From Lanius collurio (taxonomy: Eukaryota > Chordata > Aves > Passeriformes > Laniidae): 64,000 bases of DNA. The position numbers and the translations under genes are program-made. Under the pieces are notes generated by a model that worked only from the letters and a program-made list of their open reading frames with translations, made no database searches and had not been told where the DNA came from. This document shows positions 1 to 64,000 of the stretch, piece after piece; positions within the stretch are counted from its first letter, which is position 1; each line of letters begins with the position of its first letter. The DNA lies in NCBI GenBank assembly GCA_020086605.1, contig JACBWW010000038.1, positions 6,762,250 through 6,826,249 of the forward strand. Direction: 5' to 3'.

Positions 1-799
1 TTGATCCTTGTACATCAGACTAGCTCTCCTAGGTATCTGAGCATCTCATCACACCTAAGCTCAACTGGCCCCTGGTTCGAAGGTCGACTTCATTTACTGT
101 GGTACCTCATTGAATCAGTTCCTTCATCATCTTTAGCTTCCCTCCTTGATTCATACACCTACGCTACTTGTCAGGAAAGTTCCTGTCTGTTTCCTTCCCT
201 ATTTCAGTTTTTAGATTGACTCTATCCCTGAATGAAGTCTTTTCACAGAACTGCAGTGGTTTGTGCATTACTCTTGACCTCTTCGTAGCTGCTTCTATAA
301 ACTGTATTACCTAGTGGAGAACTGACTCTTAACTCTCACAAATTTTCCCACTGAAAGGTTTTGAAGAAGGTTGAAACATTTCCTCAAGTGCAGAATAGAG
401 ATGACTGTGACACTGCTTCCACTTGAAATCTTAGAGTTGCAGAAAGCAAAGATTGAAAATAATGTATAGTACTAACTATTGAGCAGCCACACTAACAATA
501 TATTTGATCATCACTCTCAATTTCTGCTTATCATTATGATATTTTTTTTAATAGCAAAAGCCACACGATGCATCTTGCAGAAAAGGCTTTTGATAAGCAC
601 AAGTGAGGGTAACTTGTCTGACTTTCCTTGACATCCTGTGTGCTGTAAGCATTTGATTGCCGGTCACATCTTTGCCAAAATTTTCCCTGCATCTTTAAAT
701 ATATTGATATGAAGCAAAGTAAAACAACTCCTATGTTGAACTGTAGTTACTAAAATATTATAAACATGCTTTAAAAGGTACTTTTATTATACTTGTCTC
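1..799. other. Intergenic, no gene recognised
   Basis: AT-rich single-copy-looking sequence. Short open frames occur but none has a recognisable domain, splice context or biased composition. I see no RNA gene or repeat family here. Confidence 0.6.
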
Positions 800-915
800 C
801 ATAGAATCATTTCAGTTAGAAAAGACTCTAAGATCATCAATTCTAACCATTAGCCCAGCACTGCCAAGTTCACCACTAAGCCATGTCACTAAGGGCCACA
901 TCTAGAGTTTTAATA
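800..915 (-). mobile_element. CR1 LINE 3' tail, antisense fragment
   Basis: Begins with the inverted CR1 end (CATAGAATCAT) followed by the usual order of the reversed CR1 tail: 'aaaagactctaagatcatc', a C-rich stretch, then 'ccatgtcact..gggccacatc'. It is diverged and truncated, so an old insertion. CR1 is the dominant avian LINE, and 5'-truncated tails like this are typical. No target duplication is expected or seen. Confidence 0.75.
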
Positions 916-1466
916 AATGACAAGTAATCAGTTTAAAAGCAGTGCATCAATAAAAGGAGCAGTGGAATATAGCAGCAGTTTTGTTATGTTGTCTTTGTAA
1001 GAATATTATTTTTTTTTAAGATTAGTTGATTGCAACTTTTAACTGAAGCTAGAAGAGGATTAGGTATTTTGCACTTTTCCAAAAGGAAATTACTTCTCAA
1101 ATTACTTTTCCAGGATTGTGTTCTTAAATATTTAAATATAGGTGCACACATGAGGAACATGGTGTATGTAAATAATCCCAGTCACTTTAGTAAGTGATAT
1201 ATTTATACATGTGCTCAGGAAAAATGGATGTCAGATCTGGACACAAAAATGCTGTTTTATGGAGCAAACAACAGGAGTGAGGATTAAGTTTCTGATGACG
1301 ATCAAAGAGAACTTCCCAATGTTTTTTTACAGGCTTTGCATTGATGTGTGCCACAACCGTATTTCCATCTCCAGCACTGTCACTATTGCTTTCCTCATGC
1401 AGTTTCCTTCCTAAATGCTGCCACTACACTGTCATGGCCACAGTGCTGGTACCACTGGGAAATCAG
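916..1466. other. Intergenic, no gene recognised
   Basis: AT-rich sequence between a CR1 scrap and a solo LTR. Nothing supportable is seen. Confidence 0.5.
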
Positions 1467-1472
1467 GTTCTG

Positions 1473-1770
1473 TGTGGAGATACCTCCCTACTGGGAGGTC
1501 CTGGGGGAGGGGACCCTGGATGAACAGGGTTTGCCCCTGCTCCCTGCTCATGTGTGCCCGGATGCTGTGTCCAGATTGGTTGTTGGCTGGGGTTCTGGGG
1601 CCGAGGGGAAGGGCTCGGGGTCCCGTGACCTGGAAGATCACCAGCAGGCCCCCATGCCATGCGGCTGGGAGAAATAAACATCTCTGAACATCTACCCAAT
1701 ATTGTTCCATATTTCATTTCTACACGTCTCATGGTATAATACTTGTTGAGAGAATTCCCCAGCAACAACA
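1473..1770 (+). mobile_element. Solo LTR, ERVK-like, with perfect 6-bp target duplication
   Basis: The element starts TGTGGAG and ends CAACAACA. It is flanked by the direct repeat GTTCTG at 1467-1472 and 1771-1776, a 6-bp duplication as made by class II (beta/alpha-like) retroviral integrases. An AATAAA signal lies near 1673 in the context 'gagaaataaacatctctgaacatct', the same context as in the LTRs of the provirus at 3338-5651. An inverted CCAAT (gattgg) and a terminal 'ttgttg..ttccc..caacaaca' block are also shared, so it belongs to the same family or a sister subfamily. No internal region is present, which fits LTR-LTR recombination after insertion. Confidence 0.85.
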
Positions 1771-1776
1771 GTTCTG

Positions 1777-3331
1777 GAAGTCTGTAGTGGTGTCTTAGAG
1801 AAATGGCTGCCAAGCTGAGAGAGGAGAGCAGGACACTAGAGGGGCAAGAAGAGGCAAGGTTTATTTGGGACATCATGTCAGGAATCTGCAAAAAGCAAGT
1901 GTTTGTAATAAGATGATTAGAAAGAATTTTCTGAACAAGGCTGCTAAAAATGGTTTTAGCTTGGGATCAATGTTTTTAGTGGATCTGCACTGTCTGGATT
2001 ATACAGTATGCCATATTCACCTGAACTGTTTTTCTTTAAATATAAACTTCATTAACAACAAAGAATATTTTAAAGTTCTAGTGAATCTAGTCCCACGTTG
2101 CATTTTGGAAGGGAAGTAGTAATGAGGTACTTCAGATCTGTTTTGGTTTGATAGGTCTTCTAAACAGTCACTGTTAGTGTTGGCTGTATGTGTTCACTTG
2201 TTTTGGGGAAGTAGATCATGTTCAGTAGACATTTTAACATGCCTAAGTGAGAGGAAAGGATCCTCTCACTGTTCCTGAATTAGAAATTTCTTCTGATGCA
2301 ATTTACACAATAAAAGAAACTTGTAGTAGTACGAAATTTAATGGTTAGAGTTTGTGGGTTTTTAATCTAGGCATATTTCTCAACTGCTGTGTTCTATTAA
2401 ACCACATGAGCTCTGGTTTGTTCCTCTTTGAGAAGCGATGTACTTCAGTTACTAGGAGAGATCACAGTGTACTATGAATTCTTAGAGAAGAAAGGAAAAC
2501 AAACTGAAGCATTTAAAGCAGTGCGAGTATGAAAAAACTGAGGGTGTCTGGAGATATTTTACATTTGTGTATCACCTCCTTTCCCAGCATCCACAAGGTT
2601 GCAATAATGCATTACAGACTCACAGTATCATAAATTGTGTATTGCTACCTCCGTTTCATTGACAGGGGGCTGAGATACAGAAATACTTGTGGTTTCTTAA
2701 TTCATTCTATTAGATAGCCTAAAAAATGGAAATATTGTTCCCTTTTTTTGTGTGTGTTTCAAGTAAAAAAGGGTTTTTTTCCTCTCATAAAATAATAGTA
2801 AAAAATGGAAGTGATCTCTGGCAGCTGTAAACTTTTTTATGTAATCCCCAATAAGAGGGGATTTTTTTTTATATCAGTCTCAAAATATGTTTGTTTAATT
2901 TGTTTTCTAGTGACAAATATGCCACAACCTCTCCAGGCAATATGTTTCAATGTCTCTCTGTGCTTATCACTAGAAGGGTTTGCTGCAATTTAAATCTATT
3001 ACTTCTTGTTCACAATGGGAAGGCAGAACAAATTACTCCTTTCCTTTGAAAATGGTGGCCCTACTCCTCCTCAGTCTTCCCATCTGGAGATAAAACAGTT
3101 GCAGTTCTTTTGGTCCTTCATTGTAGGCCGTGTTTTCTAACCCTCTGATCGCTCCCTTTGCTCCCTGCTGCTTTTTCCAGTTAACAACATTCTTGAAACA
3201 TGCCCCGACCAAGGTGCTGCACTGAAGCCTGATACCTTACTAGTGATGAATACAGCAGAAGGATTACCTCACTTGTCTCACAGAGTAATTTCCTGTTGCA
3301 CACCAAATATGTTTGCCTTTTAACCCCCAAG
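1777..3331. other. Intergenic, no gene recognised
   Basis: Mostly AT-rich, with T-runs near 2740-2780 and 2860-2870. Short open frames in several phases have no recognisable content. No repeat family is identified with confidence. Confidence 0.5.
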
Positions 3332-3337
3332 AGTGAC

Positions 3338-3580
3338 TGTGGAGGTGGGTCTCTGTCCCTGTCCCCAGGTCACGTGTGCCCCATGCCTGCTCCTGATTGG
3401 GTGGTTTGGGTGCCTGGAGCTGGGGGGGTAGAGAAGGGCCGGGAGGTTGGCTTGGGAACTCCGGCCATGTGGTTGGAGAAATAAAATCATCTCTGAACAT
3501 CTGCAAAAATACGGCTTCATCTGTCCTTCCAACTCCATTGCCTCATATATATTGTTGTCAGGGTTCCCCGCACTGCAACA
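3338..3580 (+). repeat. 5' LTR of the Y-box-carrying ERV
   Basis: A 243-bp LTR with TG...CA ends (TGTGGAGG ... GCAACA). An E-box CACGTG lies at 3371-3376 and an inverted CCAAT box at about 3395-3400. The polyadenylation signal AATAAA is at 3480-3485. No convincing TATA box is seen. It is almost identical to the copy at 5410-5651 (T/G after the G-run, T/C in 'ggctYggg', and one extra T in 'tgtcctTcc'). Confidence 0.92.
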
Positions 3581-3582
3581 AA

Positions 3583-3600
3583 TGGTGGAGAATGCGGGCA
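3583..3600 (+). other. Primer binding site, tRNA-Ala type
   Basis: Directly after the 5' LTR plus two bases comes TGGTGGAGAATGCGGGCA. From memory of vertebrate tRNA-Ala(AGC), the reverse complement of its mature 3' end is TGGTGGAGGATGCGGGCA, which differs at one position. Its position and TGG start are as expected for a retroviral PBS. A comparison against the host tRNA set would settle the primer identity. Confidence 0.7.
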
Positions 3601-3719
3601 AACGATCCCTGGAGAAGATAATTCGTGAGTAACTCTGGATATCTCTTCTTACTTTCGTTTTGATGAACGATGGAGGATTAATGGAAGGACTCATGGCTGT
3701 CCGAACCACAAAGAGACAT

Positions 3720-3985
3720 TTACCTTAAGCTAAAAAAGGTTCTGGAACAGCAATATGTAGACTTTAGCTTAATTCAAACTCAGAAAGAGCTAAGACACTT
3801 TTAGGTATGGCTGTTTAAAAAACTTCTTCTATGTTTCTTGGGATTTGATTCTTACCAAGGACTTTTGGAAGAATGTTTGGACACAGTTAATTTCCGAATC
3901 AAAAAATATGCTGATGCAGGACTATTTCCGTGAATATTACCTGATTTCAGAGACTGTTGAGCAATATTGGCTGTGTCCTGCTGCT
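3720..3985 (+). pseudogene. Decayed gag (matrix-like) remnant
   Basis: Between the leader and the GC-rich captured segment lies AT-rich sequence whose conceptual translations, spread over more than one frame and broken by stops, resemble the N-terminal matrix part of class II avian endogenous gag proteins: a leucine- and lysine-rich helix followed by a block with tryptophans and aromatics. The match is by pattern only. The frame used at 3730-3810 ends at a TAG, and the rest continues in the frame later used by the Y-box ORF. It no longer encodes an intact Gag. It marks the point where cellular sequence replaced gag-pol-env. Confidence 0.45.
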
Positions 3986-5194
3986 GTATCAGCAGCGAAC
4001 ACGTGGCTGAGCAGCGCGCGCGTTGCAGGGGGCTCCTCTACCATCCTGGAGACCGCGCGGCCCTGGCCGAGACCGCCCAGTGAATTGTGGGTGGCGGCAA
4101 GAGAGCTCTCGCGCATGGGAGAGCCAGCAGTGAGGCCAGGCACGGCGGGAGACGGGGTGGCGGCGAGAGAAGAGGTGGCGGGAGTGGAGCCAGGAGCGAC
4201 GCGGCGGCGCGGGCCCAGCGGTGTTCGCCCTGAGGCAGCGGCGAGGGCGGTGGCGGCCGAGGCGCATTCCGGCGATGGCCGCCCCGCACTGTGTGGCCAG
4301 CGACGGTTCAAGCCCGCGCCCCACAGCGAGAAAGGTGGCAGCAATTGTGGCAGTCGCTATGGCGACCGTGGTGGGCCATGCCGAGCAGAGCCAGAGGGGT
4401 GTAGGGGCGAGAAAGGAACCGTGCTAGCCCATGGCTACACAGCCGACAGCAGCAGCAGTTGCAGTGGTGCCGGTGGTACAAAGCCGTGCACACGCGAACG
4501 CCTCACAGAGCGCGGCCGTGCAGCCATGCAAATGCCCGGAAAGCGTGGAGCAGTCATGCGGAGCTCCAGAGGGGGAGCGAGCATGGCACCAAATGCAGCT
4601 CAGCCCCACACACGATCTCGAGGAGCCGAGACCCCGCGACAGGAATGCGCTGGCGGCCCCGGCCCCGGTGGTCCCAGCTGCGGCAGCTCCGACGTGAGAA
4701 AAAGTGAAAGCAAGAAGAAAAGAACTCGAAAAAATGAAAAGATTATCATAGCTAGGGTTTTTGGAACTGTAAAGTGGTATAATGTAAAGAAAAATTACGG
4801 TTTCTTGTTGAAAGACGATACTGGAGAAAATATTTTTGTCCATAAATCTGCTATTGTGAAAAAGAACCCCAAAAGTGATGTTCCAAACTTAGAAGGAGGA
4901 GAAAAAGTAGAATTCAAAATTGTTCAAGGAAGGAAGGGCCCACAGGCTGCATGTGTTACAGGCCCTGGGGGTGCCCCTGTGAAAGGTAGTAGATATGCTG
5001 GACAATATCCCCATAATCCATATCCTTTCCCCTATCACACTTTTCCCTTTTATCCCCTGTCCCTTTGTCCCCCATATATGCCCAGCCCAAACTTCCCTTT
5101 CTGGCTCCCCTCACAAAACCAGTCCTTTTCATTTGCCATTAATCCCTTTGCATTGCCGATGAGGGGGATGAAAAGGAGGGAGGGAAGAAATTAA
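3908..5194 (+). CDS. ERV-borne Y-box (cold-shock domain) protein, fusion ORF
   Basis: An uninterrupted frame of 428 codons from the first in-frame ATG; the frame stays open upstream to a TTG at 3845. Residues 1 to about 27 come from the gag-like remnant. Residues 28 to about 262 are an Arg/Gly/Ala-rich, GC-rich segment of low complexity. Residues about 263-278 are a Lys/Arg linker. Residues about 279-352 are a cold-shock domain: GTVKWYNV, then NYGFLL in the RNP1 position, IFVH in the RNP2 position, and the Y-box-specific closing motif TGPGG followed by PVKGSRYA. VKGSRYA resembles YBX2-type germ-cell Y-box proteins more than YBX1 or YBX3. Residues about 353-428 form a new Pro/Phe/Tyr-rich tail lacking the alternating basic/acidic islands of normal Y-box proteins. 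Y-box proteins bind single-stranded RNA/DNA and package mRNA. Whether this copy is expressed or binds nucleic acid is unknown; the intact frame and young LTRs make it possible. Confidence 0.75.
   Translation: MLMQDYFREYYLISETVEQYWLCPAAVSAANTWLSSARVAGGSSTILETARPWPRPPSELWVAARELSRMGEPAVRPGTAGDGVAAREEVAGVEPGATRRRGPSGVRPEAAARAVAAEAHSGDGRPALCGQRRFKPAPHSEKGGSNCGSRYGDRGGPCRAEPEGCRGEKGTVLAHGYTADSSSSCSGAGGTKPCTRERLTERGRAAMQMPGKRGAVMRSSRGGASMAPNAAQPHTRSRGAETPRQECAGGPGPGGPSCGSSDVRKSESKKKRTRKNEKIIIARVFGTVKWYNVKKNYGFLLKDDTGENIFVHKSAIVKKNPKSDVPNLEGGEKVEFKIVQGRKGPQAACVTGPGGAPVKGSRYAGQYPHNPYPFPYHTFPFYPLSLCPPYMPSPNFPFWLPSQNQSFSFAINPFALPMRGMKRREGRN
4431..4697 (+). pseudogene. Probable ancestral N-terminus of the captured Y-box gene, now out of frame
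   Basis: An 88-codon frame opening with ATG in a different phase from the cold-shock domain. Its start is Ala/Val/Pro-rich (AAAVAVVPVV) and it ends with another Ala/Pro run just before the CSD linker. This is the composition of the N-terminal A/P domain of Y-box proteins, YBX2 in particular. It closes with TGA at 4695-4697, right where the CSD frame should continue. The simplest reading is that a single-base indel after capture separated the original N-terminal domain from the CSD, which is now read through the alternative frame starting at 3908. Confidence 0.45.
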
Positions 5195-5395
5195 CCATCA
5201 TTTTCTAAGATTCCAACAGGTACAAAAGGAAAATCCCTTCCTCAGTTTCCATCTGAAGTATGCTCATGTCCTGTCTCCCTTCTGGTACTCCAAAAGAAAT
5301 CTGTTTGGACATTTGAAGATTCAAGATAGTGGCTTTCTTTCCTTTGAAACTGTTTTGTTGTTTATCCAACTATTTCCCATGTTATTTTATTTAAT

Positions 5396-5408
5396 AAGAA
5401 AGGGTGAA
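5396..5408 (+). other. Polypurine tract before the 3' LTR
   Basis: A short purine run (AAGAAAGGGTGAA) ends one base before the 3' LTR start. It fits the plus-strand primer of reverse transcription. It contains one T, so it is imperfect. Confidence 0.55.
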
Positions 5409-5409
5409 T

Positions 5410-5651
5410 TGTGGAGGTGGGTCTCTGTCCCTGTCCCCAGGTCACGTGTGCCCCATGCCTGCTCCTGATTGGGTGGTTTGGGTGCCTGGAGCTGGGGGGG
5501 GAGAGAAGGGCCGGGAGGTTGGCTCGGGAACTCCGGCCATGTGGTTGGAGAAATAAAATCATCTCTGAACATCTGCAAAAATACGGCTTCATCTGTCCTC
5601 CAACTCCATTGCCTCATATATATTGTTGTCAGGGTTCCCCGCACTGCAACA
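5410..5651 (+). repeat. 3' LTR of the Y-box-carrying ERV
   Basis: A 242-bp copy of the 5' LTR with the same TG/CA ends, E-box, inverted CCAAT and AATAAA. It is followed immediately by the target duplication AGTGAC at 5652-5657, identical to that at 3332-3337. Confidence 0.92.
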
Positions 5652-5657
5652 AGTGAC

Positions 5658-6460
5658 TCTGCTGATTCACATTGCTTGTCCTGAGTTGAAGACCTGTTTT
5701 TCTGTGGAAAGGCTTTCCTACCACTCTGGTTCCGGCCTGACCTCTGTGTGCCCACCTTGCAGTTGTCACAAGACAATTGGTTTGCAGTTTTAGAATCAGG
5801 CTGTCTTCATCCTTTCTTGACTGGACAGATAGAGGTAACAGGAACATAAAGCACAGAGCCCACCCAAGCCACCATCACCATGAAAAAACTATTTCTATAT
5901 ATTCTTCAAATATAAGTTTTTTTCTTGCCTACACTGTGTTGATCATTCCTGGATGTTTGTCACCATCCAAGGGTGGTGAAATATTTGATCTAGTTGAACT
6001 CTAGTTGCTTTTTTTCATAGCAGAACATTCTCTGTCATGTTGATACCTGCGCAAAGAGCAGCCCTGTCCCTTTTTGCTATCACAAGGCCCTACAAGCCAA
6101 GGCATTTTGATCTCCTGTGTGTTGAGTGCCGCCAGTGACAGGACCACATTTGGCAGCGTTGCATGTTTGACTGCTCTCTTCCTGGGCTGGAGTGACGTCA
6201 AAAAAAGAGAAAAGGATAATCTGCAGCATCTGGCAGGTGATAAACAAGTGTTGTATTTTACTTTATTTTCCATTTCTCTTCATTGTTTTCACTTGTTCTT
6301 GTCAAAACATTTTATACGACGTTTTATTCAAATGAAAGCTAATCCTCTCACTAATGTGCAGCGTATTATGTCCCGCCTTGCTGCATCAGTTTCAGGGACC
6401 ATGCTACAGCCGCTCATACTGGGCCTGCCCTCTCTCTGCCCGTTTGTGCCAGTCATTTCC
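5658..6460. other. Intergenic, no gene recognised
   Basis: Single-copy-looking sequence between the provirus and a CpG island. It contains the CRE consensus listed separately. No exon is recognised. Confidence 0.5.
6193..6200. promoter_or_regulatory. Consensus cAMP response element
   Basis: The full palindrome TGACGTCA, about 270 bp outside the 6.5-7.0 kb CpG island. CREB/ATF proteins bind this 8-mer. Its closeness to a CpG island raises the chance that it is functional, but a single 8-mer is weak evidence. Confidence 0.4.
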
Positions 6461-6464
6461 CTCT

Positions 6465-7020
6465 AGGAAGCTGCTCCTCAGCCACTCCCCCGGGCCGGGT
6501 CGGGCGCGTCGCGGCCGCTGGCCCCCAGGTGGCGCCCCTGCAGCGGGGCCCGCCGGTCGCAGTGCCCGGGGAGCGGCGGGAGCGGGCTGGGGAGGCGGCG
6601 GCTCTCCGCCGGCAGCTCCTCGGGGACAGCCCCGGCCTGGCACACGGTGCGTGGTGCCGGAGGAGAGCGCCCTGCCCCGGGAAGATCCACTCCGCAGCTT
6701 AGCTGCGGCTTCCGGCGGGTGTTCTCCAGGTCTCGTTGCCCTGGAGCCCGGGGTTCGGCGCTGTGCCGCTGGTTAAAGGGCATCCCGGCTTGGGCAGCGC
6801 CGGGCACGGGACGGGCGTGCCCGCTGCCGGCACCTGGCGGCAGCGGTGCTCGGCTGGCCTGGGACAGCCTTTCCAAGGGGAGCGCCGTAGCTCGAACCGC
6901 GGGGCTCGTCCCACCCTGCTGTGCGCTCCCTCCGCGCGCAGCCAGCCCCTTTGCTGCGGCGGAGCGGAGCAAGTGACGGTGCGCCGTGGACCGGGAGCGG
7001 GTCTGGAAAGGGCCTGCTGG
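6465..7020. promoter_or_regulatory. Orphan CpG island, candidate promoter
   Basis: About 550 bp that is strongly GC-rich and dense in CpG, sharply bounded by AT-rich DNA on both sides. All six frames are largely open, as expected from base composition, and none shows a recognisable domain, so I do not call a CDS. It lies about 24.5 kb upstream of the MAML3 start. In mammals the gene next to the MAML3 5' end, transcribed away from it, is SCOC. This island could be that promoter, reading toward the left edge of the window, but no SCOC exon is visible to prove it. Alternatives are a lncRNA promoter or a CTCF-bound island. Confidence 0.55.
6522..6535 (+). promoter_or_regulatory. CTCF-like motif in the orphan CpG island
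   Basis: CCCCCAGGTGGCGC matches the CTCF core CCASYAGRKGGCRS at 13 of 14 positions by eye. It sits at the left edge of the CpG island. Confidence 0.5.
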
Positions 7021-8360
7021 TGATCGGAGGGTGGAAAGGCTGGAGACTCAGTGCTCCTGCTCCATGCTTTGAATGGTGTGCGGGGGGCACAGAATTTACA
7101 CTTCACTTAGTGCAAGTGCTGAAATAATCAAAAAGGCTAGATTCAAGAAGGAGATCAGAAATACAGAGTCACTGATGAGCCAGACTTGTAGTGTCCATGG
7201 TGTTGCTTCATGTTCTCCATTAATTTCCTAACAATCCTGTTAGTTAGTCAGACCATCGGTTTTGGGAAGAGGGCTATCAGAGGCGGTAGGGCTATATCTG
7301 TGTTAGTAAGTAGTGGGATGCAGTGGGAGTGGATCTGCACAGTGAATCTAGGTGGTGCTGGATGACCATGCTCTGTGCTTTTCAGGATACTTCACTTTGT
7401 GCTAGCTCCAGTCTGGAGCAGTGGACTGAATGTCCAGTAATGGCTGTAACACATCTTCCAGTTTAGCTTAATTTGAAACAAATCTGACTTCAAACTGCTC
7501 CATGGATTGACGCAGCTAGGATGAAACTATCAGGACAAATGCCTTCAAAAGCACACTCATACAAACTGAAATGGTAGTGCCAAGGCACTCTGTGCATATT
7601 TTTTGCCATCGAGTCTTACAGTGCTTACTTGCTTTTAGTACCATGGATGTAATTCATCTACTCCATAAAGTTTAGCAGGACTTCTCGCCCAATTCTTGCT
7701 AATCACCTGTGATCAACTGGGGTAGAACAAGGGCTTTCCAAGAATAGCATGGGCCTGTGTGAATTTTGGAATGAAGATAGCTACATCTCTTTCCACGCTT
7801 GAGATCAAGACCACATAGTGGTTACTTTAAGTGAAAAGGGTAAGATTTTTAGAGGACTCTATGTAAAATATACAACCTTTTCTGCTCTATTCCTTCAGAA
7901 ACAGCTTAAAAAAAAAAAAAAAAAAAAAAAAAGCCAAACCAGAAAGTAAGAAAGGTGCAAGCCTGCCTCTGAAAGTTCACAGAATCTCAGATCTATCCCT
8001 CTTCCTCATGCTGAGCAACATTATAACAGTACTTACAGAATCCACCTCAATTAAACAGTATCTGTATAATTTCCATTCAAACTTTGGAAATTTCAGTGTA
8101 AGTACCCATATTGAACACATCTGAACCCTGCTCTAAGTACTAACACAATGAGTGTTCACAGTTTTAATGTTTTCATCATAATGTAGGCATATTCAAATAA
8201 AAGTAAGATAAAACATGGGATCTGATTTCTGAAGAGCATTTGCATTCTATGCTGGGGTGAAGGGATAAGTTCTTGTACAACATTTGCTTCTAAAAGAGGG
8301 TGCTTACAGCTGATGTTGGATTTTTGTTTTTGAAACTGGAACTGGCCAATGGAATTAGCA
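7021..8360. other. Intergenic, no gene recognised; poly(A) run
   Basis: Holds a 25-base A run at 7908-7932, which could be a simple repeat or the tail of an unrecognised retroposed fragment on the plus strand. The 300 bp upstream of the run resemble no known gene. Confidence 0.5.
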
Positions 8361-8600
8361 CTGAATCACAGAAAGCAGAGATGGAAAAGCCCAGTTATAT
8401 TGTCCAGTCTTTCTCCTTCCTGGTGTAGAGAATTATTGTGTACCAAACACTTCAGTATTTTTTCCAGTGTAGTTTTAAAAGTCTTCAGAGATATGCCATG
8501 CTTCTTCCTTCAGGCAAACACTCCGTAACTTTCTGTACTTTACCAAGAGAAATTTTTTCCTGCAATTTGACCTAAATTTCTCCTTTCTTAAGTACATTCC
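8361..8600 (-). mobile_element. CR1 LINE 3' part, antisense, degraded
   Basis: Starts with 'gaatcacagaa..gatggaaaagccc' and runs through the reversed CR1 body, with the diagnostic 'aagagaaattttttcctgca' and 'acctaaatttctcc' blocks. Divergence is high, so it is old. Confidence 0.6.
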
Positions 8601-8980
8601 ATTTGCTGAAGATTTATTACCTTGAAGCATTCTAAGTAATTCCAGTCACTCTTTGGTATTGACATGTCTAACATGCTTGTTCTTTCCTAATGCTTTGTCC
8701 TTTACTCAGAACAGCTATCCTGCCTAGCCTGTGTCTTCACAGTCTTACATCCCTTCTGCTTTGGTCTGTAGGCTAATAAGGATTTTTACAGTTTTTATTG
8801 CATTTCCACCTTAAGTTCATTTTCTTGACAGTAACTCTTATAAGAGTGACTTTTTTCATGGTTAACGTACCTGAAGTTGCAGGATTTTTTCTGAAGGAAA
8901 ATTGTAAAAATGCTGTCATTATGGTTATTATTTCTCAAAGATGTACAGAGAGAAATAAAGGATTAGCTCTAATTACCAAG

Positions 8981-9133
8981 CAGTGGCATGGGTTGCCCAG
9001 AAAGGTTGTAGAGTCTCCATCCTCGGTGATAGTCAAAACTCAACACACCTCTGAACCTGTGCTTAGAGCAGAGCACTTGGAGCAGACAATCTCTAGAAGT
9101 ATCTCTTAACCTCAGCTATTCTGTGATTCAGTC
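8981..9133 (+). mobile_element. CR1 LINE 3' tail, sense
   Basis: Contains 'gcatgggttgcccagaaaggttgtagagtctcc', a diverged form of the CR1 block 'ggctgcccagagaggttgtggagtctcc', and ends with the CR1 terminal repeat 'attctgtgattc'. It lies about 380 bp from the antisense CR1 at 8361-8600. Confidence 0.75.
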
Positions 9134-12100
9134 AGAAAAGGACAGATCTGGCACTAACAGTGTTAATTACATGACAGCATCCTCCGAGTTCGCACACTCA
9201 ATTGTTAGTGCTTTGTAACATGAGGTGTGTGAGACCCTAAACATTTTTGTTCATCTGTTAAGTCTGTTCATAGTTAGAAGCCTAAGAAATTTCCTTTAGC
9301 AAATCCGCAAATCCTATAGCTAAGTCACTGGGAATCGCAAATTGCATAAAATGCAGGAGTCAGATGAGCTTGCTCCTTCCAACAGGTCAAGATTAGTTTT
9401 GAGGTCCATCCTTGAAGGTGGACAAATGGAAATTTGCATTTTTCTTCAGGAATGCTAATAAGGAATTAAGTTTCAGAGGTTATAAGAAATTGAAAAGGCA
9501 AAACAATGAAGTAGCCAGTCCTCCTCTGCTACTTCACCACTTTGCTTTTGTCTCTGAGTCTCACATGCCTCAGGACACCAGGACACCATTTAGGTTTATC
9601 TTGAACTTTGATGACTGGCAGCGAGGCCTTTGCTTTTTAGAAAACAAAAATCTTGCAGTGCCCATGAAGTTCACAGGAGCCAGCACACAGCATTCAAAAA
9701 GGGCCTTTATCTCCGGTTTCTGGCCCTGTGGGGATGCACAGCTCCCCAGCACAGCGCTGGGCGATGTGCGGTGCCGGCTGTCAGCCAGGGAGGGAGCTGG
9801 AGTGGGTCACTCGGAGCAGCAGCCGGATCCAGAGGAGGCTTTCTTCCCTTTAAACAGATGGATTTAGAGGAAGGAAAAAAGGAGGAGGGAGCCTGAAATA
9901 CGCAGTCCTTTTAGTATCTCTGAAGGCTAAGTTGCAATGTTGCTCTCTTTTAACTTCTACTACCATAGTGCAGGAACCTCCTTGTGGGTGTTCATGTAGC
10001 AAAGCCTGGGGATTCCCCAATCCTGGGGGCTCCCAAAGCCTAGGCTTAGTTCTGGGCGGGAAGGTGCTGAGTGCCCTGCTGTCAGCAGCCCTTAGCAGCT
10101 GGTTGTCCTTACACACTGCAGCTTCAGAGGAAGTTGGCTGTGGGGAGTGCTCAATGCTTGGCTGCAGATCTGCTGCTTTTAGGGTACAATGGAGATGGAG
10201 AGAGTAAAAAATGGTAGCACAGAGTGAAGGGGAGGGTGAAAGCCTTATTATCCCCCACTTGAACTAGCTGCCTTGTTAAATCATTACGTATTTTTGAAAG
10301 TCCCTTGATAAATTAAGTCAGATAAAGTAAAGACCATATTCAGATGCCAAGGACTCTTGCCACAAAGGATTAAAACTTAAGAAACAAAAAAACCCCACCC
10401 TCTAATACTATCTGGAAAAATATTTATTATTTATTTTACTACTCCCTACCGAAAAAAAAGAAAAATTAGGCTAATTTATCTCTTTTGGAAAGAAAAAAAT
10501 ACTTTGAGCTAACATATTGCAATGACTATTTTTGGTCTTACCAAAAATTATAGAGTTATAAATAGAGCAGTGAAAATGCTGCTATTTTGATTCTCACTGG
10601 GGTTTACACAAACATTTGCTTTGCTTTCTATCATTGGATTCAACCTTCTACTCAATGCAATTCTTTGAATAGAGGATTCCTCATTTTTTAATTTTTAAAC
10701 AGCCAGATCAATTTGTAGTTGAGAGTTTTTGCTGACACTTGACCTTAAGCTATCTATTGTTTTAACATCACCAAAAGAATTGCAAAAATTTCAGTGAAGG
10801 TGGCTTATAGCACTGGTTTTGCAGTGAAACCCAGAATGAGGAAAATTTTGTCTGGCAGTGGACATTGTAACAAAAGCTCTGGTTATAAGTCTCAGGAAAA
10901 AAACATTTGTAATGAAAGTTGCCAGTGAATCCTAAATAGCAACAGAATATATTGCTATGAAATGTGTGTACCTAGAGGGGGAAAAAATTATCCCACTCGT
11001 GATAGAAAAGCAGCAGCTTACTCAGAGCTATTCTCAAATGTTAGCGTCAGTCAACAACTCCCTGGTCTGTGGTGGCATCCTTCTAAATTTTGGCCTCCTC
11101 TAGGCGACTGTGATTTATGTTTTCAACAGATGAAGCAGCCAAAGTGCATAGAGAAAAGGTGGGCAAGGCTACCCACTGCAAGATTATATTTAGGGGCATA
11201 GCAGAACTGTGACTTGCATATATTTGGGTTTTCTTCTACTCTGTTTCTCAGATGTGGACAACTTCTTGAGGCCATCCAGGTGAATTATCTTGCACCACAA
11301 AGTGTTGATTAATTACAGGTTGCCTAATCACATCAGCAGTTCCTTCAAACAATGTCTGTGCTGAATGTGGATCCGACATGTTGCTAGGCAAGTACAGCTA
11401 AGCTTGAGTCTGGGAGATAACTCAAGGTTGTTATGGCTTCTTTACTACCATAGTAGAGGATATTAAAACTGTGATGCTTTGGACAAGCTTCTCAAATGAA
11501 CTTTCCAGTTTGAAAGCCTTTTAAAGGTGTCTTGTTGAGAAATGTGTAGTAATGAGTTGAGCATTTAAGAGGTCTGTGACAGGGAGGTGGGTTTAACCAA
11601 ACTAGTGCCTAACTATTATGCCATTGCTTCTTTCTTTCTCCCATTCATACAAGTATGTAAGACAGAGTATTATGTACCTCTAATGGACGAAAGTCTACTT
11701 TAATTTACCCAGTCTAAATATATGTATTTTTACATATGTTAAAAAAGTAACTTCACAGCTTTCAGTAGAATTATTCCAGAGAATCCCAGCTCCAAAGCCC
11801 ATTGTGTCTCCAGATGTCTCTTAAGGTTTTCCTAGATCCTGGCTCCTACTTACCTAAACCAAGAACTTGTTGCTATTCCCATCTTACCATGCATTAGAAT
11901 TCTGTGGGGATCAGGCTCTAGAGGGAAAATGCTGATATCAACATGAAGACAAGATTTGGTCAAGACCTAGGAAAACGCTTGCACTTTATATATCATCAGA
12001 ATACCTGCACAGATGTGAGGGAAATAGGGATCTGTAGCCCATACATCTGTGTTTACTTAAGTGAATAAATAGATTTGTTGTTGGAGACAGAGAACTTCAC

Positions 12101-14960
12101 CTTCATATCAGAGCAACACAGCTTATTTTATGATAGGAGCGTAACTGTAGCTTAAGTACTTATCTCAGGCATGTAGTATTATAGACAGTATGACCCAGAG
12201 ACATCACCTTTGGTGAGGCTTTTGCCTTGCAAAAAATATTATATTTAATAGCATTTCCCAGACAGTTAAACATTCAAAGGTACATTTATTAGCCGATACA
12301 TTGCTCAGAAAAATACCAGACACTACAAAACCTCTTTGGCACCCAAGAGCTTAAAAAGCAGATGGATTTCTTCCCAGCTTAAAATTAAAATGCTCGTAGA
12401 CTGAAATTTCTAGTAGAACACATTCTTAAGCTTTTAAACCTGTACAAATATGGAGTTACTGTAAATGGAAGCAGTGGCAGTTTTTATAAATATAGGAGCA
12501 GTATGGATGCTGACAGAGGTTTATAGAGTTTGGAGATGAGCTACTGTTTCTTTGCATTAGGCATTAATGAAATGAAGATGCAGGAGAAATTCTGCTTGTA
12601 ATGGCGGGATCTTAATACTTAATATCTTAATAGTGATGAAATGGTCTGAACTTACTTTATGCAATACTTCTTTTAATAACAATCTCTATTAAAGACATCT
12701 GCTGGAAGTCTGTAACACTGATTTAATAGGGAGAAAAATTAACAAAGTTCTTTGGCAATTCTGTTTTCAGTGTAATATTATGAACTGTTAAAAGAGGGTT
12801 TATGTGTACTACATTATTAACTGAAACTCTGCTCAAATTGAAATCAGGCCCACAAACTTGCTTTTCTTCAGATCATGCTAGGTTTTTAACACAAATATTT
12901 AAAACTACACAAGAAAATGAATATACTTTCACTTTCTTTAGGATTCTTAAAGGCAATTAGTCCAGGCAGAGAAATATTTCTAAACAGCTATTGTCTCTCT
13001 TACAGTATGTGACCTCTCTAGCAATGTTAAAGTGCAACAAAAAAATTACCAGCTTCCTCTGCTAACTCATTACTAGAGAAAGAAAATCACCTCCAAAGTG
13101 ACTGAATTACAGCTTGTATTAAAACACCCAATACTTTATACTGGCTTTGTCAGGGCTGAAAGAGATGTCTTTAGTTATGAGAGAGACTGGGAGCAGACAA
13201 AGGTGGGAATGGAATCGCAAAGATCATGGTCTGGAAGAAAGCTTCCTTACAGGAATTAAATACTGAGTTTAAATTAATCCCATTGCTGCTTAACTGTAAG
13301 TGACATTGTGGTGGTGTTCTTTTTTTCCAAACATAAATTATAAAATATTAAAGTAATAAAACACTTTGTATTTTTATCACTTAAATATGGAGAGGCCTCA
13401 TGTTTTCCACACCTGTAGCCTTGATGATTCTTTAGGCCATTCTGCCAGTGATAAAAGGAGTAACTCATCACTGTCAGAGAATTTGGCTTTTTCATCACTG
13501 TTATGAAAGGCCAGCCTAACTCCATGGTGATTGCTGTCTAAATGACTTAATGTAGTTTTGTTGGGTACTTTTTGATTGAAGAGTGGTAACTCAGGCAATG
13601 AGTTATTTGGCATCAGCCTCCAAGACAATATGTTTTATTTTTATAAATCCTACAGCACCTTTCAGCCACTCAATTTTAAATAAGGCTGTGGTGGGTTAGG
13701 TTCTAATGTGCCTTGTGTATTTAGTCAAAGGATTGTTAAATTAGATTTTGCTGCCTTTTTTTTGTTTGTTTGTTTTTTTGTAAAATTGTATTTCCTGAAG
13801 TAGTATTGAGAAAATGAGAGGTGACCTGAAAGACTGTCTTTATTTTACAACATAGGAGTGTGGCAGGGCATTTCCTTCCTGGTGGTAGTGATACTGTCTC
13901 TTCCCAAGAGAAGACCGCATCGTCCAAGAATCCAGAGGGGAAGAAGTACACTAACACCAGCCTAACCTCAAAGTCTTAGATACACCCAAGAGGAAGGAAA
14001 ACAATAAGTAAAAATTTTCTACAACTGAAAAATTATTAGGGATTGTGCAAGGAGGAAGTTTGTTGTACTGTAAATTTGGTAAACAACAGGTAGAATTATG
14101 CTGTGAAACTGACAGGTTTTCATGTTTGGATTTTTTTTCAGTTGTATCCAAGTATTTGGATGAAAATAGCAGCAGCTTCCTTGCTCTAGATTTTCTAGAG
14201 TTTTATTTGGTGGATTCCTCACATAACAGGATGACTGACGAGTGCTAAATACAATCTGAAGAGCTGCAGATGTGATGGGTGCTTTGTGTCTTTTACTCTT
14301 TTTATTAAAGTAAATCAGTTAAATCTTACAGGAAGAGCTTGTATTTGTGTTAAGCAAATCAATCTCTTATGTTTCTCTTTTTTTTTTCCACTTTGGCTCT
14401 TAATTTTTAGATAAAACAGTGACTGAAAGATATAGGTGAGTTTTACAGTATTTACACCACAGTAATGCACAGGGCTCCAAGTTAGAATCCATATCCTTTT
14501 AAGGCAGATGTTGTTTAAACAAATGTAAGGATGTAATTCCTTCTTGAAAGCATGTATGAGAACCACCTACATCAGGCATGTGTCTTGATTTGTGTCACCA
14601 GATGAAATATACCACCTTCTGCCAGTCCCATTTAAACCTTGAAATGACAGTGCATCGTGTGGTTACTTTCAAATAATTCTAGCTATACAAAGTTTAGTAT
14701 TTGTCAAAGAAAAGAATAATTATACATAAGGAGAGAAGGCTAATCACAAAGAGTTTGTATGGACAGAGTCCAAAGACTGTCCAATGTCCTCACTGAGGTA
14801 GTTCAGTGTTGTAAGATGTTTTGAACCAAGATAGTGTGCCCCAGCCAAACCATCTTTTGTTATTCTTACTGGAGCCCTCAGAGAGAGTCCAGGCTGGAAT
14901 TACCCTCACCAGCTTCACCTGGCCATCCACATCCACCTTCAGGTGTAGCAGATCAGCTCC
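9134..14960. other. Intergenic, no gene recognised
   Basis: About 5.8 kb of mostly AT-rich sequence with a GC-richer patch at 9.6-10.2 kb. Open frames of up to 151 codons at 9412-9867 have no recognisable domain. I found no RNA gene, promoter island or repeat family that I can name. Confidence 0.5.
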
Positions 14961-14969
14961 TGGAGGGTT

Positions 14970-15338
14970 TTAAGCCCCGATGACAGGGGCTTGTATTTGC
15001 TCTTTGTCCTGTGATGTCTCGTTGTTTGGATTAGCTGGACTAACTTGGCTGCTCATCACTGGATGGGTTTTACTTCTGCCATCATCTTGATTCTGCTCGC
15101 CTGGATCTGGAGTTTTAAGGACTGAAAGGTACTGAAAAATAAACTGTGCTAAATGGGAAAGGAGAAGCTGAAAGGCTAAAATACCAAGACAGCAAGGAAT
15201 AAAGAGGATTGGATTAGGAACTAACTGTATTATCTGAGAAGTGTGTGTGGAGCTTTTGGACAAAGTAAAGGGACCAATCAAGTAATGTGTAATCTCATGC
15301 ACAGCAGTTGCAAAATGTATATGTGCTGTGTTATGCAT
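14970..15338 (-). other. Unrecognised minus-strand ORF with one hydrophobic segment
   Basis: A 122-codon frame from an ATG. Residues about 35-70 are hydrophobic (ILFIPCCLGILAFQLL), followed by a hydrophilic tail rich in Gln, Asn, Asp and Ser. This could be the membrane anchor and cytoplasmic tail of a decayed retroviral envelope, because LTR-like sequence adjoins it, but the LTR-like block seems to read in the opposite direction. It could equally be a chance frame. I do not recognise a family. Confidence 0.2.
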
Positions 15339-15690
15339 CAATTAGTAAAATGTGTAAGTACCGTGTTAGGTAGGAGTACTGTGTTAAGTAAGTGTAAGTA
15401 AGTGAACTATATAGGTTATGCATACGTGAAAGCAGTAAAATGTGTAAGTATAGAATAAGTAAGCATAATACACAAGAGGTGATAAGTAGCTATTATGTAA
15501 AAATCGGAAGATGTGTGAGTTCCCACATGATGTCCAAAGAGGTGATGCATATTTTAAAGTGTTTTAAAGCTTCTGCGTAATCATATTGGTTCGTTGTACA
15601 GAAGGGCTGAGTTCCTGCAGTTCAGTGAGCATCACCTGGGTTCATTTCATATGAGGTTCCCATTAGTCACCCAAAGCAACCAAGAACAGG
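15290..15690 (+). repeat. Possible degenerate LTR
   Basis: Has recurring 'gtaagta' and 'aaaatgtgtaagta' words, an inverted CCAAT (attggtt) near 15587, and a downstream block 'ctgagttcctgcagttcagtgagcatcacctggg' that resembles the R/U5 part of some songbird retroviral LTRs. Both ends are unclear and I find no target duplication. Confidence 0.3.
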
Positions 15691-15699
15691 ATTATGACA

Positions 15700-16139
15700 G
15701 ATGAGGGTTACCATTCTTCACTTTTCTCTCGCTCTTCATCCTTTTCTAATTTTTTTCTCTTTCATGTGTATTTTTAGTTTTCATTTGTATTTTTTATTGT
15801 TCAGGTTGTGCTCCCTCCTGAAAAAGAAGGACTTGCAGTCTTCCTCACCGTCATGTGAACAGACTGATAGCCTTTTGATTCCAAGCACCACCCTGGCATT
15901 CATGGCAACAGGTGGGGCAGGACTGCTGGCCTTGGTAAACTGCAGGGCACGTCTCAGATCCAGAACTACCTGCTGTACTCAGTGGGCAGTCCTGAGAGCT
16001 CTTCTGGTGTAGAAGAAGTACAGCTCAGTAGCAGTCCATGGGTGTGCAAACTTCCCACTCAGCCATTTTCATGACCGCTCCATTGATGCTGTGGTGGCTG
16101 CAACATTGAGCTTATAGCAGATCCTGCCTTCTATTCTAC
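15700..16139. other. Intergenic, no gene recognised
   Basis: A pyrimidine-rich stretch (15720-15830) followed by GC-balanced sequence with open frames of about 100 codons. No domain is recognised. Confidence 0.4.
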
Positions 16140-16144
16140 TTCTC

Positions 16145-17059
16145 TGTCTTGGTTTGAAAAGACAGATGTCTGCTAAGGAAGACAGGAGCCTCCCTTGAAG
16201 TGAAGGATGCAACCCCCTTCTCTCTGAATTATTATAATTTTGAAATTAAGGGGCTTTCAGGCAAAGACATAAAGAATAGGAATAACAGTTCTTTACTAAA
16301 ATACAGATATATAAACAGGCAAACAAACAACAATAACTATAGTGGTGACAACAAACAGAACCTCAAACCCAGTGCAGCCTCTCTCGGCTGTCAGGCCCTT
16401 TCCCCTTTGGTGCAGTTCCAGTCACAGCCGGCAGGGGCGCTGGCGGCTCCCGGTGAGCAGGGCAGGTGCGATGGTTCCCCCGCGGCTGCAGGGGGCGCTC
16501 CGGAGCGAGCTCGGGGAGCACGCAGTAATGGCTGCCTGGGATCCGGGAAGGGATGCAAGAAGCGCTTCACAAACCTCCCTGGGCAGCTGATCCTGGGGTC
16601 TGTCTGGGCTCTCCTGTCCATGCAGGCTGGAACAGCAGTAGGAGCACAAGTTCCGGGTGGCAGGCGAGATGTATCGAGCTGCCGAGCAGTGGTAGGAATC
16701 CCCGGAGGTCTCGGCAGGCAGGATGGGCAGGGCTACAGAGTAGCGAAGGCTGAGGCAGCAGGGTGTGCAGCTCAGCTCCCAGCGAGGCAGGGAAGGACAG
16801 GTTTGGGATCCCGGGGTTTCTCCAGCAGAGAGGAAAAAAAAATGGCAGGAAAACCCGCAGTGCTGATGAGAGTGGTCTCCCCACCAAGTTGTGAGTGCCC
16901 AGCACAAGCCCAGGTGAGGACAGTAGCCCCAGATGGGCTCCTCCTCTCCATGGCCAGTTCTTTTGTTTCCCCCAAGTACCCAGCCATTTGTCGACTTGGT
17001 AACATAGTATGGGAGAAAATTCCTCAAGAAAAAAGAAAGGGAATTCCCCACCCCCAACA
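16145..17059. mobile_element. Solo LTR, avian ERV, with perfect 5-bp target duplication
   Basis: Starts TGTCTTGGTTTGAAAAGACAG, a start I associate with abundant songbird LTRs, and ends CCCCCAACA. It is flanked by TTCTC at 16140-16144 and 17060-17064, a 5-bp duplication. Length is 915 bp. It has an AT-rich first third, a GC-rich centre with a CTCF-like motif, and a mixed end. The long open frame running through it (about 16200-17090) is a by-product of composition. The family is most likely class III (ERVL-like) or a related class. Orientation is not settled because no clear TATA/AATAAA pair is visible. Confidence 0.8.
16485..16498 (+). promoter_or_regulatory. CTCF-like motif inside the solo LTR
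   Basis: GCTGCAGGGGGCGC matches the CTCF core at 12 of 14 positions by eye. The identical 14-mer occurs at 29079-29092, 2.3 kb upstream of MAML3 exon 1. Confidence 0.45.
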
Positions 17060-17064
17060 TTCTC

Positions 17065-20038
17065 GTTCACTCCATTCAAGGGTTGCTTGAAGGTCCAAGC
17101 TTTCAGATCTGAATTTGTTTTTTTTGTGATTCTGACATTCAGATTTATTGAAGTTTGATTTTTTTCGACCTGACAAAACCTCACTTTTATGTTTTAATCA
17201 ATTTTCACTCTTTCTCTACAGTAAAATCTGCCAGTCACGAGAAATTACATTAATGATTCTGTGGAGGCTAACCCAAGATTGCAGAACTCATTTTTATGCA
17301 TGGCTAAATGTAGAATTGAACCTTGTGCTCCAGAAGTGAAAGGTTAGTGATTTTAGATAATTTTAAAACTATCCTATAGGAGTTGATACAGCTACTGTCA
17401 GTTTACCCTAATCCTGTTTTTTGTTGACTCTGCCCTTGCAAAGACACTGCTTTCTGTCACTGGTTAAGAGGAGAGATTGGTTTTCAGTGCTGTGCTGATT
17501 CAGTACAGCAAAGAATCAGTACGTTAGCAAGGACTGTGAGGGAATTTTAAACACTGGTAGAGTACCAGACTATTACTGTTACTCTGTCTTGGAGGTGAAA
17601 TTCCAGTATTATTACTGTACCGGGCAATGAGGGAGATGTGATGGCTCTCTGAGTCATAAGAGAGGAAAAATGGAGAAACCTTCTATCCAGTTTTTGGCTT
17701 GTCAGTGTCACTGCTATAAAATTATGATATGCAAAATATAGGCCTATAGAGCTGGCATGCATTCTACTGGACTCTTCATCTATTAACAAAATGACATGGA
17801 CAGCTGAGTAATAATTAACTCTGCTAGTTCAGTCTCTTTGCACTTTATGGAATGATATTCTATAATCTTGAGGTCTCTTCTTGTGTTTTTTTTTTTCCTA
17901 TCTGCACACAAAGTTAGATGCTTTCATAAATACAATATGCAACTTGGTTAGTTTTGGTGGCTTATGAGGCACCTTTATCCACATAAAGCTCCCTTATCTG
18001 TTTGTCCACCCAGTGGTGTGACACTGACATAGAAACTGAAGTAGTATGCCATTAAACACCAAGGAAACCCCACAAAAGAAAGACTTTTTTGTTGTTGTTT
18101 TTCAGCTGGCAATGTGCATAGCTGCACTTGGGACAAAACTGGTAAAATGGGGTTCAAGTGAGTAGCTGCTGAATATGCCAGCTTGAGATGGTATGTGACA
18201 CAGAACTTGTTTTGGTATCAAAGTATTGCTAAAAAAAATGGATGAATAACATAGATTAATAGGAAAAATAGGAGGCAGACAGGTGAAGTGGAAAATGAAC
18301 GACTACAATACTTCCAGGACAAGAATTAAGCAAAAACCAAATCTATCCATTTAGGTATCCATGCTATACCCGGGAAAATTTAAAAGTGCTATTATTTATG
18401 TCTTGTTTTATGGGGTATTGTTTATGGACTATGTGCTTCCGCCAAGATAATGCTTCAGTGGTTTTGGTAGGTAGTGCTGGATTTCTCTAGAATGTGTCCC
18501 ACGTGAGCCCCAACGATGTGAATGTTGTGTCTGTATCACCTTATTCAATCAGAATGCCTTGATGAGCTATCAAATACTAAACATGCTTAAAAAGTTAACA
18601 AGTCACCTTAAAATATCTGTTGCATAAAAATCGCTCTATGTTACATTCATACAACACAAATATTTGTTATATACAGGTGAAAGAGGGACTGGAAATAAGG
18701 TTGTAAATACCCCATCTGGACATGTTTTCCACATAAAATCAACTGTAATTATAATAGCAATTTGAAAGCAGTGCCCGCAGTAGTTTACAAAGTCTGGGGT
18801 CCTAATAAATAAAGGAGATGCCAATATAGGTTGCAGAGTGAAATGAAGAATCACAGGTACTGTCTTTTACCGCTTCTTTGTTCTGTGGCTCATAAATACT
18901 CTGCAAAGAGGAATAATGACACTCAGGTCTGAAAACCACATGCAATAAGTGCTAATTATTATCAGTGTATATTTCAGGCAAACTCAGGAATCCGAACAGG
19001 TATAAATGAACACTCAGTTTTATCTGGGTACATCCAGGAAAACCAGAAGGCCTTTTGCAGTTGTCTGTTTACCAGCCACATCTGCCCTATAGATATGATT
19101 TGCACAATTATGTATAATGAATACATACACACATATGTAAGCATATATATGCATATATACATATTTATCTTGCTGAACATTAAGATTGCTCTTCAAGAAT
19201 GACATAACACCCTTGGATTCCATATCTCTGAGGAGGAAGAGAGGTCAAAATGCCCACTTTCAGCATGGGGGGTAACTATGTGAAAATGAGAAAGTGTACC
19301 AGGAACAGACAAAGAATTGCACTCAAGACAATTAAATCCATAAAGACAAGATGTAGACTACAGAAGAACACCCAACTGTCACTGTAGGACACGAGAGCAC
19401 ACACGCGTGAACACAACAGCTGAAGGTGAGAAAAAAGACCAAGTTTATTTTCTGACTCCACTACTTATAGTTTTACAAAAGTGACAGTGGATTGGAGGGT
19501 GAAAGGGCCACCTCTCCAATGACACTGGACAAGTTACCAATCCATCAACTTTCTCCACCTCTACGAAGGAATGCAAAACAACTGAGTTGTTTACAAAAAG
19601 TGTGTGGGAAAGCTTGCAACTAGAATGAAAACATCAGAAGGCTAAAAGATTTCTAAAAATCAGGGCGACATCCAACAGGCAGCAGAGTGCCAATACACAC
19701 CGTTTACTGAACATACCTGAAGTACAAAGAAGCAGTCATGGCCAAACGGCAAAGAGAAATAAAGAAAGTGTTCTTCCAAAAGCTAAAGACATATGAAAAA
19801 AAAAAAATAAAAAACCAACAAACCAAAGTATCATAAACACTGACAGACAGACTCTTATAACTATTATGAGTTTGAGACCTAACTACTGAGACTCAAAAAA
19901 TTGGTCAATATAATTTTTTCAATCCATCAGGAAGGAAAAATTTGTCAGTGAGTCTGAATATGACAAGAATATAAACTGAACTCTCAGGGAGGGCAAAGTC
20001 ACTGGAGAGAGGCTGAACAATTTCTATTCTTTGTTTGC
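17065..20038. other. Intergenic, no gene recognised; AT simple repeat
   Basis: AT-rich. An alternating purine/pyrimidine TA-rich stretch with 'gcatatatatgcatatatac' occurs near 19139-19160. The 19.41-19.86 kb block ('agtttattttctgactcc..', 'agcttgcaactagaatg') looks like old LTR or retroviral leader sequence, but I could not find its ends and do not call it. Confidence 0.4.
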
Positions 20039-20499
20039 TGTGGAAGATGACATTTGATGACTCTGACAGGATGCCAGATGCCCACCAAAGCTGCTCTATC
20101 ACAGTCTTCTTCATCTGCACAGGGAAGAGAAAATATAACGAAAGGCTCACGAGTTAAGGAGAGGGAGAGAGAGTTTTGCCCGTGATGGTAATGGGTGAAT
20201 GTTCTCCCCATCCTTCTGCACTGACCTTGGTGTCTGCAGAGTTGCTTCTCTCACATATTTTCACTTCTCTCTGTGGCTGCAGTTGTGCTGGGTTTGTTGT
20301 TTCCCCTTCTTAAATACATGTCCCCATAGGCACTGCCACCATCAGTGATGAGCTCAGCCTTGGCCAGTGGTGGGTCCAGCTTGGAGCCAGCTGGCATTAG
20401 CTCCATCAGACACGGGAAAAGCTTCTGACAACTTGTCACAGAAACCACCCCTGTAGTTCCCCCCCTTTTACCAAAACCTGGCCACACAAACCCAACACA
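20039..20499 (-). mobile_element. ERVL-type LTR, minus strand, diverged
   Basis: Read on the minus strand it starts TGTGTTGGGTTTGTGTGGCC, the familiar start of avian class III LTRs. It has a TATTTAAG TATA-like box at about 20310-20316 and later the block 'atgggcaaaac'-like and 'gaaaggctcacgag' typical of that family. It ends near 20039 after a 'ccaccaaagctgctctatc' block. No target duplication is detectable (tttgc against gaaga), so it is old or incomplete. Its first ~300 bp align with the start of the LTR at 22369-23945. Confidence 0.75.
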
Positions 20500-20869
20500 G
20501 AAGAAATCAGGGAAATTATCCTTCCAGAGCCCTTTTGGGGTATTTAGGGAACTTGGCAGAGACTGTCTCTGAAACTGAAATACCTGGAGGGGTAATGGTA
20601 CAAAAGGCAGATCAATCTCCAGGATCTGAAGGATTTAGCCATGAGTTCTAAGAGAACTGAGTGATGAAATACCTACTAAAAGCAATATGTAACATGTTTC
20701 TTCACTGTTTCTCAGTACATGAAAATCAGGTGTCAAATGTGATGTCCATCATTAAGAAAAGTTCAAGGGTATCCAGCAACTTAAAATTGACATTTGTTCC
20801 AGGTGAATGACTAGATATTCTAAGAGAGAGAATTAGTATCTACCTGAATAAATAATATCTTATCAGTGA
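20500..20869. other. Intergenic, no gene recognised
   Basis: AT-rich sequence between an LTR and an ancient LINE. Nothing supportable is seen. Confidence 0.4.
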
Positions 20870-22125
20870 GAGTTAATAAAGCTCTCAGAGTTCTTCAAAA
20901 GGGATCAGTGATATATAAATGAAGATCATCTGACTGATACAGTCAACTCAGATTTTTAAAAGACATTTGACAGAACTTTCAAATTAAAGCATTTTGGTAA
21001 AACCAAGCAACACAAAACTGTCACTGGCATAAGAAGGAAGATGCTGAAATGGATGAGAGTATTATTTACAAGATGGGAACATAAGATAGAACATGATTAG
21101 ATGGAGGAAAATGGTCAGTTCTTGCACAGGAGGGAGAACACAGGTAGAATTCTATACTATTCCATATATTCTTAAATGTCCTGAAGAAGGAAGGTTATCA
21201 GCAAGGTGACAGAGCTTTACTGACTGTAGGAGGTTATGTAAGGCAGTAAGGAGGAAGGAGACTGCATAGCCTGCAGAAAGATTGACTTTAGAAAAAACAA
21301 GGTGCAATTCAGTGTAGATATAATTGTAGAGTGGTACATTTGGGTAAGAATAATCCTATCTTCCCATCTTGGATAATTTCTCAGCTGACCCAAAGGTCTT
21401 CAGGAACAAGACCTTTGCATTAAGGTTCCATGAAAATATCACTTAATAGTAGTAATTCAAAAAAAAAAAAAAAAGCTTAGGAATGATTAAGAGAGAACAG
21501 ACCAGAAAGGTTTGTTTTGTTCAAGTCCATCTGCTACTGTCAAAATCCAGGGTTCTGGTCCATTTATCTGGACAGGATACTCCAGAACTGAAATTATTCA
21601 GAGATGAGCAAGGATGGTCAGTGGTATACTGTGACGACCATTACAACATGCAAGGAACCTCATCTATTGAATATCCAAGAACCTTATTTGGAAAAGCACA
21701 TGACATAATGGGAACAGAAGAAGTCTGCAGAACTGAGAGGTCTGGAGAAAAGTAGAGTGGGATTGACTTTTCCCTGGCTCTTCTAATACAAGCATGAAGG
21801 ATACTGGAAGTTAGAAAGATCTTCATTCAGACCAAACCAGAGGAACTAGTTCTTCAGACAGCCTATGTGGACCTCAAATGACTTTCTGGATCAAGGAATT
21901 TGTAAAGTGGCAAGAAGAGACTGGAAAAAACTTTGGAAGAGATGCTGTAGAGTCCACTAACTAGATAAATCACATAACCTGACTTGAAAATGTTTGAAGG
22001 CTGGGAGTCAGTATGTGCTTACCCTGTTCTGTTTTTTCCTGAGTGTCCACTCACACGGCTACTGTGGGAGATGGAACACTGAGCTAGATAGACCTGTGGT
22101 CTGAACCAGTAAGTTCATATATAAC
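20870..22125 (+). mobile_element. Ancient CR1-lineage LINE, 3' 1.2 kb
   Basis: The end carries 'ggagatggaacactgagctagatagacctgtggtctgaaccagta', which parallels the 3' UTR end of old CR1 lines abundant in turtles and crocodilians ('ggatactgggctagatggacc..ggtctgacccagta'). Upstream blocks (a 'gacatttgacagaactttc' part and 'ggtacatttgggtaagaataatcc') follow the order of the 3' coding end of the same elements. It has many substitutions and stops, with an A-run at 21460-21475. This is a fossil copy, much older than the nearby LTRs. Confidence 0.7.
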
Positions 22126-22224
22126 CATGTCACTGCACACCAAAGTCAGAATTAAATAAGTGAAGTTATTAACAGCTTAAATATATTTATGGATTTCAAG
22201 CTCCCTAAGTAAATATAATGAGAA

Positions 22225-22355
22225 TTTAGGACCAGAAGGAACTTGAAGGACCTAATCCACCACTTTGTTCCATGGCAAAATCAATTACATTTGAGTCCTT
22301 AGTGGCAATTTTTTCTAACCAGTTCCTAAAGCTTTCAATGATGGAGACTCAGTGG
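22225..22355 (-). mobile_element. Old CR1 fragment, antisense
   Basis: The blocks 'accagaaggaacttgaaggacctaatcc' and 'ttcctaaagctttcaatgatggagactcag' match the order of an inverted CR1 tail. It lies just before the start of the minisatellite-bearing LTR. Confidence 0.5.
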
Positions 22356-22836
22356 TCTCGTAAATAATTGTCGTGGTTTGACACTGGCCCAGCGACAGGC
22401 AGCCACGAGAGTCACTCGCTCACCCTCCCCTGGCATAGCTGGGCAGAGGAGAGAAAGAAAAAAAAAAGTTAACAAAGGCTTCATGATTTGAGATAAGGTC
22501 CAGGAAGAAACACTTCAAGGGCAAAACAGGCTTAACTTGAAGTTACAAAGTGAATTTATTGCTAACAGAGTCAGGGGAGGATAATGAGAAGTAAAATAAG
22601 CCCTTAAAAAACCACCTTTTTTCCCCCCAGCTCCTCCCTCCTTCCCACTGACAGCGCAGGGAGACAGGGTATGGGGGTTTTTGGTCAGTTCCTCACCGAG
22701 ATTTCCTGCTCCTGCCCCGGAAGAGGAGTCCTTCCCCTGTGAGGCCGCAGGGCCTCTCCCACAGGACACAGCTCTCCTGAACTTCCCCGGCGTGGGCCGC
22801 TCTCAGGAGCAGCAGCCACAGTGCCCCTGCTGCAGC

Positions 22837-22940
22837 GTGAGCCCCTCCCAAACCTGCTGTGAGCCCCTCCCAGGGCACACAGCCCTCCCAAACCTGCCGT
22901 GAGCCCCTCCCAGGGCACACAGCCCTCCCAAAACTGCTGC
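22837..22940. repeat. Small 40-bp tandem array
   Basis: Two full 40-bp copies (22861-22900 and 22901-22940), each starting GAGCCCCTCCCAGGGCACAC, preceded by a partial copy. It has the same period as, but unrelated sequence to, the larger array at 23101-23580 in the same LTR. Confidence 0.85.
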
Positions 22941-23100
22941 GCCGTGGCTCTCTCTTCCCTCGGGGTACACTGCTCCAAGGACAGGCTGCTCCAGCTTGGA
23001 CGCAGGGCCCTCTCTCTCCATGGTTCTCCCACGGGATCACAGCCTCCTCCAGGCACCCACCCGCTCCGGCACGGGCACCTCCCCTCGGGCTGCGGGGGGA

Positions 23101-23580
23101 TCTCTGCATCCCCCGTGGATCCCCATGGGCTGCGGGTGGATCTCTGCATCCCCCGTGGATCCCCACAGGCTGCGGGTGGATCTCTGCATCCCCCGTGGAT
23201 CTCCATGGGCTGCGGGTGGATCTCTGTATCCCCCGTGGATCTCCACGGGCTGCGGGTGGATCTCTGCATCCGCCGTGGATCTCCATGGGCTGCGGGTGGA
23301 TCTCTGCATCCCTCGTGGATCTCCATGGGCTGCGGGTGGATCTCTGCATCCCCCGTGGATCCCCACAGGCTGCGGGTGGATCTCTGCATCCCCCGTGGAT
23401 CTCCATGGGCTGCGGGTGGATCTCTGTATCCCCCGTGGATCTCCACGGGCTGCGGGTGGATCTCTGCATCCGCCGTGGATCTCCATGGGCTGCGGGTGGA
23501 TCTCTGCATCCCTCGTGGATCTCCATGGGCTGTGGGTGGATCTCTGCATCCCCCGTGGATCCCCACGGGCTGCAGGGGCA
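23101..23580. repeat. Minisatellite, 12 units of 40 bp in a 200-bp higher-order pattern
   Basis: Units begin at 23101, 23141 and every 40 bp to 23541. Each has the core TCTCTGCATCCCCCGTGGAT followed by a variable C(T/C)CCA(T/C)GGGC-like block and TGCGGGTGGA. Variant units recur in order with period five: the 'ccccacagg' unit at 23141 and 23341, 'tctctgtatc' at 23221 and 23421, 'cgccgtgg' at 23261 and 23461, and 'cctcgtgg' at 23301 and 23501. This shows a recent duplication of a five-unit block. There are no spacers, so it is not a CRISPR-type array. Confidence 0.95.
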
Positions 23581-23945
23581 CAGCTGCTTCACCATGGGCT
23601 GCACCACGGGCTGCAGGGGAATCTCAGCACCTGGAGCACCTCCTGCCCCTCCTTCTGCACTGACCTTGGTGTCGCCAGGTTGTTTCCCTCACGCGTTCTC
23701 ACCTCCTCCTCTCTGACTAGAAAAAAACTGTGCCCCACTTCGTTTTGAGTTTCTTCTTAAATATGTTATCACAGAGGCGTTGCCAACCTCTCTCATTGGC
23801 CCAGTTCTGGCCATCAGCGTGTCCATCTTCAGAGCCATCAGGGATTGGCTCTGCTGGACATGGTGGAAGCATCCAGGAGGTTCTCACAGGAGCCATCTCT
23901 GTGGCCCTCCTGGCACCAAAAACCAGGCCGTGCAAAACCAATACA

Positions 23946-26900
23946 GTCAATCATACTATGAGAAGGATTTTTTTCCCTCTCTAACTGGAATCTAATAAGC
24001 TGTTGTGTGCTGCAAACCATTAGCTGCAAGCCTGAGCTAAGATTGGAGGCATCATAGACTTCCGAAGAATGTTGTCCAGTAACTTCCGTGACTCTGGAAT
24101 TAGCCTGAACACAGGCTTGGTTTTTAATGTAGCTAATAGTTACTTGTTTTTTATTTTGGTTAATATGATCAAGCATGATCAGGGATTTTTTCTGTATCCT
24201 TTTAGAGTTTTTCTTGTTATTTTAAAGTCTTATCTCTTTAACATTTTCTGGCTTCACGTAAACTTTCCCTGAGCAGTACTTTCTGAATACAGCATAATTT
24301 GACTTAGCTGCGGCAAAACCTATTTGAAAGGTGTGTCTACAGAAAAAGTGGAACAAAGATTTTTTTTTTTTAAATATTACTGAAAATCAACATATAATAT
24401 TTTGTTTTCTGTAAGGTCTAATTACTAGTTTTGCCTGTAATTCACTGAACTGAATGTGTTTCAGATTAAATGTTTGAACTTTCTTACATGATGCTACTCC
24501 ATTCAGACAAACTCTGCTTCTTGCAGATGATCCTTAATTGTATTCCTCATTATCCAGGTACCTGACATGAGAAGAGGGTTCTACCTGGCAGAAATGCTAA
24601 GCACCTACAGATTCAACTGAAGTTGATATGGGCTGCTCTTATAAACATAGTGTGCACTGAGTTGTGTGAGCCTTGATAAAAAATAAGCTAAATTGGAGCA
24701 TTTTAGCAAAACCTCTTAAGCTTAATTTCCTTGTTCTCAGTCTCCACTCTCCAGTGTAAGAGCACTGTCTTCTCACTTGCCATGACTTTTGAAAATCAGT
24801 GTATTGATCCAAGTGAAACATTCTGGAGAAGGAGTGGTAGCCATTTTTAGGAAATTAATGTCTATGATCAGGGTTTAAATTAGTAAATACCCATGAGGTG
24901 ATATGAGAAGCTAAAAGGTAAAAAATGTGTTAAATAGCTCCTCACTGGTGAGTACTGACAACTCTATGTACAGAATGAAACAAACATCCTGTGGAAAACC
25001 AGTGTGTAACGATGTATTTGAATACTACATCATGCTGTGGATTGTGCAAGGAGGCCAACAAAAGTTTGCACAAGTGCTTTGAGTTTGGTGGTTTTATACT
25101 CATTGCAAGATTGCAACCTCAGTGATGTACTTTTAATACAGATTTTTAAATATATACAATAAAAAGGTTTATTTCTAGGTTGTAAACTCTAGCATTTTCA
25201 ATGAAACAATGACTGTTGTCAGTCAGCACATTGGCCCAGGGAGGAAAATATTGTGTTTCTCTTTCTTGAAGACTGAACTTACAAAAAAATTACCACTTTG
25301 GAAATTTACCCTTTATTTCAAGTTCCTTGAAATTTAAGAATTTATAAAAATGTTCCTACTTGAATATTGAACTTGATTGATTATGTCAAGGATTGCAGAA
25401 CAGTTTTCAGTTTCCCATATGAAGGAGGATGAATGATAATTTTCAGTAGCTTCAGTCTTTCTTCTGGCTCAAAAAATTCAAGTGATCATGTTCACACTGG
25501 AATTCTTATAAATGGCTGACATCTATACAGGAATTGCCTTGGAGAGAAAAAAAAATAATTCCCCTGACTGCTTCCTCATTCATCAGTTGGGCATTTGATT
25601 TCAGTGATAGGGGATTTTTGTTTATTGCCCTGTGAATTCAGGCTAAATTGAAATGGAGCAGTTATTACTCAGTTAAAGAATGACTGCAGAAATTTAAGTT
25701 CCTTCTTGTATATTTCTAGTGAAAGCTTCAGGGAATCTCCAGAATTGTCTTTCTGGGATTTTTCAGTGTCCTTTCTTCTCATTGTATCCTTTCCACTACC
25801 CTGCCTCCCCCAGTTATTCTCTTGAGATCAGTGTGACAGATCAAAGGCTGAGATGGGGCCTATGTCTGAGTGATGGCTTTCTTTTCCCCCTTCAAGCTCT
25901 CAGCTAGCTGTCTCCATGGATATCTCCTACAGCTGTTAGCATCAAAACTAGACCTTCAAATTAACAGAAGGACATACTGTGGCATATCAGGATTAATTAT
26001 CTGAATTCTTAAACTAAGATGAATGGCAATAATATTAATCTGACAGAATAGTGCATGGATAACAATGCCCATTCATGGCATTTACTTTTCTTTTTTATGT
26101 TCTCATTGTGGCATATCTGTAATCAGAACAGGAGAGAACAAGTCCACATTTTGCATGCCTTTCTCATGTTTTTCCAGCCCTGGTTCGAGCAGAGTACCTA
26201 GGTATGTGTGTATCTCAGTCCATATGCCTGTCCTGTTACAATAACTACCAAATTGAGGCTTTCAGTATTGGTCACAACTGGAAAGATTTTATAAAGATTC
26301 TGATTAATGATTCCCCATGCTCTACAACTTGACATGTACAAGCTGGAAATATCTTTTGAGGGTGTTTTGATTTTGTTTGTATTTACACAGACTGATGTCT
26401 CCACTTCCTGCCGTGCCTCAAATCTCTGCCTTTTGCAATTTGAACTTGCTTTCTGATTTTCTTTGTTGCTTCCCCTTCCTCCCTTTATTGTTTAGTTCTT
26501 ATATTCCTCTGAAGCTTTGATGACCTTTTCCTTAATTATTTAGACCAACACTTTTTGCTCCAGACTCAATTCATCCCTTTGAAGAATTCCTACCGTTCTG
26601 GATGTTCTGACAGCCACAGCTGGGGTCACAACTGTCACAAGAAGTTTTGCCCTGCTGTAGTTGGATTTCACAGATACATTTATTCATGGAGGTTGTGGAG
26701 GTTTAGTTTTCAGTCAACCCTCAATATATGGCTTTGCTTTAACTATTCTCCAAATGACTTTTTTTTTTTTTCCTTTACTATGGATGTATAACAAGTAGCT
26801 TGTGGTAGTAATGGAAGCACATCTGATTTGCTGTTAGGTAGCACTGTGTCCAAGAGAACCTTCAGCAGAAATCCTCTGAAACACTTTCAAATGTGTAAGA

Positions 26901-29078
26901 AAGCTGCTTCTTGCAGACTCAAGAAGCTCAAAGTTATTCAGTGAATAACCTTGTGTGGTTGCCTCTAGGTTTGCCTTCCAGCAGACGCCTGTTTCACCAT
27001 GTCATCCACTGATTTAGACATAAACAATTTAACTATAATAGGAGCTTTCAGAAAGATTTCTGCCCAGGATGGATTGAAACTAGCTGTCACAATTATTGGA
27101 GTTTCCAAGCTGACTGGCAGTGCCAGGAACTAAAGTGTGGTTTCTAATAGAGTGGGATTCTCATTTGTCCTCACAGTGGTATTTTTCATGTTGCCCATCA
27201 ACTGAATAACCCTCTAGCTCAGCTGACCAAAGGAGAGGGGTATGTTGCTCTGCAAAGGCATATTTTCTGTATTTTTTTATGGAGCCCCTCCCACTAATAT
27301 GACTAGCTAGATTATCTGTAAGGCTGTGCTTGTTCTGCAACCACTATTGATTAAATGCTGAGATGAAATTTTTTTTAGAAGCTGTCATTGGAACATGCTT
27401 AGACTGCACTTGCTGTCAGCTTAACAGTCATGTTTCTGTGTCTTCCTCTAAATTCCTCTCCCAGCTGGGCTCTTTCATATCTTAGCATTAAAATAGTTTC
27501 TTCCTAATTAGACAGATCTCTGTCATGATAATCATCTTAAGAACGTATGCTGTATTTTCATACTGCGTATCTTTTCACAGATCAGACTTGTGCTTTATAA
27601 TTTTTTGAAATCGCAACTCACTGAATAAATTCCTCACCAAGCAATCATCTCCTGTAACTGCTAATTAGTGTCCTGTCAGCTGATATTGGTAGGCATTAGT
27701 GTTCATCTGCTGCCATCAGCAAGTTCATCTTACATCATTTAGAATTCTGATAGATTTGATTCTTTTCAAATTCCAGTTGTGAAGATAGTATTCCAAAGCT
27801 GATGTACAGAGAGGAAAAGAAAGGTTATAGAGCAAATAAACACATTTGTGCATGCAAAGTGGATTCCTACAGAAGAGGTGTTTGTAAGTCCATGGTTATA
27901 AAAGTAAGAGCACACACGATTATGAGTGAGTCTGTGCTGGTGTCTTGACTACAGAACAGAGTTGGTTGGTCAAGGTTGTAAAGAACATCTGCTTTAATGA
28001 CAATAACCAATAGTTAGAACAAAATTGAGATCTATTTCTTGCATTGCCCAGGCTATAATACAAGGGATTTGTTTCCTGTTTTTATTTCTTCAGACTCAGA
28101 GGCTTAGCAGAAGTGTTGTCCTTCACAAAAATTGAATTTAAATAGTTCACTAAATAGGTCATTTAACTTCAGCTTTTTAGAAGCTGGTAATTGTTTATAT
28201 AAGTGTCCTTAAAATAAATGATTCAAAAATGAACAGTGAAATCTTATCTCTATTATGCTATTTTACAATTGCCACTCAATACTTGACTTCAAATGAAAAA
28301 CCTCTGGTCAGAAGAAAAATTTTAGTTAGCTCTTAGGTGCTGGATGACACCTGTAAAATAACAGGACAACTGCAATTTTTTATGAAATGCTGATTCTGTT
28401 GTTTTGAGACAGAGGAAGAAGTGCCTTATCTTATAAAAGGTTGTTCTGTAGAATAATGCAATAATCAGCACTGTGCTGTTAAAATTAGTGGGGAAATAGA
28501 TATATATTTGCTCAGCTTTAACCTCAGCCAATGAAAAAATCCTTTAATGAGAATCAAATGGTTTTTGAATGTATTCAGATGGAAGGGTTTTCTTGTGGGA
28601 GGGGTTTTGTTTTGTTTTCTTTCTTCCTTTCTTTGGTTGGTTGGGATTTTATTTCCACAAAACTGGTGATTTATTTGTTTGCAAAACTTCTAACACTAAG
28701 CACTGGTTGCTCCCAAACTTTTTTTACTCAAATCCTCACCCTTGGGCTGTGAAGCCTTGCAGAACCAGGGTGCACAGCTGAAAGATGAAAAATTTTTAAT
28801 AGGCTGGAATTAAATTCTATAGCAATACAGCATACACTTAAAAATTACCATGCTGACAGCTGCCAAAATGATATACTGGAAGTTAAGGTGTGTTTGTGGG
28901 ACTTTACATAGAGATTGAAAAAAGCTATTAATTGTAGTCATAGGAAAAGAAGACAGCTTCTTTAAAATGCGCCAAAAATGCAGTCTGTAAGAAAACCACT
29001 GTGGGTATAAGAAATGCTTTTTTTTGGACTCGAGTGCTGCCCCGTCTGTGGAGCCAGGCTGCCGCACACGAGCTGCGG
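23946..29078. other. Upstream flank of MAML3, no gene recognised
   Basis: About 5.1 kb of AT-rich, single-copy-looking DNA. The 27.60-27.76 kb part contains TAATTAG next to CAGCTG in a balanced sequence that could be a conserved element, but this cannot be judged without alignment. No exon or named repeat is seen. Confidence 0.4.
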
Positions 29079-29092
29079 GCTGCAGGGGGCGC
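29079..29092 (+). promoter_or_regulatory. CTCF-like motif 2.3 kb upstream of MAML3 exon 1
   Basis: GCTGCAGGGGGCGC lies in a short GC-rich patch (29030-29100) within AT-rich DNA. It matches the CTCF core at 12 of 14 positions and is identical to the motif at 16485-16498 in the solo LTR. Confidence 0.5.
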
Positions 29093-29177
29093 TGCGGAGT
29101 AAAAAAGTACTCGCTCTAACTTGAACGTACTTAACAGCCCTCTCCCTCCCTGGCCTGATTACATTCTCCATTTCAAT

Positions 29178-29272
29178 TAAAATAATAATAATATTAATAG
29201 TAGTAATAATAATAATATTAAGATTAATAATAATAATAATAACAACAACAACAACAATAACAATAATATAAT
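29178..29272. repeat. AAT/AAC trinucleotide microsatellite
   Basis: Imperfect (AAT)n passing into (AAC)n and back to (AAT)n, about 95 bp. It is likely length-variable. Confidence 0.9.
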
Positions 29273-29754
29273 GATACCTCACCCCCCTTATTTTTTCCTC
29301 CTTTTTCTGTTCTTATGTTGAATCTTAACTATTCAATTCAATAGTTACTGGAGAGATTACAACACATCCTCCGTCTCCAAATGAGGAGAGGCACGAATCT
29401 CTATAACTGACTCAGGATTGCAGTTTCCCCACGTTCTTACACTGCTTCTGAGCAGAGCTGTGTTTCCACCCTGCTTGTTCTGTGATAAAGCAGTAATCGA
29501 TGATCATGGGGAACTTTAAGTATCTGCACTGTGGTTCTCAAACTACTACTACAGAAAAGCTGGTGTTTTTTTCTGGGGGGAAGATGTGTTTGTTAATCCC
29601 AATGTAGGGAAAGTGCTAATCACTATTTTTATTTGTCCACTGTTATGTTTCATCTCAACATAGTAATGAATTGTGGCCATACACATGAAATCAACCCCAA
29701 ATTTCATACTGCTGAGCACTTAAAGAAGACAAAGACTGCCCTTTGCCACTGTAT

Positions 29755-30077
29755 NNNNNNNNNNNNNNNNNNNNNNNNNNNNNNNNNNNNNNNNNNNNNN
29801 NNNNNNNNNNNNNNNNNNNNNNNNNNNNNNNNNNNNNNNNNNNNNNNNNNNNNNNNNNNNNNNNNNNNNNNNNNNNNNNNNNNNNNNNNNNNNNNNNNNN
29901 NNNNNNNNNNNNNNNNNNNNNNNNNNNNNNNNNNNNNNNNNNNNNNNNNNNNNNNNNNNNNNNNNNNNNNNNNNNNNNNNNNNNNNNNNNNNNNNNNNNN
30001 NNNNNNNNNNNNNNNNNNNNNNNNNNNNNNNNNNNNNNNNNNNNNNNNNNNNNNNNNNNNNNNNNNNNNNNNNNNNN
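29755..30077. other. Assembly gap
   Basis: 323 consecutive N. It falls exactly where the CpG island of MAML3 begins, so the missing bases are probably GC-rich promoter sequence that sequencing failed to cross. The true length may differ. Confidence 1.
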
Positions 30078-30345
30078 TGGTCTCTCCGCTGGACAGCCCC
30101 GAGCGCGGGCACGGCGCGCCGCAGCCGCCGCCGGCCCCGTGTGTCGGCCGTGAGGCACCGCCCGCCCCCGCGGTGCGGGGAGGCCATGGGGCCGGCAGGT
30201 GTCGGGCCCCGCTCGCTGCCGCCCGCCCCACGCCGCCGCCGGCAGGCGTGAGCGCTACGGGGGAAGCACCATGTCCGCTCCTGCTGGGCGACGTCCGTGC
30301 CGGGTTTTGCACCTTGTTCCCGGGTCTGCCTCACGGCCCAGAGGA

Positions 30346-30384
30346 GCTGCTGCCGCCGCTGCCGCCGCCGCCGCTGCTGCTGCG
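30346..30384 (+). repeat. GCC/GCT triplet repeat in the MAML3 leader
   Basis: Thirteen consecutive GCN-type triplets (GCTGCTGCC... GCTGCTGCTGCG). This kind of run can vary in length. It lies about 1 kb before the start codon, in the presumed promoter or 5' UTR. Confidence 0.85.
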
Positions 30385-31359
30385 GTGTTTACTGAGCGCT
30401 CCTGTCCTGATATCACTCCGCTGGCATGGAGGAGGAGGAGGTGGAGGAGGAAAGCATTTGATCATTGTGATGGTGGCAGGAGGAGCAGCAGCCAGCACGA
30501 CAGAGCAAAGCGCTAGGCGGTATCAGCTCGGCGTTTGGCAGAGACTTCAGAGCGCTACTTTGTTTTTTGTTGGGTTGTTTTTTTTTTTTTTTTTCCTCTC
30601 CAGCTCGGTCCGGATTGTTCATGTATTTAACTTCCCCCAGCCCGAGGATTTGCTATTTAGGTTCCTGTTGAAATGCAACTGAACAGCCAAAGTACTTTGC
30701 GAACACGGTGCGGCATAAACACCAAAACTTTTTTCCAGAAGGAAAATACAATAAGCAAGCGGCTTTGCCTGTCTTTTGATGCCGGGGAATGCGAGTGAGT
30801 GTGCCGTGTGTGCCCAGCGTGTGCCTGTGCTTGGATGTGTGTGTGCGAACGTGCGTGTGAACGGGTGTATATATGTGTGCATGTGGAGGGGCGCGTATTT
30901 CTCCTTATCCATGGAGAGAGAAGGCTTTTGGCAAAATCTCCGGAAATCTCATGGAATCTGTTTTGAAATAATGGATTATAAAAAAGAAAGAGGAGGAAAG
31001 GAACTGGTCTGATATCTCCTGGAGTTTGCTAACCCAAATTGCTGCTGCTTAGTTTGTTGTGCTTTTCCTGTGTGTTTGTTCGTTGTGTTGCTGGTGATAA
31101 CCTTTTAGCACCTTCTCTCTTTATTTCCCTCCCCCCTTCCTTCTCTCTTTTTCATGTTTTGGAGCTTCTCGAGAGGGATTGGCTGGGGGAAAAGAGAAAC
31201 ATTTGCTTGGGATCGCTGTTTCCCTGATACATGATGGTGCCCCCTTCCCCCCCCTCCCCCGTTCTCTAAAAAGTATCCCATCAGGACCCCAGAGGAGACT
31301 GTGTGTGTGTGAAGTGTAGGATAAAAAGTTCTTCCAAAATAGTGTGCACGGGAACGAGG

Positions 31360-31803
31360 ATGGGGGATTTTGCAGCCCCCGCTGCCGCCGCGAATGGCAG
31401 CAGTATTTGCATCAACAATAACCTGAACAGCAGCCTCAGCGGGGCCGGCGGGGCCGGTATCGGGGTTAACAGCACTCCCCATGGCCCTCCTGCCGCCGCT
31501 CCCGGTAACAATAACGCTAATAGCGGCGGCATTCCCAAGCACAGCACGGTGGTGGAGCGGCTGAGGCAGCGCATCGAGGGCTGCCGGCGGCACCATGTCA
31601 ACTGCGAGAGCAGGTACCAGCAAGCCCAGGCGGAGCAGCTGGAGCTGGAGCGCAGGGACACGGTGAGCCTCTACCAGCGGACTCTGGAGCAGAGGGCCAA
31701 GAAAACGGGCACCGGCGGCGGCAGCAAGCAGCAGCACCAGAGCAAACAGCAGCAAGATGCTGAGCCCGCCACGGCGGAGCAGAGGAACCACACGCTGATT
31801 ATG
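31360..31803 (+). CDS. MAML3: MAML3 exon 1, mastermind-like 3 N-terminus
   Basis: Encodes 148 residues beginning MGDFAAPAAAANGSSICIN, the recognisable start of vertebrate MAML3. The ATG has a strong context (A at -3, G at +4). Residues 1-58 are a low-complexity Ala/Asn/Gly/Ser leader. Residues about 59-118 are the conserved basic mastermind domain (KHSTVVERLRQRIEGCRRHH onward), the helix that binds the groove between the Notch intracellular domain ankyrin repeats and CSL/RBPJ. A Gln-rich stretch follows, and the exon ends NHTLIM, where mammalian MAML3 also splices. The last codon is complete (phase 0) and GTAAGG follows. The full protein, about 1,100 residues, recruits p300 and CDK8 in the nucleus; those parts are in exons beyond this window. 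The leader between the start and the domain is shorter than I recall in mammals. Confidence 0.97.
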
Positions 31804-31809
31804 GTAAGG
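31804..31809 (+). other. Splice donor of MAML3 exon 1
   Basis: ATG|GTAAGG is a consensus 5' splice site directly after the last conserved codon. The open frame continues to 31887 only as unspliced read-through. Confidence 0.92.
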
Positions 31810-32015
31810 GGATGCGGGCCGCGAGGCGGAGGGGTCGCTGTCCACTCCGCGTCGCTCGACGGGATGAGCTGGAAGTCGGCCCCGTAGCTTGTCAAGGGGA
31901 ACAGGGCTCGACTCAACTTAGGCGGTGGCAGGGTCTCTGGCGAGACGGGCAGGCGGGAGCTGCCGGGACGCTTCGCAACTTCTCACGGGCTAGGATGGAG
32001 GGAGCGGACAAACTT

Positions 32016-32031
32016 CCCCCCCCCCCCCCCC
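32016..32031. repeat. C16 homopolymer
   Basis: Sixteen consecutive C on the plus strand in the GC-rich start of intron 1. Confidence 0.9.
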
Positions 32032-32340
32032 GTCCCTTTCGGAAGGGTAGAACTGCTTGGGGGTAAGGGGGAAGGAGCGGTGCTGGATGTGCGCCGCGGG
32101 TTGCCGAGAGCCGGGGAGGATTTTGTGTGTGTGTGTATGTGCGTGCGTGTTTCGCCACGGTTTCTCCGTGCGGGGGCTGGCTGCCTTTAAATCCCGCCGC
32201 GGAGGAAGGTGGAAGGTGACTCCGCAGGCTGGGTTGGCGGCAGGAGGAAAAGTTAGGCAGGTTTCGCGCTTGGGCTGCCCCGGCGAGCAGCAGCACAGCT
32301 CCCCGTGAGAGCTGAATCTCTTCCCAAAGTTGCCTTGGGA

Positions 32341-32344
<4 letters not shown>

Positions 32345-32381
<37 letters not shown>
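32345..32381 (+). repeat. G37 homopolymer
   Basis: Thirty-seven consecutive G followed by AAGGGGGCGGGAG, 540 bp after exon 1. It can form G-quadruplexes. Length in the assembly may be inexact, since such runs are error-prone. A further G-run (about 12) is at 32551-32562. Confidence 0.85.
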
Positions 32382-32382
<1 letters not shown>

Positions 32383-35300
32383 AGGGGGCGGGAGCTGAGC
32401 CGGTAGGAGCGTAGCTGCAAGTAGGAAGCGGAGTTTCCCTCTCCCTGGCTGCACCGATGATGAATAATAAGAGGCGGTGCGGGGGGAGCCGGGCCCCGTG
32501 CTCCGCCAGAACCTTATTTATAGCAAGTCGCGGCCGCCAGTCCTTCTGGTGGGGGGGGGGGGCTGGTGGTGTTCGTCCTGGCCGGCGGGGGCAGGCGGCT
32601 CTGCCGCGGGAGACACGCGTGTGTGTCCTGACGTGTCCCCGCGCCGGGGCGGGAGTGCCCAGCGCTCGGGGGCGGGCACGGGGCAGCTGGATCCTCGCCG
32701 TCTGCCGGGCGCACCATGGGAGGTGGAGACGGGCGGGGAGGAGGGGAGGTGCAATCGCAGCTTCTGGTTTACAAGCCTCGCACGTCCCTCCCTCTCGCCT
32801 TCCCCCGCTGCGCGGGGAGGCGCGGCCGTGCGGGAGGGTCCGGCCGGGCGGCAGCTGCTGCCGGCCCCCGCTGGGGGAGGTCTCTTTGACAAAGCAGTGG
32901 GGTGGCTGCTATGCTGGTGGCGCTCCTTCCTCTCGCCCCCCCCGTACGTGCGAGGAGGGAACCTTGTATTTCTCTGGGGCCGCGCTGAGCCTGCCCAGCC
33001 CCGGCCGCAGTGCCGTTTCGGTGCCGGGCAGCTCCTCCCTTGCGCGACGCCGCGCAGCCCGGCGGGCAGCACCCTTCCCCCTGCTGGGCTCTTTGCCTGC
33101 CCCAACCCCGCTTCCTCAGGGTGGGGTGGCTGGAGGTGGGGATCGTTTCGCCAGCGGCAAACAAAAGCTCAGCGACGAGCGCTGCGCCTGCCTCCTGGCT
33201 TCCTCGGGAGCGCAACCCCCGGCAGCCCGGCGCATCTCCAGTCGAGGCCAGCCGGGAGGCGGGCAGCGGGATGCGGAGGGAGCGGGGCTGGGAGGAACGC
33301 GGGCAGGAGCCGCACAAAACGGCGAGGGTGGCGGAATGTGTGCGTGTGCGCTTCGCAAACAGGAAGTAGAACGACCTCACTGACATCTTGTTGCTTTCCT
33401 GATACTACCAGTGAGGCATAACCATGTTTATCTTTCTTCTGGCGTCTTTCCTCATGACCGAGGCTTTTAAATACAGGCTGCAGCGCAGTACTTGGCCTCG
33501 GCTTACACTGTTCCCGGGACAGCAACAGAGTCAATCCCTAAACCCCACGAGCAGGGACCTATCTTTTCGTCAGCCCAACTGTCTTCAAATCCATTTTCTC
33601 GTCTCATCTTGTTTCCACAAGATACAGGAAAGGGGCTGGAGGCTTAGGAGACATTCTCAGAATGACCTCTCTTCAGGGCAGCGTTGTGCTGCCCTGTGTC
33701 CCCATCCAGCTCCTGAGCAGTTCCAGTGCTTTTGGGCCCAGGCTAGTGGTGGGTTGTCCTTTCCCCTTATTCCCAAACCCCAGTGCTGAAGCATTAAAGC
33801 CAGGATTTTTAGATAATCAGGTCATTGGTCTTCCCTTGAAGATGTGAGACAGAAGGCCAAAGCTGTAATATGAAAGTTGTAGAAACAAAATAACAAAAGG
33901 AGGAAGCGCAGTTTCAGCTCTCACTGTTACTAGATAATTTTAGGTTGGGACGTTGAAAGAGCTATGAGTAGAGTAATTAAGAGGTAGTTTACTATGAAAT
34001 TAATTGTAACTCAATTCCTGTGCCATGATATTCATGTTATTTAAACATACTCAATGTGCCCTATGCTTTTAATCTTAAAAAGATAAATTCTATTGCCTTA
34101 TTACAAAAAAGAGACCCATTTCCATTTTTTAAAAGAAAATACACAGACATTGCCAAAAAATTTAGAAACATCATCTGATTTGTTTCACTCATAGTGTTAA
34201 TAACAAATTTTGACTCATATCTAAGAACACTGGGGAACATCCATGGGAACATGAAAGCAATATTTAAAACCCAAGAAATTACTCTTTTTAACGTATTTGA
34301 TAAGTATTTTCTCTGAGACACTTATGCTTTTTGCAGTAAAACCAAATGCAATCCCCCAAACTTCCAAATTTCTAGCAAACATTTAGGGATTTTCTCCTTT
34401 TCTTTATTCTCTGGTAAACTCCAGTGGAGAGTTTTACAGTGGAATAGTCATAGATCTGCTACTGCTTTACTCTTCACACAAAAATTATTATTAAATTTTT
34501 TCCTCAGATTATTAACACATGATTTGGAAAAGAAGCTGTTGGGGTTAAATAATAACAAACACAATGAGGACAGCAAGAAATGCATTTTCAATTTTTTTTT
34601 TTTTTTATCAAAGCAATTTAAAATAAAGTTGTATATGTTTGTGTGTGTATGTGTCCTCCAAACTGAGAGATGCTGAGCAGGGAGGGGAGATGTGCTTGAT
34701 CCAGGCAGCCAGTCACCCAACAAACCCTCCCAGAAGCTGGTGCTGGCACATGCTGAGTGCCCTCCAGCAAGCTGAGTAATAAAACCAAAAACATCTTTAG
34801 AAGATGATTATTTAAACACACACACTCTGATTTTCTTTACTGGATGGAGTACAAGCAATGCAGTTTGTACAATGATTCTTGTTGCCACCCCCACAGTTTG
34901 CACCCTTCCAGAGTTCATGGAAGGCACTGTGCAGTTCCCACTGTTTAGGACTCTATGTCAACTGACAAGAAGTTATCAATGGAAGCCTTTTGTCAAAATG
35001 TAGTGTAGGAGCATAGGCTTGGCTGTATTTCATGAGTTGCTGATCTACCCTGAATTTGTGTCTTGTTATAGAGAAAGTTTTCACTTGCTGTATTTGGAAA
35101 TACCTGGATTTATAACTAATTCAACTTCTTCTGTTGAGGAGAACAGTGGGTTACAGAACTAGTTTCTTCCCACACAGGCATAGATTGGGGTGTGCACAGA
35201 AATTAAATTGTTTATAAATGTCTGTGGGGACCTTTCCCCCTTACCCCAGTTCAACCTGGCAAAACCCAAAGTTGTTTCTGTGGTTTTGAGTTGGATTATT

Positions 35301-38300
35301 AAAATGCTGTACCAGCCTGGTTTTCAGAGGAAGTATTGGGAAAATTTGCAATTCATCCAAAACTCTGCTGCTCATCTTTAGATTGGTTCCAGGAGATACT
35401 AACACGTTATATTGGTTCTGGGGTTTTTTGTGAGCTAATCTGCTTTCTTGTTTCCCTCTTTCATGCAAGAATCTTCTTGGCTCTGCATCCATGTTATTGT
35501 GTGGGGTTCAGAGGTTGTATGTGTGTGTATGTACACATACATTATATATAGAATAAATAATAAATAATGTACATTTAGTATATAATAGCTAAATACATAA
35601 TGAATACTGTAAATTATATCACCTCTGTTTCTTATCCCTGTGCCTGTTGTTCTTACTGTGCATTTTTTGTCCAGTGACCTGTAATTATGACATTGGCCTT
35701 CTAGTGCACATTTATTTGCGTTGGAGTTCTCTTGTGAAGTATAAAGAGGCTGGAGCTACTTCTTCCTATTTTAAGGCTCTTCAAGACTTTTTTTAATGTG
35801 ACATTATCGTGGGTTTGATAGCCACTGTCTTACTGACCATTTCTAACCCTAAGCCCAGTTCTTAGGAAATTGCGTTTTAAACACCATAAACCTAAAATGT
35901 TATTTAGATCAGAGAAATTAGCGACAGAAGTCAAATGACCCATTAGATCATCTTTTCTCTTCCCCTGCCAGAGCGTACGATGCCAGTTCAGAATTAAAGA
36001 CAGAGAAAACATGGCTGGAAATACAGTGTATTTTCCAGTCCTGCTCTTCACCCATTCTGGGCTAACGCACTGCCTTCCAGCAGTTAGTGATTGCACTGCA
36101 CTTCTACCTGTGGGAAGGAAGATGGGCAGGTGACTCCTTTCATCTTTCTCTGTGTAGGGACAGAATGACATGTCCAGAATTATAGAAATCTGGTTATATG
36201 TCTTTCCACCACGGAAGAGTAGTTCTTCCCTCCACCTCAGTCTCTTCTTTTTGTTTAAAAAGTATCCAGAGTGAAAAGTGGAACATCTTCATTTGTCTTA
36301 GTGATTCATGGATAATGCCAGTAATGAAATGGAGTGCCCAAGAACGTTGTCAGGCTTGTGAGGAGTTTGTTAGAGCTTACACCTGCTGTATTTAATGTGT
36401 ACTTGAGTGTATGTTCATAAACCTGAGCACATTTCTTGTGTTCCTTCTTGTGTAATATTGCTATTCAACTTACTTTACAGGTGCTTAGGAGTTCATCACT
36501 TACACTATAGGAAAAGTCTATTTCTTTGGCATTGCAAAGATGAAAAAAGATAAATTTTTAGATGTTTTGTTTTAAGTCAAAAGCCTTGTATCCCTCACTC
36601 ATGCCTGATGACTAAGTAGGATTAAGCATCTCTTCAGTTAATAAGATATGTCTGATCTTGCTCACACACAGGTAAAGTCAGTAGTAAAAACATAGCAGGG
36701 ATGATACCAGAATCACATCCCAGGCCAGCAATGCTCTTTCTCTTTTGTAAGCATCATAGAAGGAGTCACTGTGTAACCCTTTTTTATTTTCCTTTTCCTA
36801 TGAGGGTGGATCTCTGTGTCTTTCTTACTCCACAGGCCTCTCCCATTTGTTTTCTCCTTTTCATACCAACTCGAGCTTGATGCTTCTGTGTGATTACTGT
36901 CCTTTAGGACAAGAAGTTTTTGTGCTGACCTCTTTTGCAGCTAGTCAGCACAATAGGTTTCAGTTTAGCAAACTGAAAGGAATGAAGAGACTCTTCACTT
37001 CAAGCACTGCTAGCCTCTGACGACCTTTAATGCTTTGATGAAGTGTGTCCCTTTCAAAGATGGTGGGTTGGGTTATTACAAGCCATAGCTGGAGCAGGGC
37101 AAGTTGTATTTTGACATAGGCTATCCAGTCATAGTGAAATCTCAGCTTCAGATTGACCAAACAGAATGTGTTGGAAGTCCTGCAGTGAAGTTCTAGGCAT
37201 TGTTAAGTTCGGGAACAACAGCTTTGTCTAGAACACATCAAAAACTCGTTCTGCTAATGCAGAGCCAAAAATATTAACATATGATTGTCTTAGGACAATT
37301 GGTTGCATTTAAATTAACACAAATTTACAGTAACTTGACGTAAAGCTTATGGCTTCACAAATGGCTTCAGCTGGTGTAATCTGAGCTGTCACCACCGGGG
37401 AAGTCTCTTCTTTCCTGCTCTTGTCAGGGACTGTGTTTGCTGCCTTTGCTAAGGGCGGCTCTTTCTTGTGTAGCCTCATGGCCAGCGGGTTCACTGAGCA
37501 GGGAGGGAGGGCAGACACGCTTCTTCCTTTTCTTCTGCGTTAGTTTTTTGCTGGATGGATCCATCATTTGTTTGACACTCCCTCCCATGGGTAGCACAGC
37601 ATTACAACATCTTAATCCTCTTGTGAAACTTCACCCTTATCCCAGGATAAACATCTGGGACCTCTTAGTTCAAACATGCTCACCTGGTAGCATACATTGA
37701 ACCTCAGTTAAGTTACACCTGGTGTCAGTGCACAATTCTGTTCCTGAGCACAGACACTGAAAGAGGGAAGGCTGTATGTAGCAAAGGAGTCAGGGTTCAT
37801 TTTTATTCAAACACTTGCATGTATATGACATTTGGTTGCATATTACTTCGATATATATAATTCATGTGAGATGTGCTGGGATTGGCAGAGGTTTAAGAAT
37901 AGGTCTGACAGTCAGTAACTGCTGACTGGAATCCTTCAGGTGTGTTGTTTTGTGGATTGAAATGTGAGGTACAATATCTGACTGAAGTTACGAACCTGTA
38001 ATCAGTTTTCCAGTCTGGGATATCACAGGTTGTTCAGATAAGCAGCGTGCTTGTACATTCAGAGAGAATTTGGGAGCCTTAACAATTTGAAATACACATT
38101 TTCCTAGTTTGTCAAAGTTGGTGAACCACAAAATCATGTAACTTTGATTGCTCTTCTGCTTCCCTCTTACTTATTTTAGTTTCCCAATGTTTGTAGCTCA
38201 AAAGTCACTACAAACTGCTCCTGTTTGTTTTCTGAATGCTTGAAACTCAGTTTCATATGGCTTAAGAGAAAATGTCTTTTTAAAGTTGCAGTAGTTAATA

Positions 38301-40940
38301 AGATTGCAGCTGCTGAAATTCTGTGCTTACAAGGAGGGGGTGTTGAGCTGCCTTCTTTCAAGACTTCCCTCTTTCGGATTGATTTTGTTTGCCACCACAC
38401 ACAATTAAAATTGGTGAGGAGATAAGAATACTTCAGTCTTCAGCTGGCCTGAGAGAAGTGTGTCCACCCATAGGAACTTTGCATTTTCTAGAATTTTGTG
38501 AAAGTGCTAAAGCTAATGCTTCAGTGCTGCTGGTAGCACAGATGACCTATTGCTGTTTGCTTGCTGTCAGTTCTTCACAACCACAGCAGATATAGAGTAG
38601 GAAAGAGGTTTGAATTTATAAATAAGGGAATAAATAGGAAGATCAACAGGTCAAGGATTTTTTTTTTAATCACTTTCTGTAGGGTTTTCATATAGGGCTC
38701 TGTAGTGTCCTTTAAGTTCTCAGCTCTCATCAGCTGAAGCTTGGTGGAGTTGTGCTTTCACTGATGGAAGGTGGGGCTGTGCCTCTTCCCCTCCTTCCTT
38801 CTTCTCTTTTCTGTCTCCTCCCTACATTACTTTTACTATGTGCCATACAGGAGCAGTTCAGGTTTAATAGAAAAATTCAACTTCATTTTCCTCTGCTCTT
38901 CAGATTCAGAGGAATAATTATTCAGTGCTGCAATGAAGGTCTAGCTTTTCTGCATCATCTTTATGATGCTTGTGAAAATCTCAGGCCAATTCAGAGAGTC
39001 CTTGGATATTGTATACCTTGGAAAAGAGCAGAGAATTGGTTTTTAACCTTACTCAGACTCCGGGCAGCATCACAACAAGAAGCCAATATGGCTATATATG
39101 TGTGTTTTTATAAACCAGTACCTGTACTTATGCACTGGTTTTTAAACTGTACTCCAAGGCAAAGTGAAAAGATTTATGATCAGTTTTCATGGTAAAAGGG
39201 GATATAGTAGTCCAGTAAGTTTAAGAATCATTGATATGTACCCATTTCCTACATATTCATCTTCTCTCTCTTTTCTTTAGCTCATACCTAGTCTCCTGTG
39301 ATGTTTTGGCACTTCTGCATTGGGTTTCATCTAAAGGAGGAAGGGAGGTGGCTATGGCAAGTGAGATTGTAGAAGAGTTCTGGAAACTGTGGGAGTTTTT
39401 TAATCATTTAAGATAATTCCTTACATTAAGGAGGATAGAGCAGCACTTTGCCAAAAACAAACTATTACATTCCCTACCCCTTATGTTTATGCAGAATATT
39501 GTATTTCAGACCTACTGGTATCTACAAAAGTGACTTTAAATCTGACTGCCTTAGCTGGCACTAGTTGCCTTTGGACTGCTAAAGGGATTATTCCATTCCA
39601 GCTGTGAACTGTGCTGCTGTTCCTTTTTGTCTTCAGAGATGGTGGCTGTTGTTCTGATTTCTCTGGATTGCATTCCAGTGCATAACTGAGGCAGCAGAGG
39701 GAAAACTGCTATTGTCATTAAATAACCTGTTTTGGGTAAGCAGTATTGCTATTTATTATACATATTTTTAGTTGTCATTAAAGCAGGTAATGTAACTTTG
39801 AAGGCTTTAGTGGACTTCACAATCTACAGGAGACTGTAGATTTCTGTAACTGAACGGGGGTTACATTGTTTGAGCTCCAAATTGGCTGAAGTGTTCTGGT
39901 ATGTAATCCATGGCTGGATATGAAGCAGTGGTTCAAAATAATCTGTAGATCCTTCTATTACTGCATGTTTCTGGGCTGAGCTTGCAGTCTTTGCCTTCCA
40001 GTAAAAGTTGAGATACCATGCTGATGTTGTAGTGCTGTATCTCTTTTTTTTTTTTTTTCCTAATTTGTGTCAAGTAGTTTGTACACTGAAAGCTTTAAAG
40101 GCTGGACTGCTACAGTTTTGAAAATTCACCCGAGAGAATTTGGCTTTATATTTTTTTCATCCCATAGGATTTTGCTGGAGCTTATTTTTTCTGACCTATT
40201 TGAATGTGTATTCGACATCATGTAAAACAACAGCAACAAAAACCCATTTATTTTCTCTCTTCTGTTTCATTTAAAACAAAATGAATCCACTTTATGGTCA
40301 CAGTAAGGTTTACTGCCCTTCTCAGTAACCCTTTTGCTATGGAAAATTTCAGCAGTGTGCAGGGGGGATGGAGAATTGTGAATGTAGAGTAGAAAAACAA
40401 AAATTAGCTTTGACTAGTAGTATTGAAAATTTCACCTATCACTGTGATAAAGTGTCCATTTACTTACACCCAGACGGGGGTTCTGAGAATTTGGGCATGG
40501 ACTATATTCTTTTCCACTTAATGGTGTCTTCACATGGTACTGCCTTGGGGTTAAGTAGATGAAGCAGCTGAACAAATTAATTTGCTGCCATGAAACAGGA
40601 TGGTCTGAGGGCTGTAGTCCTACACCTACAGTCTGCCTGTGGTATTAATGTAGGAGGAAAATTAGCTGTCTGGGAGGAAAACAGTGGGATTTTTCAGGTG
40701 TGAGGTGAAGGTACACGGTGCTGTACAGGAGAGGAGGGACTAGAGGAAAGGGGTGGCGGAAGGTCCCATGTAGTTTGCTTTAAACTTCAGTAGCTCTTGT
40801 AATCAAGTTGATAAACAATTCAAAGTATCTCCTGTAATGTTGCATCTGCTGTCCTTTACAGCTCTGCAAAGACAGCAGTTTTACTCCCAGGATTCATGCA
40901 TAGAGATACAACTATACATTTCCATGGACAAACCAGTTCT

Positions 40941-41140
40941 AGATATTAGGAAAAGCTTCTTTGCTGAAAGGGTGGTCAGACATTGGATCACGATGCCCAG
41001 GGAAGTGTTGGAGTTGACACCCCTTGAGATATTTAAGAAATGTTGAGGTGGCACTTAAGGACACGGTTTAGTGATGGGCTTGGGCAATGCTGGGTTAATG
41101 TCTGGACTCGATGACCTTAAGGCTCTTTTCCAACCTGCCA
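40941..41140 (+). mobile_element. CR1 LINE 3' tail, sense
   Basis: Contains 'aggaaaagcttctttgctgaaagggtggtcagacattgga', 'gatgcccagggaagtgttggagt' and 'tggactcgatgaccttaaggctcttttccaacc', in CR1 order, ending without the full terminal octamer. This is a moderately young 5'-truncated insertion. Confidence 0.85.
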
Positions 41141-44100
41141 GCTGAAAGTCTGGTAGTTGTGGTGCATTGCTAGAGTTAATTTGGGAGTGAAATACTTACA
41201 CAGTTTATGGACCATCAGGCAGAACATTATTGGAAGTGTCTTCTAGCGCTATAGGTACTCTTAAGGGCAAGGTGATGGTCCAAAGTGTAAAGGATGCTGA
41301 GGAGACTATATTTTCAGTCCAGTCTAGTCCAGTGTTTTCTCCATGCTGGCCACAGCATGGACTTGTATCAGGTAGGTGATAGCTGTTCTTCCTATGAGGA
41401 AAAAAAACTGTGGGCTTGTGTTAATTTTTTTTGTTTGCTAATTTCCTTCTGAAAATTGATAAACTTGGTCTCTTGATAAAAGAAGGAAAAACATCGTTTT
41501 GCTTGATTTTTACAGTATGATGGTTGCCTCTTTTTTTGGCTGCTCAATATATTATGCTCGTTTTAATTCCGTGTAGAGCAGTAACTAGGTTAAATAATTA
41601 TGGAAGGCCCACATAAAAAGTTATCACTATTGTGATGTCTTGACTTGCATATGGTACTTGAGGTAACATTGAAGCAAGGGGCTGTGTCCAAGACAGACAC
41701 TCACATGTACTTTTATTTTCCTTCTATCTGAATCCAAGTCTGGGCAATATGATAGTAATTGTGTAAGTCAGTGATGAAAAAGTTCAGTGGGATATTTTTG
41801 TTAGGGATTTTTTGTTTGTTGGTTTTTCCTTCTTTCTCAGATGTTTTATTTCAGAATTAGCTCACTTGCTAGAATTCAACCTGTTAGCACAACAGGTAGA
41901 TAAGAGTATTAGCAATATTGTTATCTCTAGTGCAGTGGATTCCGTCTGTTAAGTTTCACTAGTGGTTACTAGTGGAGAAGACAATGTTTCTGGTTTGAAA
42001 TTATTTACTTCCCAAATCTGTGACTTATCTCTTGTGGGTAGTGAACACATGGTGAAAATATGTCATAAAGTCAAATAAAGGGTTTACGGAAGCAGGTTTG
42101 GATTGGCTAGCTTGTCCCTAACTTTGATGGCAGGAGCAAATTGTACTGCTTGTCTCAAACAGCAGTAGAATTTTAACAAATTTTGACCAAAGTACTTCAC
42201 CTCATGTTTTTTCTTTACTTTCACAATATGACTTTTTTTTTAAGAGAAGATTTTCTAAGTTCTTCATCTATAAACTTAGACATTTGTAAATGTAGAAAGG
42301 TAATTGAGGCCAGTAAGTGAAAAACAATGAGTCATATACATAGGGCTCTGTAAGGAATGTAGCACAAACAGATTCATAAAATATTTCATAATATTCAGAG
42401 ATGCTTTTTGTTTATAAATACACAGTTCTTACATCTTTCAAGATTCAGTATTTAAGCTGAAGATGAATTGTCTTTCCTATTGTAAAGGGAAGAAACTAAA
42501 TGCCTACAGCTGTATAAAACTTCTATTAATGTGATATCAGGCATATTTTTTTTAAAATAAGACAATATCTATATTTTTTAAAATTTTTAAAATACATGTT
42601 TTTTGCAAGAATTCATTTTATAGGATATTTTACTTGCCTTTTGCCCTTGTTTTGATTGGTTGGGGGGTTTGTGAGGTGGGATTTTTTTTTCTATTCTTGG
42701 ATGATTTTTGGTTGGCTGGTTTTGTGGTTTGGAAGGAGAAACAAGGTGGTGCATCAGAAATGCAGAGACCTGAGGAAGCAGATGGTAGGACAGGAAGAGA
42801 GTGTGGGACAGAAGATGAATGGAACCCAGACTGGGGTAGATAGAGTGGAGCTAAGCAGAAATCAATTGTAATGAAAGGATAGAAATAAATAGGAGGGTAT
42901 TGGACTTGTTGAACCAGGCTGAAGAGTAGAACTTTGCCACTGCCCATATGCTTGGGCTTCACAAAGTCGGTGAGAGGACAGGTAATTGTAACCACGTAGA
43001 GTAGCCAGAGTTTGGTGTTGGGTCACTTAACAGGGACATACTCACGGCTAGCTGCAAATACCAGGCAAATGAGTTGTTTTGGTTGTCTTACTTTTCCAGG
43101 TCTTATGTCCATCAGAGTGTGTGTTACGTCCATTACAGTGTGTTATGCTATCTGATTTTCTGCACTGCTGTTAACTGGGTGGTGACCTTTTTTTTGTTCA
43201 GGTTTCAGGAGTGCTGAGCACTTTCCAGTGACACAGCTAATGAATATGTATGGAATCATTCAGCAAATGTAAGACTCTGGACAGCAGACTTGCTTTTCTT
43301 ACTTACCTTTGCATATTCCTTGGAAATCACCAGCGGTTCATGTGAAAACCATTGCTTAGGTAACTTCTTACACATGTATCCATTACTAATGTGTATTTTA
43401 AATCCTTTATGTCCAAATCCGATTTACACATTTCTAAAGTTGGTCAAGTGAGGGGTGTAGGATTTTTTCCTCCTGATGTATTAGCTTTGTTTTGCTAAAA
43501 CGAGCTGCATTTCAGTGCTCCTCCCTCCCCCCGCCCCTGCATATGTCCACTGCTAATATAAATCAGTTTTTTAAAGTGATTGCTATGGCAGGTAGAAGGC
43601 AATGCGTATTTCTCAAACCACTGGAGCAAGTGGAAAGTATTTTAAGTGGGTTAGGCACAGTGTTTTGTTGGCTGGCTGTGGTCCTGTTTTCTGATGGATA
43701 CAGAGAGAAATGCAGAGCAGTGTACTGCAGGCACACTCAACAGCTATGAGGAATGAGAGCTTTCCTTTCCCTTGTGTGGTACTGTCTCATATTTTGGGAA
43801 GGGAGGAATAAGCTTCTGTCGCTGAGGTCAAAATGCAACACCAAACAGCCAGGATTTTTGCAAGACTTACAGTTTAATAAGCCACAGTTATAGTCATGTC
43901 CTCTTGTTGGCCAAGCAATCCTATCCATGCCTTAGCGTGTGAAGTTGGTGCTTCAGATATTTGGGGTGATTTGCTTAAACAGGTAAGCTTGAAAATTAGT
44001 GCTGTTTTTCATCAGACCTATATTGGCCATTACTGTCTCAGGCAAAACAGTTGAGTTTTCCCACAAGAATGTCTTAAGAACTCTTCACATTGTTTTCTAA

Positions 44101-45349
44101 TAGGATTTGTATGATCAAAAATTAGATTGTTTGGGGAGTTGACAGAACTAAGTTTTATATGCCATATTTCGTGTTTCAGTCATAATACTGAGATGTCAGC
44201 ATTCCTCAATTAGTGATCATTCATAATACTGACATTTCAGTAAGGGTCTTGGTGTCACAGAGTTGCCTTCTTTGGTCTAGAGGGTGGCAGAAGGACATAT
44301 GTATTTTCAGCCCAATGTTTTATCTGTCCAAGAAGTATCTGAGCTCAGTTTGGATAATTTGACTTTGACCTTATGGTAAAGAATGATATGAACACTTACT
44401 CTTGGGAGAGCATGGGAAAATCCAACCATTTTCACACCTAGTATGTAGGCTGCGCCGTGAGAGAGACCCTTTCCTTTCCCCTGAGATTGTAGAACTGGAT
44501 AGAAAGTCTCATGTATTTTGGTAATATTAAGTAACAGTGTGCCTCTTTTCCTCTCTCATTATTGACAGCCCTGTTTTTGTGGTGCTTCTGTTACTTTTGT
44601 TGTTCTGCAAATATCAATGTTAGTCAATCTCTTATTCTTTATTATCTTGTGAAGAGATTGTTTCTATAATGAGATATTAAAAGTGTTCTATAGCTTCAGT
44701 TTAGTTCATCTTTGAGACACAGAACATGTAAGAAAAGAGACAAAGTGAAATATGTCAGTGGTGACAGAAGTGATATCTTACTGGTAATATTTAGAACAAA
44801 TTTGGGGGTATATCTTAGAAAGTTACTGCTGAAAGGCAGAACCCAATACTTGCTAAAGAACTATCCTAATTCCTGTAAGAAACTGAGTTTTGGGAAACTG
44901 TGTGGAACAGAAGATACTCCAGAAACCCCCAAATCATTGCTTACATTTGAGCCATTTATTATGGATGATTTTATTAATATTTTTTTTCTGTCACATGTCA
45001 GCACTTCCTGGCCCTGTTTTCTGATAATCTCTATATATGTTTTATTTCAAAACCTCTAGAATTCAGAAAACCAGAGCTGTCATTTATCACAGTTAAGAAG
45101 AACATTTTGTGTATAGGAAATTTCTGGAAGTCCTCTGTATCTCTGCCAGAAAAAAGCCCTCCCTCCCTGAAAGCTAAGGATCCACCAACTGTAAGCTATT
45201 AGAAACTAATAAAGACCTTAAGAAGTACATGTCAAGTGCAAGATATTTTTGCAAGTTTAGAAGATACTAGATTCAAAGGATCGTTGAGGTGTGTTGGCTG
45301 GGCTCATGACTGAAAGGAAGAAGATAAAGGGTTTATGAGTGTGAAACAG

Positions 45350-45890
45350 ATTTTATTTTTCTTTTCTGTTTTTTTTTTCTTTTTTTTTAACTTTTTGCTT
45401 TTTACCTCCTTTTTTTATCCTTTCCCCCCCTTTCTCCTCCCCTTTTCCCCCCTTTTTTCCTTTTTTCCCTCATTTCCCCCTTTTTTCAGGCCCTTGTTTA
45501 GAGTGTGATTTGACTATTTTTCTTTTTAATATACACACATACACACACTCTCCCCACCCGAAACACTGAATTTTACCTATTTCTTAATTCAGATTTATGA
45601 GTTTTATTAATAAAGTTAAAATTAATTTTTAGAATTAATTTCCTTTCTTTTCCCTTCCTTTTTTCTCACCTTTTCCACCCCTTCCCCCTCTTTTCCCCCC
45701 TTTCTCCACCTTTTTCCCCACCTTTTTCCTGCCTTTTCCACACCTTTCCCCCTCTTTTCTCTCCTTCCCCCGCCTTTTTCCCTCCCTTCCCCCCCTTTCC
45801 CCTTCTTCACTCTTTATTTCCCCTTTCTTCCCTTTCCTTTTCCCTTTTTCTTTCCCTTTTTTCCTTTCCCTTTTTTTCCTTTTTCCTTTT
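45350..45890. repeat. Long pyrimidine-rich tract
   Basis: The plus strand is almost entirely C and T, mostly T-runs broken by CCCC blocks, except for the embedded 140-bp repeat at 45487-45630. The complementary Lys/Glu/Gly-rich open frames on the minus strand are artefacts. Mirror-like purine/pyrimidine tracts can form triplex DNA. Confidence 0.85.
45487..45630. repeat. Dispersed 140-bp repeat, copy 1
   Basis: Starts CAGGCCCTTGTTTAGAG, includes a CA-rich stretch and 'gaaacactgaattttaccta', and ends 'agatttatgagttttattaataaagttaa'. A close copy in the same orientation is at 48921-49054. The family is not recognised; the TTTATTAATAAA end might be an LTR or a DNA transposon edge. Confidence 0.8.
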
Positions 45891-48666
45891 TGTTTCTGTG
45901 GTAAGGGCTTGTGTCCATCCTTCAAGGGGAAGAGACACAAATCTTCTGAAGCTTTAGTTATTTGGTATAACTGATGTAAAAGCACATAAATACTGTATTT
46001 CTAATTACTCACAGTAACCTTGTAATATATTTCACATATGGGTGCATACGTCACTGTATGATTGGTTTTATTCAGCATAGGTGATGCCTACTGATGGTTC
46101 AGTTTTTATTAAGAAAAGATACTTTCATGAGTTCTCTGTAATGATAAATATGTTCTGTTACTCTATCACTCTTTGTAGCAGAGGGTGTTGCATTAGTTTT
46201 GTAAGTGTTGGGGCAGAGCCACACAACTAAGCCTTTGCAGTTCAGTGGTCTCATGCTGAAATTGCTCATAAAACAGTATAATTAATATAGAGAGAACCTT
46301 GCAGTGAGCAATGGATTTATGGTAAATGTGTGTTTTGACAACTGGGACCATGCTTATAATTTCCATTTGTAAGGTGGAAGTTTGAAGAATTGGAGGGCTC
46401 TGACATGGAGAAAGGCTTCATTTCCTTCAAAATAATTTTTCTGTGAAGGCCTTTCATCTTGGCACAGCTAAGTTAGTTTAATTCCTCCAAGGGAAGTGTG
46501 TGTTGGTAAAAGCTCACAACAAAACTCTCTGTTTCTGCAATAGGGTTTTATTGGCTGCTTCAATTCAGTACCCCCTATTACTGCATATGGATTTATCTCA
46601 ATAATGGCTCAGTCACATAAAGGAGATGAAGTTTCAGAGGCAGGTTATATTTAAAATTTGTTTAGTGTTGGCTTTATTCTTTCTGGCTGAAGCTTCTGTC
46701 AGGTGTAGACCACTGCTTTTAAGAAAACTGGATTGTAATCTGGGCATCTCATTGAGCTGAACGTGTGGGAATGGAGAAGTGGCAATATCTTTCCCAGCGG
46801 CAGTATGTGAAACTATTTTCATTTAGTGTGATGTTAGGAGAAATATATTTTGACCCATATAGTAACAAAGGCTGCAGGTTTTCCTCAGCACAGCCAGAAA
46901 AATAAATGCATCTTGAATTTTAGTAGCAAATAGCCAGTGGCTTGGAAGGGCTAATTCCACACAGCCAGGAGACCCTGATGAGCAGAAATAAAATTAATTT
47001 TCAGTTCAGTGCCTATTCTCAAGGTGATGCTAACTCTGTATTTTTGGAGTAGTTACACCTGTTTGTATTAGTCTAGGAAGTGAGGAAGCACTAGGAAAAA
47101 GGCATTAATCTGCACCTTTATGCCACCAGCAGCAGGAGGTAAAAAGGAATAAGGCTGTACTGCTGACTTGTTCACTGGTGTCCTGTTGGATCCATCCGAG
47201 TGTCTCGGTTTGCTGGTCAAGCTAGAGAAAGGTGTTGCGGAGAGGCAGAATCTCCTGGTCTGTGATCAGCAAATGCTGAGCTCTAAGGCTGATCCCTTCA
47301 CTTGTGTGATTTCAGGATTTTGGGGGTTTTTGGAGGATAAGCAAGAGCATCAAAAGATTATTTTTTCCATATTTAATATTAAAAGCACTTATTAGTTTAA
47401 TACATTCATATGAGCAAGTACAATAGGTACTTTAAAGAATTAAGGAAAACAATTATAAATGCTGAAATGAAGTCTATTCTTAAAAACGAGTTAAAGGAAG
47501 CATATAAGTTACTTAAATCTCTCACAAAGTGTAAGGTGCTGGACAGTATCCAGAGTCCATTCCTACAATCAAAAAATAAAAAAAAATCCTTGGCATTACT
47601 CCTGTGTGCAGGGGGAAACCCTTGGTAATAAGCTTTGAGTTCACACGCTATCCTGGACATAAAAATAGCTGTCCAGGCTGTGCAGGGCTGCAAGGAGGCT
47701 TAGGAGGCAGGAGATGTACACTCTTGTTCATTGTGTGATGTGCTGGTCAGTAATGGCCAAAGCACTAGTGTCCTTCTGGGGCTACAACCCAACAGCCATG
47801 TTGGGTGAATGGTTTTGAGGTAGAGGAGCAAATACTCTAAAAAAAGATGCTGTACAAAATGTGTGTCCCTTTCATATTCTACCTCTCATATTCTGATTTT
47901 TATTTTATTTTTTTTAGTTTAGTATTTTTCTGCAGTGGTTTCTTCCAATGCACTTTGTTCAGTCTGTCTCACTCTGTGCAGTGGGAGAAAGATTTGACAA
48001 GAGCTTTAAACAAACATAATGTTTCTGCCTTAGTTTTTCCTATTTTTGGCATGGACTGATGTGTGGGAAAGGCTCACAGGTTCACTGTAGCTTTGAGCAC
48101 TTTTATATGGACAATTTCCTGACTGCCCTGGTTGTTCAGCTTCTGCCCCAGAAAGCTGACAGAGGCAGCAAGGGAAGATGTCACTAAGACAGAAGAAAGA
48201 GCCCTAAGGTGGATTATCCTGGTAAAACTAGCAGTTCTGGATGTCTTTCTCAAGAACTGCCACCATACTTAGTAAAACAGATTAGTCTGAGGAAAGGAAA
48301 AATCTACTGCCTTTTTTTTCTGCAAACAGGAGTGATGCTGCTGTTTGCAAGCTGAAGGAGTATACAGGGAGCCTGAAATTAAGCCATATCTGTTGATCAC
48401 TACAGAGCAGTCTGAGGGGTTTCTTTCAAATTTCCCATAGCGTGGTTTCTGTCAGGGTGGAAAAAAACACTGATAGCAGTGTCCTACCCCTCTCATGCAG
48501 TTCAGCTGGATTTTCATGTAACTCACCTACTTTGATGGCATTAGAATAGAAAGACAAGAAATTTTGAAACAAGATCTAGATATTTAGAATATCATATTCT
48601 AATGCTCCTTTTCCTCAGGTCCATAAAGACCTCTTCTTCTCCCAGGTTTTGAGGTGGTTAGAGAGC

Positions 48667-48770
48667 CATAGAATGGGTTGGAAGGGATCTTAAAGATCGT
48701 TTACTTCCAGCCCCCTTGCCACTGACCAGGAAACTTTCAAAGCCCCATCCAACCTTGTGCTATTGTCTTC
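48667..48770 (-). mobile_element. CR1 LINE 3' tail, antisense
   Basis: Starts CATAGAATGGGTTGGAAGGG and continues 'atcttaaagatcg' and 'agccccatccaaccttg', the inverted CR1 tail. About 100 bp. Confidence 0.85.
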
Positions 48771-48920
48771 TGATTACTTGCAGTCTGTGTTCCAAAAAGA
48801 TTATTCAAAATTGACCAGTTTAAACTGATGGATGAAGGTGATTTTTTTTTTTTCACATGTCAGCTGCAGTTATTCTTTCATGAGTCATTTGTCATAGGTG
48901 TTTATTTCAGTTTCTCTGTT

Positions 48921-49054
48921 CAGGCCCTTGTTTGGAGAGTGATTTGATTTTTTTCCTTTTTTTAACATACACACACACACTGTCCACCTGAAACACTGAA
49001 ATTTACCTAGTTCTTGATTCAGATTTATGAGTTTTATTAGTAAAGTTAATTTTC
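48921..49054. repeat. Dispersed 140-bp repeat, copy 2
   Basis: The same sequence as 45487-45630 with scattered substitutions, small gaps and a shorter CA run, and without the flanking pyrimidine tract. Confidence 0.8.
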
Positions 49055-51397
49055 AAAATACAAATAAGATGTGAAAATAGGATAGCTTATGCCTAAACTT
49101 ATTGTCACCTGTTAAAATAATCCAACCATTAAAAAAGGCAACTGAGCACCATATTTATACTGAAATTTTGAAGGAAATTGAACCTGCAAAGGTTGACATT
49201 TAAGAAGTATTCTGGAACAAGGAGGTCTTGAAATTCTAAACAAGGCAATAGAAGCCTTCTGTGCTGATACTAACATGGTGTTATCATCAGTTTACTAGAT
49301 TAAATTAGTTTATATAAGGCTGAAAGCTGAGTGTGAAGACAGCTGGAAGAGATTTCTGCTTCCCAAAAGGTGAAAGCCAAGGTATCTATCTACTAATCTT
49401 TGAATATTTGTAAGTACAAAAAAAAAATCCAGTTTGATAAACTTTTATTCTTACATAACAGATGCACTGAAGGTATTTTTAAAAGTTAATTAGAAAACAG
49501 TATTTTGGTATATTAATGCGGAGTGATTTGTGTGTTCGTGCAAAGGACATATGGAGTTGCCAAGTAACACACTTTAATAGTTACCAATCAGTAAGAATTG
49601 ACCCTTCCTTAAAAAAACTAGTATAAATCCAGCCATGCTCCCAAACTGATTTATTCATATCAGGATTTCCTGCTTGATACTTTAAATACTGTTTGATTTC
49701 AGCAATTTAAATCACTTTGATTTATTTCAAATGAAGCAGGAATGTACTGGGACTGAGGCCCTTTGCCATTTAGCTCTTCACTTATTCTGTCCTCCAATTT
49801 TGATACTTACATCATTTGGCTGATACCTATCTACACTTCCTTTGCTGTGCTCATCAGCTCAAACACCTTCCTTTGTGTGTATTTTTTTAACACTTATATC
49901 AGAATAAGGAAGAGGTTGAGTAGTTTAACAGTGTAATTTAGATGATAATGCAGCACAAATGGGTCATTTCTACAGATGTTCATGACCGGTAAATATTTTG
50001 TATTATAATGAAATTTGTTTATATACAGTTAATTTCTTTTATGTATTTTCAGTTCTATTTGTTTTTTACTGTGCTAAAATTCAGTAAGATCTTGATGATT
50101 TTTTTTCTCTTTCTTGACTAAGGACATCAGACTCTGGCCCTCCCTGTCTTTTTTCCTTTAACTTGAAATCACAGGAGAAAATGGCACTTTTTCTACCCCA
50201 GTCTGTAGATCAGATGTGCTTTATCTGTGCTCAGCTGCCGGGTGGTGAAGGTGTCTTGTGGTCTTCAGAGCAAGAAGTTCTCATAAGTGCACTGTTCTAT
50301 TCACTAGGGTAAATTGATTACTTTTATTTACTTAAGTTAGTTATGGTTTATGATATATCACAATGGGAAGGTTTTTTGACTTGCCAACTGGCATTTTGGA
50401 GTAATTTGTCATTTTGAGTGTCAAAAACATAAAAGAAAGACAAAGTGTTCAAGTAAAACACAGAAGTGTTAGAGAAATTAAGTATGAGCTAGGGGTCAGT
50501 TGATATAGTAGGTGTTAGAAGTGCAAAGTGGCTTTAGTGGAGGGTTTTGAAGAGCACACCACCAACCCCTCTTCCTGTTGAAAAAACTAGTGGGCAGACA
50601 TTGTGACAAAAGATATATTTGTGTTTAAATTGAAGAGTAGGACACCACATTTCACACCACGACATTTAATTAGGAGATGGGCTTGAGGGTTGTGGAATGC
50701 TGATATTATCTCCAGAGTCTCAGTTTCGGTGTTGATTATTAAGTGGCTTGTTTCCCTGTTCTTCAAGGGGAAGGAATCAAATGTAATCCAGAAAGTTTGA
50801 AGCAGTAGTAGAGGTGAGTTCAAGTGTCCAGTCTGTATTGTTCTGTTGGCCTGGCTGGTTGGAATTAGTCTTTTTATATACTCTCCTCCTCAGCATTATT
50901 TAGTGTATACATTGCAATAAAATCAGTCCAGACTGGGACATGTTTCCATCGCTAGTGAGTTTTAAGTCTGTGTTGGATTTGCGGATCCCGATAGCTCTTT
51001 ATCCTTAGAAGAATATGGGTGGGAAATATGAGCGTGCTGGATAGTAAAATTTCTTGAGGAAATGTGAGGATTAAAAGAGAGAACTTGTTTGGCAGATGTT
51101 TTACTTTTCTGATTGTACAGACCTTCCCACAGTAGAAAGCAAAGAGGAGGGTTGGAGGTTTTAACGTGTCCTGGTAATTCCTTGGAACAAGAAGGCTGTG
51201 ACTGTGTTTGGGAAGTAGCTGGCGCATCTGGCTTGCACCACTGATCAGAGGGAATAGGCAGTATGGTTCACTGTGGTTTCAGTCAGTAAGTTTCCTTCAT
51301 CATGGAGATAGGTAAAGTCAAGAAACAAATTTTGAGGTCGTTTTTACAAGCGACTGAAATGAGCAGTTAGTTTAAAGACTCTGTGTGTATGTTTCTC

Positions 51398-51420
51398 TGT
51401 GTGTGTGTGTGTGTGTATGT
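51398..51420. repeat. TG dinucleotide microsatellite
   Basis: About nine to ten TG units ending in TATGTG. Confidence 0.8.
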
Positions 51421-54400
51421 GAAGCATGTGGTTTTGCAAAAAATGCTAACGTAAGTCTATGTTTACCTATTGAAAATATAATTGCCAATTCAGTAGTCCA
51501 CAGAGATCTAGCAAATCCAGTAAATGTAGCAAATCACATCCTTTGTATCTCAGGAACAATTTAAGTGTAGTTTGCCAACTGTAACATGGTTGACCATATT
51601 GGAAAGTACTTAGCTGGAGGCTGCTCGAGTATCACGATCTTTTCTTTATTTGTAGATATCCATGTAAGGGAGAACTCTCTTCTCTTTTGTTCTTTGGAGT
51701 TAGATACTGAGTGCAAGGTGATAAAATATATTTGCATACTTCCCCCACAGATTCTGTGATTAGGAAAACATTAGCACATCTCAACTGTTACCAACCTTTC
51801 CTTTCTGACGATGGAAAAAGATCAAATTCTGATAGATTAAAATTAGATTTTCAAAAATTGGACTGTGGGAAAAATGGGAAAACAATTACATGGAAAAAAC
51901 TAATGTAGAAACATTTATGTGGCTTGATCTGCTTTTCCCAGTTACATTTGTGTTAGAATGTGGACAGATATACCTATATCACTTCTTTACAGACACACTT
52001 GGCACTAAAGTTCTGTATATAATGAAGTCTTGAAAAATTAGTCATCTGGTTATTTGTAGGAACAAAAATGGATACCTAATGAAGTGGCACAAGAATAGAA
52101 ATTATCTACCATGCATCACAGTTGTTAATCAATAAATACCTGCAGAGTTTATTTCTCTATTTAACGATATCTGGAATATCTTGGATATCTTGGCCCAAAT
52201 CTGATTGGTGTTCACAACAGGTAAAATCTTTGAACCATTCTGTGAAATTCAGACAAGGCTCTCAGTTATGCTGGAGGAAATAATCTATACTCTAATACTA
52301 ATTATTCTTCCTTAATTGCTATAACTGAGAAACTGTACGGAAGTCACTACCCTTCCCCCCACCTTTCCTTTTGGTGAGGAATTATTGCACTATTTACTAG
52401 AAAACACTTTTCCTGCATCTTGAAACTTCATGAAACATAACATTTTTTTGTAGATACTGGCAGGAAGAGTAACTCTCAGATAATCTGGTCTGAGGACTGC
52501 AAGAGCCTGGAACAGAGTGTATGGATAAGTACAATGCATTCCAGATAGATTAGATTCAGTATGCACACCTGTAGGTGGGTGTAGGGTTTAATATAATAAA
52601 TGTTAATGAGAAATATGAAAACTCATTAAGAGGGCATGATGAGGAGCGAAGGTGGTGGAAAAGGCAGTGATGTCAATAGTGTCCAACATTCATTAATTAC
52701 AATCATAGTTTTACCTTACCAGTTGTGTCTCACTAAAACTACAGTGCGCATTTCAAGGTGAGTTTGGAGTTACCAAAAGGTTTCTCTCGGTCTCTCCATA
52801 GTTAGTTGCTTGTTGGGCAAGTCCTCACCTTCCCTAAATGCTTTTTTTTTTCAAGGGAAGTGCCTGTGGCAACCTGTAATTTAACACCTCTCATTACTCA
52901 TTAGCAAAGGCATCCAGGTTTACGTTGCAGGTTTTCCTTTAGTCAGGCTTCACTTAAGAGAGGTGGTTGAGATTTGTGGCTTTCTTTGCAACTAATATTA
53001 GTTTACTTATTGACATATGGGAATTTTCATTCATGACATATTTTCTGTTTTCATCTGGAAAATCTCTTAATTATTATATCATAGAAAAGTAAATGTTTTT
53101 ATTAATCTTTCTCTGCTGCACATATTCTTTAGGATTAGTCTGTATCTGCTGTAGGGAGGTAGGGGAATAATTATAAGGGAGGAATGCTGTTTGTGGCAGA
53201 GTTTGTCTTTCAGGAAGGGGAAGATCTGGTAGGGGATTTCTTGTGTTTATTCCTGAGGAAAGACTGAACACTGATTCAAAGTTACATGGGTTGGATGCTT
53301 ACCAGACTCTGTACTAGTTCTACAAAGCAGTAGTTAAATGAATACAATTTTTTCTGTTAGCAAAACCTTCCTTACACATTTGAGAAAGTAGTGAAAGGGG
53401 ATTTCACTCCTGTGAGTCTGTATCTATCAGTCAACTACAAGTGAAGCTGTATTACAACAGTTCTCATTCAAGTAGCTGAGTTTCTTGGCTCCAGCAGGAG
53501 TATTGTGAAAATAATTTTCTTGTTGTGAAGTAAACTAGGAAAGTATTGGTGAGATTAGTTACATTCTTCATATTGTATCCAGCTGGCAAATCTGCACCAT
53601 CCTTGGACTTTAGGTGGGATTTTGAAACTCAAAGAACCTGCAAGGCAAGTGTTTAAACATAGGGGAAAAAAAGTGCTAAGCAATAGGTCTTAGACAACAC
53701 AAGTTAGGCATGTCTTTGGGTTGTTGCAAAGCGTAGCAGACAGGTTTCGTTATGAGTGCAGGATCCTGCATCTACTGCATCTGTATGAAAATTAAATGTT
53801 GAATAAATTAAGCCTGCAAAGATAAATAAATACATACCAGAATGAAAATGCAGTTAGATACTAACACGTGCGGTGACAATGAAGCTGGAGGTGTCTGACA
53901 TGTCCAGCTGAACGTATCACTTGTTTGTTAATGTGGTGGCTCATTAATATAGAAGCAGTGACTTAATGGAAGTACTATATGTCCAGGGACATCTGTATCT
54001 GATGTGTCTGTCTAAAAGCACCTCAGCTGACAGAGCAGGTATTGAATATTACACCTCACCACTTCAGCATGCTGCCAGCTGCAGCACTGGCCTACAGAAG
54101 GCACCTCTACTTTTGGAGGAGATGTATGAGAGATGTGGAAGCACATGATGCATGGGTGCTCATCTCTCTGGTCTCTGGTTTTGGTGTTTGATGCTTCCTC
54201 TCACTTTTAGGTGGGATTCACATTTCTGTTTGTGGTTCTGTTTAGTTGTTTGGGGTTTTTTTTCAGATGCCTGTTGTGCTCATTACATTTTGGCTTCTAG
54301 TAGTCTTTATTTATCTATAAATAGCTATAAATATTATATATAAATATATATATATATTCAGATAGATGAGACTATATCTCAGATTTTCTGACCCATATCA

Positions 54401-57400
54401 GTGGTAGGATTTTGCCCTTCTGAATGCTGAAGACTTTTCGGGTTGTAGTGGTTTCTATGTAGGTTCAAGGTCTTTGATGGCTGTTAGCCAGAGGAGTAAG
54501 AGTATTAACAGACTGAATGCCTCAGATCAGCAGAGTTCTGATACTGAGCACTTGGATTTTTGCCTTCATATTTTTGCAGTGGGTTTCTGCTATCAGACCA
54601 CCAGACTCGCTTCTCCATCTGGCTCTTTCCAGCTGGCTTGTTGCTGGGAAGCCGCAGTATAAAGTCTTCTGTGATCCTGTGCACACGCAAGATCCTGGCA
54701 AAAGCAGTGTGTCCTTTTGTCCTGTTTCCCAGGACCCTGTGCCACATGTGATAAGGAGTGACATCCTTGCAGCAACTGTAGATGTGAGGGAGGCTGGGGG
54801 AGAAAAAGATGCCATCACCATGTAGAAGTCCAGTGTTTGGATGGTGGGTATGTGGAAGACGGGGATGCTGGTGAAGGAGCTTCCCAGCTGCTATTCCTCA
54901 GGTAGCTGAACTGCACCAGAGACACAGAACACCAAAACTGGCTGGATTAGTGCAAAGGTAGACCTGTGACATTTTTCTGGCCTGTTTCGAGTACAATTTT
55001 TCACTCCAGACTAGTTGTATGCAGTGTCAACAAAGATCCTGTGTGGTGGTGGTCTGTGGCTATTCCCTGTGGCTGTTTTGTGCCTGTCCCCAGGCACAGG
55101 CACCTGGACATGGAGAGGCACTTACTGGTGAATTTCACCTCATGGTATCCAGAATTTGCCAGACAAGATGCATTCTGACCACATCAAGTTCAGTAAAGCA
55201 TGATGTTGTGGCCTTTGGCTTCCCGGGGTCATTCCTGAAGTCACCCCAAGCAGGGAAAACACTTGGGCAGTTATGAATGAAACAGTCTATTAAAGAGTTA
55301 TTAATTCTAATTTTTGCTCTTTCCTGACTTGGTAGAGTCTCAACACTCTCACTAGAGCTTGCTTTTCATTGCAAAGTTGTAATAATTAGAAAAATTCTTG
55401 CATAATAAAAACCAGAGCATGAAGAAAAGATGAGAACCTAATCCTGATATTTAGCAAAACTGTTATTCTGATTTACAGGATTATGCTTTTAGTTCTTGCA
55501 GTGGTTTTGGACACCTATTCATTTTCTGACTGTTCCATCTACAGTGGCAGCTGGGCTCTTGCCAGACTAATTCAGCTTGTCTTCCTTCTGGACAGTGTGT
55601 GTGTGTGTCATGTATTCTGCAGAGGGACATTTATCTCAGATTAGCATTGGCGAATAGAGCCAGCACTCTTCCATAAAAGCAAGAATTGGTTTGCAGACTC
55701 TACTTATTGGTAATGCATTCCCTGTATGAATTAATAGTGGTTTAGTAAGATTAAAAATGGGAAGAAGCACCTCAACTCTAATACCTTTCTAGAGGTTGGG
55801 TGTTGCACACAGAGGAACTCCAAAAGATGTAGCTTGTACAAGACTGAAAATATGTTATTTGAATTGATCTTTCCCGTGGAGAGGAGAGAGAAAGGAATTA
55901 AGCACATAAATGTCAGGAGGCAGGAACCAAATCTTCTTTGAAGAAATTCTGAAGTAAATGATGCTTGACACTCTTAAGATATCTTAAAAAAATAAGATAG
56001 AAGTTAGTGAAATAGTTTTGATAGTACTGACATGCAGATATAGCAGAAGAGGAAATACTCACACTGCAACAGTAAGACATCAAAGAAATGAAGACAAGGA
56101 ATCTATTTGAGACACTCTATCTCTGCATTCCTAAAATAAGAAACCAGTTTGAGGACATTGCCTATCTCTGTCATGGAAGAATCACCAAGCCTCCATTTAA
56201 GGGGGCTGGCCCTGATTAATTCTTCACTGGGAGACGTCCAAGGCAAGCCATGGTGCTGGAGGAAGCACTGTGCGCAGTGCTGTAGGTGGCACCCTTCCCT
56301 TTGCGATGGTTCTGAACCAGTGCCAGAAGGCAGGAAGGAGTTGGGGGTACTCTGCGCCGGAGAGCTCTGGACTAGTTCCTCGACTGGTGAAAAGCCACAC
56401 AGATCTGCCAGGGTGCCTGCTTTACCCCAGCTGAAAAATTTGTCCTCTCCCTTAGAAACACCAGGTGAAAGCAGGGGTTCACCTACTTGTCATCAGTAGA
56501 GGTTTTCTGACTGATGCTCTATGGGATCTGCTGTGTAGGCAGAGCCCATGCCAGGCCATGGCTGCTGCCCCTCCAAACGCATCCCTCTACCCCCTTGGGC
56601 AGCCTTGGCCGGCTGTGGTGCACGGCCATAGCACTGTCTGTGTTTCTGTGGTGCAGGCACTAGGTTTGTTCTGGGCTTTGCGAGGGAGTCGCAGCTTTAC
56701 AGAAACTTAAAGATACTATTACCGTTGTTGTTTGTAACATTTTATTTGGCTAATGTGTTTAAAAGATGGTCATTAAATCACAGCATTGCTTCTCTTTAAA
56801 GTAATTCTGCCATGAATGCTGAAGGTTATTTCAAATGCGTGCTTCAGCTACATCAGGACTGAGGGTCCTCAGCCCTGTTTGTGTTCTTGTAAGTACAGAC
56901 CAAAAAAGACTGACTTTTTATTTACCTTGTGGTTTGGGAGTTGAGAGTCAAGACTCTGGGGCCCAAGCTACAGTGGGGTTACTGTGTCAGCTGAGCCAGG
57001 ATAACCCTGTATGGCAAATGCAAGTAATATGCTGTGAATGAAGCTTTCATTTCCTGGTGCCAATGCTGTGGCCTAAAGCATCCTACTAAAAATATGTCTC
57101 TAAAATGGGCAGTCATCTGACATTTTATTTACTTGTGTGGTTTGGACATGGGTGGATGAAACATTTTAATAAATTATTGTATCTTTTTGTCTGTCTGTTC
57201 CTGATTTATCACCATTTACTAATTCAAGGGGTATTTATTACATGCCTAATAAATTGGAGCTTTGATGTGCTGACTGATTTGCATGAAGGTGCTTGGAGGA
57301 GAAGGAAGGATTGGGACATGGAGTATCAAGCAGAAAGCAAAGCTTCTCATTTATTATGGATGTGTCCTGATCCTCCAGCACGAAATTCTGTGCCAGAAGG

Positions 57401-58372
57401 TGTTGTATTTGTATCTACTACAGGATGAGAGTCCAGGTACTTGCAGTCCAACCGTTGCCATAGATCAAAATAGGTGCTGCTGGTCTGTATCATGGCTGGG
57501 TTCCCTCTGTCTTCTCAGTTCTCTACAAGGCAGGGAAGTCATGTCCCTATTTTACAGGTGCAAACTGTATATCATTTTACCCTGATCTCCATTCTAATTA
57601 TGTATGTGGCTATAGACAAAGGAATAACATTTTGGCATTTTCTGCCAGCGATGGAGGGAATGCAGTGATTCCTTAGGGACAGGGATCAGAAAGGGTAGAA
57701 TTCTGAAGCTTTGCCCTGCAGTTCTGCTTTAAAAATAAAAAGTGAAGGGATAGTCTGTTACAGAGGGTGGAGAGGAGGAGCTGCTGCTCTGCTGTCTCAG
57801 ACTCAGGGTTCCCTCTGTCTGCAGTGACATGATCATCTAAAGAGCCATGCTGTTTGCTGAGGCTGCTGCTACTGCACAGTGCAGCATAGTGCTTAGAAGA
57901 AGTTTTCCAGGAAGGGGAGGGGAAAAGAGGGCAGCTAATATCCTCTCTTCACCTTCAGTGCAAAACCAAAAGGATCTTAAGTGATGCTCTATGAACAGAA
58001 GAGAAATTTTCATTTATCCCTCTTAGTGGTTGGTACATTCCCCTGCTTCTGATTAGTCCTCCAGCACTGCGAAGAGCCAGTTTGCTCACACTGCTGCATT
58101 TTTCTATCAGGCACAGACTTGCTTTTCACTCTTTCTCTCCCTTCCAAACCCACTTAAGGTTTCTTTTGAGGTTTATTTTCCATGTTTTTTTTTTTTTTGC
58201 AAAGCAGCCATGTGAGAGGAATAAAATAATTTTGAAGAGCATTATATGGTGAGAATTTTGACAATGAGTGGAAGATTGTAATTACTCTTTTCCATTAGAC
58301 TCTGTGACTTTGGACAGATAAGCTGTATTGAAACGTGTGACCAGGGCATGGGATCATGGATTGTCTTTCACT

Positions 58373-58386
58373 GTTGTCATGGCGAC
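58373..58386. promoter_or_regulatory. RFX X-box motif
   Basis: GTTGTCATGGCGAC is an imperfect palindrome fitting the X-box rule RYYNYY-N2-RRNRAC completely. RFX proteins bind it at ciliary and neural genes. Here it lies about 26.6 kb into intron 1, within a block of balanced composition, so it would act as an enhancer element if used. Confidence 0.5.
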
Positions 58387-60860
58387 AGTGATGCAGGTGG
58401 CCTATAACTGCCTGGCTGTCAGATCTTATACATCAAACTGGTGCTAAGTGAAAATATGTTAGAGGCATGGGGGGAAAATTGCCAGCAGTGTTTATAGGAT
58501 CAGGTGGAAGAGAGCTAGACAGCTTTAAAAGCAGCTTTTTGTGAAAGCTGTGGATGGCTCTTTAGAGATGCTTCTTTAGATTGTTTATGCCTTCATATGA
58601 GCAAAATCAGTTTTAAAGGGGGAAAATATATACAAATATCCATCATTTTTATGTCTTTGCTGCTTTCTCAAAGTCAAAATGATGGTGGTGTTAGCTGAAT
58701 TGGAAAAGAAATGGGAAGAACATCAAATACTTCTAGCTGACAGCTGAAGCAGGCTTTAGAGCCAAATAATAACTGAGGAAAAGATGATGATTCACTATTG
58801 TACCTCAGAGTTGCTAATAGAAAATTGTTCAGATTTAGAGATGTTAAAAAACCTAAAATTGTTAAATAGCACCTCAAAGTTGAGACGTCTTATAGAAATG
58901 TTTGTTAGATTTGCTATAATTTCTTTTCCAGAGCTGTTCTTTCTCATGGTTTTGTGGCCTATATTCTGTGAAGTTTCAAATAGATTCTGACTCTTATCCC
59001 CTCCCCTTTCCAGCTGACGGTACCTTTAAACTGCTGAGATTTACAGTAGTTCCTGACACTAAAATTAATCTGTGTCATTTTAGCAAGTCTCTCTTGCCTT
59101 GTACTAGCTATTGAAGTACCTTCCCTCTCTAATGGAGACAAACTCTTTGTGAAGACAGTAGTGAAAGTGATGGTGAAAAAATTAACTTCTATTTTTTTCA
59201 AATGTGAAGTGTTTGTTTCCTGCAGTTCTTTGTCTATGCGCATTTAGTTGGGTTTTGTAATTTACTTTGATCGGAAGTGCTACTTCATCTACTTCTGGGA
59301 GAGCCTATGGGAGACTTGCTTACCTCTTGTAGGTTTTAATTTCACCCTTGTAATTATTAATTGCATGCAATTGTGAGTTGAAGAACATCAGCCAAACAAT
59401 GTAAATGTTTTATCAGTTGAAGTTTATGATCCATATGATGTGGCTACAATTTTAAATAGGAAAAAAAAATACATATTTTTTAACTTCCTGGCTTAGTTCT
59501 TTCTAACCTGGTATTCAGCTTCTCTGCACTCCAGAACCCAGCGTTACATGTTTTGGTTTGATGTATTTCTGGGTTTGTAGATGATACAAATGTTTTTATT
59601 GCTAGTAGGAGGAACTTTTATTTTCATCAAAGTTCCCTACAGAGCATTTAACTGGAGTCAAATACTTACTTATGGATCTGTCAAGGATACTATTGATGTA
59701 GGGAGTTTTTTGATATTTATAATGCATTGGCAAAATTAAAACCTTTATACCATGTGTCTGGTAAAGATATATTGTATAAAGGGAAGTCTTGATCTGGATG
59801 AGAGTGGAGGAGCTTCTGGATTTGTTCTATTTTTCATCTCTGTGATTTTTTGGCCATTTTTTTGGCCAAGTTTTGACCAAGGTTAGGTCTTTATCCTTGT
59901 TCTAAATGTTTCAGTGTTTTAGACAAAAAATGAAGGCTAGGGTGGGAAAGGTCCTGCAGTTTAACAGTTTGCCCTGGCCAAGCAATCTCTTCCTTCTCTT
60001 AAATGGCCAGTATGTTTGCAAGAATTTTGGGGGGTTTGCCTGATTTTTCACTTTACTGATGGAAAGCATTACGTAAGGTAGATACTATGCACAAATGCAA
60101 GAACTGAGCAAGAAAGATTGGTATAGTAATGAGGGAGCAGTGTCAGATGGTTAGAGCACATGAAAAGAAATTGAGTACTGAGGTTTCCATTTCAAGATTT
60201 GCTGTTGGTGAATAGTGCAGGATGGAGAAGGAAATCAGCCTTTCCTATGCCTTAAACTGGAGAAGAAACAAAACCTGTAAAGATTATTTATTAGTGTTAC
60301 TAAAACTTTGAGACTCTTGCCTCAGAAGTGTTATGAAAGTGCATCTTTACCACTGACTGCTTAAGTATGTTAAGTATGAAAGCGTGCAGTGGTGTTGTAT
60401 ACCAAATGCTGGATGTTAGGTAATGGTACTCAAGTAACTCAACAGGCATCCCAGTAATCCATGAGAATTGCCTTCAGGGGGTGTTTACTGACAGAAAATA
60501 ATCTTAGCTGAGATTTTGGCTTCATTTGTAGTTGTCTTTAAAAGTACTATGGTGTCTTTAGATTTCATTCAGACCTCAAATGCATTAGACCAGCGTACAT
60601 AAAGATTTACATCTTTAATACAGCTTTGAGATCATTGAGAGCAAGAAAAGGCCCAGATGTGTGTGTATATATGAATTTTCTAGCTTAAGATAAAAAGACC
60701 ATGTTTAAGATGATGCCTTAATTCATGCGCTTGAGGTACTTCATTGTTTTTTTAATCATAGGTTGTTGGTACCAAATTAGCATTTTGTAATAGTTTTAGC
60801 ATTAGTATTCAGGACAAGTCTGGGTAGGAGTGGGTTATTTTTTTCAGTGTTTTTTGTTGT

Positions 60861-60885
60861 TTTTTTTTTTTTTTTTTTTTTTTTT
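60861..60885. repeat. T25 homopolymer
   Basis: Twenty-five T, flanked by TTGTT units. It could be the inverted tail of an unrecognised retroposed fragment or a plain simple repeat. Confidence 0.85.
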
Positions 60886-61779
60886 GTTGTTCTTCTTTTC
60901 CTCTTGAAGCTGGAACATAGAAATGGTTTGATGTGTATGTTTACAGTAGCCATACACAATTTTAAAGTGCAAAAATAGATGGAGAAATGTAGCTGCTCTA
61001 ACCATTTCCTGACTAAAAAGTTGGTCTGACTGGTGAACTGGACTTTTGTTTCTGGTGTTGTGAATCACATAACGCAGTTTAGATGTTAATTTGGAAGTAA
61101 CCAGAGAGTCTGGAGGCTGGAGGTTGGGAAGTGTTATTACCTCATTATCCATTGCTCAGGGTTAGCTGTAAGGTTTTGACCATCTGTACACACACACAGA
61201 GGAGAAAGGAAATGGACAATACAGATTACATATTTCAAGCCACTATGGATACCGATTAAGTTTGCCATTCATCACAGCAGGACAGAGCTCTCTGGTTCTG
61301 TCTCATCTTTACAGCTCAGAATAGTGGCTGCAGCTATTGCTTGCTGTAAACCCTTGCCTTTTAATGGGTGTTTTTACTAGGTGCTGACATCATGCTTTCT
61401 GTTTTGACGGTAAGCGATGTTTTCTCATCCCAGTTTTGCTGAAAAATTGGGACTTCTGACTTTTGAACAGTTTAATAATACTCTGTGTGGGAAATAATAA
61501 GTAAGAATACTATTATTCCATCCTCGAGTTTTTTAAAATACAATGCTATACCTAAATAATTAATAAGAAACCATTTCAGTCCTGGCACAAACAGGCTGTA
61601 GTGACATTGTGGTCATTGCAGCTACCCCAGTGCATGTTGTTCTACATTATTAGCAAAAACAATATGGCAGAAGCCATATGGTGGCATATGATGAGTTTTG
61701 TATTATGCTGTTTGCTGTGCTAACTCACGGGAAATATGTTTTTGTAATATCTTGTTCACTGTCAGCCATTTAAATTAGA

Positions 61780-62400
61780 GCAGATTGTTTGTTGGGTGAG
61801 TTGAAAGATGCTGCATCCCCGAGATGTTTCACATTTCAGCTGCTGTGCGCCGCGTTCCAGCAGCTCTCCTTCCGCTCCTGCAGTAAAGGGAGAAGCAAAC
61901 CGCAAGTACTGGAAGGTGCCTCCGAGAATCCAGCGCTACAGAACGGGGCGGGGGAGTTTCCTGTTGTAACAACAAAGCAAACAATCATCAGGGTGCTTGT
62001 CTGCCATAGAGGAGTGTCTCTGTTTGGGTGTGAGCTGTGTTTCCTGCCTCCCTTTGAATCAAGAATCGTTTATTTTGGATCTCTGAGGGTTTCTTTTCCC
62101 CTCTCTGTTAAAGCCTCCCTCCCCTTTCCTCCCTCCCCCTCCTTCCTGTCCCCCCCTTCCCAACATATCTCTCAGTGGGCAGGCTTTATCTAATGAAATC
62201 CTATGTCTAAGAACAATGGCATCTGCAAGAGTCACTTGCACAGCTTCAGTACAGCTGACAAGGACGTCTCTTGCTGCACGAACAAATAAATGCAGCAATG
62301 TACTTCTTTTAATTGGGTGAGTTGAAGGAAGTTTGGGCTCTGAAGCTGTGCAAAGGGAGAGACTGAAGTGGCACATCAGTCCCCTCTGCATATCCTTAAT
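61780..62400. promoter_or_regulatory. Candidate intronic enhancer or alternative promoter
   Basis: GC content rises above the surrounding intron. An Sp1-type GGGGCGGGGG lies near 61947, a forkhead-like AAACAAACAATC near 61976, and C-rich tracts at 62105-62160. Near-identical words TTGGGTGAGTTGAA flank the block, at about 61793 and 62313. No exon is recognised. Function is inference from composition and motifs only. Confidence 0.3.
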
Positions 62401-63665
62401 TTGTGAACTGCTTGGGATGTAGATACAGCCTTTTGTCTCCCTGGAAATGTCCCTTGCATGTTAGGTAGTACTGGAAATAAATGCAGATCAGGGTATGTTT
62501 AGAGGTGATGCCACTGGGCACTCCTGAGTTGGAAATGGGGGAGAAGAGCAGAGATTTAATACCCCAGGGTGTATTTTTAGCTCTCAGATTTCCTATGTTA
62601 CAATATTGGAGCACACACAATTTCCTGCGTTAAACTCAGTGCTAAGCAGAGCGTGCCTGCCACATCCATTTGCAACTGCTTAGCATGAGCCTTAATACTG
62701 AGACACGTGCCACTTAAACCAAGTGGCTGTGTCTACTGCCAAGAGCCTTAAATCCACTCGTGGTTAGTGTACTTTCTTGCGCAGTTAGCCTGGCCTAGTT
62801 TAGCTTGTTTACAAAGAGATAAGGCAGTTCAGGCATTGCTAGGGCTGTAGGGGCATAGGAGGTAGCCCTCTGGACCAGTCTCTATTCACCAAGTCCATGT
62901 TCCCTTGCACAAAACAGTAAGAAAAGGCAGGACTTATGAATGGTGAGCCCTCCACACATGGCAGATGGGCAGAGCTTCCTCCTTTAAAAATTGCTTCTGG
63001 TCCAGGTGTGTCCTTTTCCTAGAGTTTGCTTTTTGTTGTTTTGGGGGTTTTTGGTTTTTTTTTTTTAATATTGCTGCTCTTCAGGAGCCTAACAAAGTTT
63101 CCCTCTCTTGTGTCAGCCTTTGTCTCCTTTGTTCTGCCAGTGATGCCAACCCTGACATGCTGTCAGTTCCAGTGCAGCTGTGGCACAAAACAAAGGGAAC
63201 CAGAGCTTGTGCTTTTACATGACCATCATTCACCTGATCAACATGTGCCCTGGAGCAGGCAGAGGAAAGCCAAAACTTTTCACATGTTACCAAGAAGCTG
63301 TAGCTGTGGTGATTTATCCTGGCTTTAAGATGGGTAAAAATTGCAGTGAAGGTGGAGCAGTTACATAGTCCATTCTCAGGACTGACAGACATTCTGTGTC
63401 TCAGAGTTTCAGCTCTCTTTGAGAGCACATCCCAAAGCTTGGGCTTTATCAGGCCATGACTGTCATGCCAGCTTGATGGGTACGCCACATGCCTTTAGAT
63501 TACCATGTGCCAGTGAGAGGAACTCTTCTTTCTGTCTGCCTGGAAATGCCCTTGCACAGTAGAGGCAATAATAAATATGCTCAAGAAGAAAACATGCCTG
63601 CCCTCGGGAGCCAGGGTGAAGAACTTCCGCAACTGAGGGTTTTTTGATTCCTTCTAGCAGTAATG

Positions 63666-63940
63666 GAAGAATCACGGAATCAATTAGATTGGAAAAGACC
63701 TCTGAGATCATTGAGTACAACCTACGACCTAACACCTAACCAGACCATGGTGCTAAGTGCCATATCCAGTCCTTCCTTAAACACCTCCAGGGGCGGTGAT
63801 TCTACCACCTCCCTGGAAAGTCCATTCCAACTTTCACCCTTTCTGTGAATAAATTCTTCCTAACATCCAACCTAAAACTCCCTTGGTGCAGCTTAAGACT
63901 GTGTCCTCTCATCCTGTCCCTAAAGAAAAGAAAGGTAAAA
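63666..63940 (-). mobile_element. CR1 LINE 3' part, antisense
   Basis: Begins 'gaatcacggaatcaattagattggaaaagacctctgagatcat', followed by 'tccttaaacacctccaggg', 'ccaccacctccctgg'-like, 'aataaattcttcctaacatccaacctaaa' and 'gactgtgtcctctcatcctgtc', the full inverted order of the CR1 3' end. This is the longest of the young CR1 copies here. Confidence 0.92.
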
Positions 63941-64000
63941 AAGCCACTGCCTAAGTAGCAGAGGAGGTGATGATGATAGTGGTGATTTACAAAGCTTTTG

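What the first reader, a model, noticed from the sequence alone, without database searches (positions are those of the whole stretch)
3332..5657. A young retrovirus that replaced its genes with a cellular Y-box gene
A 2.3-kb provirus with two ~99% identical LTRs, a perfect AGTGAC target duplication, PBS and polypurine tract carries a cold-shock/Y-box domain coding region and only a scrap of gag. Seen directly: the LTR pair, duplication and the CSD motifs. Known: acute transforming retroviruses capture host genes this way, with helper viruses supplying proteins. Inferred: this is a host-gene-transducing ERV lineage in a bird, here with a germ-cell-type RNA-binding protein. I know of no described Y-box-transducing avian ERV. 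A Y-box protein could package the element's own RNA or alter host mRNA in the germline.
Basis: partly seen in the sequence, partly recalled or inferred. Interest (0 to 1): 0.92.

Follow-up and report, generated by a model that had tools for sequence, protein, structure and literature searches.

The report
Bird retrovirus carrying a Y-box gene
A genome that is most likely a songbird's holds at least 150 copies of a defective endogenous retrovirus carrying a cell-derived RNA-binding (Y-box) gene, which selection has preserved and which likely helps the element's own RNA travel in a helper virus; the insertion linked to crow plumage colour likely belongs to the same family.

Summary
Window 3332-5657 is a complete 2.3-kb LTR element: LTRs 2/242 different, exact 6-bp target duplication, an 18/18 primer site for tRNA-Ala(AGC), and a cold-shock domain (CSD); no pol or env was found. 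It is not a one-off. The same genome gave 150 scored matches (the cap). Of 26 copies with paired LTRs, 21 have exact 6-bp duplications. The 'scrap of gag' is, in the family, a conserved domain predicted to fold like Rous sarcoma and MMTV matrix proteins; it is broken in this copy. In 10 of 30 fetched copies matrix, a 250-residue spacer, CSD and a Pro/Phe tail form one ~505-aa frame. Matrix, CSD and, less strongly, tail show purifying selection (pN/pS 0.28-0.54; shifted frames 0.64-1.22). The spacer shows none, but its frame is kept (25 of 30). Older copies are closer to YB-1, so the lineage has likely carried the gene for long. Crow and scrub-jay encode relatives. One of two published genotyping primers for the 2.25-kb ERVK insertion upstream of crow NDP translates to this protein's tail; that paper's main text mentions no Y-box. 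That the fusion acts as an RNA-loading Gag, with a helper, is inferred; no helper was identified.

The parts
3332..3337 (.). 5' copy of the target-site duplication AGTGAC
   Evidence: sequence; 21 of 26 LTR-paired copies (window included) have exact 6-bp duplications
3338..3580 (+). 5' LTR (243 bp, TGTGGAGG...CAACA, AATAAA at 3480)
3583..3600 (+). primer-binding site, 18/18 to tRNA-Ala(AGC)
3670..3979 (+). matrix-like (Gag MA) region; broken in this copy (stop at codon 4, later stop and frameshift); under purifying selection in the family
3980..4738 (+). GC-rich (67%) Gly/Ala/Arg-rich spacer; reading frame kept open, residues not constrained
4739..4999 (+). cold-shock (Y-box) domain, intronless
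5000..5194 (+). Pro/Phe/Tyr-rich tail and stop codon; similar tails in crow and jay proteins
5396..5404 (+). short (weak) polypurine tract
   Evidence: sequence
5410..5651 (+). 3' LTR (242 bp)
5652..5657 (.). 3' copy of the target-site duplication AGTGAC

Best explanation
It is a non-autonomous endogenous retrovirus whose only gene joins a predicted matrix (Gag MA) domain to a cell-derived Y-box cold-shock domain, and the fusion protein is predicted to bind the element's own RNA and carry it into particles made by a helper virus. Shown: the LTR anatomy, the tRNA-Ala primer site, the many independent insertions, no pol or env domain in the long frame of a unit that is only 2.3 kb, the fused ~505-aa frame in subfamily A, and purifying selection on matrix and CSD (weaker on the tail) across copies. 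Inferred: the Y-box gene came from a spliced host mRNA, most likely YBX1; the CSD sits where nucleocapsid sits in Gag and does its RNA-binding work; the matrix end directs the protein to sites of Gag assembly; reverse transcriptase and integrase come from an unidentified helper ERV. The window copy is a recent insertion that is itself broken in the matrix part.
Confidence: 0.58

Rival explanations
1. The Y-box protein acts on the host cell rather than on packaging: made from the LTR in germ cells, it imitates YBX1/YBX2, shifts mRNA translation or storage, or shields element RNA from silencing, and so raises the element's expression.
For: CSD and tail constrained whatever the spacer does; Y-box proteins are general mRNA-packaging proteins (recalled); in subfamily B the CSD seems to be read apart from the matrix.
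Against: In subfamily A the matrix is also constrained and the frame joining it to the CSD is kept, which points to a particle-directed fusion. No expression data.
Confidence: 0.27
2. The Y-box coding region is a passenger: an mRNA fragment captured once and copied passively, with no function.
For: Many single copies are broken, the window copy included; the spacer evolves as neutral sequence.
Against: In-frame pN/pS of CSD 0.28-0.42 and matrix 0.34-0.36 against 0.64-1.03 in the other frames; shared changes are less often amino-acid-changing than single-copy changes; RNA-contact residues kept.
Confidence: 0.05
3. The host has adopted the gene: selection acts on host-useful Y-box copies, which amplify as a gene family.
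For: Open frames persist; crow and jay annotations list them as proteins.
Against: Copies are separate insertions with their own target duplications, and many decay; the constraint shows in changes shared by copies, not in single-copy changes. Single adopted copies cannot be excluded.
Confidence: 0.08
4. An ordinary processed Y-box pseudogene that LTRs happen to flank.
For: The CSD has no introns, as in a retrocopy.
Against: The same LTR-matrix-spacer-CSD-tail-LTR order recurs at many unrelated sites, with duplications outside the LTRs.
Confidence: 0.01

Closest known systems
Acute transforming avian retroviruses with Gag-host fusions (P47 Gag-Crk of avian sarcoma virus CT10; best viral structure match)
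   Same: Matrix end of Gag fused to a captured host coding region, other viral genes lost, helper needed (their biology recalled)
   Different: Those are recent captures of signalling genes (recalled); here an RNA-binding domain has been kept under selection through a large germline family with young and old copies
Crocodilian ERVs that captured KIT-ligand and nectin3 (Chong et al. 2014, PMC4299795; passages and section 15 read)
   Same: Host mRNA captured by an ERV lineage, open frames under purifying selection
   Different: KIT-ligand lies between pol and env, nectin3 replaces env; here the cargo is an RNA-binding protein and neither pol nor env is found
corCorLTRK1b, ERVK insertion 20 kb upstream of NDP in crows (Weissensteiner et al. 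2020, PMC7341801; passages and sections 11 and 24 read)
   Same: Size 2.25 kb against about 2.3 kb; primer P_L_R_2 translates to HPWFPS, present in 6 of 13 crow and jay Y-box ERV proteins, and matches L074 with 1 mismatch of 20
   Different: LTR 296 bp, not 243; the crow element itself was not held; the second primer gave no match better than chance; Y-box and cold shock are not in the main text
YBX1 (YB-1)
   Same: CSD homologous and W/F/F/H contact residues kept
   Different: 47 of 87 CSD residues identical to zebrafish YB-1 in the window copy; the Arg-rich tail of YBX1 is replaced by a Pro/Phe/Tyr-rich one

Membership tests
Endogenous retrovirus / LTR retrotransposon | Paired LTRs flanked by a target-site duplication | tested here: met
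   21 of 26 LTR-paired copies with exact 6-bp duplications
Endogenous retrovirus / LTR retrotransposon | tRNA primer-binding site after the 5' LTR | tested here: met
   18/18 to tRNA-Ala(AGC) in the window, genes found in this genome; of 26 copies 6 match fully, 12 with 1-2 mismatches, 8 with 3-7
Endogenous retrovirus / LTR retrotransposon | Polypurine tract before the 3' LTR | tested here: inconclusive
   only a 9-nt purine run, five bases away
Endogenous retrovirus / LTR retrotransposon | Own gag-pol | tested here: not met
   Pfam scan of the 449-aa frame finds only the CSD above cut-off; 25 measured units are 2,282-2,331 bp, too short for pol. Hence called non-autonomous
Class II (ERVK, alpha/beta-like) ERV | 6-bp target duplication | tested here: met
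   that 6 bp is typical of this class is recalled
Class II (ERVK, alpha/beta-like) ERV | Alpha/beta-type matrix domain | tested here: inconclusive
Class II (ERVK, alpha/beta-like) ERV | Place in a reverse-transcriptase tree | not testable with these tools
   the element has no pol and no helper was found
Gag-host-gene fusion element (acute-transforming type) | Gag end in frame with a captured host coding region | tested here: met
   10 of 30 loci with 503-508 aa frames from the first Met; the Gag end is a predicted matrix; window copy itself broken
Gag-host-gene fusion element (acute-transforming type) | Mobilised by a helper virus | not tested
   capsid family search did not complete, nor reverse transcriptase
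Vertebrate Y-box (YBX) protein | Cold-shock domain of YBX type | tested here: met
Vertebrate Y-box (YBX) protein | Long Arg-rich C-terminal tail | tested here: not met
   tail of 64 residues with 14 Pro, 8 Phe, 5 Tyr; Arg not among the six commonest
corCorLTRK1b | Sequence match to that crow subfamily | tested here: inconclusive
   one primer matches, one does not; no consensus held

The most novel reading that the evidence does not exclude
A parasitic retroelement has built its own stripped-down Gag, with matrix in front and a captured cold-shock protein in place of nucleocapsid, has run on it through songbird evolution, and one of its insertions is the NDP allele linked to hooded-crow plumage and premating isolation.
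Probability: 0.38. Interest if true: 0.93.

Novelty: new variant of a known kind. Interest (0 to 1): 0.86.

Why it matters
Host-gene capture by retroviruses is known mostly for growth-signal genes and as a passing event (recalled). Here the captured gene is an RNA-binding protein that selection has kept inside a large, recently active germline family, fused to a matrix-like domain. That makes one question testable: can a non-autonomous element choose its own RNA for packaging with a borrowed host protein? MMTV is reported to use the host's YB-1 in assembly, so this element may carry its own version. The link to the crow NDP insertion, if confirmed, gives a well-studied plumage allele a cargo that the paper's main text does not mention, and would mean that hooded crows carry a Y-box gene, intact or not, at a plumage locus.

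Tried and rejected
Rejected: LTR-flanked pseudogene, one-off capture, neutral passenger (see rivals). YBX2 as parent: not favoured (P0021 scores 427-441 against YBX1 but 399-409 against YBX2 and 402 against YBX3), not excluded; the other rows do not separate the parents clearly.

Led nowhere: viral contig scans (none; one 42% match over residues 8-73, not followed). Protein search for the matrix end found only P0013 itself and P0020. Pfam gave no matrix family. The second crow primer did not match (best 5 mismatches, as for shuffled primers). Of the six exact tRNA-pattern places I fetched three: two are tRNA-Ala(AGC) genes, one is no tRNA gene by ARAGORN or Rfam but a primer-site-like stretch. 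Helper search: not answered. Literature: no Y-box ERV paper among what these searches listed: no paper at all; 3 papers, unrelated; 20 of 40 listed; 20 of 112; 10 of 400; 12 of 22; 12 of 72; an open-licence library only. PMC6523648 and PMC8310711 were searched for terms only, no hits. Bann et al. 2014 on YB-1 and MMTV is not held, known only through PMC4486188.

Biases told: the top copies were ranked by protein similarity, which lowers dN; therefore also used copies chosen by LTR (7) or by matrix (24 of 30). One search kept 53 of 80 copies and dropped 27 for stops, gaps or no match. In one search the 'with stop' counts also count alignment gaps, so I do not use them. CSD changes in 2-3 copies are 9 N to 5 S. 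tree: the element side against the YBX side has support 86/89, below the tool's star level, with midpoint rooting. L018 and L019 lie on one small contig, L011 and L020 on two near-equal contigs; these pairs may each be one insertion, and they are counted twice above. The first YBX1 match has one stop inside.

Full report
WHAT IS THERE. Window 3332-5657 is one complete LTR element: LTRs 3338-3580 and 5410-5651 that differ at 2 of 242 aligned positions plus one single-base indel, the duplication AGTGAC on both sides, and a primer-binding site identical over 18 bases to the complement of tRNA-Ala(AGC) with CCA. The polypurine tract is only nine purines. A 449-aa open frame (3845-5194) ends in a cold-shock domain (PF00313, E = 2.9e-19) that matches vertebrate YB-1 best among solved structures. 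No pol, protease or env domain was found in that frame, and what is left of the unit is too short for one.

A FAMILY, NOT AN ACCIDENT. The window's own 1.097-Gb assembly could be searched. LTR plus primer site gave 39 matches besides the window's own two, with 40 of 2,570 candidates scored; CSD plus tail gave 150 scored matches of 1,919 candidates, the cap, window included. I fetched 30 of these. LTR pairs were complete in 26: 21 have an exact 6-bp duplication; LTR divergence runs from 0 to 8.9%, and 10.5% in L015 whose 5' LTR is incomplete; the median is 3.5%. They are mostly separate insertions, some recent. A second search with a YB-1 CSD found older copies up to 74% identical to YB-1 over 87 uninterrupted residues; 16 of 20 such loci show flanking direct repeats that look like LTRs, 81-92% identical. 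The host's own YBX1 is at contig C64, where the newt protein matches in separate pieces, residues 95-197 and 225-302, so the host CSD, which begins near residue 30, is split and the element's is not. Older copies being closer to YB-1 suggests one capture and a long career; the CSD tree sets all element rows apart from YBX rows with support 86/89, moderate only, and the shared tail adds to it.

RELATIVES IN OTHER BIRDS. The protein database gave 12 New Caledonian crow proteins of this kind and one from Florida scrub-jay among the best 120 of 1,448 hits, plus short unnamed contigs and one intermediate, P0021, of unnamed source, with a similar tail motif and a CSD nearer YBX1 (up to 441, against at most 409 for YBX2 and 402 for YBX3). 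Four of these crow proteins and the jay protein were aligned and also carry the matrix-like domain. The host of the window is thus most likely a passerine; no call names it.

SELECTION. Copies chosen by LTR (7) were compared with copies chosen by matrix (24 of 30 alignable), so neither set was picked by its CSD. CSD pN/pS is 0.31 (0.20-0.47) in frame, 0.87 and 0.91 out of frame; tail 0.50, against 0.73 and 1.17; spacer 0.66-0.78 over the three comparisons, against 0.68-1.10, no residue constraint. Neutral simulation with the LTR transition rate gives 0.70. Matrix: 0.36 against 0.66 and 0.84 in subfamily A, 0.34 against 0.73 and 0.99 in B. Among 31 A copies compared with the window, single-copy CSD changes are 40 N to 17 S, those in two or three copies 9 to 5, those in four or more 11 to 14 (first against last, Fisher p = 0.029): old, propagated changes look filtered, new ones do not. 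That fits a gene needed for the element's spread, with decay after insertion. The Trp/Phe/Phe/His that contact RNA in YB-1 (positions recalled) are kept in 53, 51, 50 and 50 of 53 stop-free cores.

SUBFAMILIES. Of 30 loci fetched by a matrix query, 29 carry a full or partial CSD downstream and one, L082, a piece in the opposite direction, so the two parts travel together. In subfamily B the two seem to lie in separate frames: the open frame around the matrix exceeds 250 aa in 4 of 150 matches, and many B copies are broken. One crow protein, P0014, joins an A-like matrix with the jay-like CSD, a sign that parts are exchanged.

HOW IT MAY WORK. The parts and the selection on them suggest a small replacement Gag: matrix for targeting, spacer for reach, CSD as the RNA-binding unit where nucleocapsid would be. 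Reverse transcription and integration must come from a helper. [quoted passage not shown] The main rival is action on host or element mRNA outside particles. I found no helper; the family searches for capsid and reverse transcriptase did not complete.

THE CROW LINK. Weissensteiner et al. 2020 (PMC7341801; sections 11 and 24 and passages read) report a 2.25-kb ERVK insertion, corCorLTRK1b, LTR 296 bp, 20 kb upstream of NDP, homozygous in all genotyped hooded crows and tied to lower NDP expression. Their primer P_L_R_2 reads HPWFPS in frame, a word in 6 of 13 crow and jay Y-box ERV proteins; 14 of 20,000 shuffled primers hit any 6-residue word of those proteins in any frame. It also matches the tail of L074 with one mismatch (shuffled primers: 5 at best in 120 tries). 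In the window the same tail motif is 553 nt from the end of the 3' LTR, compatible with their 659-bp product. Their second primer showed no match above chance. The paper's main text has no 'Y-box' or 'cold shock'.

NOVELTY. Host-gene capture by ERVs under purifying selection is known (crocodilian KIT-ligand and nectin3, PMC4299795, passages and section 15), as are Gag-host fusions. New here, as far as the searches named in Tried and rejected go, are a Y-box cargo, its fusion behind a matrix-like domain in a germline family, and the likely crow connection.

Noticed in passing
window 1532-1760 (+): A diverged solo-LTR-like stretch, 64% identical to LTR positions 17-232 (E = 4e-14).
   Followed up: partly
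window 31270-31887 (+): Open frame that looks like the first exon of a mastermind-like gene (MAML3 by recall), so the element lies about 26 kb upstream of a coding exon.
   Followed up: no
window 23087-23573: A 40-bp minisatellite, 12.2 copies, 92% matches, with long open frames on both strands.
   Followed up: no
window about 29.75-30.1 kb: A stretch that reads N (gap or withheld), seen as X in the frames.
   Followed up: no
L089 (G000:C9:19460836-19460926): A primer-site-like stretch that matches the tRNA-Ala end over 25 bases plus CCA but is no tRNA gene: possibly another ERV with the same primer.
   Followed up: partly
L039-L058: Older subfamily whose CSDs are 67-74% identical to YB-1 and whose tails resemble those of the jay protein and crow P0014.
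   Followed up: partly
G000:C18 and C19: Two contigs of nearly equal length (20.60 Mb) carry the same element at almost the same position, perhaps two haplotypes of one chromosome.
   Followed up: no
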